The position numbers were made by a program, and so were the translations under genes. Source: Turicibacter sp. (GTDB taxonomy: Bacteria > Bacillota_I > Bacilli_A > MOL361 > Turicibacteraceae). From it: DNA of 64,000 nucleotides. Under the pieces are notes generated by a model. That model searched no databases. It saw nothing but the letters and a program-made list of their open reading frames with translations, and had not been told where the DNA came from. This document shows positions 1 through 64,000 of this stretch, piece after piece (the first letter of the stretch is position 1; every line of letters starts with the position of its first letter). Location of the stretch: positions 1-64,000 of the forward strand of contig WRGF01000221.1 in NCBI GenBank assembly GCA_009787345.1, read 5' to 3'.

Positions 1-107
1 TATGTTCGTACTTATGTCGAAGGAGATGCTCTTTGTCCACACGAATTTGTTTGAATAACTGCATGGCTGTTAAGCCATGACTTTATTATACTAGGAGTTG
101 ATGCCAG

Positions 108-1559
108 GTGGAGTTTAAGGACGCTTTGATACCAACGGATGATTTTTATAAGATGCGGTCTGAGGTCCTTGGGCAGTGGGAAACGGGACAGGCCGCCAAG
201 AATTTGGAGGAGGGGTTTTACTACCAGTCGACCCTTCCCGAAAGCAAGCGGTTTTCCAATGTCCTGGATTTGGCGAAGGCCCAGCATAAAACCCTGATCC
301 AGCCAAGGGCGGGGGTACCCCTCATCGACGAGCACATCAGGCTGCTGGCTTATTTGCAAGACCATAGCGAGGTGGACCTGCTTCCCACCACCATCGATTC
401 CTACACCCGCCAAAACCGTTATGAAAAAGCCCAGGTGGGCATCGAAGAATCCATAAAGACGGGGATGCCCATGCTCAATGGGTTCCCGGCGGTGAACCAT
501 GGGGTCCATGGTTGCCGGCAAGTGGTGGAGGCCGTGGACCTTCCTCTTCAGGTGCGCCATGGGACACCGGATGCCCGGCTGCTGGCTGAAATTTCTTACA
601 TGTCTGGCTTTACCAGTTACGAGGGGGGCGGGATTTCTTATAACATCCCTTATGTGAAAAACATCGATTTGGAAACGACCATCCGCAACTGGCAGTACGT
701 CGACCGCCTCACTGGGATTTACGGGGAAGCGGGGATTGCCCTAAATCGGGAGCCTTTCGGGCCTTTGACGGGGACGTTGGTCCCACCCTGCATTTCCCAT
801 TCGGTTGCCATCATTGAAAGCCTCCTTGCGGCGCGTCAGGGCGTCAAGCACATTACCGTGGGCTATGGGCAATGTGGGAACCTGGTCCAAGACATTGCGG
901 CCCTCCGGTCATTGGACAGCCTCACCAATGCTTATTTACGGGAACATGGCTTTGAAGATGTGGCGGTCACCACCGTCTTGCACCAATGGATGGGCGGCTT
1001 CCCGGCTGACGATGCCCAGGCTTTTTCCGTCATTGCCTTGGGAAGCGCCATCGGTGCCCTTGCCAAAGCCACTAAAATCATTGTCAAGACACCACATGAG
1101 GCGCTGGGCATCCCGACCATGGAAGCCAATGCCCAAGGGCTTAGGGCGACCAAACAGATGATTTCCATGCTTGAAGACCAGTTTTTAAAAACAGAGGCCA
1201 TCGAGGCGGAGGCCGGCATCATCGCTGCTGAAACCCGCTGCATCCTGGACGCTTGCTTTTGGCTAGGGGAAGGGGATTTTGCGGTGGGCACGGTCAGGGC
1301 CTTTGAATCCGGGGTAATCGACATCCCATTTGCCCCAAGCCGCTATAACGCTGGGAAAGTGCTGACAGCCAGGGACAATGACGGGGCCATCCGTTTTTTC
1401 AAGCACGGCGACATCCCCCTATCAGACGATCTCTTGGCGTTTCATCAGGATAAAATCCAGGAACGGGCCAGGTCCGAGGGGCGCTTGGCAACGTTTCAAA
1501 TGGTCATTGACGACGTGTATGCCATTTCCAAAGGGCGGCTCGTGGGCCGCCCGAAATAA
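108..1559 (+). CDS. glmE: Glutamate mutase epsilon subunit (methylaspartate mutase E)
   Basis: Substrate-binding subunit of the B12-dependent glutamate mutase, which converts L-glutamate to (2S,3S)-3-methylaspartate in the cytoplasm, first step of the methylaspartate fermentation pathway. The 483 residues equal the length of the Clostridium cochlearium enzyme. The known arginine claw and active-site residues appear at nearly identical positions: R67, R101, R150, E172, Y178 and Y182. The start is GTG 108, preceded by AGGAG at 93-97; the ATG at 101 reaches a stop after five codons and an in-frame stop sits just upstream of the GTG. The B12-binding GlmS and the chaperone GlmL are not in the window and are probably to the left. 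First visible gene of an operon with mal. Confidence 0.97.
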   Translation: MEFKDALIPTDDFYKMRSEVLGQWETGQAAKNLEEGFYYQSTLPESKRFSNVLDLAKAQHKTLIQPRAGVPLIDEHIRLLAYLQDHSEVDLLPTTIDSYTRQNRYEKAQVGIEESIKTGMPMLNGFPAVNHGVHGCRQVVEAVDLPLQVRHGTPDARLLAEISYMSGFTSYEGGGISYNIPYVKNIDLETTIRNWQYVDRLTGIYGEAGIALNREPFGPLTGTLVPPCISHSVAIIESLLAARQGVKHITVGYGQCGNLVQDIAALRSLDSLTNAYLREHGFEDVAVTTVLHQWMGGFPADDAQAFSVIALGSAIGALAKATKIIVKTPHEALGIPTMEANAQGLRATKQMISMLEDQFLKTEAIEAEAGIIAAETRCILDACFWLGEGDFAVGTVRAFESGVIDIPFAPSRYNAGKVLTARDNDGAIRFFKHGDIPLSDDLLAFHQDKIQERARSEGRLATFQMVIDDVYAISKGRLVGRPK

Positions 1560-1573
1560 AGCGAGGTGCGACG

Positions 1574-2821
1574 ATGAAAATAAAAGCTGCCATCTGCGCC
1601 CCGGGGCGCACCGGTTTTTTCTTTGACGACCAGCAGGCCATTAAAAAAGGGGCATTAGCCGACGGGGGGTTATACCCTGGCGGGCCTCTCACCGAAGGCT
1701 TCACCGCTATCAGGCAGGCTGGGGAATCGGTCCTGGTCATGTTTATTTTAGAAGACGGGCAGGTGGCCACGGGGGACTGTGCCGCGGTCCAGTATTCCGG
1801 CACTGGCGGGCGCGACCCCCTGTTTTTGGCTGACGTGTTTATCCCCCTGCTTGAGGAATCGGTTTTCCCCCACTTCATCGGCCAGCAACTGGATAGCTTC
1901 AAACGGCTGGCGGGCATCTTGGATGGGATTTTCATTCATGGGAAAAAATTGCACACGGCCCTGAGCTACGGGGTATCCCAGGCGCTTTTGGACGCCGTGG
2001 CAAAAGCACATTCCCAAATGATCTGCCAAGTGGTTGCCCGGGAGAACGGTTTGAAATTAAGTGCGGCCTCATTGCCGATTTTCACCCAAAGCGGCGATGC
2101 CAGATACGATAATTTTGACAAGATGATGCTAAAGGGTGCTGACGTGCTTCCCCATGGGCTGATCAACGAAGTGAAGTCCAAGCTGGGCGAAAAGGGTGAG
2201 AAACTCGTTGAATACATGAAGTGGATGCGGGGGCGCGCCATGGAGTTTGCCCCTGATTACCGGCCGGTGTTCCACTTAGATGTCTATGGGACCATTGGCC
2301 AGGTTTTTGGGGAAAGATGCTACAAAGAAATGGCGGCTTATTTGAATGTGCTGGCAGAGGCGGCAGCCCCTTTTCGGGTAAGGATCGAAGGGCCCGTGGA
2401 CGCTGGCAGCCGCGAGGGCCAAATGCTTGCCTTAAGGGAGCTTACCCAATGGGTGGACAGGCTGGGAATCCCTGTGGAAATCGTTGCCGACGAGTGGTGC
2501 AACACGCTTCAAGACATCAAGTATTTTGCGGATAACCGGGCCGGGCACATGATCCAGATCAAAACCCCGGACCTGGGCAACATCCAGCATGCCATCGAAG
2601 CCGTCTTGTACTGCAAAGGCCGGGGGGTGCTTGCTTATCAGGGAGGCACCTGCAATGAAACGGACCGCTCGGCACAAATCTGTACCCAAATAGCCATGGC
2701 CACAAGGCCCCATCAAATCCTGGCCAAGCCTGGCATGGGGGTGGACGAGGGATTTATGATCGTTTACAACGAAATGCAGCGGGTGAGGGCGATCTTAGCC
2801 TATGAGGGGGTATCGGAATGA
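1574..2821 (+). CDS. mal: Methylaspartate ammonia-lyase
   Basis: Deaminates 3-methylaspartate to mesaconate, the second step after glutamate mutase. Enolase-superfamily protein of 415 residues, close to the 413 of the C. tetanomorphum enzyme. The catalytic and metal residues known for that enzyme are visible: H194 (LPHGLIN), magnesium ligands D236 (FHLDVYG), E272 (RIEGPVD) and D306 (VADEWCN), catalytic K330 (QIKTPDLG) and C360 (QGGTCNETD). It starts 14 bases after glmE with GAGGTG as ribosome site, and its stop overlaps the next start by four bases (ATGA), so translation is probably coupled. Confidence 0.97.
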   Translation: MKIKAAICAPGRTGFFFDDQQAIKKGALADGGLYPGGPLTEGFTAIRQAGESVLVMFILEDGQVATGDCAAVQYSGTGGRDPLFLADVFIPLLEESVFPHFIGQQLDSFKRLAGILDGIFIHGKKLHTALSYGVSQALLDAVAKAHSQMICQVVARENGLKLSAASLPIFTQSGDARYDNFDKMMLKGADVLPHGLINEVKSKLGEKGEKLVEYMKWMRGRAMEFAPDYRPVFHLDVYGTIGQVFGERCYKEMAAYLNVLAEAAAPFRVRIEGPVDAGSREGQMLALRELTQWVDRLGIPVEIVADEWCNTLQDIKYFADNRAGHMIQIKTPDLGNIQHAIEAVLYCKGRGVLAYQGGTCNETDRSAQICTQIAMATRPHQILAKPGMGVDEGFMIVYNEMQRVRAILAYEGVSE

Positions 2822-4179
2822 AAGAATTCAGGATTTTATCGCCGACCGCCATTTTAGGCTATGGCTTCCCCATTGCTTCATTTGAGGCCGGACTTGCTAA
2901 AAAGCCCCACCTCATTGCCGTGGATGCCGGCTCATCGGACCCAGGCCCTTATTATTTGGGGGAAGGGGTGGCGTTTACGGATTTTGGGGCTGTCAAACGG
3001 GATTTGGCACTCATCTTAAAAGGGGCACTGAAGCTGAAAATTCCCCTGGTCATCGGCACTGCCGGCGGTTCGGGGGGGGCGCCCCATTTGAAGTGGTGCC
3101 AAGGCATCATCGAGGCCATTGCCAAAGAAGAAAGGATGTCTTTTAAAATGGCAATCATCGGTGCTGAATTTGACAAAGGCTATTTGCAGGAAGCACTAGC
3201 AGAGGGCATCATTTCACCCCTTCTGGGAGTAGGGGAACTGACCCCTGACGGCCTAGGGGAAGCAACCCGTGTCGTCGGGCAGATGGGCGTTGAGCCATTT
3301 ATCAAAGCCCTGAGCCTAGGGCCCGATGTGGTCTTGGCCGGGAGGGCCTATGACCCGGCCTGCTTTGCCTCGCTTCCTATTTCAAAAGGCTACGACTGGG
3401 GGCTTGCCCTGCATCTGGGGAAAATCCTGGAATGCGCGGCTATTTGCTGCGTCCCGGGAAGCGGCTCAGACTGCGTCCTTGGCACCCTTGGGGACGGCTG
3501 GTTTGAGGTAGAGCCCCTCAATCCTTTTAGGGCCTGCACCCCTGCCTCGGTGGCGGCCCATACCCTTTATGAAAAAACGGATCCCTACCACCTTCCAGGA
3601 CCTGGGGGCAGCCTTGATTTGACTGGTTGCCGCTTTGAGGCCATCGATGGGAAAGTGCGGGTCACCGGCAGCCGCTTCGCCTTGGCAAAAAATTACACCA
3701 TCAAACTGGAGGGGGCCAGGAAAATCGGTTGCCGTACCATTTCCATTGCCGGTTGCCGGGATAGGGCGATGATTGAAAACATCCAGCACATCATCGACGG
3801 GGTCAAGGCCCAGGTTGCCGACAACTTTGGCAAAAGCCTCGGGGATTATTTCCTGGATTTCATCATCTATGGCCGGGACGGCGTCATGGGAAGGCTTGAA
3901 CCTACCCCCCAGACTGCTGGTTGCCATGAGCTGGGCATCATTATCGAAGCGGTTGGGAATACCCAAGGAGCTGCGGATACCCTCTGTTCGTTTGCCCGCT
4001 CCACCATGCTTCATTTTGGTTTTGAAGGCAGGCGCTCGACGGCTGGCAACCTGGCATTCCCCTATTCGCCAAGCGACTTTCATGGGGGGAATGTTTACGC
4101 CTTTTGCTGCTACCATCTCCTAAAAACGGATGACCCAACTGGCTTTTTTCCCATTGAAATGGTGGAGGTGGGCTCATGA
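2818..4179 (+). CDS. AtuA-like (DUF1446) family protein in the methylaspartate operon
   Basis: A 453-residue protein of the DUF1446 family, whose named member AtuA belongs to acyclic terpene catabolism in Pseudomonas. Family features seen are the N-terminal AILGYGFP segment, a glycine-rich TAGGSGGAPH motif near residue 85, LAGRAYDPACFA near 185 and GRDGVMG in the C-terminal third. The start overlaps the mal stop by four bases and the stop overlaps the following DUF4387 gene by four bases, which places both as obligate companions in this operon. From memory, this pair recurs beside methylaspartate-pathway genes in anaerobes. The biochemical role is unknown; a step on mesaconate or a downstream acyl intermediate is only an inference. 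Confidence 0.85.
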   Translation: MKEFRILSPTAILGYGFPIASFEAGLAKKPHLIAVDAGSSDPGPYYLGEGVAFTDFGAVKRDLALILKGALKLKIPLVIGTAGGSGGAPHLKWCQGIIEAIAKEERMSFKMAIIGAEFDKGYLQEALAEGIISPLLGVGELTPDGLGEATRVVGQMGVEPFIKALSLGPDVVLAGRAYDPACFASLPISKGYDWGLALHLGKILECAAICCVPGSGSDCVLGTLGDGWFEVEPLNPFRACTPASVAAHTLYEKTDPYHLPGPGGSLDLTGCRFEAIDGKVRVTGSRFALAKNYTIKLEGARKIGCRTISIAGCRDRAMIENIQHIIDGVKAQVADNFGKSLGDYFLDFIIYGRDGVMGRLEPTPQTAGCHELGIIIEAVGNTQGAADTLCSFARSTMLHFGFEGRRSTAGNLAFPYSPSDFHGGNVYAFCCYHLLKTDDPTGFFPIEMVEVGS

Positions 4180-4487
4180 GGACAAAGCTTTCAGACATTG
4201 CCCACGTCATAAGGAGCAAAAATTCAGGCCCATTTGAACTGACCTACGATTTTATGCTGAACAGCTCGGCCGATTTTTGGAATGCCCGGCTAAGTGGCTG
4301 CTTTACCCCTAAAGGGGTTTCGGGGATTTTAGGCATCGATGAAGGGGACATCCTCGCCATTGTCTGGTTTGAGCCATCAAATGCCCTGAAAATTACCGTC
4401 AAGCGCCCCATCCCCTCAGGGGATTTAGGGGAGCGGGATGTTTATGGGGCCCAGCAGGCAGCCCCGTTTTGGGAAGTCGAATGGTAA
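4176..4487 (+). CDS. DUF4387 family protein
   Basis: A 103-residue soluble protein with the DUF4387 pattern: an N-terminal LSDIAHVIRSKNSGPFELTYD-like segment and a repeated mention of phenylalanine/asparagine around residues 28-35. DUF4387 genes usually follow DUF1446 genes, as here with an ATGA overlap, and in some proteins the two domains are fused, so the products probably form one complex. Last gene of the glutamate operon; a strong hairpin terminator follows 14 bases downstream. No catalytic motif is recognised. Confidence 0.82.
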   Translation: MRTKLSDIAHVIRSKNSGPFELTYDFMLNSSADFWNARLSGCFTPKGVSGILGIDEGDILAIVWFEPSNALKITVKRPIPSGDLGERDVYGAQQAAPFWEVEW

Positions 4488-4500
4488 ACTCCAAAATAAA

Positions 4501-4548
4501 GAGGCGCTGCGAAAAGGTCAATTATTCCTTTTCGCAACGCCTCTTTTG
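4501..4548. terminator. Bidirectional terminator between the glm operon and a convergent gene
   Basis: Stem of 17 positions with one mismatch, arms 4501-4517 and 4527-4543, loop of nine bases, followed by CTTTTG on the plus strand. The convergent minus-strand gene ends at 4549, so the same hairpin may serve both. Confidence 0.85.
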
Positions 4549-5133
4549 TTAGTCATTGATAAGGTGGAATACCCGCTGCGCCCCATCGTTTTCCACACCG
4601 CCCACCACCATGCTGGCTTCGTTTACGGCAGTGATGGCATAATTGGTCCCCGTAAAGTCAGGGGAAATGGCCATCCAGGCGTATAGGCCGGGGATGTCGG
4701 ATTCAAACACGCGGATGGCATGGGCGATGGGGAATCCCGGCTCGGTCACAAAGACTTCATATAGCTGCGGGTCGTCTGTCCAGCCGGCAAAGACGGTATA
4801 GGGGGACGATTCGCTTTTTGGCATGATGACGTAGTTCATGCCGGCAACCCGTGCCAAATCTGAAACGTCATACTGGGTGGCGCTGTCTTGCAGGGAAATC
4901 CCCAACAGGTTCCTGGTCAAAATAGCAACGGATAAATCGTCCCCGTCCTTTGTTCGGTACAGCAGGAAGGTTTCATTGTTGAGGTTGTGCTCAAATAGGA
5001 TTTCAACAGGTGCTGCCTTGGCGACGGCGACCGTGGCCTGGGTATTGGTCCCGGCTGAATTGAAATTGAAGGTGAAATAAACCAAGGCAATGGCACAAGC
5101 CAAGGTGAGCATGGTAAAAAAAAGCTTTTGCAT
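4549..5133 (-). CDS. Exported or membrane-anchored hypothetical protein
   Basis: A 194-residue protein with an N-terminal hydrophobic segment (about residues 4-23, LFFTMLTLACAIALVYFTF) that looks like a signal anchor or uncleaved signal peptide, then a soluble beta-rich domain without cysteines. No family recognised. The start is supported by AAGGGGG about nine bases upstream on the minus strand. It is monocistronic: a tiny ORF precedes it at 5252-5365 and the glm operon converges on it. Function unknown; the sequence suggests an extracytoplasmic domain. Confidence 0.7.
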   Translation of the reverse strand: MQKLFFTMLTLACAIALVYFTFNFNSAGTNTQATVAVAKAAPVEILFEHNLNNETFLLYRTKDGDDLSVAILTRNLLGISLQDSATQYDVSDLARVAGMNYVIMPKSESSPYTVFAGWTDDPQLYEVFVTEPGFPIAHAIRVFESDIPGLYAWMAISPDFTGTNYAITAVNEASMVVGGVENDGAQRVFHLIND

Positions 5134-5251
5134 AGGTAGGCCCCCTTAAAAAATGGTTCAATACCACATTTTAGGCAACGCCGCCCCCTTTTACCACACT
5201 TTCGCCAATACATGGCAAAGGCATCCAATTACCGCCTCTGGATGCCTTGTT

Positions 5252-5365
5252 TTATAGGGTTTGGTCCCCGCTTGACGATTTAAGTTGCTGGTTTTGGCGG
5301 CTTAGGCGCTGGACTTCCATTTCCAGTCGGTGGATTTTTCGGGTCAATGCTGCACGTTCTTTCAT
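5252..5365 (-). CDS. 37-residue coiled-coil microprotein
   Basis: Short reading frame with a very good ribosome site (AAAGGAGTG, eight bases before ATG 5365). The product is basic and glutamine-rich, MKERAALTRKIHRLEMEVQR followed by LSRQNQQLKSSSGDQTL, with leucines/hydrophobics in heptad positions over residues 7-28, so a short coiled coil is likely. A TATAAT hexamer lies upstream (minus strand, 5411-5406), and the palindrome 5418-5448 sits beside it. Divergent from the MGS-like regulator gene. A hairpin (5220-5227 with 5239-5246) follows the stop. No homologue recognised; could be a small regulator or partner. Confidence 0.55.
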   Translation of the reverse strand: MKERAALTRKIHRLEMEVQRLSRQNQQLKSSSGDQTL

Positions 5366-5417
5366 CGGTGGTCACTCCTTTAAAATAGTAAAGTCGGTGC
5401 AGTGTATTATAGGCGGT

Positions 5418-5448
5418 TTTTGGCAATAGTATACGGGAGTTGCCAAAA
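5418..5448. promoter_or_regulatory. Operator-like inverted repeat TTTTGGCAA-N13-TTGCCAAAA
   Basis: Perfect nine-base arms at 5418-5426 and 5440-5448 with centres 22 bp apart, about two helical turns, in the divergent intergenic region between the microprotein gene and the MGS-like/FtsK-gamma gene. One arm lies just upstream of the minus-strand TATAAT. Spacing and perfection suit a dimeric DNA-binding protein; the product of the 5574 gene, which carries a winged-helix domain, is the obvious candidate (inference). Confidence 0.55.
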
Positions 5449-5573
5449 TTCTCAAGGAAATCCTTAAAATCACGGAAATACGGGGTTTTTTAGCATCAAA
5501 TCCTAAAAAAAGTTCTCTTTGAAAGCGTCTTTGTGGTAAAATGAAGTTAATAACTGCAAAAGGAGGGGAAGCC

Positions 5574-6341
5574 ATGGAACGAAAGTTTAGGGTGGTGGTG
5601 GCTGCCCATGATAAGAAAAAGGAAGAGCTGGTCAAATTTTTGAAAGAAAACCGCCATGCCTTTGAACAATTCGAGCTCCTGACCACGAGGGGAATCGGCA
5701 TGGAAATCCATAAAAGGACAAAGATACGGGTGACCTACCTTAATCCGGAACCAGGCAGGGCGCAGTCGGAACTCATGCTTTTATTGTCCAAGCGTGCCAT
5801 TGATGGCGTTATTTTCCTTCGGGAGTCTGTTTCCCTTTATTCTTATGAGCTGAGCATCAATGAAATCAACCTGGCATGCGATGAGTACGACTTGCCGATG
5901 GCGACCAATATCCAGACAGCCAAGGCTGTCTTGGGGCAGTTGCGCGGCGGCGCCCAGCAGGCGGGGGAAAAAAGCATCAAGTTTACCTACGACCATTTGA
6001 TTTCTGTATTTGAGGGGTTCAAATCCGGCATGCTTGAGGAAATCCGCCAAGAGCTTGCCTCCCATACCCAAGAAATCAAGGCGCTGCAATTGCCAAAAGT
6101 TGCTGACCCCGACCATGGGCAACTGGTACCAAAAATGTCCAAAGAAGAAGAAATGAAAGAAATCCTGGCCCACTTGCACCAAGAACAAAAAGCCAATGCC
6201 TATGTCCTTCGCAAGCGCTTTGGGATGGGGTATAACCGGGCGGTTAAAATTATAAATGCCCTGGAAGAACAAAATTATATCGGCCCTGCCGGCCCTGACG
6301 GCAACCGGGAGGTTTTTATTAAAGCATCGGACTTAAAATAA
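5574..6341 (+). CDS. Degenerate methylglyoxal-synthase-like domain fused to an FtsK-gamma winged helix
   Basis: A 255-residue protein in two parts. Residues 5-123 follow the methylglyoxal synthase fold (VVVAAHDKKKEEL at the start, ATNIQTA matching the synthase VATNVATA), but catalytic residues are missing: the GDQQ segment is GRAQ at 61-64 and no histidine occurs around residues 84-95 where His98 of E. coli is expected. Residues 190-250 match the FtsK/SpoIIIE gamma winged-helix (YVLRKRFGMGYNRAVKIINA, then EEQNYIGP). Enzyme activity is unlikely; a ligand-sensing DNA-binding regulator is inferred. ATG 5574 is chosen because AAAGGAGGGG lies seven bases upstream; an extended -10 (TGGTAAAAT, 5534-5542) precedes it. 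Confidence 0.85.
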   Translation: MERKFRVVVAAHDKKKEELVKFLKENRHAFEQFELLTTRGIGMEIHKRTKIRVTYLNPEPGRAQSELMLLLSKRAIDGVIFLRESVSLYSYELSINEINLACDEYDLPMATNIQTAKAVLGQLRGGAQQAGEKSIKFTYDHLISVFEGFKSGMLEEIRQELASHTQEIKALQLPKVADPDHGQLVPKMSKEEEMKEILAHLHQEQKANAYVLRKRFGMGYNRAVKIINALEEQNYIGPAGPDGNREVFIKASDLK

Positions 6342-6367
6342 AAATTCCATACTAGACGAGGTGGATT

Positions 6368-7360
6368 ATGATCAGACTAGGTGTCATCGGCACGAATTGG
6401 ATTTCCAAATCTTTTGTGGAGGCTGCCCTGGCCACCGGGAAATATGTTTTTTCTGGTGTCTATTCACGCAGGCAAGAAACCGGCGAGGCGTTTTGCCAAG
6501 GATTTGGGGGAGGTTTTACGGAAACGGATTTTATTTCGTTTTGCAACCGCGAGGACATTGATATCGCCTATATTGCGTCGCCAAATGCCCTTCATTTTGA
6601 GCAGGCCAAATCCCTCTTGATGGCAGGGACTTCTGTTATCGTTGAAAAGCCTGCTGTTTCCAATACTTATGAGTTTGAGGAAATCAAGCGGGTGTCGATG
6701 GATCATGGCACGATGTTTTTTGAAGCGGCCCGGCACATCCATGAAGCAAATTTCCAAAGCCTTCGGCAAAACCTGGCCCAAATCGGGCAGCCTATCGGTG
6801 GTTACCTGAACTACATCCAGTATTCCTCAAGGTATGATGCGGTCTTGAATGGGGAAGAGCCCAACATTTTTTCCCTTGATTATTCCGGGGGGACACTGAT
6901 GGACCTTGGGGTCTATCCGGTGTATGGGGCGGTTTCTTTGTTTGGTGAGCCTCAATCAGCCCGTTACTTTGCGAGGAAAATCAGGACCGGTGTGGATGGG
7001 TTTGGGACGATTCTCCTTGATTTTGGCAGCTTCGACCTGACCATCATGGTTTCAAAAACCGCCTATTCAAAGGCAGGCATTGAGATTTATGGGACTGAAG
7101 GCACCTTGATGGCCAATAGCATCGCCAATATCGAACACATTGAAGTGGAGTCCAAAGACGGGCTTTCCGGCAACCTCTCAGGGCCTATGGCGCCCCATGG
7201 CATGATGGAGGAAGCCGATACATTTGCTGATATCTTCTTGGATAAAGACGATGCCAGCTATGAAAAACTGCTGGAACTCTCTGAAACTGTTTGCCGGGTC
7301 ATGACCAAGTTGCGCCAAGATGGGGGCATCCAATTCCCTGCTGACAGGTATTTAAAATGA
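6368..7360 (+). CDS. Gfo/Idh/MocA family NAD(P)-dependent oxidoreductase
   Basis: A 330-residue cytoplasmic dehydrogenase-type protein. The N-terminal Rossmann fold shows LGVIGTNWIS, where the third glycine of GxGxxG is replaced, then the family signatures YIASPNALHFEQA near residue 70 and VEKPAV near 95 (the conserved EKP). The C-terminal alpha/beta domain carries GGTLMDLGVYPVYG near 180. Substrate cannot be told; sugars, inositols and dihydrodiols are typical. It is 26 bases after the MGS-like gene with a GAGGTGG ribosome site, so the two may be cotranscribed, and a terminator follows. Confidence 0.88.
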   Translation: MIRLGVIGTNWISKSFVEAALATGKYVFSGVYSRRQETGEAFCQGFGGGFTETDFISFCNREDIDIAYIASPNALHFEQAKSLLMAGTSVIVEKPAVSNTYEFEEIKRVSMDHGTMFFEAARHIHEANFQSLRQNLAQIGQPIGGYLNYIQYSSRYDAVLNGEEPNIFSLDYSGGTLMDLGVYPVYGAVSLFGEPQSARYFARKIRTGVDGFGTILLDFGSFDLTIMVSKTAYSKAGIEIYGTEGTLMANSIANIEHIEVESKDGLSGNLSGPMAPHGMMEEADTFADIFLDKDDASYEKLLELSETVCRVMTKLRQDGGIQFPADRYLK

Positions 7361-7368
7361 TTTCAAGG

Positions 7369-7396
7369 CCGGGTAGTTGCACAAGCCCGGTTTTTT
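7369..7396 (+). terminator. Rho-independent terminator
   Basis: CCGGG (7369-7373) pairs with CCCGG (7386-7390), followed by six T. Confidence 0.8.
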
Positions 7397-7602
7397 GCGA
7401 TTTTTTGTCATGTAACCCTTGCCAAAACTCATATAATATTAGTACAGTTTTAAATAAACCAAGACTGTAAATCCGTTGGCGGTTGATTGGGGTATTGTAA
7501 ATGGGGAAATGTTTGCAAGCTAAATCACTGTAAAGGGCATCAAGGCAAATTAACCAAAAAATCCATTACCAGATCAAGGGGCTCATCCAAAATAAAAACT
7601 GG

Positions 7603-7929
7603 GTGCCTGCCTTGGAAGAAACTGCTTTATCTAGGCTCAAGGGGCAGTATCCAGCCCTGTCCTACTCCAAGGATGGGGACGAAAACCTTTGGGCTGCGGC
7701 AGGCAGTGAGTGCTGGGTCCTTGAAAACGAGAGCCGCTACATCATCGCATACCTTAGGGGCTGGGAAAAAAACTGCGGCCGGTACTGCGAGCAATGGGGG
7801 CTTTACGGGATTGACCAGGATTACCAACTGGCGTGTTCGGCTATCGCCTCTATTGAGTCGTATAAGTTTGCCAGCCTAGGATCCGTTTTTTCAAAATATT
7901 ACGAAATGAGCGGCGACGGTACCTACTAA
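7603..7929 (+). CDS. Hypothetical protein, start uncertain, possibly truncated
   Basis: An open frame coding for a Trp/Tyr/Cys-containing polypeptide (WAAAGSECWVLENESRYIIA; GWEKNCGRYCEQWGLYG). The frame is open back to 7534, and the upstream part (YQIKGLIQNKNWVPALEE) looks like protein, but there is no ATG, GTG or TTG with a ribosome site; GTG 7603 is only the first standard codon. Either a rare start codon is used or the 5' end has been lost. No family recognised. A perfect terminator follows the stop and the gene stands alone between terminators. Confidence 0.45.
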   Translation: MPALEETALSRLKGQYPALSYSKDGDENLWAAAGSECWVLENESRYIIAYLRGWEKNCGRYCEQWGLYGIDQDYQLACSAIASIESYKFASLGSVFSKYYEMSGDGTY

Positions 7930-7936
7930 ACTGCAT

Positions 7937-7981
7937 AAAAAAAAGTATGGGAACCCATTCCAAACCCCCATACTTTTTTTT
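7937..7981. terminator. Bidirectional terminator
   Basis: A run of eight A, GTATGGG (7945-7951) pairing with CCCATAC (7967-7973) and a run of seven T; separates the convergent genes at 7603 and 7995. Confidence 0.85.
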
Positions 7982-7994
7982 GTTTTATAAGCTC

Positions 7995-8270
7995 TTAGTA
8001 GCTATCGCAGTCGCAGCAATCACAGTAGTCGTCATCATCCTCTTCGGAATCATCAGCACTCATGATGCTTGTGATGACAGCCAATAAGATGAACAAAACC
8101 ATGATGAAGCAAAAACTAGGTTTTTTCTCCTCTTGGGCAGCCGCTACAGCGGTAGTGTTGCAAGGAACCGGGTTCCAAGCAATAGGGGCTTGCTGGACAT
8201 AGGTTACGGGTGCCGGTTGGCTACAAGGGACCTGATTCCAAGTAATTGGGGATTGTGAGCAATATTCCAT
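7995..8270 (-). CDS. Small Cys/Asp-tailed membrane protein, copy A (YjcZ-like core)
   Basis: A 91-residue protein with three parts: an N-terminal region with two WNxVPC motifs (ITWNQVPCS and IAWNPVPCN), a membrane segment CFIMVLFILLAVI near residue 55 that resembles the VLFILLI core of sporulation-associated YjcZ-type microproteins, and an acidic tail DDSEEDDDD ending in CDCCDC. It is a paralogue of the gene at 8419-8646 and has nearly the same 60 bases upstream, including GAAAGGAAG as ribosome site. The tail could bind metal. A spore-related role is inferred from the YjcZ resemblance and promoter; no direct proof. Confidence 0.72.
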   Translation of the reverse strand: MEYCSQSPITWNQVPCSQPAPVTYVQQAPIAWNPVPCNTTAVAAAQEEKKPSFCFIMVLFILLAVITSIMSADDSEEDDDDYCDCCDCDSY

Positions 8271-8304
8271 ACATTAAGACTTCCTTTCAACTTGCGTTAC
8301 AATG

Positions 8305-8331
8305 TAGTATACGCAAGGAGGGGGGATTGGT
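8305..8331 (-). promoter_or_regulatory. Shared promoter block of the small Cys/Asp proteins, copy A
   Basis: Read on the minus strand: AACC, then 15 bases, then CGTATACTA (8313-8305), followed by a conserved ACA.TGTAACG segment. The same elements precede copy B. They resemble the mother-cell sigma-K pattern (AC at -35, CATAnnnTA at -10), with one mismatch. Confidence 0.45.
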
Positions 8332-8418
8332 TAATACTTTTATTGCTGGAAAGTAAAAAAGGCTTGAGCCAACCATTCAAAGCCCTTGCCTTTTTCGATT
8401 ATTCACCTGGGGATGCCA

Positions 8419-8646
8419 TTAGTAGCAGTCGCAGCAATCGCAGCAATCGTCATCGTCGGAATCATCAGATCCGCCAACTACATTGCAGATCAAAGCCAAA
8501 AGAATGAACAGGACAAGGATAAAACAAAGTCCGGGGCGTTCTTTTTCACCTTCTGCAGCTTGTGTGTTGCAAACTACTGTGGCATTGCAAGGAACCGCAT
8601 TCCAAACTGGTTGTTGCGCGTAGCCTCCACATGTATAGTTACACAT
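8419..8646 (-). CDS. Small Cys/Asp-tailed membrane protein, copy B (YjcZ-like core)
   Basis: A 75-residue paralogue of copy A: one VWNAVPCN motif near the N terminus, a hydrophobic segment CFILVLFILLALIC, and an acidic/cysteine tail (SDDSDDDD then CCDCCDC). GGAAGGGAG serves as ribosome site about ten bases before ATG 8646. Each copy has its own promoter block and they are 150 bases apart in the same direction, which points to tandem duplication followed by divergence of the N-terminal part, while promoter, membrane core and tail were kept. Confidence 0.72.
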   Translation of the reverse strand: MCNYTCGGYAQQPVWNAVPCNATVVCNTQAAEGEKERPGLCFILVLFILLALICNVVGGSDDSDDDDCCDCCDCY

Positions 8647-8680
8647 ATTTTAAGTCTCCCTTCCAACTATCGTTACACTG

Positions 8681-8708
8681 TAGTATACGCAGCCCGGTAT
8701 GGTTTGGT
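8681..8708 (-). promoter_or_regulatory. Shared promoter block of the small Cys/Asp proteins, copy B
   Basis: Minus strand: TTAACC (8710-8705), 16 bases, then CGTATACTA (8689-8681) and the ACAGTGTAACG segment also seen in copy A. Candidate sporulation sigma factor promoter. Confidence 0.45.
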
Positions 8709-8710
8709 TA

Positions 8711-8978
8711 ATAAAAAATTCATTTTCCGGCAATTTTCTAAAAAATATGACTTGCTGTGAAGTGGCTTAAAAGTGCATTCCGAAAAAGCAGGGAGGAAGG
8801 GGGGGAGCATCGGTTTTTGGAAAAAACCGTACCAAAAGTCTAGTCTTTTGAAATTAGATAATCAACTTACCGGACAGATTGTTAGGGCTAATCCGAGGTT
8901 GAAACGCTTACCTTTTTGGATTTTTCCAGCCGTTGTCGAATGGTGGCCGATGTTGATATTTTATTGCGATTGAAAGTG
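8711..8978. other. Intergenic stretch without recognised gene
   Basis: Between the start of copy B and the acetyltransferase promoter. An open frame at 8773-8973 has no family resemblance and unnatural composition and is not called. The only motif noted is TGTCGAA at 8934-8940, which matches the Spo0A box consensus. Confidence 0.5.
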
Positions 8979-9008
8979 TTGGAAATGTGACTTTAAAGGT
9001 GTTATAGT
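8979..9008 (+). promoter_or_regulatory. Sigma-A type promoter for the acetyltransferase gene
   Basis: TTGGAA (8979-8984), 18-base spacer, TATAGT (9003-9008). A Spo0A-box-like TGTCGAA lies about 40 bases upstream. Confidence 0.5.
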
Positions 9009-9051
9009 GAATATAGTCAATTGTGAACAAGAAAAAATAGGGGGAGTCACC

Positions 9052-9519
9052 ATGCTTCAAGTAGTCAATATGAACCGAAATCCTTTAGGGAAAGAGGCCT
9101 CAGAAACGTACCTCAATGAAATATTAAAAAAACAGGAGCGCAAGCAGCATAGTTTCGCCCATAGCTTGAAAAAGGCGCTGTCCTCCGGGGAAAAGGCGCT
9201 GGAAAACTTTTATTTCTTATTGAAGGAAGACGAAATGATCGGATGCTGCGGCATGGTCATTGACGAAAGCGCCATGGACGAGCAGGAAAAGCCGTGGATC
9301 ACGTCACTTTACGTCAAAGAAGAGCACCGGGGCAATAATTACGGCCAGCTGCTTTTAAACCATGTGGTCCATAAAGCGAAACTATTAGGTTATGAATCAG
9401 CTTACTTGGAGCCGGGGGATACAGGATTTGCCCCTTGCAAAAATTGGGTGAAGGTCAATGGCAAGAAAAACCTGGTATCTGGCCCGCTTTATTATAAAAA
9501 TTTAGAAGACCAGCGCTAA
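9052..9519 (+). CDS. GNAT family N-acetyltransferase
   Basis: A 155-residue cytoplasmic protein with the GNAT core: a beta strand MIGCCGMVID, then WITSLYVKEEHRGNNYGQLL, which contains the acetyl-CoA pyrophosphate-binding motif R/Q-x-x-G-x-G/A in the form HRGNNYG, then LGYESAYLEPG. Substrate not predictable. ATG 9052 is chosen because AGGGGG lies eight bases upstream; an earlier in-frame codon at 9007 overlaps the promoter -10. Monocistronic: own promoter and a strong terminator. Confidence 0.8.
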   Translation: MLQVVNMNRNPLGKEASETYLNEILKKQERKQHSFAHSLKKALSSGEKALENFYFLLKEDEMIGCCGMVIDESAMDEQEKPWITSLYVKEEHRGNNYGQLLLNHVVHKAKLLGYESAYLEPGDTGFAPCKNWVKVNGKKNLVSGPLYYKNLEDQR

Positions 9520-9528
9520 ACAGGGCGA

Positions 9529-9588
9529 AGGGGCGATAGGGGAATGGGTCAATGAAAATTGCTCATCCCCCTATCGCCCCCTTTTTTT
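9529..9588 (+). terminator. Rho-independent terminator
   Basis: AGGGGCGATAGGGG (9529-9542) pairs with CCCCTATCGCCCC (9568-9580), long loop, then seven T. Confidence 0.85.
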
Positions 9589-9608
9589 GCCCCATCAAGG
9601 GGATTGCT

Positions 9609-9638
9609 TTGATTTTCGAGTGGGTTTCGGTGTATAAT
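9609..9638 (+). promoter_or_regulatory. Sigma-A type promoter for murI
   Basis: TTGATT (9609-9614), 18 bases, perfect TATAAT (9633-9638). The leader to the murI start is about 90 bases and contains a weak hairpin-prone GCAAAAGCAGCGTGCTGC segment. Confidence 0.6.
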
Positions 9639-9735
9639 TAAGGTGATGGGCTTGTGACTATAGTACTCGCATCGCTTTGTGCTTCGTCATAGCAAAAGCA
9701 GCGTGCTGCACCTTTTATTATAGGAGTTGAGTGGA

Positions 9736-10512
9736 ATGAAAATTGGTTTTTTGGATTCGGGGTTGGGTGGCTTGACGGTGCTTGCCCATGCCATTATGCA
9801 CATGCCTGGCGGGGAATTTATTTATTACGCAGACAGCGACAATGCGCCTTATGGCTCCAAAACCCCTGAAGAAGTGCTGGAACTGGTCCTTAAGGGGGTC
9901 AAAAAACTGGTGGGGGAAGGGGCAGGCGCGGTAGTCCTTGCCTGCAATACGGCAACGAGCATAGCAGCGCCCACTTTAAGGGAGATTTACGACATCCCCA
10001 TCATCGGGATGGAACCGGCGGTCAAGCCAGCCATTGAAATCAGCAAGCCCCTGGGGCTTAGGGTTTTGGTTACGGCGACGCCTTTGACTTGCCGAGAGAA
10101 AAAAATGCAGGACTTGCTCAAGGCGCTTGACGGGGAGGAGGTGGTCGATTTAGTGGCGCTTCCCAGCTTGGTAGGGCTGGCTGAGGGCTTTGAATTTTCG
10201 GATGAAGAGGTTATCCCATACCTCATGGAGCAATTTGCGGGAATGGACCCCGCTGCTTATGGGAGTGTCGTCCTAGGATGCACCCATTTTCCTTATTTCA
10301 AAAAACAGATCCAGGGCATTTTTAAAGGGGCGGTGCTTGTGGATGGGGCGGAGGGGACCATTAGGCATCTGCAAAAGCATGTCCCGGTTCCTTCAAGGGA
10401 TGCAAATGCCCTGAAAATCAGTTATTTTGTTTCAGGGCAGCCAGTTTTGGATCCAACGCAAATCAAAAAATACAGTGAATTAATGGCCCGTGTGGCAGCC
10501 AACTGCGAATAA
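9736..10512 (+). CDS. murI: Glutamate racemase
   Basis: Interconverts L- and D-glutamate with two cysteines, supplying D-Glu for peptidoglycan. The 258 residues match the family. Seen: the N-terminal IGFLDSGLGGLTV, DNAPYGSK, the first catalytic cysteine in LACNTATS (about residue 75) and the second in LGCTHFPY (about 185). ATG 9736 lies nine bases after AGGAG (9722-9726); the TTG at 9727 abuts the ribosome site and is rejected. Monocistronic with its own promoter; its terminator overlaps the ribosome site of the next small ORF. Confidence 0.95.
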   Translation: MKIGFLDSGLGGLTVLAHAIMHMPGGEFIYYADSDNAPYGSKTPEEVLELVLKGVKKLVGEGAGAVVLACNTATSIAAPTLREIYDIPIIGMEPAVKPAIEISKPLGLRVLVTATPLTCREKKMQDLLKALDGEEVVDLVALPSLVGLAEGFEFSDEEVIPYLMEQFAGMDPAAYGSVVLGCTHFPYFKKQIQGIFKGAVLVDGAEGTIRHLQKHVPVPSRDANALKISYFVSGQPVLDPTQIKKYSELMARVAANCE

Positions 10513-10556
10513 CCACCTCCGATACTGCCATAATAAAGTATCGGAGGTGGTTTTTT
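10513..10556 (+). terminator. murI terminator
   Basis: Perfect 14-bp stem, arms 10513-10526 and 10537-10550, then six T. The 3' arm ends in GGAGGTGG, which doubles as a possible ribosome site for the ORF at 10557. Confidence 0.9.
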
Positions 10557-10751
10557 ATGAGGCATTACAGCCACATTGCACAAGGCAGGATGAAGCAGCC
10601 CACATCGGGGATGCCCATGGAGTTTGAGTGCTCGGACACATTGGATTCGGATCCTAAGAAAGAATTGCATGCCGTCATTGGCGGCGGTGCTTTTACTAAG
10701 CGCCTTGCCGAAATATCGCTTGGGTTATTGGCCGGTGAACATGAAAATTAA
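10557..10751 (+). CDS. Small hypothetical protein with ribosome site inside a terminator arm
   Basis: A 64-residue polar protein, MRHYSHIAQGRMKQPTSG followed by a cysteine-containing middle and GGGAFTKRLAEISLGLLAG. No family recognised. ATG 10557 begins immediately after the T-run of the murI terminator; the only ribosome site, GGAGGTGG, is the 3' arm of that hairpin, six bases before the ATG. It would be translated only from read-through or from a promoter inside murI. A second terminator starts at its stop codon, which supports a real transcription unit. Confidence 0.5.
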   Translation: MRHYSHIAQGRMKQPTSGMPMEFECSDTLDSDPKKELHAVIGGGAFTKRLAEISLGLLAGEHEN

Positions 10752-10781
10752 CGCTAAGGGCGAATCCTGGCGTTTTTTTTT
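10750..10781 (+). terminator. Rho-independent terminator
   Basis: AACGCT (10750-10755) pairs with GGCGTT (10769-10774), with an inner AGG/CCT pair, followed by a run of T to 10781. Confidence 0.75.
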
Positions 10782-10842
10782 GTTCATAAATGCCCTTCAA
10801 TATGGATAAAATTAGGTAGTTTAGTTGAAAAGGAGGGAACTT

Positions 10843-12324
10843 ATGAAATCTTATCTGATCATGCGCCTGCTCCGTTCGTTTATTTCCCTCACTCTGGTGA
10901 TGAGCATTGTCTTTTCCCTGATTTACACAGCTATCCCGAAAGACAGGGTTTTTTATACAGATACGAATATTGAAAAATTGCAGAAGCGCCCGGACGATTT
11001 AACCAATTACAAGCATCTCCAATGGGCAAGGCTGGGATTTACGGAATATAAGACCCTGGCAGAATTTTGCCGTGAATCAGGGGCTTTAGATTTATCCGCC
11101 TGCAATGACTCTGGTTCTGATGATGCCCGCTTATTTTTCGAAAAGTACCTTTCCTTGGGTTTTACGGTGGAAGCATTTCCCCAAAGCGGCACGTTGTTTG
11201 CCTACCGGGAAATCCCAAATTACCGCCGGATCCTTAATTTTTGGGGGAACCTGTTTCAAGTAGAAAATGTCTTTGCCAAGGGAAGCGGGCTCCATTTCGG
11301 GCGGGATTTTAATGGGAACTTAGCGCTTATCGGACGGGGAACCCGGCATAAATACCTGATTTACGCAAACGGTGCTTTTCCTTTTATTCACCAAAACCTG
11401 GTCCGCATCAGTTTGGGGCAGTCTTATCCAACTTACCGGGGGCAGGACGTGGTGCAGGTCATTAGCGGAAGGCAAGGAAGGAAAGTCGTACAGCAAGCCC
11501 GCTTAGGGAATGGGGAAGTGGTTGAAACAGCCCTTGACCTTCATAGTTGCCGTTATAACGAAAATCCTTCTTTGCAGCTTTTAGGGATGTTTCCCGATGG
11601 CTTTTCAGATTGCAGCCCGATGCGCAGAGGGCCATCCATGCTGGCTATTTCCTTTATCTTAGGGTTTGGCTCCTTGGTTTTGTCTTATGGCATCGGCCTG
11701 CCCCTGGGGGTCTTGATGGCGTCCCATCAGGGGAAATGGATTGACAGGCTGGGGCAGGCTTATATCATCGTCATGATGTCTGTCCCTTCCTTGGCCTATG
11801 TCGTCTTAATCCGCTACCTTGGCGGGCGCTATGGGGGGCTTCCAACGATGTTTGCCCTTTATGGTTCCCAAGATATCCGCTCCTTCATGCTGCCCACCTT
11901 GTCCCTGGCCATTGGCTCAGTTGCTGGGCGCATGATGTGGATGCGCCGCTACATGGTAGACCAGTCCTCCCAAGATTACGTCCGTTTTGCCCGTGCTACC
12001 GGGCTTGGGGAGGGGCGGATTTTTTCCAGGCATATTTTTAGGAATGCGATTGGCCCTATTGCCCATGGGCTTCCTGCGGCTGTTATCTTCACCTTATCGG
12101 GGGCGCTCATCACGGAGTCGGTCTATGGGATTCCCGGCATGGGCAAGCTTTTGCCGGATAGCATCGCGGTTTACAACAACACCATGGTGATTGGGATTAC
12201 CTTTTTCTTTACGGTGCTTTCCATCCTGTCGACGCTTTTGGGGGATATGCTGCTGGCTATCCTTGACCCGAGGATTGCCTTGTACGATAAACATAAAGCA
12301 GGGAAGAGGAGGAAAAAGCCATGA
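10843..12324 (+). CDS. Oligopeptide ABC transporter permease, AmiC/OppB type
   Basis: First of four genes of a peptide importer. The 493 residues exceed ordinary OppB (about 310): after the first membrane helix (residues 10-30) there is a large extracytoplasmic insert of roughly 235 residues before the permease core, as in streptococcal AmiC (498 residues). The core shows the EAA loop region ARATGLGEGRIFSRHIFRNA near residue 390 that docks on the ATPases. ATG 10843 follows AAGGAGGG by seven bases. A possible promoter (TTCATA, 18 bases, TAAAAT at 10807-10812) lies upstream. The stop overlaps the next start (ATGA). Confidence 0.9.
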   Translation: MKSYLIMRLLRSFISLTLVMSIVFSLIYTAIPKDRVFYTDTNIEKLQKRPDDLTNYKHLQWARLGFTEYKTLAEFCRESGALDLSACNDSGSDDARLFFEKYLSLGFTVEAFPQSGTLFAYREIPNYRRILNFWGNLFQVENVFAKGSGLHFGRDFNGNLALIGRGTRHKYLIYANGAFPFIHQNLVRISLGQSYPTYRGQDVVQVISGRQGRKVVQQARLGNGEVVETALDLHSCRYNENPSLQLLGMFPDGFSDCSPMRRGPSMLAISFILGFGSLVLSYGIGLPLGVLMASHQGKWIDRLGQAYIIVMMSVPSLAYVVLIRYLGGRYGGLPTMFALYGSQDIRSFMLPTLSLAIGSVAGRMMWMRRYMVDQSSQDYVRFARATGLGEGRIFSRHIFRNAIGPIAHGLPAAVIFTLSGALITESVYGIPGMGKLLPDSIAVYNNTMVIGITFFFTVLSILSTLLGDMLLAILDPRIALYDKHKAGKRRKKP

Positions 12325-13238
12325 GGGACCCCCGTTTTGAATTTGCGCCAAAGGATGGCAGGGCCACTGAGACCATCGCAGCACCGACTTATTCGTATTG
12401 GCGTACGGTAGCTGAGCAGTTCTTTAATAAAAAAGGGATGCCCGCCCTTATTGCAGTGGTGGCAAGCGTAGCGCTCGCAGCTTTCTTGCAGCCCCTGATG
12501 TCGGGGTACGACCCCCGGGTGGTTCCCCACATCAACGACCCTTCCATGCGTTTTTTGGGCATTTCCCGGCAGTTTCCCTTCGGGACGGATGATGTTGGCA
12601 ATTCAGTTTGGGACGTGGTTTGGGCAGGTACCCGGACATCCTTGGTCATCGGTTTCTTAGTGACGGGGATCAACTCCCTGTTAGGGATTTTAGTGGGTGC
12701 CTTCTGGGGGTTTTCCAAAAAAATGGATGCGGTAATGCTGGAAGTGTACAACGTGGTCAACTCCGTGCCGGATATTTTGCTCATCACCGTGCTGATGTAT
12801 CTGTTGGGAGCTGGTTTTTGGCAGCTGGTCTTTGCCATGTGCGTCACGGGCTGGATGTCAGGGGCTTATTTTATCCGAACCCAGGTCATGATGATAAGGG
12901 ACCGGGAATACAACCTGGTCTCAAGGACGCTGGGCACCCCCCTTTACAAGATGGTCACCAGGAACGTGCTGCCTTATTTGGTATCGGTCATCACTACGAT
13001 TATCGCAGGGCAGATCCCGGCCGCCATTTCCATGGAGGTCATGCTATCCTTCCTAGGCATCGGGCTCAGTGTGGAAACGGCCTCCCTTGGACGGATGATT
13101 TCTAAATATTCCAGCTATTTTTCAGGCTACCCCCATCTGTTTTGGGCACCGGTTTCCATGCTTGCCATCGTCACCGTTTCCTTATACTTGATGGGACAGG
13201 CCATCGCAGATGCCAGCGATCCCAAAAAACACAGATAG
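12321..13238 (+). CDS. Oligopeptide ABC transporter permease, AmiD/OppC type
   Basis: A 305-residue integral membrane protein pairing with the preceding permease. It has an N-terminal cytoplasmic part, a first helix near residues 40-60, the characteristic FPFGTDDVGNSVWDVVWAGT segment (OppC FGTDxxGRD motif) near 80 and a coupling loop SRTLGTPLYKMVTRNVLPYL near 200. Length and order match AmiD. Start overlaps the previous stop by four bases. Confidence 0.92.
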   Translation: MRDPRFEFAPKDGRATETIAAPTYSYWRTVAEQFFNKKGMPALIAVVASVALAAFLQPLMSGYDPRVVPHINDPSMRFLGISRQFPFGTDDVGNSVWDVVWAGTRTSLVIGFLVTGINSLLGILVGAFWGFSKKMDAVMLEVYNVVNSVPDILLITVLMYLLGAGFWQLVFAMCVTGWMSGAYFIRTQVMMIRDREYNLVSRTLGTPLYKMVTRNVLPYLVSVITTIIAGQIPAAISMEVMLSFLGIGLSVETASLGRMISKYSSYFSGYPHLFWAPVSMLAIVTVSLYLMGQAIADASDPKKHR

Positions 13239-13248
13239 GGGGTAGAGT

Positions 13249-14286
13249 ATGGCAGTTATTTTAAAGGTCGAAGGGCTAGAGGTGGAATTTTCCGTCCGGG
13301 GCCAGCGGCTTAAGGCCATCAGGAAGGCTTCCTTGGACCTTTATGAAAAGGAAACCCTGGCCATCGTCGGTGAATCTGGTTCGGGAAAATCCGTGTTGAT
13401 AAAATCCCTGACGGGGATGCTTGAAGAAAATGGGGAAATTACAAAAGGGAGCATTAAATTTGAAGGGATGGACCTGGCAACGCTCAAAAAAAATTCCCAG
13501 TGGCAGGGAATCCGCGGGAAAAAAATAGCCACGGTATTCCAAGATCCCATGACGGCCTTGAACCCCATGCGACGGGTAGGTTCACAAATCGAAGAGGCCA
13601 TCCAGCTCCATTCGGGGGAAAGCCGCAAGTCAGCCCGCAAAAAAGCCATCGAACTCATGGAAAAAGTGGGGATCGAAGGGGCTGCGTCCCGGTTTTCCCA
13701 ATACCCCCATGAATTTTCAGGCGGGATGCGCCAACGGATTGTCATTGCCATCGCCCTGGCCTGCCAGCCGAAGGTCTTGTTGTGCGATGAGCCGACCACA
13801 GCCCTTGATGTGAGGGTCCAGGCGCAAATCCTGGACCTTATCTCAGGGCTTCAGGAAGAACTTGGGCTGACGGTCATCTACATCACCCATGACCTGGGGG
13901 TAGTCGCCAGCGTGGCTGACCGGGTCGCCATCATGTACGCAGGGCAGATTGTTGAATATGGAGGGGTTGAGGATATTTTTTACCGCTGCGCCCATCCCTA
14001 TACGTGGGCGCTGTTGTCCTCCCTGCCCCAGCTGGCTTTCGGGAATGAGGGGATTTATGCCATTGGGGGGACGCCGCCAAGCCTATACCACGACATAAAA
14101 GGGGATGCCTTCGCGCCGCGAAACCCCTACGCCCTTAAGATCGACTTCGAGGAAGAGCCCCCCTTCTTCAAGGTCGGCGACGGCCATTACGCCAAGACCT
14201 GGCTAATGGATCCCAGGGCCCCAAAAGTAAAACGACCCAAGGCGCTCCAAAACCTCCATGGGCGGCTAAAGGAGATTTATCCATGA
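13249..14286 (+). CDS. Oligopeptide ABC transporter ATP-binding protein, AmiE/OppD type
   Basis: A 345-residue cytoplasmic ATPase of the importer. Walker A GESGSGKS near residue 38, signature FSGGMRQRI near 157, Walker [13 protein letters not shown] near 177, switch histidine in ITHDLG near 210. The C-terminal oligopeptide-transporter extension ([14 protein letters not shown] and beyond) is present but lacks the full cysteine cluster of some OppD proteins. TAGGGGG ribosome site; overlaps the next gene by four bases. Confidence 0.94.
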
Positions 14287-15152
14287 AAAAAATCCTGCTC
14301 GACATCAAAGGCCTTGAAGTCTGCCTCGGGGGAAAAACCATCGTTCAAGACATCAACCTGCCCATTTACGAAGGGGAAACCCTGTCTTTGGTAGGTGAGT
14401 CGGGTTCCGGGAAATCCACCATCGGCAGGGCAATCTTAGGGCTTAACCCCGTGTCCCGCGGCGAGGTCATATTTGACGGAAAAAATATTGAAAACCCTAA
14501 GACGAAGGCTTTGAAGCGATTTGTCCAAGAAAATATCCAAATGATTTTTCAAGATCCGGCCTCTTCCCTGAACGAACGTGCCAATGTGGATTACATCATC
14601 AGCGAAGGGATAACCAATTTTAAGCGTTACAAAAACGAAGCGCAGAGGAAGCATTTAGTCGGACAGGCATTGGAATCGGTCGGTTTGCTTGCTGAACACG
14701 GCAGCCGCTACCCCCATGAATTTTCCGGCGGCCAAAGGCAGCGCATCGGCATCGCCAGGGCCATGATCATGGATCCGCGCCTCATAGTGGCTGACGAGCC
14801 CATCTCCGCACTGGACGTATCAATCCGGGCACAAGTCCTGAACCTGCTTCAGGATTTTCAAAAAACCAGGGGGCTTTCTTATTTGTTCATCGCCCATGAC
14901 TTATCCGTCGTCCGTTACATTTCTCACCGGATCGCCGTCATCCAAAAGGGGCGGATTGTAGAGATTGCCCCGGCAGAAACCCTGTTTAATAACCCGCTCC
15001 ATCCCTATACCCAGTCGCTCTTGTCGGCCCTCCCTATCCCTGACCCAATCCTTGAACGCAAAAAAAAACGGGCGCTTCATCCCAGCAGCCAAGCCATCCC
15101 TTCGGGCACCCTCAAAGAAGTAGCTCCTGGCCACTTCGTTCTGCGGCCTTGA
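14283..15152 (+). CDS. Oligopeptide ABC transporter ATP-binding protein, AmiF/OppF type
   Basis: A 289-residue ATPase forming the heterodimer with the preceding one. Walker [10 protein letters not shown] near residue 39, signature [14 protein letters not shown] near 147, Walker [13 protein letters not shown] near 167, IAHDLSVV near 200, and the short OppF C-terminus with [16 protein letters not shown]. About 20-30 residues shorter than usual OppF because the C-terminal tail is trimmed. No substrate-binding protein gene follows or precedes the four genes. Confidence 0.93.
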
Positions 15153-15221
15153 GGGAAAAATTCACCTTTTTGGGGAATAAGCGTAAACTATAGCAGTACA
15201 TCATTGAAAGGGGCTGAGGTT

Positions 15222-15770
15222 ATGGTATTTTTGGGATGCAGCTGGCGCCTGCAACTGATCCCTTATGACCGGGAGGCAGCGGTTGCCTATGCGCGGCGGT
15301 GGGCGTTGGCTAGGAACCCAATTTGGAAGGATTATGAAAAATACGGAGGCAACTGCACCAACTTTGCTTCCCAGGTCCTTCATGCCGGGGGGATGCCTTT
15401 TGTCACTTCCGGTCCGCACGACGGATTTCGCTGGTATTGGTTTTCAGATAGCTCCAGGAGCCCTTCTTGGACCAGTGCCAGATACCTCAAAAATTTCATA
15501 TTAGGCAATAATGCCGCCGGAAAACCGCCGCGATATGGCATTTTTGCTTATTATGTAGGGTATGAGGACCTAGAGCCAGGTGATATCGTACTTAAATACA
15601 TGGGGGATAACCTGACCCATACCATGATCGTTACCCAAAAAATATTCAATGCCGATGGCACCGTGCAGGATTACCTGATTTCCCAAAACAGCTATGATTT
15701 ATTGGATTATCCCCTGTCCCAAAAAGATGGCCAGCACGAATACGTCAAAGTTGCCGGATACTATGTGTGA
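15222..15770 (+). CDS. Amidase-domain protein (Amidase_6, CHAP-like cysteine hydrolase)
   Basis: A 182-residue protein with the putative amidase domain: AVAYARRWALARNP, then YEKYGGNCTNFASQVLHAGG, where the cysteine (about residue 50) is the expected nucleophile, RWYWFSD in the middle and the histidine segment NLTHTMIVT near 140. There is no signal peptide; in spore-formers such proteins are cytoplasmic, spore-associated or fused to export domains. ATG 15222 is eight bases after AAAGGGG; the earlier TTG 15204 has no ribosome site. A weak hairpin (15793-15808) follows. Confidence 0.82.
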   Translation: MVFLGCSWRLQLIPYDREAAVAYARRWALARNPIWKDYEKYGGNCTNFASQVLHAGGMPFVTSGPHDGFRWYWFSDSSRSPSWTSARYLKNFILGNNAAGKPPRYGIFAYYVGYEDLEPGDIVLKYMGDNLTHTMIVTQKIFNADGTVQDYLISQNSYDLLDYPLSQKDGQHEYVKVAGYYV

Positions 15771-15836
15771 GAAAGCCATTTAGGCGGCCATTTCCCGTTT
15801 TGACGGGAGACGGCTTCTTTTGTCGGAGGATAGTAT

Positions 15837-15865
15837 TTGCAATAAGTGGTAAAATATAGTATCAT
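15837..15865 (+). promoter_or_regulatory. Sigma-A type promoter for the Asp23-like gene
   Basis: TTGCAA (15837-15842), 17 bases, TATCAT (15860-15865), 33 bases before the start codon. Confidence 0.5.
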
Positions 15866-15897
15866 TAGGGTAAATATGCAATGACGGAGGGTACAAA

Positions 15898-16266
15898 ATG
15901 GCGGTATCGAAATATTATCAAATCAGTGAAACCAGCAATGCGATTGGATCGACCTTGATCCATACCAATGTTTTTCGGGTCATTGCCCATAATGCCACCA
16001 TGGAAGTCGAAGGGGTAGCGAGGATGCTTGATGGGGTTTCCCAAAATATCGCAGATTCCTTCAACCAAAAAAAGCACCGCCATGGCGTGGAAGTGGAGTT
16101 CGATGAAAATGGATTGGTGATTGACGTGTATGTTTCCCTAAAAGCAGGGCATGCCATCAATGCGGTTGCCGAAAAAATCCAGTCCAATATCCATCAAATG
16201 GTCTATCACATGACGGCAGTCAAGCCGGCAGAGATATATGTCCATGTGGTAAATATCGAATTTTGA
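15898..16266 (+). CDS. Asp23/Gls24 family protein (YqhY-like)
   Basis: A 122-residue Asp23 domain: GSTLIHTNVFRVIAHNATMEVEGVARM, the glycine-rich HRHGVEVEFDENGLVIDVYVSL strand and the C-terminal segment with PAEIYVHVVNIEF. In Firmicutes a member of this family (YqhY) normally sits in front of nusB, as here, and is linked to envelope homeostasis or control of acetyl-CoA carboxylase. Acts in the cytoplasm or at the membrane face. GACGGAGGG ribosome site nine bases upstream; own promoter. Confidence 0.92.
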   Translation: MAVSKYYQISETSNAIGSTLIHTNVFRVIAHNATMEVEGVARMLDGVSQNIADSFNQKKHRHGVEVEFDENGLVIDVYVSLKAGHAINAVAEKIQSNIHQMVYHMTAVKPAEIYVHVVNIEF

Positions 16267-16275
16267 TAAATTTGG

Positions 16276-16321
16276 CCCCCTTTAGGGGGAAGTTTTAGGG
16301 GCTTGCCCCCATTTATTTTTT
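16276..16321 (+). terminator. Terminator region with competing GC hairpins
   Basis: CCCCC (16276-16280) can pair with GGGGG (16285-16289), which can alternatively pair with CCCCC (16306-16310). A T-rich stretch (16311-16321) follows the second hairpin. It separates the Asp23-like gene from nusB. Confidence 0.55.
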
Positions 16322-16414
16322 GCTGCCATTGTCGATTTTTGGCATCCTTTGTTAATTTAAAATATGAAAAAAAGGTTACACTATATATACCTTGACAGAA
16401 AGCGTGGTTTTTTT

Positions 16415-16891
16415 ATGATCCGTCACATTGCCCGCCAATTAGCGGTCCAAACATTGTATCAATCAGAAGTAGGGGGCATCCCTTTGTCGGAGGCCGTTGA
16501 AAATATTGCCGCCATGGCCCAAGACCTAAAAGAAGAAGCATATGGCGTATTGGGGGATGATTTATCCTTAAAAGACCATCACCAGCTTCAAAAGCATTTC
16601 GAATTGGATGAGTTTTACCATCATCTGGTGGAAGGCGTTTTCAATAACCTGGATTCTTTGGATGCCGTAATTGAACAAAACCTTGAGGGCTGGTCGTTGA
16701 AGCGCCTCAATAAGGTTGATAAGGCTATTTTGAGGCTAGCTGCCTTTGAGCTTGCCAATAAGACTGAAATGGCACCAGTGGTCATCAATGAGGCCCTGGA
16801 GCTGACTAAGGAATTCTCCAATGCCGATGGCAAGGCAACGGCGTTCAACAACAAAGTCCTGGATAAAATGAAGGAAAGCCTTGAAGGTTAA
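16415..16891 (+). CDS. nusB: Transcription antitermination factor NusB
   Basis: All-helical RNA-binding protein that with NusE (S10) recognises boxA and promotes rRNA antitermination. The 158 residues show the family pattern IRHIARQLAVQTLYQSEVGG at the start, a non-conserved middle, then WSLKRLNKVDKAILRLAAFE and the C-terminal INEALELTKEFSNADGKA with NKVLDKM. Start: ATG 16415 gives the normal N terminus but has only a weak AAAGCGTGG site; an ATG at 16364 in frame would add 17 residues and has no ribosome site. Three bases separate it from xseA. Confidence 0.93.
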   Translation: MIRHIARQLAVQTLYQSEVGGIPLSEAVENIAAMAQDLKEEAYGVLGDDLSLKDHHQLQKHFELDEFYHHLVEGVFNNLDSLDAVIEQNLEGWSLKRLNKVDKAILRLAAFELANKTEMAPVVINEALELTKEFSNADGKATAFNNKVLDKMKESLEG

Positions 16892-16894
16892 CCT

Positions 16895-18241
16895 ATGGAA
16901 GACAAGAAATTGCCTTTAAGCGTCAGGGCCCTGACCAAATACATCAAATTAAAATTCGATTACGACCAAAACCTCCAAGGGGTTCTGCTAAAAGGGGAAA
17001 TATCTAATTTCAAGCGGCATTCCCGGGGGCACTTTTACTTTACTTTAAAAGACGAGGAAGCGCAGGTGAGTGCTGTCATGTTTGCCCAGGCCGCCAAGGC
17101 AGTCGGGTTTACCCCTAAAGATGGCATGGAAGTTATTGTCAAAGGGTCGCTTTCGGTATATGAAGCCGGCGGGAGTTATTCCATCCAGGTGCGCTCGATA
17201 AAAGAAGACGGGGTTGGGAACCTGTTTGTGGCATTCAACCAAATGAAAGAACGCCTGGGTAGGGAAGGGCTTTTTGACCAAGCCCGTAAAATGCCATTGC
17301 CTAAATTTCCTGCAAGCGTCGGGATTATAACCTCGCCCACAGGAGCGGCTATCAGGGATGTGCTGTCAACCATCAGGCGCCGGTTCCCGGCAACCCAGAT
17401 TTTCATCTATCCGGCTTTGGTCCAAGGAGAAAATGCGGCGGCGTCCATTGTTTCCTGCATTCGCCAAGCGAATGAAGGGATTAGGCCGGATGTAATCATC
17501 CTTGGGCGTGGGGGCGGGTCGATTGAAGACTTGTGGGCATTTAATGAGGAAGCTGTCGCACGGGCAATATTTCAGTCCAAAGTCCCGATCATATCAGCCG
17601 TAGGGCATGAAACGGACTTTACCATCGCCGATTTTGTGGCTGACCTTCGGGCCCCCACGCCGACCGGGGCGGCTGAAATGGCAGTGCCGTCCCTTCCAGA
17701 CGTGCTAGCATACTACAATCAGCTGACCGGCCGCCTAAGCCAAAACCTTTCAAACCAGCTCAACCAAAAAAAAGAGAAGCTGGACCGGCTTGCAAACCAT
17801 TATATTTTAAAAAATCCCAACACCTTATTTGAACCCAAAATGATGCATGTGGATAAATTGACTGAAAAACTTCAGCACCTGCTTCAAGATACCCAGTCCA
17901 AAAAGGCGTTTCGCCTCCAGAGTGCCCAAGCACGCCTGGGGCATTTCCCTCCAGGACGGGTCATCGAGGCAAAGCGCCAGCGGTTTGTTTTCATGCAGGC
18001 CTTGCTGACCCAGTCCATGGAGAAAAAAATGTCGCAGTCAAAGACAGGCTATGGCCAGGCGCTGGCAATGCTTCAGCTCCTGAACCCCCTTGCCGTATTG
18101 GCTAAAGGGTATGGCGTCATGGCGGATGGGGAAGGCAAAGCGGTTAGAAGCGTCAGCCAGCTGAAAGTTGGCGAAGCTGTGCGTGCCACTGTGGCAGATG
18201 GGAATTTCCTTGCGGTTGTTGAGGAAATCATTGAAAATTAA
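16895..18241 (+). CDS. xseA: Exodeoxyribonuclease VII large subunit
   Basis: Large subunit of exonuclease VII, degrading single-stranded DNA from both ends. The 448 residues contain the N-terminal OB fold (residues 10-105, with GEISNFKRHSRGHFYFTLKD), the catalytic domain with FPASVGIITSPTGAAIRDV near 135 and GRGGGSIEDLWAFN near 205, VGHETDFTIADFVADLRAPTP near 240, then a long coiled coil. It starts three bases after nusB and is followed by xseB. Confidence 0.97.
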   Translation: MEDKKLPLSVRALTKYIKLKFDYDQNLQGVLLKGEISNFKRHSRGHFYFTLKDEEAQVSAVMFAQAAKAVGFTPKDGMEVIVKGSLSVYEAGGSYSIQVRSIKEDGVGNLFVAFNQMKERLGREGLFDQARKMPLPKFPASVGIITSPTGAAIRDVLSTIRRRFPATQIFIYPALVQGENAAASIVSCIRQANEGIRPDVIILGRGGGSIEDLWAFNEEAVARAIFQSKVPIISAVGHETDFTIADFVADLRAPTPTGAAEMAVPSLPDVLAYYNQLTGRLSQNLSNQLNQKKEKLDRLANHYILKNPNTLFEPKMMHVDKLTEKLQHLLQDTQSKKAFRLQSAQARLGHFPPGRVIEAKRQRFVFMQALLTQSMEKKMSQSKTGYGQALAMLQLLNPLAVLAKGYGVMADGEGKAVRSVSQLKVGEAVRATVADGNFLAVVEEIIEN

Positions 18242-18255
18242 TTGGCAGGTGATGA

Positions 18256-18486
18256 ATGATGTCTGAAAACAAAATAAGCTTCGACGAGGCGCTGAATGAG
18301 CTTGAAAATGTCGTTAGGCAACTTGAAATGGGGGAACTTCCCCTTGAGCAATCCATTGAACTTTATAAAAAAGGGATGGAACTTTCCGGGCAATGCCATC
18401 AAAAACTGCAAAAAATAGAGGCAGAGGTCACAGTCTTGGTCGATGCCAATGGCAATACCTCCGATTTTGAAATGGCAGGTAAATAA
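18256..18486 (+). CDS. xseB: Exodeoxyribonuclease VII small subunit
   Basis: A 76-residue helical protein that coats the coiled-coil arms of XseA. Typical motif FDEALNELENVVRQLE followed by GELPLEQSIELYKKGM. Two adjacent ATG codons (18256, 18259) are possible; AGGTGATG lies just upstream. Only one base separates its stop from the ispA start, so this is an operon nusB-xseA-xseB-ispA. Confidence 0.95.
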   Translation: MMSENKISFDEALNELENVVRQLEMGELPLEQSIELYKKGMELSGQCHQKLQKIEAEVTVLVDANGNTSDFEMAGK

Positions 18487-18487
18487 A

Positions 18488-19366
18488 ATGGGGACTCCTG
18501 GTTTGGAAAGGCATAAACAATTAGTTGAAAAAAAAATAGCCTCGCTCGTCGATGGGTTGGATGCCCCAAAGACGTTGAAGGAATCTATGGCGTATTCTGC
18601 CAATGCTGGCGGGAAACGGCTGCGCCCCTTGCTGCTCCTGGCAGTTTTGGAAGCCCTGGGAGCACCTGTTGAACAGGGTGTCGGCACAAGTGCCGCACTG
18701 GAAATGATCCATACCTATTCTTTGGTCCATGATGATTTGCCGGCAATGGATAATGATAGCCTGCGAAGGGGCGTCCCCACCAACCATGTGGTTTTTGGGG
18801 ATGGCATCGCCATCCTTGCCGGGGATGGCTTGTTGACATTTGCCTTTTCCGTGGTTGCGGAAGATAGATGGTTGCCGGCCGAAGTCCGTTTGGTACTTGT
18901 TAGCATGCTGGCAAAGGCGGCAGGGCCTATGGGGATGATTGCCGGCCAGATACTTGACATGGAAGCAGAAAAGTCCCCAGTAGGCCTTTTGCAACTTAAA
19001 AACATCCATAAAAACAAAACAGGCAGGCTCATTGAATTCGCTGTCTTGGCAGGCGCCCTTATAGGGAATGCCAATGAACAAGCCACCCAGTTGCTTGAGG
19101 GCTATGCGTCCCATTTAGGGCTTGCCTTTCAGATCAAAGACGACATCTTGGATGTTGAAGGGACAGCGGAAGAACTTGGGAAGACACCTGGCAAAGATGC
19201 CACCAGCCAAAAATCAACTTATGTATCTATTTTAGGGATGTCTGGGGCTAAGGAAATGCTTGAATCCGAACTATCCTCTGCACGACAGGCCTTAACAAGA
19301 ATGGAAGGCATGGACACTGACTGCCTTTATGGCTTTATAGAACTGGTAGGCGGCAGGAATAATTAG
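18488..19366 (+). CDS. ispA: Polyprenyl synthetase (farnesyl diphosphate synthase type)
   Basis: Condenses isopentenyl diphosphate with allylic diphosphates to farnesyl diphosphate. The 292 residues show GGKRLRP near 40, the first aspartate-rich motif DDLPAMDND near 83, the KTGRLIEFAVLAGA segment near 178 and the second motif DDILD near 220. ATG 18488 is used because it gives the standard family N terminus and has the AGGTAAATAAA site at the end of xseB; the upstream in-frame ATG codons lie inside xseB. A strong terminator follows. Confidence 0.94.
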   Translation: MGTPGLERHKQLVEKKIASLVDGLDAPKTLKESMAYSANAGGKRLRPLLLLAVLEALGAPVEQGVGTSAALEMIHTYSLVHDDLPAMDNDSLRRGVPTNHVVFGDGIAILAGDGLLTFAFSVVAEDRWLPAEVRLVLVSMLAKAAGPMGMIAGQILDMEAEKSPVGLLQLKNIHKNKTGRLIEFAVLAGALIGNANEQATQLLEGYASHLGLAFQIKDDILDVEGTAEELGKTPGKDATSQKSTYVSILGMSGAKEMLESELSSARQALTRMEGMDTDCLYGFIELVGGRNN

Positions 19367-19373
19367 CAGCTAA

Positions 19374-19414
19374 AACAAAGAATGAAGTGGTTTATGGGCT
19401 TCATTCTTTGTTTT
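19374..19414 (+). terminator. Terminator of the nusB-ispA operon
   Basis: Perfect 14-bp stem, arms 19374-19387 and 19399-19412, then TTG. Confidence 0.8.
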
Positions 19415-19483
19415 GCCTGTTGCGGTGTTTAGTTTGGGAATATTTGACCTATCATATAGGAGCAGAAAAAGGAGGTTTATAAA

Positions 19484-21361
19484 ATGGCGTTTGAAATGGA
19501 AGAGATAAATGACCCTTCTTTTTTGAAGCATTTGTCAAACCGCCAATTAGAGGAGTTATGTGAAGATATCCGGGAGTTTATCATAGATTCTTTATCAAAA
19601 ACGGGGGGCCACCTGTCGTCAAACCTGGGGGTTGTGGAACTGACAGTTGCCATGCACAAAGTATTCGACAGCCCGGTGGACAAATTCATCTGGGACGTAG
19701 GCCATCAGGTCTACCCGCATAAAATATTGACAGGCCGTGCCGGGAAATTTCCTACCTTAAGGCAATTCAAGGGGATGAGCGGCTTTCCAAAGCGCAGCGA
19801 ATCCCTGCATGACTGCTGGGAAACGGGCCATGCGTCCACCTCGTTGTCGGCAGCGGTAGGGATGGCGGCAGCCCGGGACTTAATGGGTGAAAAACACCAC
19901 ATTGTAGCGGTCATCGGGGACGGCTCCCTAACAGGGGGCATGGCTTATGAAGCCATCAACCACCTGGGCCATCTGGGCAAACGGGTCATCATTATCTTAA
20001 ATGACAACGAAATGTCCATCTCCCCCAATGTCGGGGTCATTGCCAATGTGTTCGGCACCCTTCGCACTAAGGATGCATACCTGACGACAAAGCGCAAGAT
20101 CAAAAAAGCCCTCCATAATAAAAAGAGCGTCACTGAATGGGCCCGTAATGCTAAAATGCGCATCAAGCGTTTTGTGATGGGGCGGCATTACTTTGAAGAC
20201 ATGGGGTTTAAATATTTTGGGCCGGTGGATGGCCATGACCTAAAAGAGCTGACAAGGGCGCTTGAATACGCCAAGAAGCTGGAACGCCCCATTATCATCC
20301 ATGTGAAAACCCAAAAAGGAAAAGGCTACAAGCCGGCAGAAGACGACCGGCTTGGCTCATGGCATGGGGTTTCCGCTTTTGAACGCGAAACCGGCCGGGC
20401 AAAAGGGAAGTCCGAAACCAAAGAAATTTCTTGGAGCCAGTTGATTTGCAATGGGATGATCGAGATAACGAAAAATGATTCCCGAGCTGCGGTCATTACG
20501 CCTGCCATGATAGCCGGTTCGGCCCTGATGGATTATGCCAAAGCTTTCCCCCAGCGCCTATTTGATGTGGGAATCGCCGAGGAGCATGCGGTGACCATGG
20601 CCGGGGGGATGGCAGCCTTAGGCATGAAGCCATTTGTTTCCATCTACTCGACCTTCTTGAAACGGGCATTTGATCAGGTCCATCACGATGTGGCGAGACA
20701 AAACTTAAACGTCGTCTTTGGGATTGACCGGGCGGGGATTACAGGTGCAGACGGGGAGACTCATCAGGGGCTTTATGACATCCCGATGCTTCGCCCTGTC
20801 CCAAATTTAAGGATTATGATGCCAAAAGATGCCAAAGAAGCCTTTGACATGCTCTACACGGCATACCAATTGGAGGGGCCGGTTGCCATCCGGTATCCCC
20901 GCGGGAATGTGGCGTCTTTAGACCCGAATTACCATAACCGGAAGTTTTTAAAACCTGGGAGCTGGGAAATCCTTCGGGAAGGGAAGGGGCTATACCTGAT
21001 ATCCTTTGGTCCTTTTTTACAGAAATTAGTGAAACTGGCTGAAGGTCTCGAAACCGATTTTGGTTTTTCGGTCGGGGTTGTCAATGCCAGGTACATCAAG
21101 CCAATGGATACCGGTATGCTGGATCAGCTGGCATCTGGCGGTGCCAAACTCCTCATCTATGAAGAAGCTGCTATGATTGGCGGTCTGGGAACGGGAATCC
21201 TTGAGCATTATAGCCAAAGCAGGCAGTCGGTTGAGGTGCATCGCATGGGAGTCCCGGATATATTTGTCCAGCATGGGAGCGTCCCAGAGATTTTAGAGGA
21301 GCTGCATTTGTCCCTTGAGGACATCAAGCAAGAAATCATGGCTATCGTAGAAAGGTCGTGA
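19484..21361 (+). CDS. dxs: 1-deoxy-D-xylulose-5-phosphate synthase
   Basis: Thiamine-diphosphate enzyme joining pyruvate and glyceraldehyde 3-phosphate, first step of the MEP isoprenoid pathway that feeds the neighbouring ispA. The 625 residues show VDKFIWDVGHQVYPHK near 65, GHASTSLSAAVGMA near 110, the ThDP-binding GDGSLTGGMAYEAIN near 145 with DNEMSISPN, the transketolase glutamate in DVGIAEEHAVTMAGG near 365 and DRAGITGADGETHQG near 415. AAAAGGAGG eight bases upstream of ATG. The stop overlaps the GTG alternative start of tlyA. Confidence 0.98.
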   Translation: MAFEMEEINDPSFLKHLSNRQLEELCEDIREFIIDSLSKTGGHLSSNLGVVELTVAMHKVFDSPVDKFIWDVGHQVYPHKILTGRAGKFPTLRQFKGMSGFPKRSESLHDCWETGHASTSLSAAVGMAAARDLMGEKHHIVAVIGDGSLTGGMAYEAINHLGHLGKRVIIILNDNEMSISPNVGVIANVFGTLRTKDAYLTTKRKIKKALHNKKSVTEWARNAKMRIKRFVMGRHYFEDMGFKYFGPVDGHDLKELTRALEYAKKLERPIIIHVKTQKGKGYKPAEDDRLGSWHGVSAFERETGRAKGKSETKEISWSQLICNGMIEITKNDSRAAVITPAMIAGSALMDYAKAFPQRLFDVGIAEEHAVTMAGGMAALGMKPFVSIYSTFLKRAFDQVHHDVARQNLNVVFGIDRAGITGADGETHQGLYDIPMLRPVPNLRIMMPKDAKEAFDMLYTAYQLEGPVAIRYPRGNVASLDPNYHNRKFLKPGSWEILREGKGLYLISFGPFLQKLVKLAEGLETDFGFSVGVVNARYIKPMDTGMLDQLASGGAKLLIYEEAAMIGGLGTGILEHYSQSRQSVEVHRMGVPDIFVQHGSVPEILEELHLSLEDIKQEIMAIVERS

Positions 21362-21366
21362 GGACC

Positions 21367-22173
21367 ATGAAAAAAGAACGAATTGACGTGCTATTGGCCC
21401 AGCAGGGTTATTTTGATTCCCGGGAAAATGCAAAACGTGCCATTATGGCGGGATTGGTCCTGGTCGGGCAGGAACGCGTTGACAAACCCGGCGAAAAATT
21501 CCCGGTGGAGTCCGCGATAACCATTAAAGGGGCAGTCAGCCCTTATGTTAGCCGGGGTGGCTTCAAGCTGCAAAAAGCCCTCGAAGAATTTGATATCTCC
21601 GTCGAAGAAAAGACAATCATCGACATCGGATCCTCAACGGGCGGGTTTACGGACTGTGCCCTGCAAAATGGGGCCGTCCGCTCTTATGCGGTAGATGTGG
21701 GGTACAACCAATTAGCATGGAAAATTCGCCAAGACGAGCGGGTGGTGGTCATGGAACGGACCAATTTTCGCCACATGGTTGAAAGCGACCTGCTCTATGG
21801 GCTTCCTGACTTTGCCTGCATCGACGTGTCGTTTATTTCCCTCAAAATCATTTTGCCTGTGCTAAAAACCCTGCTGAAGGTAAATGGGGACGTGGCTGCC
21901 CTGATCAAGCCCCAGTTTGAAGCGGGAAGGGAGCAGGTTGGGAAAAAAGGCATCATCAAGGACCCTAAGGTCCACCTTCAGGTGATCAAGGATTTACTTG
22001 GCTTCATCGGGGAACTGGGATTAAGCGTCATGAACCTAACTTACTCGCCCATAAAAGGCGGCGAAGGGAATATTGAATTTTTGGTCCATATCCGTTATAA
22101 TGAAACCATGCAAACCCATGTTTTGGAAACAGACATGGAGCGGGTAGTAAAAGCTGCCCATAATCAGTTATAG
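21367..22173 (+). CDS. tlyA: TlyA family rRNA 2'-O-methyltransferase
   Basis: Hemolysin-A type RNA methyltransferase acting on 16S/23S rRNA cytidines. N-terminal S4 RNA-binding domain (MKKERIDVLLAQQGYFDSRE to residue 60), then an FtsJ/RrmJ Rossmann fold with the SAM loop IIDIGSSTGGFTDCALQNGA near 85, the catalytic K-D-K-E set including DVGYNQLAWK near 115 and IKPQFEAGREQVGKKGI near 185. ATG 21367 gives the usual N terminus; GTG 21358, overlapping the dxs stop, would add three residues. The Firmicutes block usually has nadK and argR after this gene; here recN follows directly. Confidence 0.93.
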   Translation: MKKERIDVLLAQQGYFDSRENAKRAIMAGLVLVGQERVDKPGEKFPVESAITIKGAVSPYVSRGGFKLQKALEEFDISVEEKTIIDIGSSTGGFTDCALQNGAVRSYAVDVGYNQLAWKIRQDERVVVMERTNFRHMVESDLLYGLPDFACIDVSFISLKIILPVLKTLLKVNGDVAALIKPQFEAGREQVGKKGIIKDPKVHLQVIKDLLGFIGELGLSVMNLTYSPIKGGEGNIEFLVHIRYNETMQTHVLETDMERVVKAAHNQL

Positions 22174-22186
22174 TAGGTGAGAAATT

Positions 22187-23869
22187 ATGTTGACGCATTT
22201 ATCCATTAAGAACATGGCGATCATTGAATCCCTGCAGCTTGACCTCCAACCAGGGATGACGGTGCTGACCGGGGAAACCGGTGCTGGAAAATCCATTATC
22301 ATCGATGCCATCTCCCTTCTGATTGGCGACCGCGCCTCCACCGATTTAATCCGCCACCACGAGGATATGGCGGTAGTGGAGGGGATTTTTGAAGTGGAGG
22401 CCAATGACGGCCTTAAAAAAATGCTTGGGGACCTGGATATTGAAATGGACGGGCAGATTGTCATCAAGCGGACCATACGCAGGGCTACCAATGGGCAAAT
22501 CCGCGTCAATGGGCAGCTGGTAACGGCAAGCCACCTGCGGCAAATCGGGGCCCAGCTGATTGATATCCATGTCCAGCATGATACCCACCGCTTATTCAGC
22601 CCAGAATTCAATTACGAAGTATTGGACAATATGGCTATTGACGACTCCCTCAGGGAATTAAACAAGGAATATGCCGAGGCGCTCCAATCATTTATCAAGT
22701 CCCGCCAGGATTACTTGGATTACCGGAAAAATTCCGAAGAAGTCCAGGCCCGCCTCGACCTCATTCAATTTCAAAAAAACGAATTGGAAAAAGCAAACCT
22801 CAAAATCGGGGAACTTGACGAACTTGAAAAGAGGCGTTCGGTTATTTCCAATAGCGATAAGCTCCATAGCTCCCTCACTAGCATCCTACAGCTTGTCAAT
22901 GATGAAGGGGGGGCATTGGAGCAGCTTTACGATGCCTTGCACCTGACTACGGCCATGCAGGCCCTGGATCCCGCCTTGGGGGAAGCTGTGACTACCATCA
23001 ATGATATTTACTATGGGTTAGAGGAATACGCGGGCACGATTTCCCATCAGCTGGGCAGCCTCAGCTATGAACCGGAGGAACTGGAGGCCCTTGATGCGAG
23101 AATCAGTGTCCTTCAGCAGCTAAAGCGCAAGTACCGGATGGAAGTGGAAGAAATCATCAGTTATTATGAAAAAATTTCAAGTGAACTGGCACAGGTAGAA
23201 GATGGGGAGCATTATGGCCAAAGCCTTGTCCAAAAGGTCAAAGAAACCAATAAGCACCTTCTTCATGTCGGGGAGCGGCTCAATGAAGCCAGGAAATCCA
23301 TCGCTGGCCAGATTAAGACGAGCCTGATTAGGGAACTGGCGGACCTGCAGCTATCGAATTCCCAGTTTGACGTCCAGTTCACCCGGCAGAAAAATGAAAA
23401 TATTTTGACCGGGACTTATTATAACCACGGCCTTTATGACATCCAGTTTTTACTGAGCACCAACAAGGGAGAGCCTTTGAAGCCCCTCCATAAAGTTGCA
23501 TCCGGAGGCGAATTGTCCCGGGTCATGCTGGCTTTAAAGACCATCCTAAACCGCGGCCAGCTTATTTCAACAATTATTTTTGATGAGATAGATACGGGAG
23601 TCAGCGGCCTGGTAGCATCAAGCATTGGCTCGAAGATGCTTGAAATTGCAAAGACCAAACAAATCCTTTGCATCACCCATCTGCCGCAAGTCGCTTCTTT
23701 GGCCAGGCAGCATATCCATGTCAGCAAATACGAGAAGGCCAACCGGACAGTGACACGGGTCAAAGAGCTCGACTTGCATGAGCGGACCCTTGAGATTGCA
23801 CGCATGCTGTCAGGGGAAGATATTACGGAATCGGCCATGGAAAATGCACGGCAGCTGCTCCATGCGTAA
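22187..23869 (+). CDS. recN: DNA repair protein RecN
   Basis: SMC-like ATPase acting in double-strand break repair. The 560 residues carry Walker A TGETGAGKSI near 32, a central coiled coil split by a hinge-like region, then the C-terminal ABC half with VASGGELSRVMLALK near 430, Walker B TIIFDEIDTGVSG near 460 and ITHLPQVAS near 495. Ribosome site TAGGTGAG. Thirteen bases after tlyA, ending with a terminator, so the unit is dxs-tlyA-recN. Confidence 0.97.
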   Translation: MLTHLSIKNMAIIESLQLDLQPGMTVLTGETGAGKSIIIDAISLLIGDRASTDLIRHHEDMAVVEGIFEVEANDGLKKMLGDLDIEMDGQIVIKRTIRRATNGQIRVNGQLVTASHLRQIGAQLIDIHVQHDTHRLFSPEFNYEVLDNMAIDDSLRELNKEYAEALQSFIKSRQDYLDYRKNSEEVQARLDLIQFQKNELEKANLKIGELDELEKRRSVISNSDKLHSSLTSILQLVNDEGGALEQLYDALHLTTAMQALDPALGEAVTTINDIYYGLEEYAGTISHQLGSLSYEPEELEALDARISVLQQLKRKYRMEVEEIISYYEKISSELAQVEDGEHYGQSLVQKVKETNKHLLHVGERLNEARKSIAGQIKTSLIRELADLQLSNSQFDVQFTRQKNENILTGTYYNHGLYDIQFLLSTNKGEPLKPLHKVASGGELSRVMLALKTILNRGQLISTIIFDEIDTGVSGLVASSIGSKMLEIAKTKQILCITHLPQVASLARQHIHVSKYEKANRTVTRVKELDLHERTLEIARMLSGEDITESAMENARQLLHA

Positions 23870-23880
23870 AACCTTTTATA

Positions 23881-23927
23881 GGAAAATCCTTTAAGGCCCA
23901 ATCCCTTAAAAGATTTTCTTTTTTTTT
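23881..23927 (+). terminator. recN terminator
   Basis: GAAAATC (23882-23888) with GATTTTC (23912-23918), inner CTTTAAGG with CCTTAAAAG, followed by nine T. Confidence 0.85.
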
Positions 23928-23937
23928 GCATTTTCCT

Positions 23938-23986
23938 TGATATTTCCTTGTGAAATAAACATAATAAGATTGTATCCCATGTCGAA
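23938..23986 (+). promoter_or_regulatory. Candidate sporulation promoter and Spo0A box upstream of spoIVB
   Basis: CATAATA (23960-23966) fits the sigma-G -10 pattern CATnnTA, with TGATA 17 bases upstream. TGTCGAA (23980-23986), the Spo0A box consensus, lies between this -10 and the ribosome site. SpoIVB is known to be under sigma-G control in Bacillus subtilis; the assignment here is inference. Confidence 0.45.
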
Positions 23987-24010
23987 TAAAGTTGAAAGGA
24001 GGCGCAATAA

Positions 24011-25183
24011 TTGAGGCAGGAAACCAGGATGAAATTTTTATCCATCACCTTCGTATTACTTTCAGTCTTCTTTTTAGTAAGCATAAGCAATCCGGCATAC
24101 GAATACGCCTGGGCGCAATCTACCGGCAATGAGCATCTTTTGCGTTTTAATGAAAAATATACAACCGGCGACAGTGTTTCTGCGAATAAAGAGAAAACGC
24201 TACCTAAAAATACGGACCGTTATGAATTGATTGCAGGCGGCGACGCCATAGGAATTAAAATCCAAACCGATGGGCTTGTCGTTGTGGATACTTATCATGT
24301 CGCCACTGAACATGGGGATGTCAACCCTGCCAAAGCAGCAGGTGTCCAAAAAGGCGATGTGATCATTGCCGTAAATGGGGCTAAAATTTCAACAGTGGCG
24401 GAATACAAAGAAAAGCTGCTCCGGGCTGTGGATGCCAAGTACATGGATCTAACCATCAATCGCCATGGGGATGTCCATCAAATGCCTATCAAACCTGTTA
24501 TTTCCCAGGATGGGGTTGTCACAACAGGACTATACCTGCGGGATAAGCTGGCCGGTATCGGGACGTTGACCTACATCGATCCCAAAACCCATAAATACGG
24601 GGCCCTTGGCCATGAAATCATCGACCAGGATACCAATCAACTGGTAAAAATCCATAAAGGGGAAATCATTAATTCCAATGTGACCTCTGTGAGAAAAGCC
24701 AAATCCGGCAAGCCAGGGGAGAAAATCGCAGATATTTTATTTGACGAGCATTTAGGTACTTTAGAAAAAAACAATCATTTTGGGATTTATGGGCAATTTG
24801 AATCGAGCCTTAAGTCCAACTGGCAGCAAATGCCCATTGCTTTTGTCAAAGAGGTCAAAAAAGGGCCTGCCCAAATCCTCACCGTTTTGGAAGGGGACCG
24901 TGTAGAAGCCTTCAATATTGAAATCATCGAGGTCAGCCATCAATTGCAAAAAGCCGTCAAAGGGCTTAAATATGTGGTGACCGATCAGCGGCTATTAGAA
25001 AGGACGGGTGGCATCGTCCAAGGCATGAGCGGGAGCCCAATCGTCCAAGAAGGGAAAATCATTGGTGCTGTAACCCATGTTCTGGTTCACGATTCCACTT
25101 TGGGATACGGTATTTTTATTGAATGGATGCTTCAAGAATCAGGGATAGATTACTTGGGACAACCCCACCAAAACGCAGCGTAG
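24011..25183 (+). CDS. spoIVB: SpoIVB peptidase, stage IV sporulation serine protease
   Basis: S55-family protease secreted from the forespore that triggers pro-sigma-K processing. The 390 residues include an N-terminal membrane anchor (residues 8-27), a PDZ domain near 75-165 with AAGVQKGDVIIAVNG, and the protease domain with the histidine in ALGHEIIDQDT near 200 and the nucleophile in QGMSGSPIVQ near 340, followed by GAVTHVLVHD. TTG 24011 is taken as start since AAAGGAGG lies eight bases upstream; the next ATG (24029) is too far from it. Adjacent to spo0A as in Bacillus and Clostridium. Confidence 0.95.
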   Translation: MRQETRMKFLSITFVLLSVFFLVSISNPAYEYAWAQSTGNEHLLRFNEKYTTGDSVSANKEKTLPKNTDRYELIAGGDAIGIKIQTDGLVVVDTYHVATEHGDVNPAKAAGVQKGDVIIAVNGAKISTVAEYKEKLLRAVDAKYMDLTINRHGDVHQMPIKPVISQDGVVTTGLYLRDKLAGIGTLTYIDPKTHKYGALGHEIIDQDTNQLVKIHKGEIINSNVTSVRKAKSGKPGEKIADILFDEHLGTLEKNNHFGIYGQFESSLKSNWQQMPIAFVKEVKKGPAQILTVLEGDRVEAFNIEIIEVSHQLQKAVKGLKYVVTDQRLLERTGGIVQGMSGSPIVQEGKIIGAVTHVLVHDSTLGYGIFIEWMLQESGIDYLGQPHQNAA

Positions 25184-25210
25184 AACCACAAAAATAAATT
25201 AGTTTAATTA

Positions 25211-25244
25211 AGCATGGGCCATTTGATAGGGTTCGTGCTTTTTT
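25211..25244 (+). terminator. spoIVB terminator
   Basis: AGCATG (25211-25216) pairs with CGTGCT (25234-25239) with one G-T pair, then six T. Confidence 0.65.
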
Positions 25245-25316
25245 AGACATCAAATGACAAAAGAAGGATGAAAACGCCTCTTTTGGGCACATGCTAAAAC
25301 AAGAAAAAGTAGATTT

Positions 25317-25407
25317 TGTCGAATATGTCTTGTGAAAAGGAGTATTATTATGTAAATTAGCCAATAAATCTTGTAATTTGTTGTGAAGTGTATTTTAATA
25401 GTATCAT
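25317..25407 (+). promoter_or_regulatory. spo0A control region: Spo0A box and possible promoter
   Basis: TGTCGAA (25317-25323) is the Spo0A box consensus. Nearer the gene, TTGTTG (25378-25383), 18 bases and TATCAT (25402-25407) form a weak vegetative promoter. Known spo0A genes are autoregulated, which agrees with a box about 110 bases upstream of the start. Confidence 0.45.
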
Positions 25408-25430
25408 ACAGGAAAACATAGGGGGCACAA

Positions 25431-26246
25431 ATGATGAGTAAATTACGAGTATTATTAGCAGACGACAATAAAGAATTGATTACGGTATTATCCGAGTATA
25501 TCTCATTGCAGGAAGATATGGAAGTCATCGAAGTGGCATCAAATGGAAATGAAGTCCTAAACACCCTTCGCAACCGTGAAGTTGACATCTTATTATTAGA
25601 TGTTGTTATGCCGGACTTGGACGGTGTCAGTGTATTGGAAGAATTAAAAGACAATGCTTCCATGTACAAGCGTCCGCGCCATATCATTATGTTTACTGCT
25701 TTTAACCAAGAAAAGATTATGATGCGCGCAGCTGAGTTAGGCGCTTCTTACTTCATCATGAAGCCGTTTGAAATCAACAAGATTGTCAAAATCATCCGCG
25801 ACATTAATTCCCGTTACGATGGGTCAGGCATCAGCCAGTCAACAGCGGCTAACATGTTTACTAGCCGTCCGGTCCAAAAAGAATTCGACCTTGAATCCGA
25901 AATCACTAATATCCTTCATGAGATGGGCGTTCCAGCACACATTAAAGGTTACCTGTACCTACGCGAGTCCATCAACATGGTTTACAATGATATCGAATTA
26001 TTAGGGTCGATCACGAAAGTCCTTTACCCGGATGTTGCTAAAAAATACAAAACAACAGCTTCCCGCGTAGAGCGGGCGATCCGCCATGCCATTGAAGTTG
26101 CTTGGAACCGTGGAAACATCGAAGCGATCTCTAACATCTTCGGCTACACAGTGAGTGTGACAAAATCCAAGCCGACCAACTCTGAGTTTATTGCCATGAT
26201 TGCTGATAAACTGCGCTTGGAGCACAAAAACAAAGTTGCATCTTAA
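25431..26246 (+). CDS. spo0A: Sporulation master regulator Spo0A
   Basis: Response regulator of 271 residues. The receiver domain shows the acidic pocket LLADDNKE near residue 10, the phosphorylation aspartate in [14 protein letters not shown] near 56, the threonine in MFTAFN near 88 and the lysine in FIMKPFE near 108. The C-terminal effector domain has the conserved [19 protein letters not shown] and the recognition-helix segment [18 protein letters not shown]. Start could be ATG 25431 or 25434; the second has better spacing from GGGGGC. No kinase gene nearby. A perfect terminator follows. Confidence 0.98.
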
Positions 26247-26260
26247 GGAAAAAGAAACGG

Positions 26261-26299
26261 GCAGGCCTTTCCAAGCTGATTTGGGAAGGCCTGCTTTTT
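26261..26299 (+). terminator. spo0A terminator
   Basis: 14-bp stem, arms 26261-26274 and 26281-26294, loop of six, then TTTTTA. Confidence 0.9.
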
Positions 26300-26335
26300 A
26301 ATAGAGTCATATGAATGGGCTTGGAGGTGCACGGC

Positions 26336-26614
26336 TTGCTTAAGGGATTTGTTAAAATCAAATGGTCAGAAATCCCCCAATTTTTAGAGGATGGGGGAAG
26401 GACTTTAGTTCGGGCAGCTGATTTTGAACTGCGCGATGGCATAAAAAACGGGTCAAGAAGCTATGTTTTTATCCGGCATGAAACAAGGGAAGTTTTTTTA
26501 ATCCCTGGCGAAACCGCCCAAAAAATTGCCCATTCCTATGCGGTTTTACCGGATTACTTATGGGCACTCCAGGTATTACAGGTACTTGACGACCAAATCA
26601 GGGAAAATATCTAA
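26336..26614 (+). CDS. Small hypothetical protein
   Basis: A 92-residue soluble protein beginning MLKGFVKIKWSEIPQFLEDG, with GRTLVRAADFELRDG in the middle and an aliphatic C-terminus. TTG 26336 is favoured because GGAGGTG lies six bases upstream; an ATG at 26315 in frame precedes that ribosome site. No family recognised. It stands between the spo0A terminator and its own terminator. Confidence 0.6.
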   Translation: MLKGFVKIKWSEIPQFLEDGGRTLVRAADFELRDGIKNGSRSYVFIRHETREVFLIPGETAQKIAHSYAVLPDYLWALQVLQVLDDQIRENI

Positions 26615-26621
26615 AAAATAG

Positions 26622-26656
26622 AGGACAGGGACCATCATAATCCCCGTTCTTTTTTT
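26622..26656 (+). terminator. Rho-independent terminator
   Basis: AGGACAGGGA (26622-26631) pairs imperfectly with TCCCCGTTCT (26641-26650), followed by seven T. Confidence 0.65.
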
Positions 26657-26699
26657 CATATCTTGATGAAAAGGGATAAAATTTTGGGGGTGTTTGGGA

Positions 26700-27374
26700 A
26701 TGTCGGTTTGGGATGTGTTGCTAAGGGTAATCCTTGCGACCCTGATGTCGGGGGTCATTGGCTATGAAAGGGAGCATAAAAACCGTCCAGCAGGGGTTAA
26801 GACCCATATCTTAGTTTGTTTGGGGGCAGCAAGCTTCGCCATTTTAGAGCGGTTGCTGGTCGTTGAAATGATGGGCATGGAAGAAGGGGCTGTTACCTTC
26901 AACTTTGGCCGCTTAGTGGCCCAGGTCATAAGCGGCATTGGTTTTTTAGGGGCGGGGACGATTGTAATCACCAAACATAATATTCAGGGCCTTACAACAG
27001 CGGCCTCAGTCTGGATTGTCGCCTGCTTAGGCATCGTCATCGGCTATGGGGTTTACATCCTTGCCCTCCCGCTGTTTTTGACAATCATGGTGACTTTGGT
27101 CATTTTGAAGAAATTTATCCGCATTGGCACCGTCAAAAAAATGGAAATCAAATATAGGCACCGCATTGAAACCAAGGAATTTTTAGCAGATTACTTTCAG
27201 GAACGCAACATCATCATTAAAGACCTGGATTTTTCCGTGGAAATGACGGAAGCTGGAAATATTTATACCGAAGTATATACCATTGATTTGCTCCATGAAA
27301 TCAGCTATTTAAGTATTATTGATGATTTGTCGCGGTATAACAATGTGCTGCTGATCCGTTGCATTACCGTTTAA
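26700..27374 (+). CDS. MgtC/SapB family membrane protein
   Basis: A 224-residue protein with the MgtC membrane domain: LMSGVIGYEREHKNRPAGVKT near residue 18 (the conserved GxERE..RPAG motif), LVCLGAASF, GIGFLGAGTIVIT near 85 and GLTTAASVWIVACLGI near 100, then a cytoplasmic C-terminal ACT-like region from about 145. Members affect magnesium and phosphate homeostasis; some bind c-di-AMP or ATPases. ATG 26700 follows GGGGGTG by seven bases. Confidence 0.9.
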   Translation: MSVWDVLLRVILATLMSGVIGYEREHKNRPAGVKTHILVCLGAASFAILERLLVVEMMGMEEGAVTFNFGRLVAQVISGIGFLGAGTIVITKHNIQGLTTAASVWIVACLGIVIGYGVYILALPLFLTIMVTLVILKKFIRIGTVKKMEIKYRHRIETKEFLADYFQERNIIIKDLDFSVEMTEAGNIYTEVYTIDLLHEISYLSIIDDLSRYNNVLLIRCITV

Positions 27375-27476
27375 TGAGGCTTCGGGCTGGGCAAGGTTTC
27401 TCCTCGGGGAGCTTGTTCCATTTCAACTTTTCGAGAAACCGGGTTGCTAGACACTTGTATGAGGGGAGGCGTTGCC

Positions 27477-27782
27477 ATGAATAAAAAAGATACGCTTTTG
27501 GGCCTGGCCCTGGTGTTTTTAGGCATCGGCTTTTTGGGGGATACCCTGGGGAACTGGCGCCTGGATTGGTTTTTGCAAAGCTGGTGGGTCCTTTTCATCT
27601 TGGTCCCAGGCATTGCCAATATGAGGGATTATGGTCTAAGGCGTGGGAATCTCATCGGTTTTTCAGTGGGGATCACCTTGCTTTTGGTCAGTTGGTTCCC
27701 AGCATTTCGCCCATTTTCCGTTTCTTACTTATTAGTGGTCATGGGGGTTATCGTTTTTTTTGTCCCGGGGGAAAAAAATTGA
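27477..27782 (+). CDS. Small membrane protein, LiaI/LiaF-TM-like (DUF5668 type)
   Basis: A 101-residue protein of almost only membrane helices: LLGLALVFLGIGFLGDTLG, WWVLFILVPGIANM, then two further hydrophobic stretches. The GxxLIxLGxxFLxD-like pattern resembles the membrane segment of LiaF and DUF5668 proteins, which occur with envelope-stress systems. ATG 27477 lies seven bases after GAGGGGAGG. The 100-base leader contains GGTTTCTC (27395-27402) complementary to GAGAAACC (27433-27440). Family call is tentative. Confidence 0.68.
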   Translation: MNKKDTLLGLALVFLGIGFLGDTLGNWRLDWFLQSWWVLFILVPGIANMRDYGLRRGNLIGFSVGITLLLVSWFPAFRPFSVSYLLVVMGVIVFFVPGEKN

Positions 27783-27850
27783 CTTCTTTTTTCGTTTAAG
27801 GCATTTCCTTTTGACCATAATAATTTAAAGTTGAAAGGAGGCTTTTCGCG

Positions 27851-28558
27851 TTGGACCTTACCAGTTTTAAATCCCTAAATCCTTGCAGCAAAAGCCAGGT
27901 CAGCCAATCAATGGAAGGTGCGGCAAAAAAAATTGAGGTTTATGTCGACGGGATCGAACCCCAACTGTTCAATCGTTTGAAGCTGCCATCTTGGATTCCT
28001 ATCCATTTAACCATCTCAGCAAAATCACAGGAGCTGAATGGTGAAGGCTTCGTGGCTTTTTGTCAAAAGGTCCTTTATGAATCCATGAATATTTGTGTGG
28101 ACGAAAAAGTCCAACGCCTTGTTTCTTTTGGACGGCGCACATGCCGTGTGGCCATTGCCTTATGCACACTGGTATTAATCTTTTTTCCGATGTCAGTCCT
28201 CCTAAAATCCGGACTTTATTTTTTAATCAGCTTGGTCAGCTGGGTGATGTATCAGCTTTATCAGTACCAGGTTAAAGTGGAGGTCAGTGAAATTAAGCGA
28301 AAAACCCAGTTTAAAATATTAGATGACCTGGAACTTTCCAACCTTCCGGCTTTATATATCATTGATGATGAGAAGATATTCATGGGAAAAAATATTTGGG
28401 ACAGCGAAAACAAAGAGGCGTTTTTTGAAGTGTCCTCATTTGAAGAAGGGGTTGCTTTGAAGCTGATTTACAGGGAATACGCCAATTCCCAACCTGTAGT
28501 TGAGGAAGAGGATATACTTGCCAAATACTTGCAGGCAACTGGGCTAGGTTCCTATTGA
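27851..28558 (+). CDS. Membrane protein of unknown function
   Basis: A 235-residue protein: a soluble N-terminal region (residues 1-90), two close membrane helices around 96-140 (VAIALCTLVLIFFPMSVLL and GLYFLISLVSWVMYQLY) and a soluble acidic C-terminal region. The start is TTG 27851, supported by AAAGGAGG nine bases upstream. No family recognised. It ends at a two-layered bidirectional terminator. Confidence 0.68.
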   Translation: MDLTSFKSLNPCSKSQVSQSMEGAAKKIEVYVDGIEPQLFNRLKLPSWIPIHLTISAKSQELNGEGFVAFCQKVLYESMNICVDEKVQRLVSFGRRTCRVAIALCTLVLIFFPMSVLLKSGLYFLISLVSWVMYQLYQYQVKVEVSEIKRKTQFKILDDLELSNLPALYIIDDEKIFMGKNIWDSENKEAFFEVSSFEEGVALKLIYREYANSQPVVEEEDILAKYLQATGLGSY

Positions 28559-28559
28559 C

Positions 28560-28616
28560 CACTCCCAAAAAGAACAGGGTTGACGCCAGTCGTCAGCCCT
28601 GTTTTTTTTGGGAGTG
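28560..28616. terminator. Bidirectional terminator with nested stems
   Basis: Inner stem ACAGGGTTGAC (28574-28584) with GTCAGCCCTGT (28592-28602) and eight T; outer CACTCCC with GGGAGTG. Serves the plus-strand gene and the convergent minus-strand pair. Confidence 0.85.
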
Positions 28617-28624
28617 ATTATATT

Positions 28625-29371
28625 TTAGGGGGTGTCAGCTGGTATTCTCCCGTTTTCAGTCGATTTTGCCAGCCGTGCCAATTCTTCCATGAAGTCAAAA
28701 AATATAGCCAGGCTTTTTAGGTGTGGGCTTTGGGCCGTGCGTGATTTTAACTGGTCCAAATACCCTGGGCTAAAGACGATGGGGGCTGGTTTTGACTTAT
28801 TATAATGGTAGCCGCTTTCCTTTAGCATGGCCCGTAAGTACCGCTCGTGGTAAAGGGACGCTGTCTGGGTGCCGGCAAGGGGGTTGTTGGGCATCAACTC
28901 AGGGTCTAGGCGCTTGACGTTGTAATGTTGCCCGAATGGCATAAATAACTTGCTGTACGGGATAGGGTAAAGGGCTTGGTTGCCTAAGAGCCAGGATTCA
29001 AAGCAGATGTTTTGGATAAAGACGTAGTAAGGGATAGCCAGGGGAATCCGGTAATTCCTTATTTTTTGTTTGACCTTGTCTTTTCTTGATTGGCTATCTT
29101 CACCGTCACCATCTAAAAAAATCAGGAAATAATCGAAGCAACCTTTTTCATTGATGGTTTCAATGGTGGCCCCAAGCACATTTTTTTCGGGGGACTCGGG
29201 GTTGGTCCCTAATATGCGGGGATAGCCGTAGCCGCTGAATACAATGTAAGAATTTTCCCTGACGCTGGCGACATCCCTGGCACGTTTCATAAAGGGAAGG
29301 AGCATCCCGATCCATTCACCTATGATTTTGTGGCCGGACTTTCCATCTTCCACTAGGATGTAAAGGTTCAT
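28625..29371 (-). CDS. TOPRIM-like protein paired with an ABC-type ATPase
   Basis: A 248-residue protein with TOPRIM-like signatures: the glutamate at the end of the first strand (NLYILVEDG, E8) and a DxD motif after a hydrophobic strand (YFLIFLDGDGEDS, D87 and D89). Later conserved-looking elements are IQNICFESWLLGNQALYP near 120 and LYHERYLRAML near 175, similar in layout to DUF4276/DUF4435 and RloB-type partners. Three bases after the ATPase gene, with GGGGAGG upstream of ATG 29371, so an operon. Pairs of this kind include PARIS (AriA/AriB) and RloAB-like anti-phage modules; this one is shorter than AriB. Function inferred, nuclease activity unproven. Confidence 0.65.
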   Translation of the reverse strand: MNLYILVEDGKSGHKIIGEWIGMLLPFMKRARDVASVRENSYIVFSGYGYPRILGTNPESPEKNVLGATIETINEKGCFDYFLIFLDGDGEDSQSRKDKVKQKIRNYRIPLAIPYYVFIQNICFESWLLGNQALYPIPYSKLFMPFGQHYNVKRLDPELMPNNPLAGTQTASLYHERYLRAMLKESGYHYNKSKPAPIVFSPGYLDQLKSRTAQSPHLKSLAIFFDFMEELARLAKSTENGRIPADTP

Positions 29372-29372
29372 C

Positions 29373-30218
29373 TTAGGAGTCCTCCCCTTGGTGCAACCCG
29401 TTTTGCAGCTCGAAGAAGGCGTCATACCGGGTTTGCCCAATCCCCATTTCAGCAGCTGTCTTTGTCTTGACCAGGTTGTTTTTTCGGCTGGTGATCAACC
29501 AGTTATTTGGCGGTATGTTATTGATGACATAAGGATGGTGGCTGCTTAAGATGAGCTGGACATCATCACGCGCCAGCATTTCTTCCAATAAGACACCCAG
29601 GCAATTGGGACCCAAGCCATTTTCAAATTCATCGATCAGCAGGACACTTCCGCTGGGGGCCGATATCAACTCTTTCAAATAAGCAAAAGTTTTTAGCATC
29701 CCATCCGACATCTGACCGGGGTAGAGCCATTGCCCTTGCTTGAAACAGAGACGGTCGAAATGGACGTCAGTCACATCTTCGAAAATATAGCAATAAATGT
29801 TCCTGATTTCCTCTAGTTGCCCAGGCGGGGGGACTTTTTGCAAAAAACCGATGTCTTGGCGGATTTCCATGGTGTTTTTGGCGAAAAATAAATACGGCTT
29901 ATCCGGCAGGCTCATCAAGGTTTCAGGCGGGACCAATTCGCCATTTAAGTAAAGCAAAGCCATTGTCGGCACATGGCCTTCGACGGTGGCTAAAAAACGG
30001 TAGTTTTTTTCTTCATGGGAAAATTCCATGCCAAATTCCCCGTCGGGAAGGTCAGGCTCCAAATGGCCGCACATCAGCAGGTACGTTTCATTCAGATAGG
30101 ATAGCAGCTGGCTCTTGCCGGCTCCGGAAAGCCCAACTAAAAGGGCGGGATTCTTGAACTTCACAGGCGCAATCGTCAGGCCTGTGCTGGTGGTAGCGTA
30201 AAAGGAATGTATTTTCAT
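29373..30218 (-). CDS. ABC/OLD-type AAA ATPase, putative defence module component
   Basis: A 281-residue ATPase of the RecF/AAA_15-21 type. Walker A GLSGAGKS at residues 29-36, a lid-like signature GQMSDGMLKTFAYLKEL near 165, Walker B VLLIDEFENGLG near 190 and the switch histidines SSHHPYVINN near 222. No transmembrane or helicase motifs. ATG 30218 is chosen because GGGGGC lies nine bases upstream and it begins the ATPase strand (MKIHSFYAT). It precedes the TOPRIM-like gene. Without the long coiled coil of SMC-like proteins, it fits the small ATPases of two-gene defence or DNA-surveillance systems. Confidence 0.75.
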   Translation of the reverse strand: MKIHSFYATTSTGLTIAPVKFKNPALLVGLSGAGKSQLLSYLNETYLLMCGHLEPDLPDGEFGMEFSHEEKNYRFLATVEGHVPTMALLYLNGELVPPETLMSLPDKPYLFFAKNTMEIRQDIGFLQKVPPPGQLEEIRNIYCYIFEDVTDVHFDRLCFKQGQWLYPGQMSDGMLKTFAYLKELISAPSGSVLLIDEFENGLGPNCLGVLLEEMLARDDVQLILSSHHPYVINNIPPNNWLITSRKNNLVKTKTAAEMGIGQTRYDAFFELQNGLHQGEDS

Positions 30219-30314
30219 GGCGTTAGCCCCCAAACATGATTGCTTAATATAGTGTATGTTTTTTTGGGGGGCTTGTTCGTTTTTAGGCATATAAAAAGGA
30301 TACGCAGGGGTATC

Positions 30315-31031
30315 CTAGTCTTCTTGATGGTCTTGATAGCGTTGATTGTCGATTTCACGGTACATCTTCATCCTGTCTTTGAACAAGTCGCCGTTGCTTG
30401 GCGGCGTGAAGGTGATGGCATTGGCACCGGCTTCGATGGTCTCGTTGATGGATGCGTCGGTGGGCCCGCCGGTTGCAATGATAGGCACTAAAGGATATTC
30501 ACTGCGGATCCGCTTGACGATGGCTGCTGTTTTGGCACCGCCGGAAACGTTGATGATGTCAGCCCCGGATTCAAGTTTCTCAGCAATGTCTGCAAATTCG
30601 GACACGATGGTGCAAATCACAGGGATGTCGATGCTTTCCTTGACATAACGGATGGTTTCAGATGGGGTGGGGGCATTGAGCACGACCCCGATGGCGCCCT
30701 GGAATTCGGCATGAAGGGCAATGTTCCCGCTCCTTGTCCCATGGGTCAGCCCGCCGCCAACGCCGCAAATGACCGGGATGTCGGATACCGTCAGGATCGC
30801 CTGTGTAATGGTTGGCTGTGGGGTGAAGGGGTAAACAGCAATGACGGCATCGGCATCTGTGTTTTTGATGATGGCCACGTCGGTGGTGAAAATAAAAGAT
30901 TTAAGCCGCTTGCCAAAAAAACGGATGCCACTGGCTTCCCTGATAATGCCAGGGACCCGCACAAAATTATTCCTTAGGTTCGTGGTAATCTCAGGTACTA
31001 CCTTTATCCGGTTTTTACTGGGTGTGTTCAT
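30315..31031 (-). CDS. TIM-barrel protein of unknown specificity
   Basis: A 238-residue (beta/alpha)8-type protein. Strand-loop motifs include ADAVIAVYPFTPQPTITQAI, VICGVGGGLTHGTRSGNIAL, AIGVVLNAPTP, ADIINVSGGAKTA and the phosphate-binding-like PIIATGGPTDASI near 195, which resemble phosphate-binding TIM barrels such as NanE or TrpF-like enzymes. Reaction unknown; members are often annotated loosely as hydrolases. AAGGGGGAC is the ribosome site. It stands alone on the minus strand between the ATPase pair and the glycosylase. Confidence 0.7.
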   Translation of the reverse strand: MNTPSKNRIKVVPEITTNLRNNFVRVPGIIREASGIRFFGKRLKSFIFTTDVAIIKNTDADAVIAVYPFTPQPTITQAILTVSDIPVICGVGGGLTHGTRSGNIALHAEFQGAIGVVLNAPTPSETIRYVKESIDIPVICTIVSEFADIAEKLESGADIINVSGGAKTAAIVKRIRSEYPLVPIIATGGPTDASINETIEAGANAITFTPPSNGDLFKDRMKMYREIDNQRYQDHQED

Positions 31032-31198
31032 GATTGTCCCCCTTTTTTTGTTGCCTTCCCCAAAAGGGATCAGGTGCTGTCCATACTTCTTTGATTATAA
31101 CGAAAATAGGCGGGGTTGTCTAGTCATATTTGGTTTTTGGCAGTTTTTTTAAGGGCCGGTCCAGGCATCCTTAAACTTAGCCAAAGGAGGCGAAGCAT

Positions 31199-31819
31199 AT
31201 GGATTTTATCAATAGCAGCACAGTGGAAACGGCTAAGGCGCTTTTGGGTAAAAAAATGGTTATGGAAGCAGATGGGGTAAGGCTTAGCGGCTGGATTGTA
31301 GAAACGGAAGCTTACCTTGGGCCGGAAGATTTGGCAGCCCACAGCTTCGGGATGAAAAAGACCCCAAGGCTCAGGTCCATGTATGAAGCGGGTGGGACGG
31401 TTTACGTCTATATGATCCATGGGCATCATAATGTGAACTTCATTACCAAGGAGGCCGGTTTCCCCCAAGGGGTGCTCATTCGCGCTATTGAACCCCACGA
31501 AGGGGTGGCTGTCATGGAGGCTAGGCGGGGAAGGTGCGGCTTTGAGGCAACCAATGGGCCTGGAAAGCTTTGCCAGGCGATGGGCATTGATAAATCACAT
31601 GATGGAAGCGTATTGGGTGAGGGGCCATTGAGCCTGGACTTCCCGGCGACTAAAATCCCTAGGGAAATTGCCGCATCTGCACGTATTGGGATACCCAATA
31701 AAGGGGAATGGACAGCGGCGCCGCTTCGTTTTTTTGTAAAAGGGAACCCATTTGTTTCCAGACAGCCAAAGCGGGACTGTGTTCCTGCCGAAGAAACATG
31801 GGATAGCGATGAGCGTTGA
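31199..31819 (+). CDS. mpg: 3-methyladenine DNA glycosylase (AAG/MPG type)
   Basis: Removes alkylated purines from DNA as first step of base-excision repair. The 206 residues show AKALLGKKMV, the catalytic-glutamate segment IVETEAYLGPEDLAAHSF near 33, YVYMIHGHHNVNFIT near 68 (family YxxYGxHxCxNV motif with the cysteine replaced), GVLIRAIEP and GPGKLCQAMGI near 120. AAAGGAGG sits eight bases before ATG 31199. Repair genes often accompany defence clusters, but the distance to the ATPase pair and opposite strand make a link uncertain. Confidence 0.92.
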   Translation: MDFINSSTVETAKALLGKKMVMEADGVRLSGWIVETEAYLGPEDLAAHSFGMKKTPRLRSMYEAGGTVYVYMIHGHHNVNFITKEAGFPQGVLIRAIEPHEGVAVMEARRGRCGFEATNGPGKLCQAMGIDKSHDGSVLGEGPLSLDFPATKIPREIAASARIGIPNKGEWTAAPLRFFVKGNPFVSRQPKRDCVPAEETWDSDER

Positions 31820-31888
31820 AATTTTTCAAAATTTCCAGTAGGTTGTATAAGGCAGCGGGCGGTGCCCCATAATACGTTAGGTGATAAC

Positions 31889-32599
31889 ATGAATAAACAA
31901 ATTGTATACATAGCTTATTTGATCGTTTTTTTCGTTATTTTCAATTTTTCTTATGGTTTTACCGACTGGATTGCTTCTTGGCAAATGTGGCATTGGTATA
32001 TGGTCATTTTGAGCGTTGTCTTTGTCGGGCTCATCTATGCCAAGCTTAAGCAAAATGAACGGAAAAACCGGTTATGGGCCCAGATTAGGGAAGCGGAAGA
32101 GATGCGGATGCAGCTTAGCCAGCTTTTGATTTTTGAACAATTGAACCACTTAGATGAAACCACATTTGATTATTTTTTGAAACAGGTTTTTGGGCTTAAG
32201 GGATTTGAGTCCATTGATGATGCCCCTGTTGGAAGTGGAATCGACCTTTTGATGTGGTCCAAAGGGGCCAAAGTGGCCCTGAAATGGTTTAAGACCGCAC
32301 CTCTTATGAGCCATATCTATAAAGATAAGGCTACCGCTGCTCAGGCGGGGGAAGCCGTGGGGATCAAACAGGTGCGGGAGGCATTCGGGGCTATGAAAGA
32401 TGCCGAAGTTGCGGCACAGCGGCTAATCGTCATCTCAACCGGGAGTTTCGATGAGGCTGCCACCCGATTTGCCAGCCGCAATGGGATAGAATTGATGGAT
32501 GGCGGGGATTTTTACGAATCCCTGGAAAACTTGCGGGAACCAGCCGGAAGCGAAGGGTATGATGGAATGGGAGAGGCCCCGTTTTTAGTAAACATTTAG
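31889..32599 (+). CDS. Membrane-anchored restriction-endonuclease-like (Mrr) protein
   Basis: A 236-residue protein with two N-terminal membrane helices (residues 4-22 and 33-52) followed by an Mrr_cat-like domain: LDETTFDYFLKQVFGLKGFE near 87, GSGIDLLMWSKGAKVALKWFK near 112, VGIKQVREAFGAMK near 150, RLIVISTGSFDEAATRFASR and GIELMDGGDFYESL. In Mrr enzymes the catalytic set is D...QxK; here the QxK position reads ALK, so the Q is lost and activity is doubtful. ATG 31889 follows TTAGGTGA. Followed by a small membrane protein 12 bases later. Confidence 0.75.
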   Translation: MNKQIVYIAYLIVFFVIFNFSYGFTDWIASWQMWHWYMVILSVVFVGLIYAKLKQNERKNRLWAQIREAEEMRMQLSQLLIFEQLNHLDETTFDYFLKQVFGLKGFESIDDAPVGSGIDLLMWSKGAKVALKWFKTAPLMSHIYKDKATAAQAGEAVGIKQVREAFGAMKDAEVAAQRLIVISTGSFDEAATRFASRNGIELMDGGDFYESLENLREPAGSEGYDGMGEAPFLVNI

Positions 32600-32611
32600 G
32601 AGGCATCGGTT

Positions 32612-32842
32612 ATGTTTTGGATTATGCTTGCAGCGGCTGCACTGTTGTTATTTATTACGGTTACCCTCTTTTCTGCGAAAAGAACCAGGGAAGGCGATAC
32701 CCATTTCCCTCCCCAAATACAGGCGTCTTATCACCTGGCAATGGAAGCTTCGGAGGAATTCATTGAACTAGACCGGTCGATTGAAGCCTATGAAAATGGC
32801 TCCATTAGAAGTGATCCCAACAGATTTGACGACGGGGAATGA
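32612..32842 (+). CDS. Small single-pass membrane protein
   Basis: A 76-residue protein with one N-terminal helix (MFWIMLAAAALLLFITVTLF) and a polar acidic tail. AGGAGG (32598-32603) overlaps the stop of the Mrr-like gene, so both are probably one operon. No family recognised. Confidence 0.68.
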   Translation: MFWIMLAAAALLLFITVTLFSAKRTREGDTHFPPQIQASYHLAMEASEEFIELDRSIEAYENGSIRSDPNRFDDGE

Positions 32843-32955
32843 ATTTTTGGATATACCTGATTGACCCTCCTATCCTAAACCTGCCAAAAACAGTCAGCTT
32901 TTTTGAACATTTTTGAGGCAGTTATGACTTACAATAGGGTAAGGGGGGATTTTTT

Positions 32956-33960
32956 ATGGACCAATTGATCCAAAATGATTTTAAGGGTGTTATTTCCATT
33001 GAGCAAAACCGCAAATGGATCTATAAACAGGCAAGCGGCGAAGCGGATTTAGCCAATGGCCGTCCCAATAAACTTGAAACTAAATTCCCCATCGCATCAG
33101 CAAGCCAGATTTTTACTGCTGTGGGGATATTGAAATTGGTAGAACAAAAAAAAATATCCTTAAATGATAAGGTGAGGGACATCTTGGAGCAAAATTTAGG
33201 GAATGTCGATCCTGGGGTGAATATTCGCCACTTGCTCACACATACCTCAGGAATTGGCGATTACCGTGAGGAAGTGCCGAGAAAACAGCGGTCCTTGGTG
33301 GCCAACCATCAGCAAATGTCTTATGCCTTTTTAAGGAACCACGTTGATTTTTTACCTCTTTTCATCCATAAACCCATGCAATCCCAGCCAGGGTCAAAAT
33401 TTATCCATTCGCACTCAGGGTACATCCTGCTGGGATTGGTCATTGAAACGGTGTCCGGGATGCCATTTGAGCAATTTATTGAGAAGGTGGTTTTTGGGCC
33501 TGCGGGGATGATAGGAACCGGTTTTTACGCTTTGGATAAATTACCGCCATCTTGCGCGACGGGTTATTGCTTTGACAGCCAAACAGGCGAATACTATGCC
33601 AATATATTTTGTGTAGAAGTAAAAGGCAATAGTGCAGGCGGTGCTTATACGACGGCATCAGACCTAGAAAACTTCTGGCTGGCTTTAAAAGATGGGGCTT
33701 TGGTCGGGAAGCCTTGGGTTAGGGAAATGCTGAACCCAAAAGTACCCGCAGGGGTATCGGCTTATAGCTATGGGCTGTGGCTACAAGAAGTGTGCAATGA
33801 TGAAGGGGAATACATGCCTTATATCAAGGGCAACCAGCCAGGGGTTGCTTTCATTAGTTCCTTGGACAAGCTAAAGGGCCGTTCCATTACCCTTTTGTCC
33901 AATTACGCTTCGGATGTTGAAGGGCTTCACCGCAAACTCTACGCCCAACTTACCCAATAA
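32956..33960 (+). CDS. Serine-hydrolase-fold (beta-lactamase class C-like) protein lacking catalytic residues
   Basis: A 334-residue protein with the class C beta-lactamase/esterase fold: FPIASASQIFTAVGILKLVE near residue 45, NIRHLLTHTSGIGDY near 90, HSHSGYILLGLVIE near 151 and GNSAGGAYTTASDLENFW near 220. The catalytic SxxK reads S48-A-S-Q51, without lysine, and the second motif YxN reads H151-S-H153, without tyrosine. Thus hydrolase activity is unlikely; a binding role is inferred. No signal peptide, so cytoplasmic. AAGGGGGG lies eight bases upstream of the ATG. Terminator follows. Confidence 0.82.
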   Translation: MDQLIQNDFKGVISIEQNRKWIYKQASGEADLANGRPNKLETKFPIASASQIFTAVGILKLVEQKKISLNDKVRDILEQNLGNVDPGVNIRHLLTHTSGIGDYREEVPRKQRSLVANHQQMSYAFLRNHVDFLPLFIHKPMQSQPGSKFIHSHSGYILLGLVIETVSGMPFEQFIEKVVFGPAGMIGTGFYALDKLPPSCATGYCFDSQTGEYYANIFCVEVKGNSAGGAYTTASDLENFWLALKDGALVGKPWVREMLNPKVPAGVSAYSYGLWLQEVCNDEGEYMPYIKGNQPGVAFISSLDKLKGRSITLLSNYASDVEGLHRKLYAQLTQ

Positions 33961-33982
33961 GATATTTTTATCAAAAAACGGG

Positions 33983-34014
33983 GCCTTTGATGCACAAGCA
34001 TCAAGGCTCTTTTT
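33983..34014 (+). terminator. Rho-independent terminator
   Basis: GCCTTTGATGC (33983-33993) pairs with GCATCAAGGC (33998-34007), loop of four, then a T run. Confidence 0.8.
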
Positions 34015-34074
34015 GACCCTTAGTCGTCCCTTAAATAAAAAGTTTTGCAATTTATAGGAGGAAGGGGCAGGTTA

Positions 34075-34083
34075 TGGTATAAT
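34075..34083 (+). promoter_or_regulatory. Extended -10 promoter of the smc operon
   Basis: TGGTATAAT, an extended -10 (TGnTATAAT), 36 bases before the smc start; no good -35 is visible. Confidence 0.45.
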
Positions 34084-34118
34084 TAAAAGTAACTATGTGC
34101 AGGTAAGGATGAATAAAT

Positions 34119-37100
34119 ATGTATTTGAAAAGAATCGAAACCATTGGTTTCAAATCGTTTGCAGATAAAACAACGGTCCAGTTCGAACCAGGGGTCACTG
34201 CGGTTGTTGGACCCAATGGTTCAGGGAAATCCAATATTTCCGATGCCGTCCGCTGGGTGTTAGGGGAACAGTCCGCCAAGTCGTTGCGGGGCGGGAAAAT
34301 GGAGGATATAATTTTTGCTGGGACCCAGACAAGAAAAGCCCTCAATTATGCGGAGGTTACTTTGGTCCTTGACAACAGCTGCCAAACCCTGCCGCTTGAT
34401 TTTGATGAAATCGGGGTGACCCGGCGGGTATTTAGGACAGGGGAAAGCGAATACCTGATCAACCGCCAAAAGGTTAGGTTAAAGGATGTCGTGGACTTAA
34501 TGATGGATACGGGAATTGGGCACGATTCGCTATCCATGATATCACAGGACCGGGTCAAAGCCATTGTTGAATCTAAAGTTGACGAACGGCGCGTCATCAT
34601 TGAGGAAGCCGCCGGCGTCTTGAAATATAAGATGAGGAAAAAAGAAGCCGGGCGCAAGCTGCAATCGACGGTGGACAACCTAAGCCGTGTCTATGACATC
34701 ATTTATGAACTTGAGGACCAAATCGAGCCCTTGAAAAAGCAGGCGAAAACAGCCCAGGCTTACCAAGAACTGAGGGGAAAAATGAGCAGCTCAGAACTTG
34801 CCATGCTAGGATATGAAATTACCCGGCTGAACACCCAGGCGCTGGCAACCAGGTCGCAAAACCAAGAAGCCCAAATCGAACTTTTGGCCATCAACCAAAA
34901 ATCGGCAGCCGATGATGCTTTGCGGCAATCCCTAAAGGACGTTCTCATCAAGAAAGAAAAGGATTTAGCATCTTGCCAGGAAAAATTGGTTGAAACATCG
35001 GAGCTTATCCAAAAACTTTCTGGGCAGCGGGATGTTTTGGCAGAACGGCAAAAAAACGCCACGACAAACAAAGAAGAATTAAGGCGCCAGCAAGAAAGCC
35101 TGAAGGCTGCCCTGCAACTTGCCCAAAAATCTTTTAAGGAGGCAGGGGAGGCAACTAAAAAAACGGAAGGGCAGATACAAAAGACCCGCGCTGATTTAGA
35201 AGCATCCGAGTCGAAATACCAACATCTTGAAGCGGATTTGCAGACCCAGCACGAAGAGGCAAAGTCGGCATTTTATAGTTTTCAAAACCAACTGGTGCAA
35301 GTGAAAGACCTATACCAGACAGTTTTAGGGCAGGTGGACAAAGCGGAGACCTCCCTCGAACAGACAAGGGTTGATATAACGGGCACAGCAGGTGAAAAAT
35401 TGGCGCTTGCTGAAGAAACCGCCACCTTTTTTGAAAAATTTGAACGGATGGAAGAGGAACTGAAAGAGCGGCGCCAAAACTATAAAGCGGCTTTTTCAAA
35501 AACCAAGGAGCTTGAGGAAAACCATAGCCGGGCTAAAAATGAGTGGGTCGCCCTGACCCATCAAGTTGATAAAACCCAAGGGAGGCTCCATTGGCTGGAA
35601 GAAGCCCAAAAAGACTTTTCCGGCTTTAATGAAGGGGTTAAGAAAATCCTTCAGGCCAAGGAACATAACAAAGTGCCAGGGATTGTAGGTGCCATTGCCC
35701 AGTTAGTGGATATCCCAAAAGAACTGGAAACAGCCATGGATGTCATCTTAGGGCCGATGATGCAGCAAATCGTGACACAAACCGATAAGGATGCCCAACA
35801 AGCGATTAGGTACCTAAAGGATAAGCGGGCGGGAAGGGCGACTTTCCTGCCGCTGAATGTCATCAAGCCCAGGATGCTGCCGGAACAAATCCAAAGACAG
35901 GTGGAGCAAGAAATTGGTGTGGTAGGAGTGGCTGCCAAATTAGTAGACTATGAGTCGAAGTACAGCCATATTTTTGGGAACCTCTTGGGAAGCATCGTAG
36001 TGACCAAGGACCTTGCCAGCGCTAACCGGTTGGCGAAAACCCTAGCTTACCGTTACCGTATCGTGACCCTTGAAGGTGATGTGGTCAACACCGGTGGTTC
36101 CATGACAGGTGGGGCGGTCAAACGCCAAGGTTCTTCTTTGCTCAGGCAAAAAAATGAACTGGAGGACATCCGCCAACGCCTGGATCAGCAAATTTTGGAT
36201 AAGGAAGCCCTGGAAGTGCAGGTTGCTGTATTGCAGGGGCAATTGCAAGAGCAAAAAAGCATTGAAGAGAAACTCCTGGCTTCAGGCGATCGGCTGAAAG
36301 AACGCCTGGGCAAACTGAATGGCGAAAAAGTCGCTTACGAATATAAGGCACGCTCCCTGGATGAAAGATTGCGGCTGTTGCAGTCCCAAAAAGAAATTTT
36401 GAAAAAAGAAGCGCAAGAACTGGCGAAAAAACTTAATTCACTCGCTGAAAAACGGGTCGCACTGGAAGCGGGCATCCTTGAAAAAGAAGGAATCATGGCA
36501 AACCTCGAGTTGCAGATTGGGCAGCAAGAACAATTGAAAGCCGGGCTCCTTCAGGGGATTACCGATAAAAAAATCGAGCTTGCCCGATTGGAAACACAGC
36601 TTGAAGGGCGGGAACTTGACCAGGACCGCTATTATGCCGAACTAGGAAGCGTGCGGGGGCGACTGGATGAAATAAGTGAGCGGATCAATTCAAGCGACGG
36701 GACATTAGTTGGTAACGATGGTGAAATCGAGCGGCTAGGGGTGGAAGTTTCGGCACTGCGGGTCAAACGGGAGGAAATCTTGGAACAAATCCAAGTTGAC
36801 AGGGCCAATCAGTCCAAAACTACCCTTGAACTGGAACAAACGGAACTAAGCTTAAGGGAAGGGCGCCGCCATGCCCAGGCCCTTTCTGAAACCGTCCATA
36901 AAAATGAAGTCGCCCTTGGAAAAATCGACGTGGAAATGGACGCGCTGCTCAAGCGGATTGAAACAGATTACCAGATGACCTATGACTTCGTGGTGCAAAA
37001 TTATCCGTTGAAAGAAGCCGTGCAGGACGCCCAAAAGAAAATTATGGCATACAAAAAAGAAATCGAGGCACTGGGCGAAGTCAATACAGGCGCCATCGCT

Positions 37101-37697
37101 GAATACGGGCGGGTGCGGGAACGGTATGACTTTTTAGTGGCCCAGCAAGACGACCTGCTCATCGCCAAGGAGAACTTGGAGGAAACCATCAACGAAATGG
37201 ATGTGGAAATGGCGGCTAAATTCAAGGAAACGTTTGACCAGGTCCGCGTCCATTACATTGAGATCTTCAAAAAACTTTTCGGCGGGGGGAATGCTGACTT
37301 GATCCTGACGGATCCAGACGACTTGCTGGGAACGGGGGTCGAGATCATCGCACAGCCGCCGGGGACCAAGCTCAAGACTTCAAACCTGTTATCAGGCGGG
37401 CAAAAAGCACTGACGTCCATCGCCTTGCTATTTGGAATCCTGAAGGTGCGAAGCGTCCCATTTTGTATTTTGGATGAGGTTGAGGCGGCTCTTGATGAGG
37501 CCAATGTGTCCAGGTACGCCACGTATTTGAAGGCATTTAGCCAAGACACCCAGTTCATCGTCATCACCCACCGTAAAGGGACCATGGAAAAAGCCGACGT
37601 CTTATATGGCGTCACCATGCAGGAACGGGGCGTCACGAAACTGGTTTCCGTGCGCATGGACACCGTGGGCGGTTACTTAGATGAAGAAATAGCATAG
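34119..37697 (+). CDS. smc: Chromosome segregation protein SMC
   Basis: Condensin ATPase of 1192 residues, standard length. Walker A VGPNGSGKSNISDAVRWVLG near 32, Q-loop region, long coiled coil, hinge around residues 520-650 (VPGIVGAIAQLV onward, with GGSMTGGAVKR near 650), second coiled coil, then the C-terminal signature LLSGGQKALTSIALLFGIL near 1090 and Walker B FCILDEVEAALDEANVSRY near 1115. The start ATG 34119 has only a weak AAGGATG site. ScpA and ScpB are not in the window. First gene of smc-ftsY-ylxM-ffh. Confidence 0.98.
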   Translation: MYLKRIETIGFKSFADKTTVQFEPGVTAVVGPNGSGKSNISDAVRWVLGEQSAKSLRGGKMEDIIFAGTQTRKALNYAEVTLVLDNSCQTLPLDFDEIGVTRRVFRTGESEYLINRQKVRLKDVVDLMMDTGIGHDSLSMISQDRVKAIVESKVDERRVIIEEAAGVLKYKMRKKEAGRKLQSTVDNLSRVYDIIYELEDQIEPLKKQAKTAQAYQELRGKMSSSELAMLGYEITRLNTQALATRSQNQEAQIELLAINQKSAADDALRQSLKDVLIKKEKDLASCQEKLVETSELIQKLSGQRDVLAERQKNATTNKEELRRQQESLKAALQLAQKSFKEAGEATKKTEGQIQKTRADLEASESKYQHLEADLQTQHEEAKSAFYSFQNQLVQVKDLYQTVLGQVDKAETSLEQTRVDITGTAGEKLALAEETATFFEKFERMEEELKERRQNYKAAFSKTKELEENHSRAKNEWVALTHQVDKTQGRLHWLEEAQKDFSGFNEGVKKILQAKEHNKVPGIVGAIAQLVDIPKELETAMDVILGPMMQQIVTQTDKDAQQAIRYLKDKRAGRATFLPLNVIKPRMLPEQIQRQVEQEIGVVGVAAKLVDYESKYSHIFGNLLGSIVVTKDLASANRLAKTLAYRYRIVTLEGDVVNTGGSMTGGAVKRQGSSLLRQKNELEDIRQRLDQQILDKEALEVQVAVLQGQLQEQKSIEEKLLASGDRLKERLGKLNGEKVAYEYKARSLDERLRLLQSQKEILKKEAQELAKKLNSLAEKRVALEAGILEKEGIMANLELQIGQQEQLKAGLLQGITDKKIELARLETQLEGRELDQDRYYAELGSVRGRLDEISERINSSDGTLVGNDGEIERLGVEVSALRVKREEILEQIQVDRANQSKTTLELEQTELSLREGRRHAQALSETVHKNEVALGKIDVEMDALLKRIETDYQMTYDFVVQNYPLKEAVQDAQKKIMAYKKEIEALGEVNTGAIAEYGRVRERYDFLVAQQDDLLIAKENLEETINEMDVEMAAKFKETFDQVRVHYIEIFKKLFGGGNADLILTDPDDLLGTGVEIIAQPPGTKLKTSNLLSGGQKALTSIALLFGILKVRSVPFCILDEVEAALDEANVSRYATYLKAFSQDTQFIVITHRKGTMEKADVLYGVTMQERGVTKLVSVRMDTVGGYLDEEIA

Positions 37698-37709
37698 AAA
37701 GGTGTGGAA

Positions 37710-38717
37710 ATGATGGGATTTTTTGACCGGATCAAAAGTGCCCTCGGTGGCAAAAAGGAAGTTTCTGACACCGAGCGCCGGGCACAGGAAAATTATAAAG
37801 AAGGCCTGAAAAAAACAAGGGGGACCCTTTTAACCCAACTTCAGTCCTTGTTTGCCGATTACACGGACATCAACGAGGACCTGTTCCAAGAACTGGAAGA
37901 TATTTTCATTATGGCCGATATTGGCGTGGATACCGTCGTGGACTTTATCGGGCAGCTTAAGGAAGCGGCACTGGAGGCCGGGGTGACCGACCCTAAGGAG
38001 CTTCAGCGCCTCATGGTGGATAAATTGTTTGAAATCTACGTCAAGGGCGAATTTGTCAATTCCAACCTTAAAATGAACAAAGAAGGCTTGACCGTTATTT
38101 TGTTTGTCGGCGTCAATGGTGTTGGCAAGACCACATCCATCGCTAAAATTGCCCATCAGCTCAAAGGTCGGGGCAAATCGGTCATGCTTGCAGCAGGCGA
38201 CACGTTCAGGGCGGGTGCCATCGAGCAGCTCCAAGTCTGGGGTGAAAGGGTCGGGGTGCCGGTCGTTTCCTTAAAAGAAGGGAGCGACCCATCTGCCGTT
38301 ATGTTTGACGCCTTAAAGCAAGCGAAAGCAGAAGGTGTCGATGTGTTATTATGCGACACAGCCGGACGCCTGCAAAACAAGGTCAACTTAATGAAAGAAC
38401 TTGAAAAAGTCAAACGGGTCATTGAGCGCGAAGTGCCAGGCGCCCCCCATGATACCCTTTTAGTGGTGGATGCAACGACTGGGCAAAATGGCATGAGCCA
38501 GGCCAAAGCCTTCTTAGATACAACGGAAGTCAGCGGGATCATCCTAACCAAACTTGATGGGACGGCAAAAGGCGGCATCGTGCTGGCCATCCGCAACGAA
38601 ATTGGGATTCCCATCAAATATGTGGGACTTGGTGAAAAGCCTGAGGACTTGGTTCACTTTGACATTGAGCAATACATTTATGGGCTTTTTGCCGACTTGT
38701 TCGAGGATGGGGCATGA
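37710..38717 (+). CDS. ftsY: Signal recognition particle receptor FtsY
   Basis: SRP GTPase docking ribosome-SRP complexes to the membrane. The 335 residues have a short A domain, N domain and G domain: G1 [17 protein letters not shown] near 135, [14 protein letters not shown] near 168, G3 [12 protein letters not shown] near 218, [10 protein letters not shown] near 275 and [13 protein letters not shown] near 305. AAAGGTG precedes ATG 37710; ATG 37713 is an alternative. The stop overlaps the ylxM start by four bases. Confidence 0.97.
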
Positions 38718-39058
38718 TCGAAAAAGTTACCTTGATGAACAGCCTTTATGATGCTTATGGGTTGTTGCTGACCCCGAAGCAAAAAAATTATTTTGAACTG
38801 TACTACCAAGAGGATTGGTCCCTAAATGAAATCGCCCAGCAATTTGCAATCAGCCGCCCAGCGGTATTTGATAACATCAAGCGCACGGAAAACCTGCTGC
38901 TGGACTATGAGGAAAAATTAAGCCTCGTAAAAAAACAGCAGCAGCGGCTGCATTTGCTTGATTGCCTTAAAACCCTTTCCAATCAAGGGGATATTTTAGC
39001 AAAAATCCAAAAAATCATTGCCCTGGAAGGTTTGGATGAAGGGCTTATGGAGGAATAA
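38714..39058 (+). CDS. ylxM: YlxM family helix-turn-helix protein
   Basis: A 114-residue protein associated with the signal recognition particle in Gram-positive bacteria. The sigma-70 region 4-like helix-turn-helix is seen in [20 protein letters not shown] then [20 protein letters not shown]. It lies between ftsY and ffh with overlaps or two-base gaps, the conserved place of this family; it stimulates the Ffh GTPase in streptococci. Confidence 0.93.
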
Positions 39059-39060
39059 AA

Positions 39061-40479
39061 ATGGCATTTGAAACACTTTCGGACCGTTTGCAGTCCGCAC
39101 TAAAAACAGTGACCCGAAAAGGAAAGTTGACGGAAAAAGACGTTGATGTCATGATGCGGGAAGTCCGCCTGGCTTTGCTTGAAGCCGATGTCAACATCAA
39201 AATCGTCCGTGAATTCATAAATGAAGTAAAAGAAAAAGCGGTTGGGGAAGCCGTCATGAAAAGCCTGACACCTGGGCAGCAGGTCGTTAAAATCGTCAAT
39301 GAGGAACTGACCAAATTGATGGGTGAAACTGCTGAAGGGCTTAATTTAGCCAGTAAGCCGGCTGTCTTCATGATGGTCGGGCTCCAAGGTGCTGGGAAAA
39401 CAACCCACACTGGGAAATTGTCCCTTTTTCTTCGCAAAAAAGAGAAGAAGAACCCATTATTGGTAGCTTGTGACGTGTACCGTCCGGCCGCTGTCGATCA
39501 GTTGAAAACCCTCGGAAAACAACTTGGTATTGCGGTATTTGACAAAGGGACGGATGCCAACCCGGTGGACATTGCTGTGGAAGGGATTGCCTATGCGAAA
39601 GAGCATGGCCATGACCTGGTGATTTTAGATACGGCCGGCCGCCTTCACATCGATGAAAATCTGATGGGCGAGTTAAGCCAGATCAAAAAACGGGTGAGCC
39701 CGCAGGAAATTTTATTGGTGGTCGATGCGATGACCGGACAAGATGCGGTCAATGTGGCGGAAACCTTCCATAAGGAACTGGACCTCAGCGGGGTGATCTT
39801 GACCAAACTCGATGGGGATTCACGCGGTGGGGCAGCCCTTTCTATCCGTAAATTGACCAACGTCCCAATCAAGTTCATCGGGTTAGGGGAAAAACTTGAC
39901 ACCCTCGAAGTGTTCCACCCGGAACGGATGGCTTCACGTATCTTGGGCATGGGGGATGTCATGACCCTGATCGAAAAAGCCCAGGAAAACTTTGACGAAG
40001 AAGAAAGCATGAAAATGGCGGAGAAATTCATGAACGCTTCCTTCGACTTCAATGATTTCCTAAAGCAGATGAAGCAGATGAAAAAACTAGGTTCTTTCAG
40101 CGATATTTTGAAAATGCTTCCTGGAGTCGGCAACCAACTGAAAAACGTGGACATCGACCCAAAACAGATGGCACGCACGGAAGCTATTATTTACGCTATG
40201 ACCGAAGCTGAGCGAAAGAACCCTGACTTGATCAACAGTGCCCGCAAGACCCGCATCGCCAAAGGCTGTGGGCAAAGCGTGGATGAAGTCAACCGTATGA
40301 TCAAGCAGTTTTTGGACATGCGAAAAATGATGAAGCAATTTTCCAAGATGGACCCGAAGCAAATGGAACGCATGACGGGTGCCATGCAGGCTGGCGGGAA
40401 AGCGCCTGGGCCTGGATTCGGTGGCGGCGTGCCAGCTAAAAAAGGCAAAGGCAAAGGCCGCGGCGGATTTAGGTTTTAA
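39061..40479 (+). CDS. ffh: Signal recognition particle protein Ffh
   Basis: GTPase binding 4.5S RNA and signal peptides. The 472 residues show the N domain, G1 VGLQGAGKTTHTGKL near 105, CDVYRPAAVDQLKTLG near 138, DTAGRLHIDENLM near 190, TKLDGDSRGGAALS near 247 and GLGEKLDTLEVFHPERM near 275, then the methionine-rich M domain with a short GGF/GKGR-rich tail. In many Firmicutes rpsP, rimM, trmD and rplS follow ffh; here a strong bidirectional terminator ends the operon. Confidence 0.98.
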   Translation: MAFETLSDRLQSALKTVTRKGKLTEKDVDVMMREVRLALLEADVNIKIVREFINEVKEKAVGEAVMKSLTPGQQVVKIVNEELTKLMGETAEGLNLASKPAVFMMVGLQGAGKTTHTGKLSLFLRKKEKKNPLLVACDVYRPAAVDQLKTLGKQLGIAVFDKGTDANPVDIAVEGIAYAKEHGHDLVILDTAGRLHIDENLMGELSQIKKRVSPQEILLVVDAMTGQDAVNVAETFHKELDLSGVILTKLDGDSRGGAALSIRKLTNVPIKFIGLGEKLDTLEVFHPERMASRILGMGDVMTLIEKAQENFDEEESMKMAEKFMNASFDFNDFLKQMKQMKKLGSFSDILKMLPGVGNQLKNVDIDPKQMARTEAIIYAMTEAERKNPDLINSARKTRIAKGCGQSVDEVNRMIKQFLDMRKMMKQFSKMDPKQMERMTGAMQAGGKAPGPGFGGGVPAKKGKGKGRGGFRF

Positions 40480-40487
40480 TAGGCAGT

Positions 40488-40532
40488 AAAAAGGTGTAGG
40501 ACCCAGAAATTCGCTGGGTCCTACACCTTTTT
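40488..40532. terminator. Bidirectional terminator after ffh
   Basis: Perfect 19-bp stem, arms 40488-40506 and 40514-40532, with A-run and T-run on the two sides. Confidence 0.92.
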
Positions 40533-40593
40533 AGGCCAGGGCTTCGTTGATGCCATTCGGTCCTAAGGCTTTCAGAAGTATTTTCTTGGTCAT
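40531..40593 (-). CDS. Possible 20-residue microprotein convergent to ffh
   Basis: MTKKILLKALGPNGINEALA, preceded on the minus strand by CAGGGGG eight to nine bases before the ATG and ending at the edge of the bidirectional terminator. The basic, amphipathic product and neat fit between ribosome site and terminator are suggestive, but the frame is very short. An in-frame TTG upstream would give 33 residues. Could be chance. Confidence 0.25.
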   Translation of the reverse strand: MTKKILLKALGPNGINEALA

Positions 40594-40706
40594 TCCCAGT
40601 AACTTCCCCCTGACCGATTTTTTAGCAACCAATTATTTAGCTAGGGACTGGCACCAGCCGACAGGGTTTTGAATAGGATAGGGTGTATACCAAAGGGGTG
40701 GGAAGT

Positions 40707-41255
40707 ATGTATTTTTTTTCGGCGCTGATTATTTACATCATCGTCATGCACCTTAAAATGAATGAAAGCCTGGGCCGGGAAACCCTTGAAGGGGCAAATG
40801 TCCTCATTATCCTTGGGGCCAAGATGCCGGGCGGGCAAATAACGCCCATGCTAAAAAGCCGGCTTGACAAAGGGTTTGAATTATGGGAGTCCAACCAAAA
40901 ACTGAAAGTCATCGTCTCCGGTGGTGGGGCGGATGAGGCCACGGGTGCAGAAGCTCAGGTTATGCATGATTATTTGCTGGAGAGGGGGATGGATCCCCAG
41001 TGCATCTTCATGGAAAGCAAAAGCTTGACGACATATGAAAATTTACGCAACTGCCGGGGGATGAGTTCGGGGCCCTGCATCATTGTCAGCAGCGAGTTCC
41101 ATGCCATCAGAACCGCATTCCTGGCAAGCCGCTTAGGGCTAAAAGCCCGGGTCATCGGTGCCAAAAGCCCAGCAGGCAAGCGGTTAAAGGAAGAAGCAAG
41201 GGAGCATCTGGCCATAATCAAGTCCTGGTTGTGGGACAAAGAACCCCGCCGATAA
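40707..41255 (+). CDS. YdcF/SanA-like DUF218 family protein
   Basis: A 182-residue protein with a short N-terminal hydrophobic segment (FFSALIIYIIVM) and the DUF218 fold: NVLIILGAKMPGGQITPMLK near 32, SRLDKGFELW, VIVSGGGADEATGAEAQVM near 70, ESKSLTTYENL near 104 and IIVSSEFHAIRTAFLASRLG near 125. DUF218 proteins act on envelope precursors or in vancomycin tolerance; exact reaction unknown. ATG 40707 follows AAAGGGGTGGG by four to eight bases. Own terminator downstream. Confidence 0.85.
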   Translation: MYFFSALIIYIIVMHLKMNESLGRETLEGANVLIILGAKMPGGQITPMLKSRLDKGFELWESNQKLKVIVSGGGADEATGAEAQVMHDYLLERGMDPQCIFMESKSLTTYENLRNCRGMSSGPCIIVSSEFHAIRTAFLASRLGLKARVIGAKSPAGKRLKEEAREHLAIIKSWLWDKEPRR

Positions 41256-41268
41256 CCTATAAATTATC

Positions 41269-41298
41269 AACCGCCATAAATATGTGGGCGGTTTTTTT
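41269..41298 (+). terminator. Rho-independent terminator
   Basis: AACCGCC (41269-41275) pairs with GGCGGTT (41287-41293), then a T run to 41298. Confidence 0.85.
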
Positions 41299-41362
41299 CA
41301 TGGCCTTAGGGCATAAAAGCCGCCTGTTAGCCATATGTTTAAAGGGAAAGGGCGTGTTGCAA

Positions 41363-41833
41363 ATGGTAGTTAATTTTTTGACGACGGGGCTTTTGCTCAG
41401 CCTGACCCTGTTTTTAACCTTGACGCTGCCCAAAGAAATGCTCAGCAAAAAGTTTTTCACAACGGTAGTGCTTGCGACCGTCCTGTTCGTGCTTTTGGCG
41501 GCTTATGCCGCCATCAATTTGTCTGGACGGGTCTCGCTTGGTCCGGTTTCCTTTGCCGAACCGGGTGCCTGGGTAGTTTGGCTTGGGTTTGGGGCTGGTT
41601 TTTTATTGATAGAGAAACTGCAAATCCCCTGGCGTATTGCCAGGCAGATTAAAAAAATGCTGGATGGCATCGCCAGCTACCGCGGGAAAGTCCTGGCCTG
41701 CGGCTTGTTCTTGCTGCCACTGATGGTGATTGCCCCCTTTTTGCCAGGGGTCGCGGCTTCTTATTTTGCCAGCTTCGGGAATGTTTTGGTGGCCAATATT
41801 TCCACCAATGTGCGCCTTTGGGATGAGGAATGA
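41363..41833 (+). CDS. Integral membrane protein of unknown function
   Basis: About 156 residues with four hydrophobic stretches: LLLSLTLFLTLTL, TVVLATVLFVLLAAYAAI, WVVWLGFGAGFLLI and VLACGLFLLPLMVIAPFLPG. No family recognised. The frame is open through the upstream terminator, so the start must lie after 41298; ATG 41363, TTG 41357 and GTG 41354 are all near AAAGGGAAAGGG (41341-41352). ATG 41363 is used here without certainty. Confidence 0.6.
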   Translation: MVVNFLTTGLLLSLTLFLTLTLPKEMLSKKFFTTVVLATVLFVLLAAYAAINLSGRVSLGPVSFAEPGAWVVWLGFGAGFLLIEKLQIPWRIARQIKKMLDGIASYRGKVLACGLFLLPLMVIAPFLPGVAASYFASFGNVLVANISTNVRLWDEE

Positions 41834-41848
41834 TAAACCGGGGGAAAA

Positions 41849-41904
41849 GGGCTGTAGCGACAGGGACATTTTTTTCTGCCCCTGCCGCTACAGCCCCTTC
41901 TTTT
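41849..41904. terminator. Bidirectional terminator
   Basis: GGGCTGTAGCG (41849-41859) pairs with CGCTACAGCCC (41886-41896); an inner CAGGG pairs with CCCTG. Ends the membrane-protein gene and the convergent J-domain gene. Confidence 0.8.
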
Positions 41905-41906
41905 CG

Positions 41907-42719
41907 TTAGACGTCCCATTCGTTTTTCAGCTTGTTGATGAGAATCATGGCCTCGGTCTCCCCACCTGAATCGGGATGGTACTCGTGGGCCAGGGTCCGG
42001 TAAAATTTTTTCAGCCAGGCTTTTTCCGAATCGTTGAAAGATTGCTTTGGCGGGACGGCCTGCTGTTTTTTTTGCTGGTTTTTTTTATATTGGAAAGAAG
42101 GATTGTCCTTCATCTTTTTTTGGCCCGCCTTCAGCTCCTGGACCCATTGCAAAAATTCCTCGTTGCGCAGGTTCCCGAACACATCAAAAATAAAATCATA
42201 AGTTCCATAACCCCAGACAACCTCGAAATTCTTTTTATTTTCCTGGTACCTGCTAAGGATCTCGGCATTTTTTTTAATGGCTTTCGCTTCTGCCCCTTCG
42301 TTCCAGGCGGACATCGCTTGATGCTGTATGAGCCCGATTTTAGCATCGATGAGGGAATCCAGCTTATTCTCGCAAAGCCTAAGTTCTAAAAGGGCGCGCT
42401 TGTATTCGTCAGGTAAAAGATAATCCCGCCAATTACAACCTAAGGCCAGGTCGTAATAGGGGATGAGGGCAACCATCATGGGAGCCTTGCTGCTTTTTTG
42501 GGGTTCAAGCCAGACTTCATAGGCGAATTGGTGGGGACGCTCAAATTTTTCGGTGGTATTGGCATAGCAGTAGCGGACCGGTTCGTCGCCATACTGGGAA
42601 GTAAAGACAAACAATCCTTTGCTGCTGCCAAGGCTCGGGTAGGCATCCTTTGATTTTTTGATGGTGCAGTTGACATGTCCCGCCGTACAATGGTGGGCCT
42701 TTTTTATAGAGCGTGTCAT
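41907..42719 (-). CDS. Protein with C-terminal DnaJ-like (J) domain
   Basis: A 270-residue soluble protein. The last 40 residues match a J domain: AWLKKFYRTLAHEYHPDSGG with the essential HPD tripeptide, then TEAMILINKLKNEW. The N-terminal part has a short His/Cys cluster (HHCTAGHVNC) and the middle is helical with FDVFGNLRNEEFLQWVQEL. A J domain at the C-terminus with no zinc or substrate-binding DnaJ domains suggests a DnaK recruiter bound to a specific partner. GGGAGGGG lies seven bases before ATG. Isolated gene. Confidence 0.78.
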   Translation of the reverse strand: MTRSIKKAHHCTAGHVNCTIKKSKDAYPSLGSSKGLFVFTSQYGDEPVRYCYANTTEKFERPHQFAYEVWLEPQKSSKAPMMVALIPYYDLALGCNWRDYLLPDEYKRALLELRLCENKLDSLIDAKIGLIQHQAMSAWNEGAEAKAIKKNAEILSRYQENKKNFEVVWGYGTYDFIFDVFGNLRNEEFLQWVQELKAGQKKMKDNPSFQYKKNQQKKQQAVPPKQSFNDSEKAWLKKFYRTLAHEYHPDSGGETEAMILINKLKNEWDV

Positions 42720-42806
42720 GGCAACCCCTCCCTTTATTATAGCTTATTCAGCAAACGCCCAATTCGACAAAAAAATTTTTAGATTTTAGCAAATTTAGCG
42801 GGTAAT

Positions 42807-42836
42807 TTGACAAGTTCCTAAATGATGGCGTATAAT
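42807..42836 (+). promoter_or_regulatory. Consensus promoter for the ArsR-family gene
   Basis: TTGACA (42807-42812), 18 bases, TATAAT (42831-42836), both perfect hexamers. The leader to the start codon is about 155 bases. Confidence 0.75.
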
Positions 42837-42998
42837 AAATTTAGATAACTAGAGCATTTTTGCCGAAATTTCCTCTGTTTTTACGAAACTTTGAAATTCT
42901 CGAATATATCGGGCAGGCAAATCATGTAATAGAGTATAGGCCGACTGCAAAACAGAAAGGGGGGAAACTGCTGCGGTAGCGCAGCGGGATTACAGCAT

Positions 42999-43253
42999 AT
43001 GGATAAAATATTTCAAGCATTGGCGGACCCCACCCGCCGGACCATCCTCAAAAAACTTAAGATCGGTGAGATGAACGCAGGGGAAATTGCCCGCTTGTTC
43101 GACATGAGCAAGCCCTCGATTACCCACCATTTGAACATCTTGAAAAATGCCAACTTGGTGCGTTCTGAAAAACATGGGCAATATGTGGTTTACACCCTGA
43201 ACCTTACCGTCCTTCAAGATGCCCTCTCGGAGTTTTACGAGTTTACGCAGTAA
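42999..43253 (+). CDS. ArsR/SdpR-like winged-helix transcriptional regulator
   Basis: An 84-residue winged helix: MDKIFQALADPTRRTILKKL, then NAGEIARLFDMSKPSITHHL (recognition helix) and VRSEKHGQYVVYTLN (wing). No metal-binding CxC motif, so closer to SdpR/autorepressor types than metal sensors. The best ribosome site AAAGGGGGG (42956-42964) lies 34 bases from ATG, with a perfect GCTGCG/CGCAGC hairpin (42970-42985) between; no alternative in-frame start exists in between. Probably autoregulated from the strong upstream promoter (inference). Confidence 0.88.
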   Translation: MDKIFQALADPTRRTILKKLKIGEMNAGEIARLFDMSKPSITHHLNILKNANLVRSEKHGQYVVYTLNLTVLQDALSEFYEFTQ

Positions 43254-43277
43254 TCAATACGGTTGAATTGAAAAAGG

Positions 43278-43298
43278 CGGGCGCAAGCCCGTTTTTTT
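43278..43298 (+). terminator. Rho-independent terminator
   Basis: CGGGC (43278-43282), loop GCAA, GCCCG (43287-43291), seven T. Confidence 0.85.
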
Positions 43299-43402
43299 AT
43301 GTTTAGGGCACCTTTCAGAATAGGCCAGCCTGTTTTGGCCCACACTAAAGAAAAACGCTGTGGGTCACCTTGAACGAAGGTTTCCCCAAGGAGGTTGGGG
43401 AT

Positions 43403-43924
43403 TTGCTGAGTATTATCGGCTCATTGGATATCAACACCGTACTGGATTACCTGGGAAAATACGGGGTTTTGTTTTTGTTTATCATCGTGTTCTTGGAGTA
43501 TTTGAACCTCCCGGGGCTTCCCGCAGGCGTCGTCATGCCAGCCACGGGCATCGTCATCGCAAGGGGCGAGGTGGGATTTTGGCCTGCCATCCTGGTATCC
43601 TTATTGGCAGGGCTTTTAGGAAGTGTCATCCTTTACTTTGCCGGCTTTTTGGTGGGCAAGCGGCTCATTGATTATTTATATAAAAAATTCAAATCGACCC
43701 GAAAACCCTTGGAAAAAGTCCACGATGCCATGGACAAATACAGCGACCGCACCATGTTCCTGACCCGACTCATCCCCATCATCCGCACCATCATCCCTTT
43801 GGTGGAAGGCTCCTCCAAAAAAAACTTCGCCCATTTCCTCATTTATTCCTCCCTGGGCATTTTCATCTGGAACTTGGCCACCATTTCCCTGGGCTTTTAT
43901 TTCGAGCAGTGGTTCTTATCGTAA
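43403..43924 (+). CDS. DedA family membrane protein
   Basis: A 173-residue DedA/SNARE-associated protein, a likely phospholipid flippase needed for undecaprenyl-phosphate or lipid recycling. Seen: FLEYLNLPGLPAGVVMPATG near 30 (family E..PxPxExxLxxAG with changes), the amphipathic GLLGSVILYFAGFLVGKR near 65 and FLTRLIPIIRTIIPLVEGSS near 115 (conserved R-P-x-R...G). TTG 43403 is chosen as AAGGAGG ends seven bases upstream; codons further up precede that site. Confidence 0.85.
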   Translation: MLSIIGSLDINTVLDYLGKYGVLFLFIIVFLEYLNLPGLPAGVVMPATGIVIARGEVGFWPAILVSLLAGLLGSVILYFAGFLVGKRLIDYLYKKFKSTRKPLEKVHDAMDKYSDRTMFLTRLIPIIRTIIPLVEGSSKKNFAHFLIYSSLGIFIWNLATISLGFYFEQWFLS

Positions 43925-43968
43925 AATTAGCCGTAAAGAAGCATGGCTTGGCTTCCTTACGGCTAATT
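43925..43968 (+). terminator. Hairpin terminator after the DedA gene
   Basis: AATTAGCCGTAA (43925-43936) pairs with TTACGGCTAATT (43957-43968), inner GAAGC/GCTTC. TTTT follows four bases later. A second hairpin (43978-44005, CCCTTG/CAAGGG) and a T run follow. Confidence 0.6.
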
Positions 43969-44101
43969 CGCGTTTTAGGCTCCCCTTGCAAAAAACAAGG
44001 GTGCCATAGCATTTTTTCTGCAAATCGGTTTTAAAATGTGGTATGATTAAGGGCATAATAGGAAGGAGGCAGGATAGGGCTTTGGCTTTTATCCGCACGA
44101 A

Positions 44102-44950
44102 TTGAAGAAAAAAATTGTAATTACAGGGACGGCTGGCCTGCTTGGGCCTTATGTGGTAGATCATTTCCTCGAAGCGGGCTACGATGTGTTAAGCGTTGAC
44201 ATCGTGCAGCCGAAAGTGGCAAAAGCGCCCCATTTTACGGTGGACTTGAATAATCTGGGCGAGGTGTACGGCATGCTTCAAGGGGCATATGGGGTCGTCC
44301 ATTTGGCGGCAATCCCCCGTGCGCTCATATATCCCAACGAAGTGACATTTAGGAACAACATCATGGGCAGCTACAACATCATGGAAGCCTGTGCGGGCCT
44401 TGGCATCAAAAAAGTAGTCATCGCCTCCAGCGAGTGCGCCTACGGGTTTTGCTTTGCCAAGGAGGACTTGATTCCGAAGTATTTGCCGGTGGACGAAGAG
44501 CACCCAGCATGGGCGGAGGATTGCTATGGCATGGGCAAAGTGGCAGCCGAAGTAGTGGCGGAAGGCTTTAACCGCCGTGCCGGGACGCAAATCGTGTCCT
44601 TTAGGCTAGGTAACATCATTGCTCCAGCCATGTATCCCGAAATTTTCCCGGGGTTCATCAATAATACTTCTATTAGGAAAAGGAATTTATGGAATTACAT
44701 CGATGCCAGGGATATCGCCTCGGCATGCCGCTTGGCGATTGAAGCCGAAGGCCTTGGCGCCAGCGTCATGAACATCGGTGCCAACGACAACTGCCAGGAC
44801 ATAAAAAGCATCGACTTGGTGAAAGCGGAGTTTCCAACCGTGACAGACATCCGTGCGGATTTGGACGGGTTCCAGCCGGTTTATTGCAACAAAAAGGCGA
44901 AGCGCCTGTTAGGGTGGCAACCGGTCCATTTTTGGCGGGACAATATTTAA
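44102..44950 (+). CDS. NAD-dependent epimerase/dehydratase (extended SDR)
   Basis: A 282-residue Rossmann protein: KKIVITGTAGLLGPYVV with GxxGxxG near residue 10, VVHLAAIPRA near 67, ASSECAYG near 110 (catalytic Ser) and the YGMGK active-site pair (Tyr/Lys) near 145, then FRLGNIIAP. Substrate is probably a nucleotide sugar, not determinable. Start is TTG 44102, the only start codon in frame after the stop at 44075; AAGGAGG (44063-44069) lies 33 bases upstream, in front of a possible seven-codon leader (TTG 44082) whose stop overlaps this TTG. An extended -10 (TGGTATGAT, 44039-44047) lies upstream. Confidence 0.85.
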   Translation: MKKKIVITGTAGLLGPYVVDHFLEAGYDVLSVDIVQPKVAKAPHFTVDLNNLGEVYGMLQGAYGVVHLAAIPRALIYPNEVTFRNNIMGSYNIMEACAGLGIKKVVIASSECAYGFCFAKEDLIPKYLPVDEEHPAWAEDCYGMGKVAAEVVAEGFNRRAGTQIVSFRLGNIIAPAMYPEIFPGFINNTSIRKRNLWNYIDARDIASACRLAIEAEGLGASVMNIGANDNCQDIKSIDLVKAEFPTVTDIRADLDGFQPVYCNKKAKRLLGWQPVHFWRDNI

Positions 44951-45001
44951 TCCTGAGGGCAAGCAAGGAAGCTGTCTCGATTCTTTTGGAGAAATTTCAG
45001 G

Positions 45002-45029
45002 GCCGTCTAAATTAGGGCGGCTTTTTTTT
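45002..45029 (+). terminator. Rho-independent terminator
   Basis: GCCGTC (45002-45007) pairs with GGCGGC (45016-45021), then eight T. Confidence 0.8.
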
Positions 45030-45050
45030 GATGCTTTTTTTTCACAAAAT

Positions 45051-45079
45051 TTGGAAATGCTAACGTCTTCTGATATAAT
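45051..45079 (+). promoter_or_regulatory. Sigma-A promoter of the ubiD-ubiX operon
   Basis: TTGGAA (45051-45056), 17 bases, TATAAT (45074-45079). Confidence 0.75.
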
Positions 45080-45142
45080 GGTAATCACATGATAGGGCAT
45101 CTTGCAATTTAGGATTGGCCCTCGTAGTGGAGGTGCATTGCG

Positions 45143-46984
45143 ATGCCTTACAGGGATTTGCAGGCGTTTATCAAAAAGTTGGAAGAAGGGGATAGGGAAC
45201 TGGTCCGCATCAAGGTACCAGTTTCTGCTGATCTTGAAATTACGGAAATTTGCGACCGGGTCTCTAAAAAATTCGGGCCTGCGCTGCTATTTGAAAATGT
45301 TGAAAATTCAAAATTTCCCCTTCTCATCAATGCCATGGGCACTTATAAGCGGATGAACCTGGCACTGGGTGTGGGCAGCATGGATGAAATTGCCGCCGAT
45401 ATCCGGGACATGATTGACCTGAGATCTTATTTGGGGGTTAAAAAGCTCTTCAAAAAAATTCCCCTCGCCTGGCGCCTGCTCTCGGCTTTTCCTATTAAAA
45501 CCCGTCACGCCGCCTGCCAGGAAGTGGTCAATTTTTCCCCGGATTTGCTGGAGCTGCCCATTTTGAAGTGTTGGCCCCAAGATGGTGGGAAATTTATTAC
45601 CTTGCCGCTGGTCATGACCAAAGACCCAAAGACAAGCGTCCAAAATACGGGGATGTACCGGCTTCAGGTTTATGACGGGAAAACTACCGGGATGCACTGG
45701 CACTGGCATAAGGATGGCCGTGAAATTTATGAACAGTACCGGGAGCTAGGCGGGAAAATGCCGGTTTCTGTTGCCATTGGCTGCGACCCTGCCATCACGT
45801 ATTCAGCGACGGCCCCTTTGCCCAAATTTATTGATGAAATGATGTTTGCAGGCTTTTTGCGCCGAAAAAACGTGCGGATGGTCAAGTCAAAGACCAATGG
45901 GATTTACGTCCCCGCTGATGCGGAGTTTGTTTTGGAAGGATATGTGGACGTAAAGGAACCCTTAAGGGAAGAAGGGCCGTTTGGCGACCATACCGGTTAT
46001 TATTCCCTGTCCGATTTTTACCCGGTGTTTCATCTCACATGCATCACCCATAAAAAAAACGCCGTCTACCCCACGACCATCGTCGGGCAGCCGCCAATGG
46101 AGGACTGCTACATTGGCAAGGCAACCGAACGGATTTTTTTGCCTCTGGTCCAGATGCAGTACCCGGAAGTTTCAGATTATTATTTTCCGTTGGAAGGGGT
46201 GTTCCATAATTGTGTCATCGTTTCCCTAAAAAAAAGGTTCCCGGGGCATGGCCCCAAAATTATGAACGCTTTTTGGGGGCTTGGGCAAATGATGTACACG
46301 AAAATGATTATTGTCGTAGATGATGGCGTCTTGCCTTCAGATATTAATGCTGTGCTTGAAGCCATTTTCCGCCACGCCTGCATGGAGGAAGACCTAATCA
46401 TCAGCAAAGGCCCCTTAGACGCTCTTGACCATGCTTCCGAATCATCCCATTATGGGTACAGGCTAGGGATTGATGCGACCCAAAAATTAGGGATAGAGCT
46501 TGAAAACCGCAAAGTGCAGCCCAACGGGGCAAAAGGATTCCAGGTTGTTGGCAAGCCGTTGGCTGGCATTGGCGCATTAAAGGCCCAGTTTCCCGAACTG
46601 GTGGATGTTCGGTTGGTCTGCCAGTCCGAAAGTCACTGCCTTATTACCATTTCTTTTCATAAAAAAAACCATGCCCATGGGCATGAACTCTTAAAGGGAC
46701 TTTGGCAGCTACCTGCATTTAAAGAGGCAAAAATCGTTATTTTATTTGACGGGGATGTGGATTTAGCGGATTTGTCCAAATCGGCATGGAAAGTCTTTAA
46801 TAACATCGATGCCCATCGGGACTTGCAAAAAAACAACGGACAGGATTTCGTGCGCCTAGGCATCGACGCAACTAAAAAGCGGGAAGCCCATGGGCATCCG
46901 CGCGCCTGGCCTGATGACATTGCCATGAGCGAGGGCATCAAGGAAAAAGTCAGCCGCCGCTGGGCGGAATATGGGATTGATTGA
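45143..46984 (+). CDS. UbiD family prenylated-FMN decarboxylase
   Basis: A 613-residue reversible (de)carboxylase using prenylated FMN made by the UbiX encoded next. Seen: YRDLQAFIKKLEEGDRELVR at the start, the cofactor/metal region MHWHWHKDGREIYEQYRE near 195, PVSVAIGCDPA near 213 and the hallmark EGPFGDHTGYYS near 280 with catalytic glutamate, then TTIVGQPPMED. Members of this length act in menaquinone or aromatic-acid metabolism; the substrate cannot be told. GGAGGTG precedes ATG 45143 by eight bases. Confidence 0.93.
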   Translation: MPYRDLQAFIKKLEEGDRELVRIKVPVSADLEITEICDRVSKKFGPALLFENVENSKFPLLINAMGTYKRMNLALGVGSMDEIAADIRDMIDLRSYLGVKKLFKKIPLAWRLLSAFPIKTRHAACQEVVNFSPDLLELPILKCWPQDGGKFITLPLVMTKDPKTSVQNTGMYRLQVYDGKTTGMHWHWHKDGREIYEQYRELGGKMPVSVAIGCDPAITYSATAPLPKFIDEMMFAGFLRRKNVRMVKSKTNGIYVPADAEFVLEGYVDVKEPLREEGPFGDHTGYYSLSDFYPVFHLTCITHKKNAVYPTTIVGQPPMEDCYIGKATERIFLPLVQMQYPEVSDYYFPLEGVFHNCVIVSLKKRFPGHGPKIMNAFWGLGQMMYTKMIIVVDDGVLPSDINAVLEAIFRHACMEEDLIISKGPLDALDHASESSHYGYRLGIDATQKLGIELENRKVQPNGAKGFQVVGKPLAGIGALKAQFPELVDVRLVCQSESHCLITISFHKKNHAHGHELLKGLWQLPAFKEAKIVILFDGDVDLADLSKSAWKVFNNIDAHRDLQKNNGQDFVRLGIDATKKREAHGHPRAWPDDIAMSEGIKEKVSRRWAEYGID

Positions 46985-47000
46985 AAGGGGAGGGGTTAAG

Positions 47001-47591
47001 GTGCAAAAAACGATTACAGTTGGCATGACAGGGGCCAGCGGCGCCATTTACGGCTTCCGCCTGACTGAAGAATTGGCCAAAGCCGGGGTGAAAGTCCATG
47101 TCGTGGCAAGCAAGACCGCCGAAAAAGTCGCCCTTTTTGAAACCGGCGAGCCAATCCCTGGTTTTGTCCAGGGGCTTTTGGGCCAGGGGCTGGACCTGGT
47201 ACTGGAGGACATTGATGATTTTTTCAGCGCCATCGCCAGCGGGTCGTATAAAACGGATGGGATGGTGATTGCGCCCTGTTCCATGGGGACGCTTGGGCAA
47301 ATTGCCAATGGGATATCCACTAGCCTTTTGATGCGGGCTGCCGACGTTTGCTTAAAAGAGCGCCGCCCCCTCATACTGCTTGCCAGGGAAACCCCTTTGA
47401 ATGCCATCAATCTGGAAAATATGCTAAAAATCACCCAAGCTGGTGGAATCGTTTTTCCAGCGGCACCGGGCTTTTATGGGCATCCCAAGACCATGGGCGA
47501 CCTCATCGATTTCATAGTTGGCAAGCTCATGGATTGCCTCGGGATAGAAAATGATTTGTTCAAGAAGTGGGGCACCCCCACCAACACCTAG
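47001..47591 (+). CDS. ubiX: Flavin prenyltransferase UbiX
   Basis: Makes prenylated FMN from FMN and dimethylallyl phosphate. The 196 residues show TVGMTGASGAIYGFRLTEEL, then SGSYKTDGMVIAPCSMGTLG near 75, NGISTSLLMRAADVCLKERR near 105 and LLARETPLNAINLENM near 130. GTG 47001 is the start: AAAGGGGAGGGG lies six bases upstream, and translation from the earlier ATG 46971 would overlap ubiD. Operon with ubiD. Confidence 0.95.
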   Translation: MQKTITVGMTGASGAIYGFRLTEELAKAGVKVHVVASKTAEKVALFETGEPIPGFVQGLLGQGLDLVLEDIDDFFSAIASGSYKTDGMVIAPCSMGTLGQIANGISTSLLMRAADVCLKERRPLILLARETPLNAINLENMLKITQAGGIVFPAAPGFYGHPKTMGDLIDFIVGKLMDCLGIENDLFKKWGTPTNT

Positions 47592-47610
47592 CAAGGGAGA
47601 AGATACAGTT

Positions 47611-47808
47611 ATGAATGGCAACCTACGCATCAACATAAAAACTGGCGTGACGGTCGACATTGTCTTAAAACAAGACCAGTGCAGCGGGAAATTGACCCGG
47701 GGCATCGTCAAGGACATCCTGACCAAGTCCCTAAACCATCCCCATGGCATCAAGGTCCGGTTGGAGGATGGACAAGTCGGCAGGGTCAAAGAGGTAATCA
47801 CAAACTAA
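47611..47808 (+). CDS. ywbE: YwbE family protein
   Basis: A 65-residue basic protein: the family core VDIVLKQDQCSGKLTRGIVK then HPHGIKVRLEDGQVGRVKE. Known members have this as the whole protein, with an SH3-like fold and unknown role. Starts 19 bases after ubiX with AAGGGAGAAG; a terminator follows, so ubiD-ubiX-ywbE form one unit. Confidence 0.92.
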   Translation: MNGNLRINIKTGVTVDIVLKQDQCSGKLTRGIVKDILTKSLNHPHGIKVRLEDGQVGRVKEVITN

Positions 47809-47812
47809 AAAA

Positions 47813-47848
47813 ATGCTGTCAAAGTGAAACCCTTTGGCAGCATCTTTT
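47813..47848 (+). terminator. Rho-independent terminator
   Basis: ATGCTGTCAAAG (47813-47824) pairs with CTTTGGCAGCAT (47832-47843) with one G-T pair, then CTTTT. Confidence 0.8.
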
Positions 47849-47969
47849 CAGTTAGGGAAGTTTGCAAAGCCGCAGCGATTGTTTGCCTACGGCTTTTGCA
47901 TTTCCCAAAAATTATAATCCTGCTAAAAATGCGCATACTAAGAGAAGCCATTCAAAAGGAGCGATGCAT

Positions 47970-48395
47970 ATGTTGGGAAGGCAGAACAAATTAAACAAAC
48001 AGGATTATTATGGAATAGGTATTTTAGGGGCAATTATGGCGATCAGCCTGGTTGCCCTCGTGGCCCGAAAACGCCATCACCCTAAATTCAAGGACATTGG
48101 GGTGAAAAACGGGGAAAGCGAAGGATTGGAAGCCTGGCTGGGGTTTGCTAAAAAACAGGGGCTGAACCCTAAAAAGTGGAAGCGTTGCGGGCGTTCCAAT
48201 TATTTAGTGGGCCGCCATTACCAGGAACTGAAATCGTATCAAAAACAATATTTCCACCCTGAAGCCACTGCGCTGGAAGTTGATACATTAAAGCGCATGG
48301 CACAAGCAAAGGACTTGAAATTCATTGACGACATGGGCTTCAACCGGGAAGAACGACGGGTGTGGCTTGAATTTTCCAAAGTATTTTTTGACTAA
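47970..48395 (+). CDS. Membrane-anchored hypothetical protein
   Basis: A 141-residue protein with one N-terminal helix (GIGILGAIMAISLVALVA) and a basic, helical soluble part containing LEAWLGFAKKQGLNPKKWKR and YQELKSYQKQYFHPEA. No family recognised. ATG 47970 is preferred over 47964 because AAAGGAG ends nine bases upstream. It is followed by the 147-bp palindromic repeat, which may act as its terminator. Confidence 0.65.
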   Translation: MLGRQNKLNKQDYYGIGILGAIMAISLVALVARKRHHPKFKDIGVKNGESEGLEAWLGFAKKQGLNPKKWKRCGRSNYLVGRHYQELKSYQKQYFHPEATALEVDTLKRMAQAKDLKFIDDMGFNREERRVWLEFSKVFFD

Positions 48396-48404
48396 GGGGC
48401 ACCT

Positions 48405-48551
48405 CTATTAACTCCAATTCACTCGTATGAGTGGTCTTTTTCCGCCCATCCTTCGTCAGTAAAAATGCCATGAACGCTCCGGTTTACTGCATTTTCACTT
48501 CCTCGGCTGGACGAAAAAATCCTCACTCATACGAGCAAAGCGAGTTAATAG
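48405..48551. repeat. 147-bp imperfect palindrome, MITE-like or structured repeat
   Basis: Outer arms CTATTAACTC (48405-48414) and GAGTTAATAG (48542-48551) are perfect; the next pair CTCGTATGAG (48422-48431) and CTCATACGAG (48526-48535) is also perfect. Inner parts (CAGTAAAAATGCC around 48457 and GGTTTACTGCATTTTCAC around 48481) are partly complementary. No reading frame inside. Lies between two convergent genes. Non-autonomous element or bidirectional terminator are both possible; no second copy was noticed in the window. Confidence 0.6.
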
Positions 48552-48558
48552 AAATACC

Positions 48559-49038
48559 CTAAGGCTTCTTGAGGGCAACCACTTTTTTCATGGGGACAAA
48601 ACGGATGCCATTTTCTTCTTGCTGGGCATCCGTTGCCCGAAAGCCGAGGCGGCGGTAAACATCAACGGCGAACAACGAGGCATGTACCGTGATTTCCTGG
48701 CAGCCATGATGGGATAAATGCTGTTGCGCAGTTTCAAAGAGCTTTCGCCCGATGCCCTGGCGCTGATGCGCCGAATCAACGAAGAGAAGGGCGATATGCC
48801 CTGCCGGCTTGATGGCGATGACGCCAACGATTTCCCCATCTGATACATACCCCCAAAAAACCAGCCCGCCCCCCTGGAGCCGTTTCTCCATGGGCCCTTG
48901 CTGGATATAACGCTTAAACTCCCGAAGCCCTTCGCAGGAATAGTGCGGCGTTTCAAATTCAAGGAAAGTTTTTAGCACCAAACCCAAAGCGTCGTTTAAA
49001 TCATGGGTTCCTAATTTTTTGATAGGGTTATCACTCAT
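48559..49038 (-). CDS. GNAT family N-acetyltransferase
   Basis: A 159-residue GNAT protein: IKPAGHIALLFVDSAHQRQGIGRKLF with the acetyl-CoA motif QRQGIG near 95, EITVHASLFAVDVYRRLGFRA near 125 (typical of small YafP/ElaA-like acetyltransferases). Substrate unknown. GAGGTGACG precedes ATG 49038 on the minus strand. Ends at the palindromic repeat. Confidence 0.85.
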   Translation of the reverse strand: MSDNPIKKLGTHDLNDALGLVLKTFLEFETPHYSCEGLREFKRYIQQGPMEKRLQGGGLVFWGYVSDGEIVGVIAIKPAGHIALLFVDSAHQRQGIGRKLFETAQQHLSHHGCQEITVHASLFAVDVYRRLGFRATDAQQEENGIRFVPMKKVVALKKP

Positions 49039-49170
49039 TCTCGTCACCTCTAGACAAACTATGCAAAAGCAACCTGTGAAATTCCATGGACCTGCCAAAA
49101 AGAATGCCGTTTTTTAGCATATCGCCAACTTGCCATCCATATACTTTGAGTAGTAAGGGGAGGGATTGCA

Positions 49171-49431
49171 ATGGTTCAGGTGGCGACCTTGATTCCCATG
49201 ATTGTTGGGATAAGCCAAGTCATAAAAAACATGGGCTGCCCAGGGAAGTGGATTCCGTTGATTAACCTGTTTATTGGGGTGGCACTCAGTTTTTTGGTAT
49301 TTCATGGGCTCCAGTGGCATGAGCAAATCATGCAGGGGCTAGTGGTGGGATTGTCGGCCGGTGGCATTTATGACCAGTCAAAAAACTTAAACGAGACCTT
49401 CACCAAACAGGGTGAAAGTGGCGATGCCTAA
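49171..49431 (+). CDS. Small holin-like membrane protein
   Basis: An 86-residue protein with two to three short hydrophobic segments (IPMIVGISQVIKNMG, WIPLINLFIGVALSFLV, LVVGLSAGGIYDQSK) and a polar tail. The pattern IxGISQxIKxMGxPxKWIPLIxLxxG resembles holins of Listeria/Bacillus phages (A118 type). No lysin or other phage gene is adjacent, so it is either a phage relic or a domesticated holin. AAGGGGAGGG lies seven bases before ATG 49171; a terminator overlaps the stop. Confidence 0.6.
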   Translation: MVQVATLIPMIVGISQVIKNMGCPGKWIPLINLFIGVALSFLVFHGLQWHEQIMQGLVVGLSAGGIYDQSKNLNETFTKQGESGDA

Positions 49432-49449
49432 TGGGTCGCTATTTTTTTT
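49417..49449 (+). terminator. Rho-independent terminator
   Basis: AGTGGCGA (49417-49424) pairs with TCGCTATT (49436-49443), with two G-T pairs, within eight T. Confidence 0.7.
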
Positions 49450-49457
49450 GGCGTTTA

Positions 49458-49487
49458 TTGGCAAAAATTTTAAACTTATGGTATGAT
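49458..49487 (+). promoter_or_regulatory. Sigma-A promoter for truA
   Basis: TTGGCA (49458-49463), 18 bases, TATGAT (49482-49487) preceded by TGG (extended -10). Confidence 0.6.
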
Positions 49488-49519
49488 AAATGGACATCAA
49501 CATCAAAGGAATGATTGAC

Positions 49520-50326
49520 ATGGGAGTAGCGAAGATGCGCCGGCAAAAAGATTTAGAGTCGAAGCGGGCTGCCCGCCAATTGGCAGAGCGGCAAGTGCCT
49601 TTTAAGTATTTATTGACGGTAGCCTATGATGGGTCAAATTACGGCGGATATGCCAAGCAAAAACACAAAAATACCATTCAAAATGTGTTAGAAGGCGTAT
49701 TGAAAGACGTGCTGGGCCAACCGGTTGCCACCACGGAAAGCTCACGGACGGATGCCAAAGTCCATGCGTTGAATCAAAAAACCATGTTTGAATGGCATCA
49801 AAAGCTGCCTGTTGCCAAAATCCTGCCTCAGCTGCACGAACGGCTCCCGGGGGACATCCTTGTCAAATCCATGGAATTGGTCCCGGGGGAATTTCATTGC
49901 CGGTATGAGGTTGCCAATAAAACATACGAGTACACCATTGCAAAATCGCTGGATCCCCGTCAAAACAAATATGCGTGGTATGTAGGAAAGCCCCTTGATG
50001 CTTCGCTTATGGGCCAGGTGGGGCAGATTTTAGTGGGGACCCATGATTTTAGCACTTTCAAGTCAGCCAAGGCAACCACCGATACCAGCGTGCGGACCAT
50101 TCATTTTTTAGAAGTCGAGGAGTGGGGGGATAAAATCACCGTCCGGGTCAATGCCGACGGGTTTTTGTACAACATGGTGCGCCTTATTGTGAAGGCTTTG
50201 GTGGATGTGGGGACTAAAAAACAGGGGCCTGATTACGTTGAAAAACTGCTAAAGGCATGTGCAAAGCCTGATAACCTGGAGTCGGCGCCAGCTCAGGGGC
50301 TTTGCTTGATGGAAATTAATTATTGA
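49520..50326 (+). CDS. truA: tRNA pseudouridine synthase, TruA type
   Basis: Isomerises uridines 38-40 in the tRNA anticodon arm. About 268 residues with LLTVAYDGSNYGGYAKQKHK near 32, the catalytic aspartate in ESSRTDAKVHALNQ near 75, FHCRYEVANKTYEYTI near 122, GTHDFSTFKSA near 170 and GFLYNMVRLIVKALVDVGT near 213. It has an N-terminal basic extension (MRRQKDLESKRAARQLAERQ) not usual in TruA. Start ATG 49520 is chosen because AAAGGA lies nine bases upstream; ATG 49511 and 49490 are alternatives. Confidence 0.9.
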   Translation: MGVAKMRRQKDLESKRAARQLAERQVPFKYLLTVAYDGSNYGGYAKQKHKNTIQNVLEGVLKDVLGQPVATTESSRTDAKVHALNQKTMFEWHQKLPVAKILPQLHERLPGDILVKSMELVPGEFHCRYEVANKTYEYTIAKSLDPRQNKYAWYVGKPLDASLMGQVGQILVGTHDFSTFKSAKATTDTSVRTIHFLEVEEWGDKITVRVNADGFLYNMVRLIVKALVDVGTKKQGPDYVEKLLKACAKPDNLESAPAQGLCLMEINY

Positions 50327-50341
50327 TTTGGAGGCATGGTT

Positions 50342-51193
50342 ATGAGGGTTTTAATCGACGGCGATTCTTGTTACGTCCTTGATATGGTCGTGGTCTTAAG
50401 CCGCCTGATGAATTTTGACGTGGTGGTGTTTGCTGTTTCCGAGGCGACCACCCGTCACATTGATTATAAATTTACGCTTTGTGAACTAGGCCCCGATTCG
50501 GCGGACAATGTCATTGTCGAGCAGATGGAGGCGGGGGATGTCATCATTACCGATGACAACCTGCTGGCCTACCGCTGCATGGAACGGGGGGGGAAGGTGC
50601 TTTCCAACTCGGGGCTTGTCTATGATTTGGCCGACTTCGTCAAAAAAGGGGATTTGCTTAAAAATACCCACCGCAATAAGAGCAGAAAAGAAATTGTGGG
50701 AAAATACCTGGATTTTATCAAGGTGTTCTTTGAGCTTATGGGCTACACGCCCCCAACTTGCATCCATGATGGCACCATCCATATTTTTAGGCTGGGATTC
50801 AATAAGGACCAGCGCATCATTAGGAAGCGGGCCATTGCCGTAGCGGCCTACTTTGGCTATAAATTCCGCTTTTACACGAGGAGTGAGAAATTAGCCCAAC
50901 GAAACCCGGATTTTGCGGTACTGCTTCCCAATAACGAGAACAAAAACCTCGACTTGGTTGCCGGTTTTAAAAAATCCGATGTCGTTGTGACGTCTGAAAA
51001 TTATTTTGCTTCAAAAGTACTGGCCTTAGGGGCGCGTGCCATAAACCACGAAGGCTACGTCTTTAACCGCCGGGACTACCATAAAAGCAAAAAAAATCCC
51101 GTCCAGCCCGTGAAGTCCCTCAATAAAAAGCAGCTTCATGAGGGGAAGTTCTGTGAATCCCTCATTTCCCTATTGAGCAGTGATGTTAAATAA
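50342..51193 (+). CDS. Tandem YaiI/YqxD (DUF188, UPF0178) protein
   Basis: A 283-residue protein, about twice the family length (near 150). Residues 1-95 match the DUF188 fold: MRVLIDGDSCYVLD, SADNVIVEQMEAGDVIITDD near 53 and GKVLSNSGLVYD. Residues 146-242 repeat the plan in weaker form: a strand and helix pair up to FGYKFRFYT, then KNLDLVAGFKKSDVVVTSEN near 201 and ARAINHEGYVFN. The acidic residues of copy 1 (D7, D9, D71, D72) are mostly lost in copy 2. DUF188 is PIN/NYN-nuclease-like; activity unproven. GGAGG precedes ATG 50342 by seven bases. Confidence 0.82.
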   Translation: MRVLIDGDSCYVLDMVVVLSRLMNFDVVVFAVSEATTRHIDYKFTLCELGPDSADNVIVEQMEAGDVIITDDNLLAYRCMERGGKVLSNSGLVYDLADFVKKGDLLKNTHRNKSRKEIVGKYLDFIKVFFELMGYTPPTCIHDGTIHIFRLGFNKDQRIIRKRAIAVAAYFGYKFRFYTRSEKLAQRNPDFAVLLPNNENKNLDLVAGFKKSDVVVTSENYFASKVLALGARAINHEGYVFNRRDYHKSKKNPVQPVKSLNKKQLHEGKFCESLISLLSSDVK

Positions 51194-51274
51194 AAAATTA
51201 CGAATTTTAATAATTAGGCATATATCGAAGGCCTCCTGCTTATACTGTATTAACTAGGCGAGGGGGAAGATGAA

Positions 51275-51454
51275 ATGAAAAAATTTGAATACCGTTTGGA
51301 ACACATCGACATTGACATTAAAAAGGCGCTGGGCCAAGAAGCAGACAACCTGAGTGAAAAATTATTGGGCCGCCTGTCTGAAATCGGAAATGAAGGCTGG
51401 AGGCTTTGCGGGGTCAATGGGCCGCTTTATTATTTTTCAAGGGAAATCGCATAA
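51275..51454 (+). CDS. Small DUF4177-like protein
   Basis: A 59-residue protein, MKKFEYRLEHIDIDIKKALG in the first third, then LLGRLSEIGNEGWRL and VNGPLYYFSREIA. The pattern of an N-terminal FEY strand, a helix and GNEGWRL followed by a final strand fits DUF4177-type single-domain proteins. AGGGGG lies six to seven bases before ATG 51275 and a GAAA-capped terminator comes seven bases after the stop, so it is a real, independently transcribed gene. Confidence 0.82.
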   Translation: MKKFEYRLEHIDIDIKKALGQEADNLSEKLLGRLSEIGNEGWRLCGVNGPLYYFSREIA

Positions 51455-51460
51455 AGGCGG

Positions 51461-51485
51461 AGGATGGTGAAAACCATCCTTTTTT
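51461..51485 (+). terminator. Rho-independent terminator
   Basis: AGGATGGT (51461-51468), GAAA tetraloop, ACCATCCT (51473-51480), six T. Confidence 0.92.
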
Positions 51486-51496
51486 GCTTGCCTGCC

Positions 51497-51525
51497 TTGC
51501 GGGAATTGAAAAAATCAGGTAAAAT
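51497..51525 (+). promoter_or_regulatory. Promoter of the ABC exporter operon
   Basis: TTGCGG (51497-51502), 17 bases, TAAAAT (51520-51525). Its transcript would begin just before the structured leader at 51535. Confidence 0.5.
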
Positions 51526-51534
51526 ATACCTACT

Positions 51535-51617
51535 GAAGGCACCTGCTTTGGAAATTATCCGATGGGCCCAGCTGAATGCTGCCAGGGCTTGGGGATATCA
51601 TCCGAAGAGGTGCCTTC
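51535..51617 (+). ncRNA. Structured leader RNA upstream of a heterodimeric ABC exporter
   Basis: GAAGGCACCT (51535-51544) pairs perfectly with AGGTGCCTTC (51608-51617); separated by one bulged G, CTTTGG (51546-51551) pairs with CCGAAG (51602-51607). Inside, TATCC (51556-51560) pairs with GGATA (51590-51594) and GCCC/AGC pair with GCT/GGGC to close an apical hairpin. There is no T run, and the ribosome site GAAGGGGG (51623-51630) follows six bases after the stem. It does not match any riboswitch consensus I know. A translation-control leader, ligand or protein unknown, is inferred. Confidence 0.55.
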
Positions 51618-51639
51618 ATAATGAAGGGGGTTGCCGATT

Positions 51640-53367
51640 GTGTTAAAGTTATTGAAAGGGCTATTGCCTTATAAGTGGCAGATCCTGTTGATTGTCTCCC
51701 TTATTGGGCTTCAGGCGTCAGCGGATTTAATGTTGCCGTATTTAATGTCCAACGTGGTCAATTATGGGATTGTCAACGGTGATTTAGGTTATATTCTGAG
51801 GCAGGGCGGCTTGATGGTTGCCATTGCCATCGGTGGGATGGCCTCCACCTTGACCATGATGTATTTTGTCTCCTGCGTATCGGTGGGATTTTGCCGGGAC
51901 CTGCGCCAAAATATTTTCGTTAAGGTATCCTCATTATCCGTCCATGAGGTGGATGAGCTGGGTACTGCTTCCTTGATTACCCGCACCACCAATGACATTA
52001 CCCAAATCCAGATTGTTTTGGCTTTGGCACTGCGCCTGATGGTGAGCGCCCCCATTATGATTGTCGGGGCTGCGGTCATGTCTTACCGGAAGGATGCCAG
52101 TGTGGCTGCTATTTTATGGGTGGTCATCCCTGCCATCCTGGTTTCTATTTTGGCAATTGCCTTCGTCACCATGCCCATGTTCAAAGAAACCCAGCGCCGG
52201 CTGGATGTTGTCAACCTGGTCATCCGGGAGAAGCTCAGCGGCATCCGGGTTATCCGGGTCTTTAACAAAGAAAAGGATGAGGCTGCCCGTTTTGACAGGT
52301 CGAGCCACGGGCTCGCCGAAGTTTCCACCCGCGCCAACCGGATCATGGGCCTGATGATGCCATTGATGAACCTCTTTTTGAACCTGGCGATTGTGGCTGT
52401 TATCTGGTTTGGCGGCCAGCGCATTGCCAGTGGCCATCTTGAAGTAGGGAACATGATGGCTGTCATCCAGTACTTCACCCAGCTGCTTATTTCCCTGCTA
52501 TTATTGTCCATGGTCATCTCCATGGTCCCCAGGGCCCAGGCATCGGCCGTGCGCATCCAGGAAATACTTGTGATGCAAAGCCCGCTCCAAGACCCCCAAA
52601 AGCCAAAAACTTTGCCAAGGCACCCTGATGTCGCCTTTGAAAATGTCAGCCTGATTTATGGCGATGCCCAAGAAGAAACCCTGTCCCAAGTCAGCTTCAC
52701 TGCCAAAAGCGGTGAAATTACTGCCATCATCGGCGGTACAGGTTCAGGAAAAACGACCCTCTTAAACCTCATCCCGCGTTTTTTTGATGCAACGGGGGGT
52801 ACGGTGCGGGTTGGCGGCGTGGATGTACGGGACTTGCCCCAAGGGGCATTGCGGGAAGTGATTGGCTATGCTTCCCAAAAAGCGCTACTTTTCAGCGGGA
52901 GCCTGAAAGGAAACTTGAAATTTGGGACACCGGGCGCCTCGGATGATGATATTGAAGAAGCCCTCCGCATTGCCCAGGCGAAAGATTTTGTTTCCAAGAT
53001 GCCAAAAGGCATCGATTCACACATCAACCAAGGGGGGAGCAATTTATCCGGGGGGCAAAAACAGCGCCTCTCCATTGCGAGGGCCATTATTAAAAAGCCC
53101 TCCATTTATTTGTTTGACGACACGTTTTCAGCCCTTGATTACAAAACAGACAGGGTTTTAAGGGAAGGGTTGAAAGAAGTGACCCGGGATGCGGCTGTCA
53201 TCATTGTAGCCCAGCGGGTCTCAACGGTCCAAGATGCCCATAAGATCATCGTCTTGGAAGATGGGCGCATCGAAGATATGGGGACACATGAAGAGTTGCT
53301 TGCGCGCTGCGGCATTTACCAAGAAATTGTCGATTCCCAAAATCAAAGTACTCAGGAGGTGGAGTAA
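51640..53367 (+). CDS. Heterodimeric ABC exporter subunit with degenerate ATPase site
   Basis: A 575-residue half-exporter: six membrane helices in residues 15-300 and a nucleotide-binding domain. Walker A IGGTGSGKTT near 365, signature NLSGGQKQRLSIARA near 468 and Walker B IYLFDDTFSALD near 490, where the catalytic glutamate is replaced by aspartate. This is the mark of the BmrC/LmrC/TM287-type partner in multidrug exporters. GTG 51640 is used since GAAGGGGG lies nine bases upstream; TTG 51631 abuts that site. One base separates it from the next gene. Confidence 0.92.
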   Translation: MLKLLKGLLPYKWQILLIVSLIGLQASADLMLPYLMSNVVNYGIVNGDLGYILRQGGLMVAIAIGGMASTLTMMYFVSCVSVGFCRDLRQNIFVKVSSLSVHEVDELGTASLITRTTNDITQIQIVLALALRLMVSAPIMIVGAAVMSYRKDASVAAILWVVIPAILVSILAIAFVTMPMFKETQRRLDVVNLVIREKLSGIRVIRVFNKEKDEAARFDRSSHGLAEVSTRANRIMGLMMPLMNLFLNLAIVAVIWFGGQRIASGHLEVGNMMAVIQYFTQLLISLLLLSMVISMVPRAQASAVRIQEILVMQSPLQDPQKPKTLPRHPDVAFENVSLIYGDAQEETLSQVSFTAKSGEITAIIGGTGSGKTTLLNLIPRFFDATGGTVRVGGVDVRDLPQGALREVIGYASQKALLFSGSLKGNLKFGTPGASDDDIEEALRIAQAKDFVSKMPKGIDSHINQGGSNLSGGQKQRLSIARAIIKKPSIYLFDDTFSALDYKTDRVLREGLKEVTRDAAVIIVAQRVSTVQDAHKIIVLEDGRIEDMGTHEELLARCGIYQEIVDSQNQSTQEVE

Positions 53368-53368
53368 G

Positions 53369-55156
53369 ATGGGACCTAAGCGCCATGGACAAAGAGTTGA
53401 TAAAATCAAGGATTTCAGGGGAACCCTCATCCGCCTCTGGAAATACGTTTCCCCCCACCGCCTGTCACTGTTTTTGACAGTGGTTTCGGCCATCATAGGG
53501 GTCATTTTAATGGCACTTGCACCCGCCATAATGGGGCGTGCCACGACGGAGCTGTTTCGTCCGGTGACCGAAGGGCTGGGGATTTCAGGTATCGACTTTT
53601 CCTATATCAGAAACATCATCCTCATCCTTATTGCCCTGCAAGCAGGGGCTGCCCTCTTTGGCTATGCCCAGCAATTCATTATGGCCAAAGTATCGCAGCA
53701 AGTTGTTTATAGCTTAAGGAAGGATGTCGATGAGAAAGTGTCAAGGCTTCCCCTTAAGTTCGTGGACGCGCAAACCCACGGCGAACTGATCAGCAGGTTC
53801 ACCAACGACATCGAGAACATCTCCAACACCCTTCAGCAAGGCGTCATCCAAGTGCTCACCTCGGCGGTCACCATCCTTGCCGTACTGGTGATCATGCTGG
53901 CAATCAGCCCCTTATTGACGCTGGTTTCCATACTAATCGTTCCCATTAGCGGATTCTCCATGAAAGCATTAGTCCAAAATTCCCAAAAGTATTTCGTCCG
54001 GCAGCAAAGGATCATCGGGAATTTGAATGGGCATATTGAAGAAATGTTTACCGGGCATCAGATTGTCAAGGCCTTCAACCACGAACAGGCATCCATCGAA
54101 ACATTTGAGGGCATCAATGAAGAACTTTTTGCCGAAGGATGGAAAGCCCAGTACTTCTCGGGGATTGTCTGGCCGGTCACCCATGTGATTGGCAACCTGG
54201 GGTTTGTGGCTGTCGCAGTCTTGGGCGGGGCGCTGGTCGCCAATGGGCAGATTGCCATCGGGAATATCCAGGCCTTCATCCAATACAACCGGCAGCTTGC
54301 CAACCCCATTGCAGGCGTGGCGCAAATCGCCAATATGATCCAGCAGTCCGTCGCTTCGGCAGAGCGTGTCTTTGAGCTGTTGGACGAAGAAGAAATCAGG
54401 CCGGACGATGCCTCGCCACTTAAAATCGAAGCACCGAAAGGGGAAGTGGTTTTTGAAAATGTCGCTTTTGGCTACAGCGAAGGCAGGCCGCTCCTTAAAG
54501 ACATGAACTTAAAAGCCGCGCCTGGGCAGATGGTCGCCATTGTCGGGCCAACGGGCGCCGGAAAGACGACCCTCATCAACCTCCTCCTCCGTTTTTACGA
54601 AATCAACCAGGGACGTATCCTGATTGATGGCATTGACATTACCCGCTTAAAGCGCCAGGACCTGCGCACCTTGTTCGGGATGGTCCTCCAAGACACCTGG
54701 CTCTTTAATGGAACGATCCGGGAAAACATCGCTTATGGCAAGCCGGATGCCACGGAATCTGACATCATCCAATCAGCCAAGGCCGCCCATGCCCATCACT
54801 TTATCCAGTCGCTCCCTAAAGGTTATGATACGGTGTTGAATGAAGAAGTGTCCAACATCTCCCAAGGGCAAAAGCAGTTGCTGACCATTGCCCGGGCGCT
54901 CCTTCATTCCCCACAGGTCATGATCTTGGATGAAGCGACCTCAAGCGTGGACACCCGTACCGAAAAGCAGATCCAAAGTGCCATGAAGACCCTCATGAAG
55001 GGGCGCACCAGCTTTGTCATCGCCCACCGCCTTTCAACCATTAAAGAAGCCGACCTGATATTAGTCATGAAAGACGGCAGCGTCATCGAACAGGGCAACC
55101 ACCGCGAGCTCTTGGAAAAACGCGGGTTCTACTTTGAACTCCACAACAGCATCTAA
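53369..55156 (+). CDS. Heterodimeric ABC exporter subunit with canonical Walker B
   Basis: A 595-residue half-exporter pairing with the preceding one. Membrane domain from about residue 30 to 320; Walker A VGPTGAGKTTLINL near 391, signature reads NISQGQKQLLTIARA near 493, a degenerate LSGGQ, and Walker B VMILDEATSSVD near 515 has the catalytic glutamate. The complementary defects of the two subunits (Asp for Glu in one, altered signature in the other) leave one functional ATP site, as in BmrCD/TM287-288. Start ATG 53369 follows GGAGGTGG by seven bases. Confidence 0.93.
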   Translation: MGPKRHGQRVDKIKDFRGTLIRLWKYVSPHRLSLFLTVVSAIIGVILMALAPAIMGRATTELFRPVTEGLGISGIDFSYIRNIILILIALQAGAALFGYAQQFIMAKVSQQVVYSLRKDVDEKVSRLPLKFVDAQTHGELISRFTNDIENISNTLQQGVIQVLTSAVTILAVLVIMLAISPLLTLVSILIVPISGFSMKALVQNSQKYFVRQQRIIGNLNGHIEEMFTGHQIVKAFNHEQASIETFEGINEELFAEGWKAQYFSGIVWPVTHVIGNLGFVAVAVLGGALVANGQIAIGNIQAFIQYNRQLANPIAGVAQIANMIQQSVASAERVFELLDEEEIRPDDASPLKIEAPKGEVVFENVAFGYSEGRPLLKDMNLKAAPGQMVAIVGPTGAGKTTLINLLLRFYEINQGRILIDGIDITRLKRQDLRTLFGMVLQDTWLFNGTIRENIAYGKPDATESDIIQSAKAAHAHHFIQSLPKGYDTVLNEEVSNISQGQKQLLTIARALLHSPQVMILDEATSSVDTRTEKQIQSAMKTLMKGRTSFVIAHRLSTIKEADLILVMKDGSVIEQGNHRELLEKRGFYFELHNSI

Positions 55157-55178
55157 AATTTTGGCAGATGGGCCCTTA

Positions 55179-55246
55179 AGGTTTATTTGTGGGATACGTT
55201 TCGGGACTGGTTGGTCCTGGATAATCCCGCAGGTAAACCTTTTTTT
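55179..55246 (+). terminator. Terminator of the ABC exporter operon
   Basis: AGGTTTA (55179-55185) pairs with TAAACCT (55234-55240), inner GTGGGAT (55189-55195) with ATCCCGC (55224-55230), then seven T. Confidence 0.75.
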
Positions 55247-55542
55247 GTGGGAAATATGCTTTGCCGCTTCGTTGCCCAAAAATCCCATTAAGGCGAAGCG
55301 CAATATTTCCTGGGATTGAACCAAGTTGAAACCTGTGCCCATACAGGGCGTATGAAACAACGCCCGTCCCTGTCCGACCTGTTTTTTCGGACTGGCCTTC
55401 GGACTGGTGCACACGCCGAAATTCAGGTGCACCCCTTGTTTTCACCAGATTTTTACAAAATTTCCGGGCGTTTTTTTGGTAGGTATATGAACATGGGATT
55501 TCTTTTTTTGGACTGTAGGGAAGGGGATTCGCCCTGCATTGA
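55247..55542. other. Hairpin-rich intergenic region without recognised gene
   Basis: Several inverted repeats: GGAAATAT with ATATTTCC and CGCTTCG with CGAAGCG (about 55250-55312); CCTGT/ACAGG (55332-55347) and GGGCGT/ACGCCC (about 55346-55365); tandem TTCGGACTGG (55386-55395 and 55398-55407); GGTGCAC (55406-55412) with GTGCACC (55427-55433), competing with a terminator-like stem ACGCCGAAATT (55413-55423) and AATTTCCGGGCGT (55459-55471) followed by seven T. Possible small RNA or attenuator; no known class recognised. No convincing reading frame. Confidence 0.4.
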
Positions 55543-55571
55543 TTGACAAACGCCTGGTTTTGGCATAAGAT
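55543..55571 (+). promoter_or_regulatory. Consensus sigma-A promoter
   Basis: TTGACA (55543-55548), 17 bases, TAAGAT (55566-55571), 33 bases before the next gene. Confidence 0.75.
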
Positions 55572-55603
55572 ACATTAGATGCAGGTGAGGGAGGGGATCC
55601 CTT

Positions 55604-56296
55604 TTGAAAAATAAACGGCAATCGGGCCATGCCCCTGAAGGCCCTAAGCGCAAAAAGAAGGCCAGGAAGCCTGAAGAGGGATCGTGGCAGGAGTTTTTAG
55701 AAGGGGCTTTTAGGGAACCCTTTGAAAGCAACGAGGATTTCAGCAGCTTTTTTGAAGGGATAAAACCTGAGGATTTTGCCGGGTTGGACCTGGATGAAGA
55801 GGATGTACGGGGCTGTTTTTGCGGGGGCAGCCCGAATGTGTGCAAGGACCAGTCCAATCCGGACGATTATAAATACGGCTTTACCAACAGCGATTTCATT
55901 TATTGCATCTCGACGCTGGATCCCATTGAATTCATCGTTTTGGTCACGGTGTTTGCCATTATCTTCAATGCCCAGTTCAACCTGGAGGAGCTTTTTGTGG
56001 TGAACCGCTTTATCGGGAGCCTGCGTGACGGGATTGATATTTTGCTCAACCAGCGGATTAACCACCGGCTCGTTTGCGATATCTTCCGGGCCCAAAATGC
56101 GGACGATGCCGTGCAAAAGCAGCTGGAAGAACTGCAAAAAAATTATGATGCGCTAAACCAGCAGCTGCAGTCCATGCAAAAAAACGGCAACCCGGCAGAT
56201 ATACCGGTAGCGGAAGCTGCCCTCGCGGGCTTGGGACAGGCCGAAGTGTCGCTTGCGGAAGATATTGCCGAGGATAATTTATTCAACTCAATCTAA
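55604..56296 (+). CDS. Hypothetical protein with one hydrophobic segment and C-terminal coiled coil
   Basis: A 230-residue protein: basic N-terminus (KRKKKARK), acidic region near 40-70, a cysteine-containing stretch GCFCGGSPNVCKD near 90, a hydrophobic segment FIVLVTVFAIIFNAQF near 110-125 and a coiled coil QKQLEELQKNYDALNQQLQS near 170. No family recognised. TTG 55604 is the start, with GGGAGGGG eight bases upstream. Monocistronic, with a consensus promoter and a terminator. Confidence 0.7.
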   Translation: MKNKRQSGHAPEGPKRKKKARKPEEGSWQEFLEGAFREPFESNEDFSSFFEGIKPEDFAGLDLDEEDVRGCFCGGSPNVCKDQSNPDDYKYGFTNSDFIYCISTLDPIEFIVLVTVFAIIFNAQFNLEELFVVNRFIGSLRDGIDILLNQRINHRLVCDIFRAQNADDAVQKQLEELQKNYDALNQQLQSMQKNGNPADIPVAEAALAGLGQAEVSLAEDIAEDNLFNSI

Positions 56297-56312
56297 TTTA
56301 GAATGCTATGGG

Positions 56313-56383
56313 CAGCGCAATGGCTGAACGGTTCCAGCTCTAGGAAGCATGGGGCCGCTCAATGGACATTGTGCTGTTTTTTT
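56313..56383 (+). terminator. Long-loop terminator
   Basis: CAGCGCAATG (56313-56322) pairs with CATTGTGCTG (56367-56376), then seven T; the 44-base loop can form further hairpins. Confidence 0.7.
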
Positions 56384-56422
56384 CAATGTGGTATAATGTA
56401 TGTTTGGAAAGGGGAGCAAAAT

Positions 56423-56983
56423 ATGCTAAAAGATTACACCGTACTTGACATAGAAACCACTGGGCTTGAAGCTGGCAGGCACCGCATCACGGAAATTGCC
56501 GCCATCAAAATCAGGGACGGGCAACCGGTCGGGGAATATTCTTGGCTGGTCAAGCCTTACCGCCGCCTGGAATTTGACTACCTTCCGGCAGAAATCACTG
56601 AATTGACGGGAATTACGATGGAGATGCTTAGAAATGGGCATCCTATAGAAGAAACCCTCACCGGGCTCCTTTCCTTTATTGGCGATGATGTGGTCCTGGG
56701 CCATAACCTGAAGCGTTTTGACATGGCATTCTTGAATGAGGATTTCAATTATTTCCTTGGGACAGCCCTTGAAAACGAACTGGTGGACAGCTTGGAAATC
56801 GCCCGGCGGCTGTTTAAGCAAAAGGGTGGCAATGGCCTTCAAAAACTGGCGAAAAAACTGGAAGTCCCGGCACAGGGAAGGGCCCACCGTGCCTTGTCGG
56901 ATTGTCATGTAACCCATGGCGTGTATGTCAAGCTCCTTGAAATTCAAGGCAGTGCGACCAAAGCATCGCAACTTAATAAATGA
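56423..56983 (+). CDS. DEDDh 3'-5' exonuclease (DnaQ/PolC-like)
   Basis: A 186-residue single-domain exonuclease: motif I TVLDIETTGLEAG near 7 (D and E ligands), motif II GHNLKRFDMAFL near 94, motif III HRALSDCHVTHGVY near 155 (H and D). The length fits stand-alone epsilon-like exonucleases rather than polymerase-fused forms. AAAGGGG lies nine bases before ATG 56423; an extended -10 TGGTATAAT is at 56389-56397. Followed by two membrane-protein genes at 14 bases. Confidence 0.9.
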   Translation: MLKDYTVLDIETTGLEAGRHRITEIAAIKIRDGQPVGEYSWLVKPYRRLEFDYLPAEITELTGITMEMLRNGHPIEETLTGLLSFIGDDVVLGHNLKRFDMAFLNEDFNYFLGTALENELVDSLEIARRLFKQKGGNGLQKLAKKLEVPAQGRAHRALSDCHVTHGVYVKLLEIQGSATKASQLNK

Positions 56984-56997
56984 ATTGAGGTAATTGG

Positions 56998-57594
56998 ATG
57001 ATCTGGAGAATTTTTAAGACCTTTTTGGGGACCTTTTTGGTGGCGGTGGGCATCGTCATCTTCCTTCACCCTGGCATGGGGGCGGACCCGCTCAGTGTTT
57101 TCTTGCAGGGGATTATGAGCCAAACGGGAGAATTTTTGGGCAGTAGCACCTTTGGCACCCTCAGCATGTCCTTTGGCTTCTTGGTGCTTTGCGCCGTTTT
57201 TTTCGTTGACCGTTCAAAAATCGGTTTGGGAAGCGTTGTTAACAGTATTTTTGTGGGAGTCTTTTTAAATGTTTTATATGGGCTGGGCCTCGACCGGTTC
57301 CTACCGGATATGGGCATCCTGCTCATCGTCCTTGGCCCCGTCGTCATCGGCTTTGGGCTGGCGGTTTATTTGTCGGCGGGCCTTGGGGCAGGGAGCACTG
57401 AGGCCATCATGCTCATCATCGTCGAGCGCAGCCGTTTTTCCATAAAATCCATCCGCATCGTGCAGGACGCTTTATTTGTAGGGGTGGGGCTTTTGCTCGG
57501 CGCATCTTATGGGCTGGGCCTTTTAAGCGGGATTTTCCTCATCGGCCCCAGCATTGAATATTCATTGAAGCTCATTGGGAAGAAAAGCGGATGA
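56998..57594 (+). CDS. YczE/YitT-like membrane protein
   Basis: A 198-residue protein with five to six hydrophobic helices. Family-like elements are the N-terminal FLVAVGIVIFLHPGMGADPL with the conserved GADP and STFGTLSMSFGFLVL, and GPVVIGFGLAVYLSAGLGAGSTEAIML with a repeated GAGxxE pattern near 130. Role unknown; YczE affects surfactin production in Bacillus. TGAGGTAAT ribosome site; stop overlaps murJ start by four bases. Confidence 0.8.
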   Translation: MIWRIFKTFLGTFLVAVGIVIFLHPGMGADPLSVFLQGIMSQTGEFLGSSTFGTLSMSFGFLVLCAVFFVDRSKIGLGSVVNSIFVGVFLNVLYGLGLDRFLPDMGILLIVLGPVVIGFGLAVYLSAGLGAGSTEAIMLIIVERSRFSIKSIRIVQDALFVGVGLLLGASYGLGLLSGIFLIGPSIEYSLKLIGKKSG

Positions 57595-59096
57595 AGTGGA
57601 CGATGCTCGTACTCATGGCCTTAACGCTCCTTTCGCGCTTCATCGGGCTGGGACGGGAAATGGCCCTGGCCTATTTTTATGGGGCAAGCCGGGCCAGCGA
57701 TGCGTTTTTGATTGCCCAATCCGTGCCAACCCTCTTTATGGGCTTTTTGCTGGCAGGCATCAGCAGCGGTTTCATCCCCATCTACCGGCAAGAGGAACTG
57801 GACCAACGGCACCAACGGTTTTCGAGGCAGGTCTTTTGGCTGACAGGCCTCATGTCTTTGGTTGTTTTTTTGGCGACGATGCTTGTCCTTCCCGTCATCT
57901 TAAGGGTGCTTGCCGGCGGCTTTGACGAAGCGTCCATGGATTTGGCGCTCAGGTTTAGCCGCATCACCTTATGGGGCGTTTTTTTTATTGGCTGGTCCCG
58001 TTATTTTTCCACATGGCTTCAGGTTCGGGAGCAGGTCATCTTGGCTTCATTGGTAGGCATCCCTTTCAATATCGTCATCATTTCAGCCATTTTTTGGTCG
58101 TCAGGGCATTCGGTTTATGGCCTGGCATTCGGAAGCGTCGCTGCGGTGGCGGCCCAGTGCCTGTACTTATGGCTTTTGGCAAAAAAGGGCGGGCACTCCA
58201 TTGGGGCGGGCGGGGCAGCATCCAGGGATTTTCAAGGGCTTAGGCGGATGCTTTTCATGGCGCTTCCTGTCATTATCGGGGATTCGGTGCAGCAGCTTGA
58301 CATCATCGTGGACAAATCCCTTGGGAGCACCTTCGGCACAGGCTCGGTATCGGCCCTGGTTTACGCTGGGCGCGCCATGACGGCGGTTGAAGGGATTTTC
58401 ATCACGTCGGTCATCACCGTCTTTTTCCCGGCCATCGCAAGGCTTGCCGCCGCCAAAGAAATCGACGGGGTCAAGGCGGAGCTGCGGGAATCCATCTTGG
58501 GCGTCTGCCTGTTCTTGGTCCCTGCGGTCTTTGGCATCATGGCATTGTCGGGGCCCATCACTTCATTGCTGTTTTTGCGAGGGGCTTTTGGGGAAGAGGA
58601 GGCGGCTGTTACGGCAGGCATCATGTTCTTTTACATCGCGGCCCTCCTTGGCACAGGGCTTCAAACCTTGTTCAGCCGGGTGTTTTTCTCACTGGGAAAT
58701 ACCCGCATCCCGATGGTGGCAGCCATCATCAGCGTTGCCTTGAACATCACCCTGAACTTGTTGTTTGCCCGCCTCATCGGCCTTGTGGGCCTGGCCATGT
58801 CCAACACCCTGTCCGCTTTCATCGGGCTTGCCCTCATGGTTTATTTCCTTAAAAAAGAATTGGGGGAGCTGGGATTTTCCGCCCTTTTGGCACCCCTTGC
58901 CAAAGTGCTGGGCGCCAGTGGCCTTATGGCGTTTGCTGCAAGTGTTTTGTATAACGGGTTAGCCGGGGGCAGCCTCCTTGTGGCAGTGGGGGCTTCGGCC
59001 CTGGTTGCCGGGGTGATTTACCTCATTTTGGTCATCGCACTAAAAGCCGTCGACCCTAAAAAGCTTCTCCCCCGCTTGAAATCCAAGCCGAAATAG
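57591..59096 (+). CDS. murJ: Lipid II flippase MurJ
   Basis: Moves lipid II across the membrane for peptidoglycan synthesis. The 501 residues form about 14 hydrophobic helices of the MOP/MviN fold, with LSRFIGLGREMALAYFYGAS then RASDAFLIAQSVPT near the start (conserved RxxG...G..AFxxA pattern), FVIFSGIGL-like loops and TLFSRVFFSLGNTRIPMVAA near 365, typical of MviN. Overlaps the YczE-like gene by four bases. MurI at the left is a further peptidoglycan gene but is distant. Confidence 0.94.
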   Translation: MKWTMLVLMALTLLSRFIGLGREMALAYFYGASRASDAFLIAQSVPTLFMGFLLAGISSGFIPIYRQEELDQRHQRFSRQVFWLTGLMSLVVFLATMLVLPVILRVLAGGFDEASMDLALRFSRITLWGVFFIGWSRYFSTWLQVREQVILASLVGIPFNIVIISAIFWSSGHSVYGLAFGSVAAVAAQCLYLWLLAKKGGHSIGAGGAASRDFQGLRRMLFMALPVIIGDSVQQLDIIVDKSLGSTFGTGSVSALVYAGRAMTAVEGIFITSVITVFFPAIARLAAAKEIDGVKAELRESILGVCLFLVPAVFGIMALSGPITSLLFLRGAFGEEEAAVTAGIMFFYIAALLGTGLQTLFSRVFFSLGNTRIPMVAAIISVALNITLNLLFARLIGLVGLAMSNTLSAFIGLALMVYFLKKELGELGFSALLAPLAKVLGASGLMAFAASVLYNGLAGGSLLVAVGASALVAGVIYLILVIALKAVDPKKLLPRLKSKPK

Positions 59097-59255
59097 CAAA
59101 AAGAAAGGAGTAGCGGCCTCTTTTTTAGGATAATTCGCAGGCCTTTGTCATATGATGGAGTAACAAGGCTTAAAATTTCGCAGTCCATTTCAAAAAAGGG
59201 CGCGGTTGCCCTGGCTGGACCGTCTTGATGCAGGTTTGACACGGGGGGATGCAGG

Positions 59256-59624
59256 ATGAATATCAGGTTGAAGCGGGAAGGGATCCAAAGGACCTGTCCG
59301 CTGGGTTTTTCATGGACAACATTGATTTTTGGATGGATGGTCCCTTTTTTCAGATGGGATTTTCAATGGGGCCTCACCATGATGGTGGGTGCTTGGGTCT
59401 TGCCAACCATCTGGGAAGGCTACACCCTTTCATGGGGCCACTTTTTGCTAAGGTTTCATCTGGGGGTGCTCCTAAACATCATCATGGCCATTTTTTACAA
59501 CGCCATCTATGTGGCGGAACTGCTACAATCCGGTTTTTTGCCGGTAACAACCGATGACGAAGAAGCCCTCTTTGCCTATGGGCTTTACATCGAAGAGGAG
59601 GAGATGGCAGATGGGGAAACTTAA
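59256..59624 (+). CDS. Small membrane protein, DUF2628-like
   Basis: A 122-residue protein: a polar start, then GFSWTTLIFGWMVPFFRWDF and LTMMVGAWVLPTIWEGY plus LLNIIMAIFYNAIYVAELL. The GFSWTxLxFGxxVPxFRxDW pattern resembles the DUF2628 or HrgC-type domain that often sits in small membrane proteins. Acidic C-terminus. ATG 59256 has CGGGGGG about nine bases upstream. Its last codons overlap the next small gene. Confidence 0.72.
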   Translation: MNIRLKREGIQRTCPLGFSWTTLIFGWMVPFFRWDFQWGLTMMVGAWVLPTIWEGYTLSWGHFLLRFHLGVLLNIIMAIFYNAIYVAELLQSGFLPVTTDDEEALFAYGLYIEEEEMADGET

Positions 59625-59769
59625 ACAGCAGGAAGTCCACGCCATCGTCGTCTTCCTCATCGTCGCCCTCATCATGAATGAGAAATTCATCAAAAAGAAA
59701 CCAGCCCCACAGCCCTCACAGCCCCAATACCCATATCCCGGGACATATTGGGGCGGCCCATTTTTATAA
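59611..59769 (+). CDS. 52-residue single-pass membrane protein
   Basis: Starts inside the end of the previous gene (14-base overlap, other frame). MGKLKQQEVHAIVVFLIVAL forms the helix, then a basic linker and the proline/tyrosine-rich tail PAPQPSQPQYPYPG. AGGAGG lies about ten bases before the ATG. Translation is probably coupled with the preceding gene. No family recognised; similar proline-tailed small proteins are often spore-associated, which is only an association from memory. Confidence 0.6.
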   Translation: MGKLKQQEVHAIVVFLIVALIMNEKFIKKKPAPQPSQPQYPYPGTYWGGPFL

Positions 59770-59785
59770 AAGGTTTTTCAAGCCT

Positions 59786-59835
59786 AATGCCTAAAAACAC
59801 CCCACGGAAAAATCCGTGGGGTGTTTTTAGGCATT
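59786..59835. terminator. Perfect 22-bp bidirectional terminator
   Basis: Arms 59786-59807 and 59814-59835 are exactly complementary with a six-base loop. Ends the plus-strand gene at 59769 and the minus-strand gene at 59834. Confidence 0.92.
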
Positions 59836-59980
59836 AGCAGCCTTTGGCCCAGGACTCGTCGTCCTCTGCCCCGGTTGCTTCCATATAGCACTGCTCGCAG
59901 TAGTTGTACAAATGGTAATGAGCGGTATCGACTGATCCGGTTACCGCTGTTTTGCAGCCCATGCATATTAATTTTTCCAT
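59834..59980 (-). CDS. 48-residue zinc-ribbon-like protein
   Basis: A short reading frame with perfect ribosome site GGGAGGTG before ATG 59980. The product has two CxxC knuckles (CMGC at residues 6-9 and CEQC at 28-31), and an acidic C-terminus ending AEDDESWAKGC. Two CxxC pairs 18 residues apart suit a zinc ribbon. The stop overlaps the terminator arm. No family assigned. Confidence 0.72.
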   Translation of the reverse strand: MEKLICMGCKTAVTGSVDTAHYHLYNYCEQCYMEATGAEDDESWAKGC

Positions 59981-60072
59981 CTGGCACCTCCCACGATGGT
60001 TATATTGTAGCACATTTCCCTGGCTGATTCCCAGTTATTTGCTTCTAAAAAGGTGCAAATCGATGGCATATC

Positions 60073-60093
60073 TTCGACAAAGTGTGATATACT
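60073..60093 (+). promoter_or_regulatory. Extended -10 promoter and reverse Spo0A-box-like motif upstream of metY
   Basis: TGATATACT (60085-60093) is an extended -10. TTCGACA (60073-60079), the reverse complement of the Spo0A box, lies six bases before it, in the place of a -35 region. Confidence 0.35.
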
Positions 60094-60156
60094 TGATGGC
60101 AAAAGAAGTGGATGCGGGGCTTGGCCCTGCCATTTCGCGAGACGGAGGGATTCACC

Positions 60157-61452
60157 ATGTCGTTGCCCAGTAACCCAAAATTAGAAACCATCTTGGTGCA
60201 GGCCGGATTTGATAAAGACCCGGCAACAGGTGCCATGGCGGTGCCCATTTACCAGACGGCAGCTTATGATTTGCAAAATGCTGAATATGCGGCCAATCTC
60301 TTTGGCTTGAAAGAAGAGGGCAATATTTATTCAAGGCTCTCAAACCCAACAAGCAGCGCCTTTGAATCCCGTCTGGCGGCCCTAGAGGGGGGCGTGGGTG
60401 CCCTTGCATTCTCATCGGGACATGCTGCCATTTTTGGAACCGTTGCCAACCTGTGCCAAGCGGGGGACGAAATCATCTGCTCCTCTGTCGTTTATGGGGG
60501 GACTTACAATTTGTTTGCCCATACGCTCCCTAAATTTGGCATTAACGTCAGCTTCGCAGCAGACGGGTTGGCCGAGAACTTTGCCCGCCTGATTACCCCC
60601 AAGACAAAAGCCCTCTTTGCAGAAGTGCTGGGAAATCCTAAAATCAATGTGCTTGACATTGAGGCGGTGGCCAAAGTTGCCCATGACCACAACCTCCCTT
60701 TGATTATTGATGCTACGTTCTCTCCTTACCTCAACCGCTCCATTGACTTTGGCGCCGACATCGTTGTTTATTCCACGACCAAGTTTATCGACGGTCACGG
60801 CCAGGCCATGGGCGGGGCTGTCGTTGATGCAGGCAAGTTCAATTATGCAGGCGGGAAGTTTCCGCTATTGTCGGAACCAGACCCAAGCTATCAGGGGCTT
60901 CGTTACACAGACTTAGGGCCTATGGCTTTTATCACCCGCCTTCGCACCCAGGTGATGCGGGATTTGGGCGGCTGCCTGGCGCCCATGAATAGCTTTTTGT
61001 TCCTAAGAGGGCTGGAGACGCTCCATTTGCGGATGGAACGCCATAGCCAAAATGCACTGGCCGTTGCTATGTACCTGCAAAGCCACCCCCAGGTGTCATG
61101 GGTCAGCTACCCAGGGCTGAAGAGCCATCCCAACCATGCGCTGGCAAGGAAGTATTTTCCTCGGGGGGCAGGGGCTGTCCTGACCTTTGGCATTAAGGGG
61201 GGGGTGGAAGCAGGGCGGAAGTTTATCGACTCCCTGGCCCTCTTTAATCTGGTGGCCAATATTGGGGACACGAAATCTTTGGTCATCCATCCTGCCAGTA
61301 CGACCCATGCCCAGCTTAATGAAAGCCAGTTGATATCTGCGGGGGTAAGTGCCGACATGGTACGCCTGTCCATTGGCATCGAAGCGGTCGAGGATATCAT
61401 TGGCGACTTGGAAGGGGCATTTCAAAAAGTGGAAAAAACAGCAGTATTTTAG
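60157..61452 (+). CDS. metY: O-acetylhomoserine sulfhydrylase (aminocarboxypropyltransferase)
   Basis: Pyridoxal-phosphate enzyme making homocysteine from O-acetylhomoserine and sulfide. The 431 residues match MetY: VPIYQTAAYDLQNAEYAANL near 27, YSRLSNPTSSAFESRLAALE near 56, the aldimine-binding aspartate in LIIDATFSPYLNRSI near 184 and the lysine in YSTTKFIDGHGQAMGG near 205, then SLALFNLVANIGDTKSLVIH near 365. ATG 60157 follows GGAGGG by seven bases. Located upstream of the SAM riboswitch that precedes hom-metA, so the sulfhydrylation pathway is clustered. Confidence 0.95.
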   Translation: MSLPSNPKLETILVQAGFDKDPATGAMAVPIYQTAAYDLQNAEYAANLFGLKEEGNIYSRLSNPTSSAFESRLAALEGGVGALAFSSGHAAIFGTVANLCQAGDEIICSSVVYGGTYNLFAHTLPKFGINVSFAADGLAENFARLITPKTKALFAEVLGNPKINVLDIEAVAKVAHDHNLPLIIDATFSPYLNRSIDFGADIVVYSTTKFIDGHGQAMGGAVVDAGKFNYAGGKFPLLSEPDPSYQGLRYTDLGPMAFITRLRTQVMRDLGGCLAPMNSFLFLRGLETLHLRMERHSQNALAVAMYLQSHPQVSWVSYPGLKSHPNHALARKYFPRGAGAVLTFGIKGGVEAGRKFIDSLALFNLVANIGDTKSLVIHPASTTHAQLNESQLISAGVSADMVRLSIGIEAVEDIIGDLEGAFQKVEKTAVF

Positions 61453-61480
61453 CAAAAAGTGTAGAATTTGCAAGAATTTG

Positions 61481-61509
61481 TTGACTTGCGGCTGCGGGGC
61501 TTGTATAAT
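61481..61509 (+). promoter_or_regulatory. Promoter of the SAM-riboswitch operon
   Basis: TTGACT (61481-61486), 17 bases, TATAAT (61504-61509), about 17 bases before the riboswitch. Confidence 0.8.
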
Positions 61510-61525
61510 TAGCTCAACAATAGAG

Positions 61526-61632
61526 TCTTATCAAGAGCGGCGGAGGGAATAGGCCCGACGATGCCCGGCAACCATCCAGTATGGAAAAGGTGCCAAATCC
61601 TACAAGTGGCTGCGGCTGTTTGAAAGATGAGA
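61526..61632 (+). promoter_or_regulatory. SAM-I riboswitch (S-box)
   Basis: Recognised from the conserved core: CTTATCAAGAG (P1 and J1/2), GGAGGGA, GGCCCGACGATGCCCGGCAA (P2/P3) and GGTGCCAAATCC (P4 region). P1 pairs TCTTATC (61526-61532) with GATGAGA (61626-61632). It senses S-adenosylmethionine and, when bound, favours the terminator at 61664-61698, switching off hom and metA. Confidence 0.97.
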
Positions 61633-61663
61633 AAAATGTTTATGTACTGATTGCCGTACATCC

Positions 61664-61698
61664 AGCCTTTTTCCCATCTAGGGTTAAAAGGCTTTTTT
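61664..61698 (+). terminator. Riboswitch-controlled terminator
   Basis: AGCCTTTT (61664-61671) pairs with AAAAGGCT (61686-61693), inner CCC/GGG, then six T. A further hairpin (61642-61661) sits between the aptamer and this stem. Confidence 0.85.
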
Positions 61699-61782
61699 GC
61701 ATTAAAAAACGGGACCGGACAATTTCCTAAAAAGCGGGAAATGTGCCAGAGGCAGTGTAAAAATGACGAAGGGGGCTTTACC

Positions 61783-62733
61783 ATGATTAATTTTGCCATA
61801 TTAGGGTTTGGGGTTGTCGGTTCAGGCGTGTACGAACTGTCCCTTAACAACAAGGAAACCGTAACGAAAAAAGTGGGCAAGGACGTAAATGTCAGCCGCA
61901 TTTTGGTGCGAAGCGACAAGGAACACGATGCCAAGCATTTGTTTACCAAAGATTTCACCGATATTTTAAACGATGGCAATATCCAGGTGGCCGTCGAGAC
62001 CATGGGTGGTTTGGAACCGGCCTTTACTTACACGAAGTCCCTTCTTGAGGCAGGCATCCATGTGGTGACCAGCAATAAGGAACTGGTGGCAACCCATGGC
62101 AAGGAGCTGCAAGAAGCGGCAACCCTTGCGGGCGTGAGTTATTTATATGAAGGCAGTGTCGGTGGCGGGATCCCGATTATCCGCCCGTTGCAAAACTGTT
62201 TGGCAGCCAATGAAATCACCGAAGTGTTCGGCATTTTAAACGGGACGACCAATTACATCCTGACCCAAATGAAGGAGCATGGCCTAAGCTTTGAGAAAGC
62301 CCTAAAAAGCGCGCAAGAGCTTGGCTACGCCGAATCCGACCCAACAGCAGACATCGAGGGGTTCGATACCCAGCGAAAAATAAGTATTTTGGCCTCCTTG
62401 GCATTTGGAGAAGACATCGGGCTTGAAAATATCCCCACTACTGGTATTTCGGCATTGACCCTAAAAGATTTGGAATCCGCCGAGGCGGAAGGTTCCTCCA
62501 TTAAGTTGGTGGGCCGGGCATGGATTGAGAATGGGCAGCCGAAAGCAAGTGTCGAGCCGGTGAAAGTACCCAAAAGCAGCCCCTTATCCACTGTTTCTTC
62601 GGTGAATAATGCCATTGTCGTGCGGGCCAACCCTCTTGGAGAGGTGATGTTTTACGGACAAGGAGCCGGCAAGGAGCCTACAGCGAGTGCGGTAATGGCC
62701 GATGTGATTTCCGTAGCGGCCAGCTTTACATGA
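61783..62733 (+). CDS. hom: Homoserine dehydrogenase (short form)
   Basis: Reduces aspartate semialdehyde to homoserine. The 316 residues contain the Rossmann motif LGFGVVGSG near 7, TSNKELVATHG near 100 (conserved NK), the substrate segment GSVGGGIPIIRPLQN near 125 and GILNGTTNYILTQM near 150, TADIEGFDTQRKISILASLA near 190. The usual C-terminal ACT regulatory domain (about 110 residues) is missing, so threonine feedback through ACT is not expected; control is by the SAM riboswitch. GGGGGC precedes ATG 61783. Overlaps metA by four bases. Confidence 0.94.
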   Translation: MINFAILGFGVVGSGVYELSLNNKETVTKKVGKDVNVSRILVRSDKEHDAKHLFTKDFTDILNDGNIQVAVETMGGLEPAFTYTKSLLEAGIHVVTSNKELVATHGKELQEAATLAGVSYLYEGSVGGGIPIIRPLQNCLAANEITEVFGILNGTTNYILTQMKEHGLSFEKALKSAQELGYAESDPTADIEGFDTQRKISILASLAFGEDIGLENIPTTGISALTLKDLESAEAEGSSIKLVGRAWIENGQPKASVEPVKVPKSSPLSTVSSVNNAIVVRANPLGEVMFYGQGAGKEPTASAVMADVISVAASFT

Positions 62734-64000
62734 TTGTCCTCGACAAGGAGCTGCCTGTTGTAAAGGAGCTAAGGGCTGAGGGCGTCCGGGTCGAAGTCAG
62801 CCACGGCGAAGTGGCAATCCGGGTAGCCATCGTCAATTTGATGCCTTCCAAGGCGACGACGGAGCTTCAGCTATTAAGGCTCCTTGGGAAGGATGGCCGC
62901 CCCGTCAAGGTGGATTTTATCCGTATGGAAAGCCATCAGTCCAAGTTGACGGAACCGGGGTATTTAAACCGGTTTTACAAATCCCTCACTGAAATCAAGG
63001 GGGCTAAGTACGATGGGCTCATTATTACGGGTGCGCCGGTGGAAACTTTGGATTTCGACAAAGTGACTTACTGGCAGGAATTGGCTGGCCTCATGGATTG
63101 GTCCTTGGCCAATGTGGAGAAAGTGCTTTATATTTGCTGGGGCGCCCAAGCAGGCCTTTACCATCATTTTGGGATTGGGAAGCGGACGCTGGGCAAAAAA
63201 ATTTCCGGGGTTTTTTCCCATAAGCTTGCTAAAACCTGGCATCCTTATTTAAATGGCTTGAAGGATGGTTTTAAAGTCCCCCATTCACGGTGGACGGAAC
63301 TTGATGAAGCCGGGCTTCGGCTAAACAAAGAACTTGAGGTGCTGGCCTATTCCAAGGAAGCCGGAAGCCATATGGTAACCGATGCAAGCAAAAAGCACCT
63401 ATTCTTGCTAGGGCACCCGGAGTATGATGCGGATACGCTGGCCAACGAGTATTTCAGGGATTTAAAAAAAGGTGCCAACCCCCAGGTCCCCACGGATTAT
63501 TTTCCAGATGACGACCCGGGCCAAACCCCGGCCCTGTGCTGGGGGGAAGCCGGTGGGATACTTATAAAAAACTGGCTGGCAGCTATGAAAGGGAGGGTAC
63601 AAGTGCAGGCTAAGAAAAATTTCCCTTCTGAATTTGATGCTAAAAAATTGATTTGCGAAATTGGGAAGCGGGTATACGATAAAAATTTCGTGGCGGCCAA
63701 CGACGGCAATATATCAGTCAAAATTGGGCCGGATACGATTATAACGACCCCAACCGGGGTTAGCAAAGGGTTTATGACCCCCGACATGCTGGTGAAAATG
63801 GACTTGTCGGGGAAAGTGCTTGCAGGACGGCTGAAACCGTCTTCGGAAGTGAAAATGCATCTTCGGGTGTATAAGGAAAATCCAAACGTGGGGGCCGTTG
63901 TCCATGCCCACCCACCGGTTGCGACTTCATATGCCATTGCGGGGATTCCCCTTGACAAGCCGATTTCCCCGGAAGCGGTCGTCTTGCTGGGGACGGTGCC
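62730..64000 (+). CDS. metA: Homoserine O-acetyltransferase MetA, reading in frame into a class II aldolase domain (partial at right edge)
   Basis: The frame from ATG 62730 stays open to the window end, at least 423 codons. Residues 1 to about 288 are MetA: RVAIVNLMPSKATTELQLLR near 31, ITGAPVETLDF near 102, where the glutamate marks acetyl-CoA specificity, the catalytic cysteine in YICWGAQAGLYHHFG near 137, PHSRWTE near 185 and LGHPEYDADTLANEYFRDL near 230. No stop follows; residues about 292 on are a class II aldolase/adducin domain. I traced codons across the junction and found no stop. A good internal ribosome site and GTG 63603 exist, so either a fusion or a lost stop with separate translation is possible. 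Confidence 0.88.
   Translation, partial: MIVLDKELPVVKELRAEGVRVEVSHGEVAIRVAIVNLMPSKATTELQLLRLLGKDGRPVKVDFIRMESHQSKLTEPGYLNRFYKSLTEIKGAKYDGLIITGAPVETLDFDKVTYWQELAGLMDWSLANVEKVLYICWGAQAGLYHHFGIGKRTLGKKISGVFSHKLAKTWHPYLNGLKDGFKVPHSRWTELDEAGLRLNKELEVLAYSKEAGSHMVTDASKKHLFLLGHPEYDADTLANEYFRDLKKGANPQVPTDYFPDDDPGQTPALCWGEAGGILIKNWLAAMKGRVQVQAKKNFPSEFDAKKLICEIGKRVYDKNFVAANDGNISVKIGPDTIITTPTGVSKGFMTPDMLVKMDLSGKVLAGRLKPSSEVKMHLRVYKENPNVGAVVHAHPPVATSYAIAGIPLDKPISPEAVVLLGTV
63603..64000 (+). CDS. Class II aldolase/adducin family protein, partial, possible internal start
   Basis: From GTG 63603, preceded by AAAGGGAGGG with a five-base gap, the frame codes for a class II aldolase: FDAKKLICEIGKRVYDKNFV, NDGNISVKIG near 35, TTPTGVSKGFM near 48, the catalytic glutamate in KPSSEVKMHLRVY near 80 and the zinc-binding VVHAHPPVATSY near 99. 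This superfamily includes FucA, RhaD and MtnB; MtnB acts in methionine salvage, and 5-deoxyribulose-phosphate aldolases process SAM by-products, which would suit the metA context. The same frame is continuous with metA (62730). The C-terminus lies beyond the window. Confidence 0.8.
   Translation, partial: MQAKKNFPSEFDAKKLICEIGKRVYDKNFVAANDGNISVKIGPDTIITTPTGVSKGFMTPDMLVKMDLSGKVLAGRLKPSSEVKMHLRVYKENPNVGAVVHAHPPVATSYAIAGIPLDKPISPEAVVLLGTV

Follow-up and report, generated by a model that had tools for sequence, protein, structure and literature searches.

Positions 28625-30218 of the window, by which we mean the whole 64,000-nucleotide stretch of DNA that was analysed, hold two genes on the minus strand, where the original prediction had placed an ATPase gene and a partner gene. 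Gene A (29373..30218) encodes an OLD/SMC-type ABC ATPase of 281 amino acids, a putative sensor that would restrain a nuclease, and is assigned on a match to AAA_21, an AlphaFold2 model and structural alignments. Gene B (28625..29371) encodes a 248-amino-acid protein with a predicted Toprim fold, the putative nuclease effector, and is assigned on an AlphaFold2 model, alignments with OLD nucleases and a profile-profile alignment (hhalign) to RloB. The motifs that had been quoted for these proteins are exact: GLSGAGKS begins at residue 29 of A, LLIDEFENG at 193 and SSHHPYVINN at 225, and LVEDG and FLDGDGED begin at residues 6 and 85 of B. Two details of the layout need correction, as the claimed spacing of three bases between the genes is actually a single base (TAA-G-ATG, from the stop codon of A to the start codon of B), and the pair is not alone on the minus strand, given that the upstream enzyme gene at 30315-31031 also lies there.

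This gene pair is not a chance reading, because A matches AAA_21, B is conserved in Turicibacter, both proteins carry invariant residues and both genes are under purifying selection. The ratio of dN to dS is approximately 0.07-0.08 in the closest pair of sequences, for which dS is near saturation. Gene A is more variable than gene B, and far more variable than the neighbouring enzyme gene. An inverted repeat just upstream of gene A (30225..30273) has 10-nucleotide arms, AGCCCCCAAA and TTGGGGGGCT, and a 29-nucleotide spacer, flanks an AT-rich stretch resembling a -10 element, and is a possible operator or a possible hairpin over the ribosome-binding site. A terminator-like hairpin follows the upstream gene on the minus strand (30297..30316) and would part that gene from the pair, with the caveat that the count of such hairpins is not above that in shuffled sequences. 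On the other side, a second inverted repeat (28560..28616, with arms of 26 nucleotides) separates gene B from the convergent gene 27851-28558 and is likely to be a bidirectional terminator. A promoter scan gave nothing above shuffles.

A matches Pfam AAA_21 at 2.5e-17 (64.3 bits, cut-off 27), and its AlphaFold2 model, which was built from 11 sequences (pLDDT 83.5), predicts an ABC head like those of SMC, Rad50 and OLD proteins. This model aligns with Rad50 at Z 20.4 and with PtuA of Septu and retron systems at Z 18.9, and also with AriA of PARIS (Z 18.0, rmsd 3.2 over 236 residues). The protein has the Walker A, signature, Walker B and H-loop motifs of an OLD-superfamily ABC ATPase, all encoded on the minus strand and each with residues that are invariant in 18 relatives: G29, G32, G34 and K35 in the Walker A motif GLSGAGKS (30111..30134); S171 and G173 in the signature region MSDGMLKTF (29685..29711), in which the signature MSDGMLKT begins at residue 170; D196, E197, E199 and N200 in the Walker B motif and D-loop, LLIDEFENG (29616..29642); and S226, H227, H228, P229 and Y230 in the H-loop, SSHHPYVINN (29517..29546). 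In PADLOC the best matches of A are AriA and AbiLi (7.1e-16 for AbiLi), and the AbiLi profile matches A in all 18 of the 18 family members, as it also does the housekeeping SMC protein of the window (4.6e-11). Since this SMC protein (34119-37697) matches both AriA and AbiLi, these matches are unspecific, and we discounted AriA as the best PADLOC match on the grounds that it is generic.

The description of the pair as compact holds for its ATPase. In Turicibacteraceae, A spans 281-304 amino acids (281 in the window), compared with 351-390 in relatives from other families, and is thus about 70-100 amino acids shorter. The difference in length falls in the middle of the protein, which is its variable part and is modelled at a pLDDT of only about 58-60 around residues 101-130. 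The central segment that is missing from the Turicibacteraceae protein could hold the sensor.

In Pfam, NCBIfam and PADLOC, the product of gene B stays below the cut-off of every family, and its sub-threshold scores include 14.8 bits for DUF4276 (cut-off 30.2). A sequence search for relatives of solved structure, made with B and with its profile, found none. The AlphaFold2 model (pLDDT 89.3, pTM 0.87) nevertheless predicts the order of elements of a Toprim domain (strand 3-7, helix 12-24, strand 41-46, helix 65-76, strand 81-87, helix 93-106 and strand 115-120), and the original view of the pair as an ABC/OLD-type ATPase adjoining a Toprim-fold protein is thereby borne out by the models and structural alignments of both proteins. 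Foldseek comparisons of B with PDB and BFVD gave no significant match, and the sole interpretable viral one is an RloB-like phage protein (probability 0.84). With a second-look aligner, the model of B matches the Toprim regions of OLD proteins (6nk8 at Z 8.0 over 171 residues and 6njv at Z 7.8) as well as the uncharacterised protein PH0156 (2p62, Z 10.2) and the Toprim domains of topoisomerase I (Z ~6.6); AriB is absent from the match list, an absence that carries no weight in either direction. Because other alpha/beta folds align at similar Z, the fold alone is only moderately telling, and the Toprim assignment is strengthened by the equivalence of residues. The match to OLD at Z 8 is accordingly a modest one that rests also on this equivalence.

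In the OLD nuclease of Burkholderia pseudomallei (Bp OLD), the residues for metal A are E400, D455 and D457 and those for metal B are E404, T506 and E508, with K562 in an assisting role (PMC6755086). The predicted counterparts in B can be followed through 20 relatives. E8 (29348..29350, minus strand, as are the sites below) is invariant and is equivalent to E400; in the DxD motif D87-G-D89 (29105..29113), equivalent to D455 and D457, D87 is invariant and position 89 is D or E; and C123-F-E125 (28997..29005), a putative metal-B site with the spacing of T506-x-E508, has both C123 and E125 invariant. The lysine K192 (28796..28798), in the C-terminal helical part, is likewise invariant, and we propose it as the counterpart of K562. 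The glutamate, the DxD motif, the metal-B acid and the lysine that mark an OLD-superfamily Toprim are therefore present in B, and the equivalent of E404 is missing in the Turicibacteraceae branch: position 13 is glycine in all five of its proteins and glutamate in all 15 of the other tabulated relatives. Single ligand substitutions in OLD, including E404A, had no discernible effect on cleavage (PMC6755086), so Gly13 does not imply that the Turicibacteraceae protein has lost its activity.

Modules that link an OLD-ABC ATPase to a TOPRIM domain are well described as a kind (PMC12839542), and the A-B pair is thus a variant within a known kind. It is not PARIS, one of the two systems originally suggested, because B has no DUF4435. 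PARIS is defined by an AAA_15 or AAA_21 ATPase above the cut-off and by a DUF4435 partner or fused domain at 27 bits or more (PMC9122126). The ATPase part of this definition describes A, but DUF4435 was not found in B at E-values up to 1, and PF14491 was without a match in the whole of the pair's own genome. What the pair shares with PARIS is the split arrangement of OLD-ABC ATPase and Toprim effector, whereas A is far shorter than AriA (464 amino acids). The other suggestion, an RloAB-type pair, comes closer to the mark. In both RloA/RloB and AbiL (AbiLi/AbiLii), an ATPase of AAA_21 type precedes a partner with a Toprim fold, and the B family, judged by its sequence profile, is a remote relative of RloB (hhalign probability 97%, E 2.8e-11), with which relatives of B share the motifs EG..(T/S)E, DxD and C-x-E-x-W-x-L. 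The AbiLii profile matches 15 of the 20 B family members (best 1.3e-7), but it does not match the window protein, which also falls below the RloB cut-off (15.8 against 31.5 bits). Moreover, where RloB has SNPCFE-x-W-x-L-x-H, B has QN-x-C-x-E-x-W-x-L-G-N, along with a long C-terminal region of its own with D-P-E and Y-x-K motifs, and its second Glu is lost in Turicibacteraceae. By these profiles and motifs, we regard RloAB/AbiL as the nearest relative and the pair as falling outside its formal membership.

Other systems resemble the pair in part. OLD and GajA combine an ABC ATPase with a Toprim domain that has the same metal ligands, and B aligns with the C-terminal regions of OLD, but these proteins are single chains and the pair is two. 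Gabija also needs a UvrD-like helicase, GajB, and no helicase neighbours the A-B pair. PtuA is the closest defence-protein fold to A, yet its partner PtuB is an HNH nuclease, whereas B is a predicted Toprim protein without an HNH match, and the locus has no retron parts. The AAA:TOPRIM_OLD pairs found by NetFlax (D29 with D44 or D60) are similar to the A-B pair at the level of two-component logic; D44 is described as RloB-homologous, and pairs of an AAA protein with an RloB-type or OLD-Toprim protein act as toxin-antitoxin pairs in E. coli (PMC10440598). A search of the phylum for DUF4276 returned no match, but as its controls likewise returned none, it carries no information.

The window genome represents a separate genus within Turicibacteraceae. 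Among 392 genomes of the phylum, matches came from this family only. B is 50-54% identical to its counterparts in four Turicibacter genomes, in which the pair lies on the same side of the 30315-31031 gene, with the counterpart of the 27851 gene on its other side; locus L026 is that of Turicibacter sp. UBA7094. In the closed Turicibacter genome G005 (locus L065) the flanks are kept and both pair genes are missing, making it a natural empty site, and the pair was not found in either of the two genomes of a sister genus (g2). The five Turicibacteraceae proteins form one clade with 100/100 support in the tree of A and again in that of B. In the window genome the pair is chromosomal and single-copy, amid core genes (RecN-like, SpoIVB, Spo0A, MgtC, SMC, FtsY and Ffh), with an aldolase-like enzyme, a family-less protein, MPG and an Mrr-like protein as its neighbours. 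The Turicibacteraceae pair is therefore old, vertically inherited and outside any island, and it is dispensable, because G005 and both sister-genus genomes lack it.

Some of these neighbours merit a separate description. The upstream enzyme (30315-31031, minus strand) is aldolase-like, with a TIM-barrel-like character, is above no Pfam or NCBIfam cut-off and occurs in eight of eight family genomes at 70-80% identity. The family-less protein encoded at 27851-28558 is fast-evolving (26-30% identity to Turicibacter) at a constant locus where its neighbours are far better conserved. The protein encoded at 31862-32599 is membrane-anchored, matches Mrr_cat (1.7e-11) and is kept near the pair locus in Turicibacter (L024:4308-5093 and L065:1541-2320), and it appears to belong to the chromosomal neighbourhood and not to an island. 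We rejected the earlier reading of an Mrr-like protein and a glycosylase as a defence block, as these genes lie in a core region and the Mrr-like one is found close to the locus in Turicibacter as well.

We found 20-odd relatives in all, and beyond Turicibacteraceae the family-profile scans gave relatives of B at 27-37% identity in Clostridiaceae, Paenibacillus, Bacteroidota and Planktothrix. In genome contigs, B used as a single sequence gave no match and an alignment-based profile gave relatives; in viral contigs, a five-sequence alignment gave no match and a 20-sequence alignment did. Where a relative locus extends far enough, the gene just upstream of B is always that of the ATPase, and the pairwise identities of the two proteins are correlated (Mantel r 0.89, and 0.80 for 13 divergent loci without near relatives; p 0.0001). 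Relatives of B are carried on plasmids of Bernardetia, Nostoc, Planktothrix, Methylovorus, Proteus and Acinetobacter, and others are in viral contigs. The original view is also supported in that some relatives occur in defence settings. P2-like prophages (L042-L045 and L072) have the pair in the interval from the replication gene gpA to the portal gene gpQ, as does E. coli 23CRST009, alone among 5,426 genomes of that species. This interval is described as a hotspot of anti-phage systems, and in P2 itself it holds old and tin (Rousset et al., PMC9122126). Plasmid p1 of Planktothrix carries the pair adjoining a GmrSD protein and a XamI restriction-modification pair, and in Flavipsychrobacter it lies about 3 kb from a separate AAA_21 and DUF4276 pair (L029 4088-5864). 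What the analysis itself shows is that the two genes are constant partners in a fixed order and diverge in step, that they have predicted ABC and Toprim folds and conserved catalytic residues, and that relatives stand in the defence hotspot and on plasmids.

Other mobile carriers were also encountered. The inovirus-like elements L037 and L046 carry the pair as cargo, which is unusual for phages so small, and L037 has a Zot-like gene, a capsid gene and an integrase. A Proteus terrae plasmid (L038) has two copies of the pair (6688-8554 and 1082-2949), in one of which the annotation breaks the ATPase into two overlapping frames, next to an identical B. On a small mobilizable plasmid of Acinetobacter pittii (L039 4182-4853), the pair accompanies the carbapenemase gene blaOXA-72.

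We believe that the pair is, on balance, a two-gene toxin-restraint (abortive-infection) module of the OLD-ABC ATPase and Toprim kind, in which A senses infection and restrains the nuclease B, and that it probably represents an anti-phage ‘suicide’ system in compact form, resident on the chromosome and from a little-described family. In such a mechanism, A would dimerise or oligomerise through its ABC head and keep B inactive in uninfected cells, until a phage-made trigger or phage-caused damage shifts the ATP state or conformation of A and releases B. The freed B would dimerise and cut nucleic acid, most likely host RNA such as tRNA, with one or two metal ions, and the resulting halt in growth would abort the infection before the phage finishes. 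We infer sensing, restraint, nuclease activity, the RNA target and the abortive outcome from PARIS, AbiL and the AAA:TOPRIM toxin-antitoxin pairs; in PARIS, a hexamer of AriA holds the tRNase AriB, a two-metal enzyme (PMC12409363). In Turicibacteraceae, the module has settled on the chromosome as a vertically inherited pair of genes, with its ATPase reduced. Several points count against this reading, namely, in Turicibacteraceae, a conserved housekeeping neighbourhood without defence genes nearby, the glycine at the position equivalent to a metal-B ligand and the missing central segment of A, and, in addition, the unspecific nature of the AriA match.

A rival reading is that only the mobile relatives serve in defence, and that in Turicibacteraceae the pair was domesticated and now has a cellular role, for instance in RNA processing, DNA repair, stress or sporulation. 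We consider this unlikely, even though the pair occupies the same chromosomal site beside the same gene in the window genus and four Turicibacter species, is under purifying selection, forms a single fully supported clade in both trees, and combines the shortened ATPase with the loss of E13 in this clade only. Reportedly, an archaeal ATPase of the OLD family also serves the cell cycle and not defence (PMC12796447). Against domestication, the pair is dispensable, being absent from G005 and from both genomes of the sister genus, the catalytic residues E8, D87, D89 and E125 are all retained, and the variability of A relative to B and to the neighbouring enzyme is as expected of a sensor. A somewhat better prospect, though still a doubtful one, is that the favoured mechanism is correct in all but its target, and that B degrades or nicks incoming phage DNA, like an OLD or Gabija nuclease, instead of cutting host RNA. 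Of the interpretable matches of B to solved structures, the best are to OLD DNA nucleases in their Toprim regions, and the layout of its active site matches theirs. The Toprims of OLD and Gabija cut DNA, which counts against an RNA target for B. The Toprim fold does not decide the substrate, however, and the pair has no helicase partner and consists of separate chains, as does PARIS, whose Toprim cuts tRNA (PMC12409363). Poorer still are the chances that the genes are a toxin-antitoxin pair kept by addiction, for plasmid or prophage maintenance and without phage sensing, which would be compatible with defence. Carriage by small plasmids, including the Proteus plasmid with its two copies, and the neutralisation seen among AAA and Toprim pairs (PMC10440598) would suit such a role, but the window pair is chromosomal, single-copy and cleanly missing from G005, and the prophage copies are in a locus rich in anti-phage systems (PMC9122126).

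A more speculative reading is that the ancestor of Turicibacteraceae captured an anti-phage ATPase-Toprim module, which then became a fixed, minimal and vertically inherited device for a cell function or for core immunity. Such a device, which we think improbable, would combine an ATPase that has lost the variable insert with a Toprim whose altered metal site (G13 and H14) makes it a one-metal or regulatory one, and would have a trigger other than phage.

The pair family does not overturn current views. What is new here is a coherent family, its placement in a defence hotspot, and a reduced, chromosomally fixed branch in Turicibacteraceae. The OLD-ABC/Toprim group thereby gains a family that spans Bacillota, Bacteroidota, Cyanobacteriota and Pseudomonadota and is unnamed by Pfam, NCBIfam and PADLOC. 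The P2-like prophage copy provides a tractable test case in E. coli, and the minimal version from a gut genus, with its changed ATPase size and metal site, would help to tell the sensing parts of these ATPases from the restraining ones.
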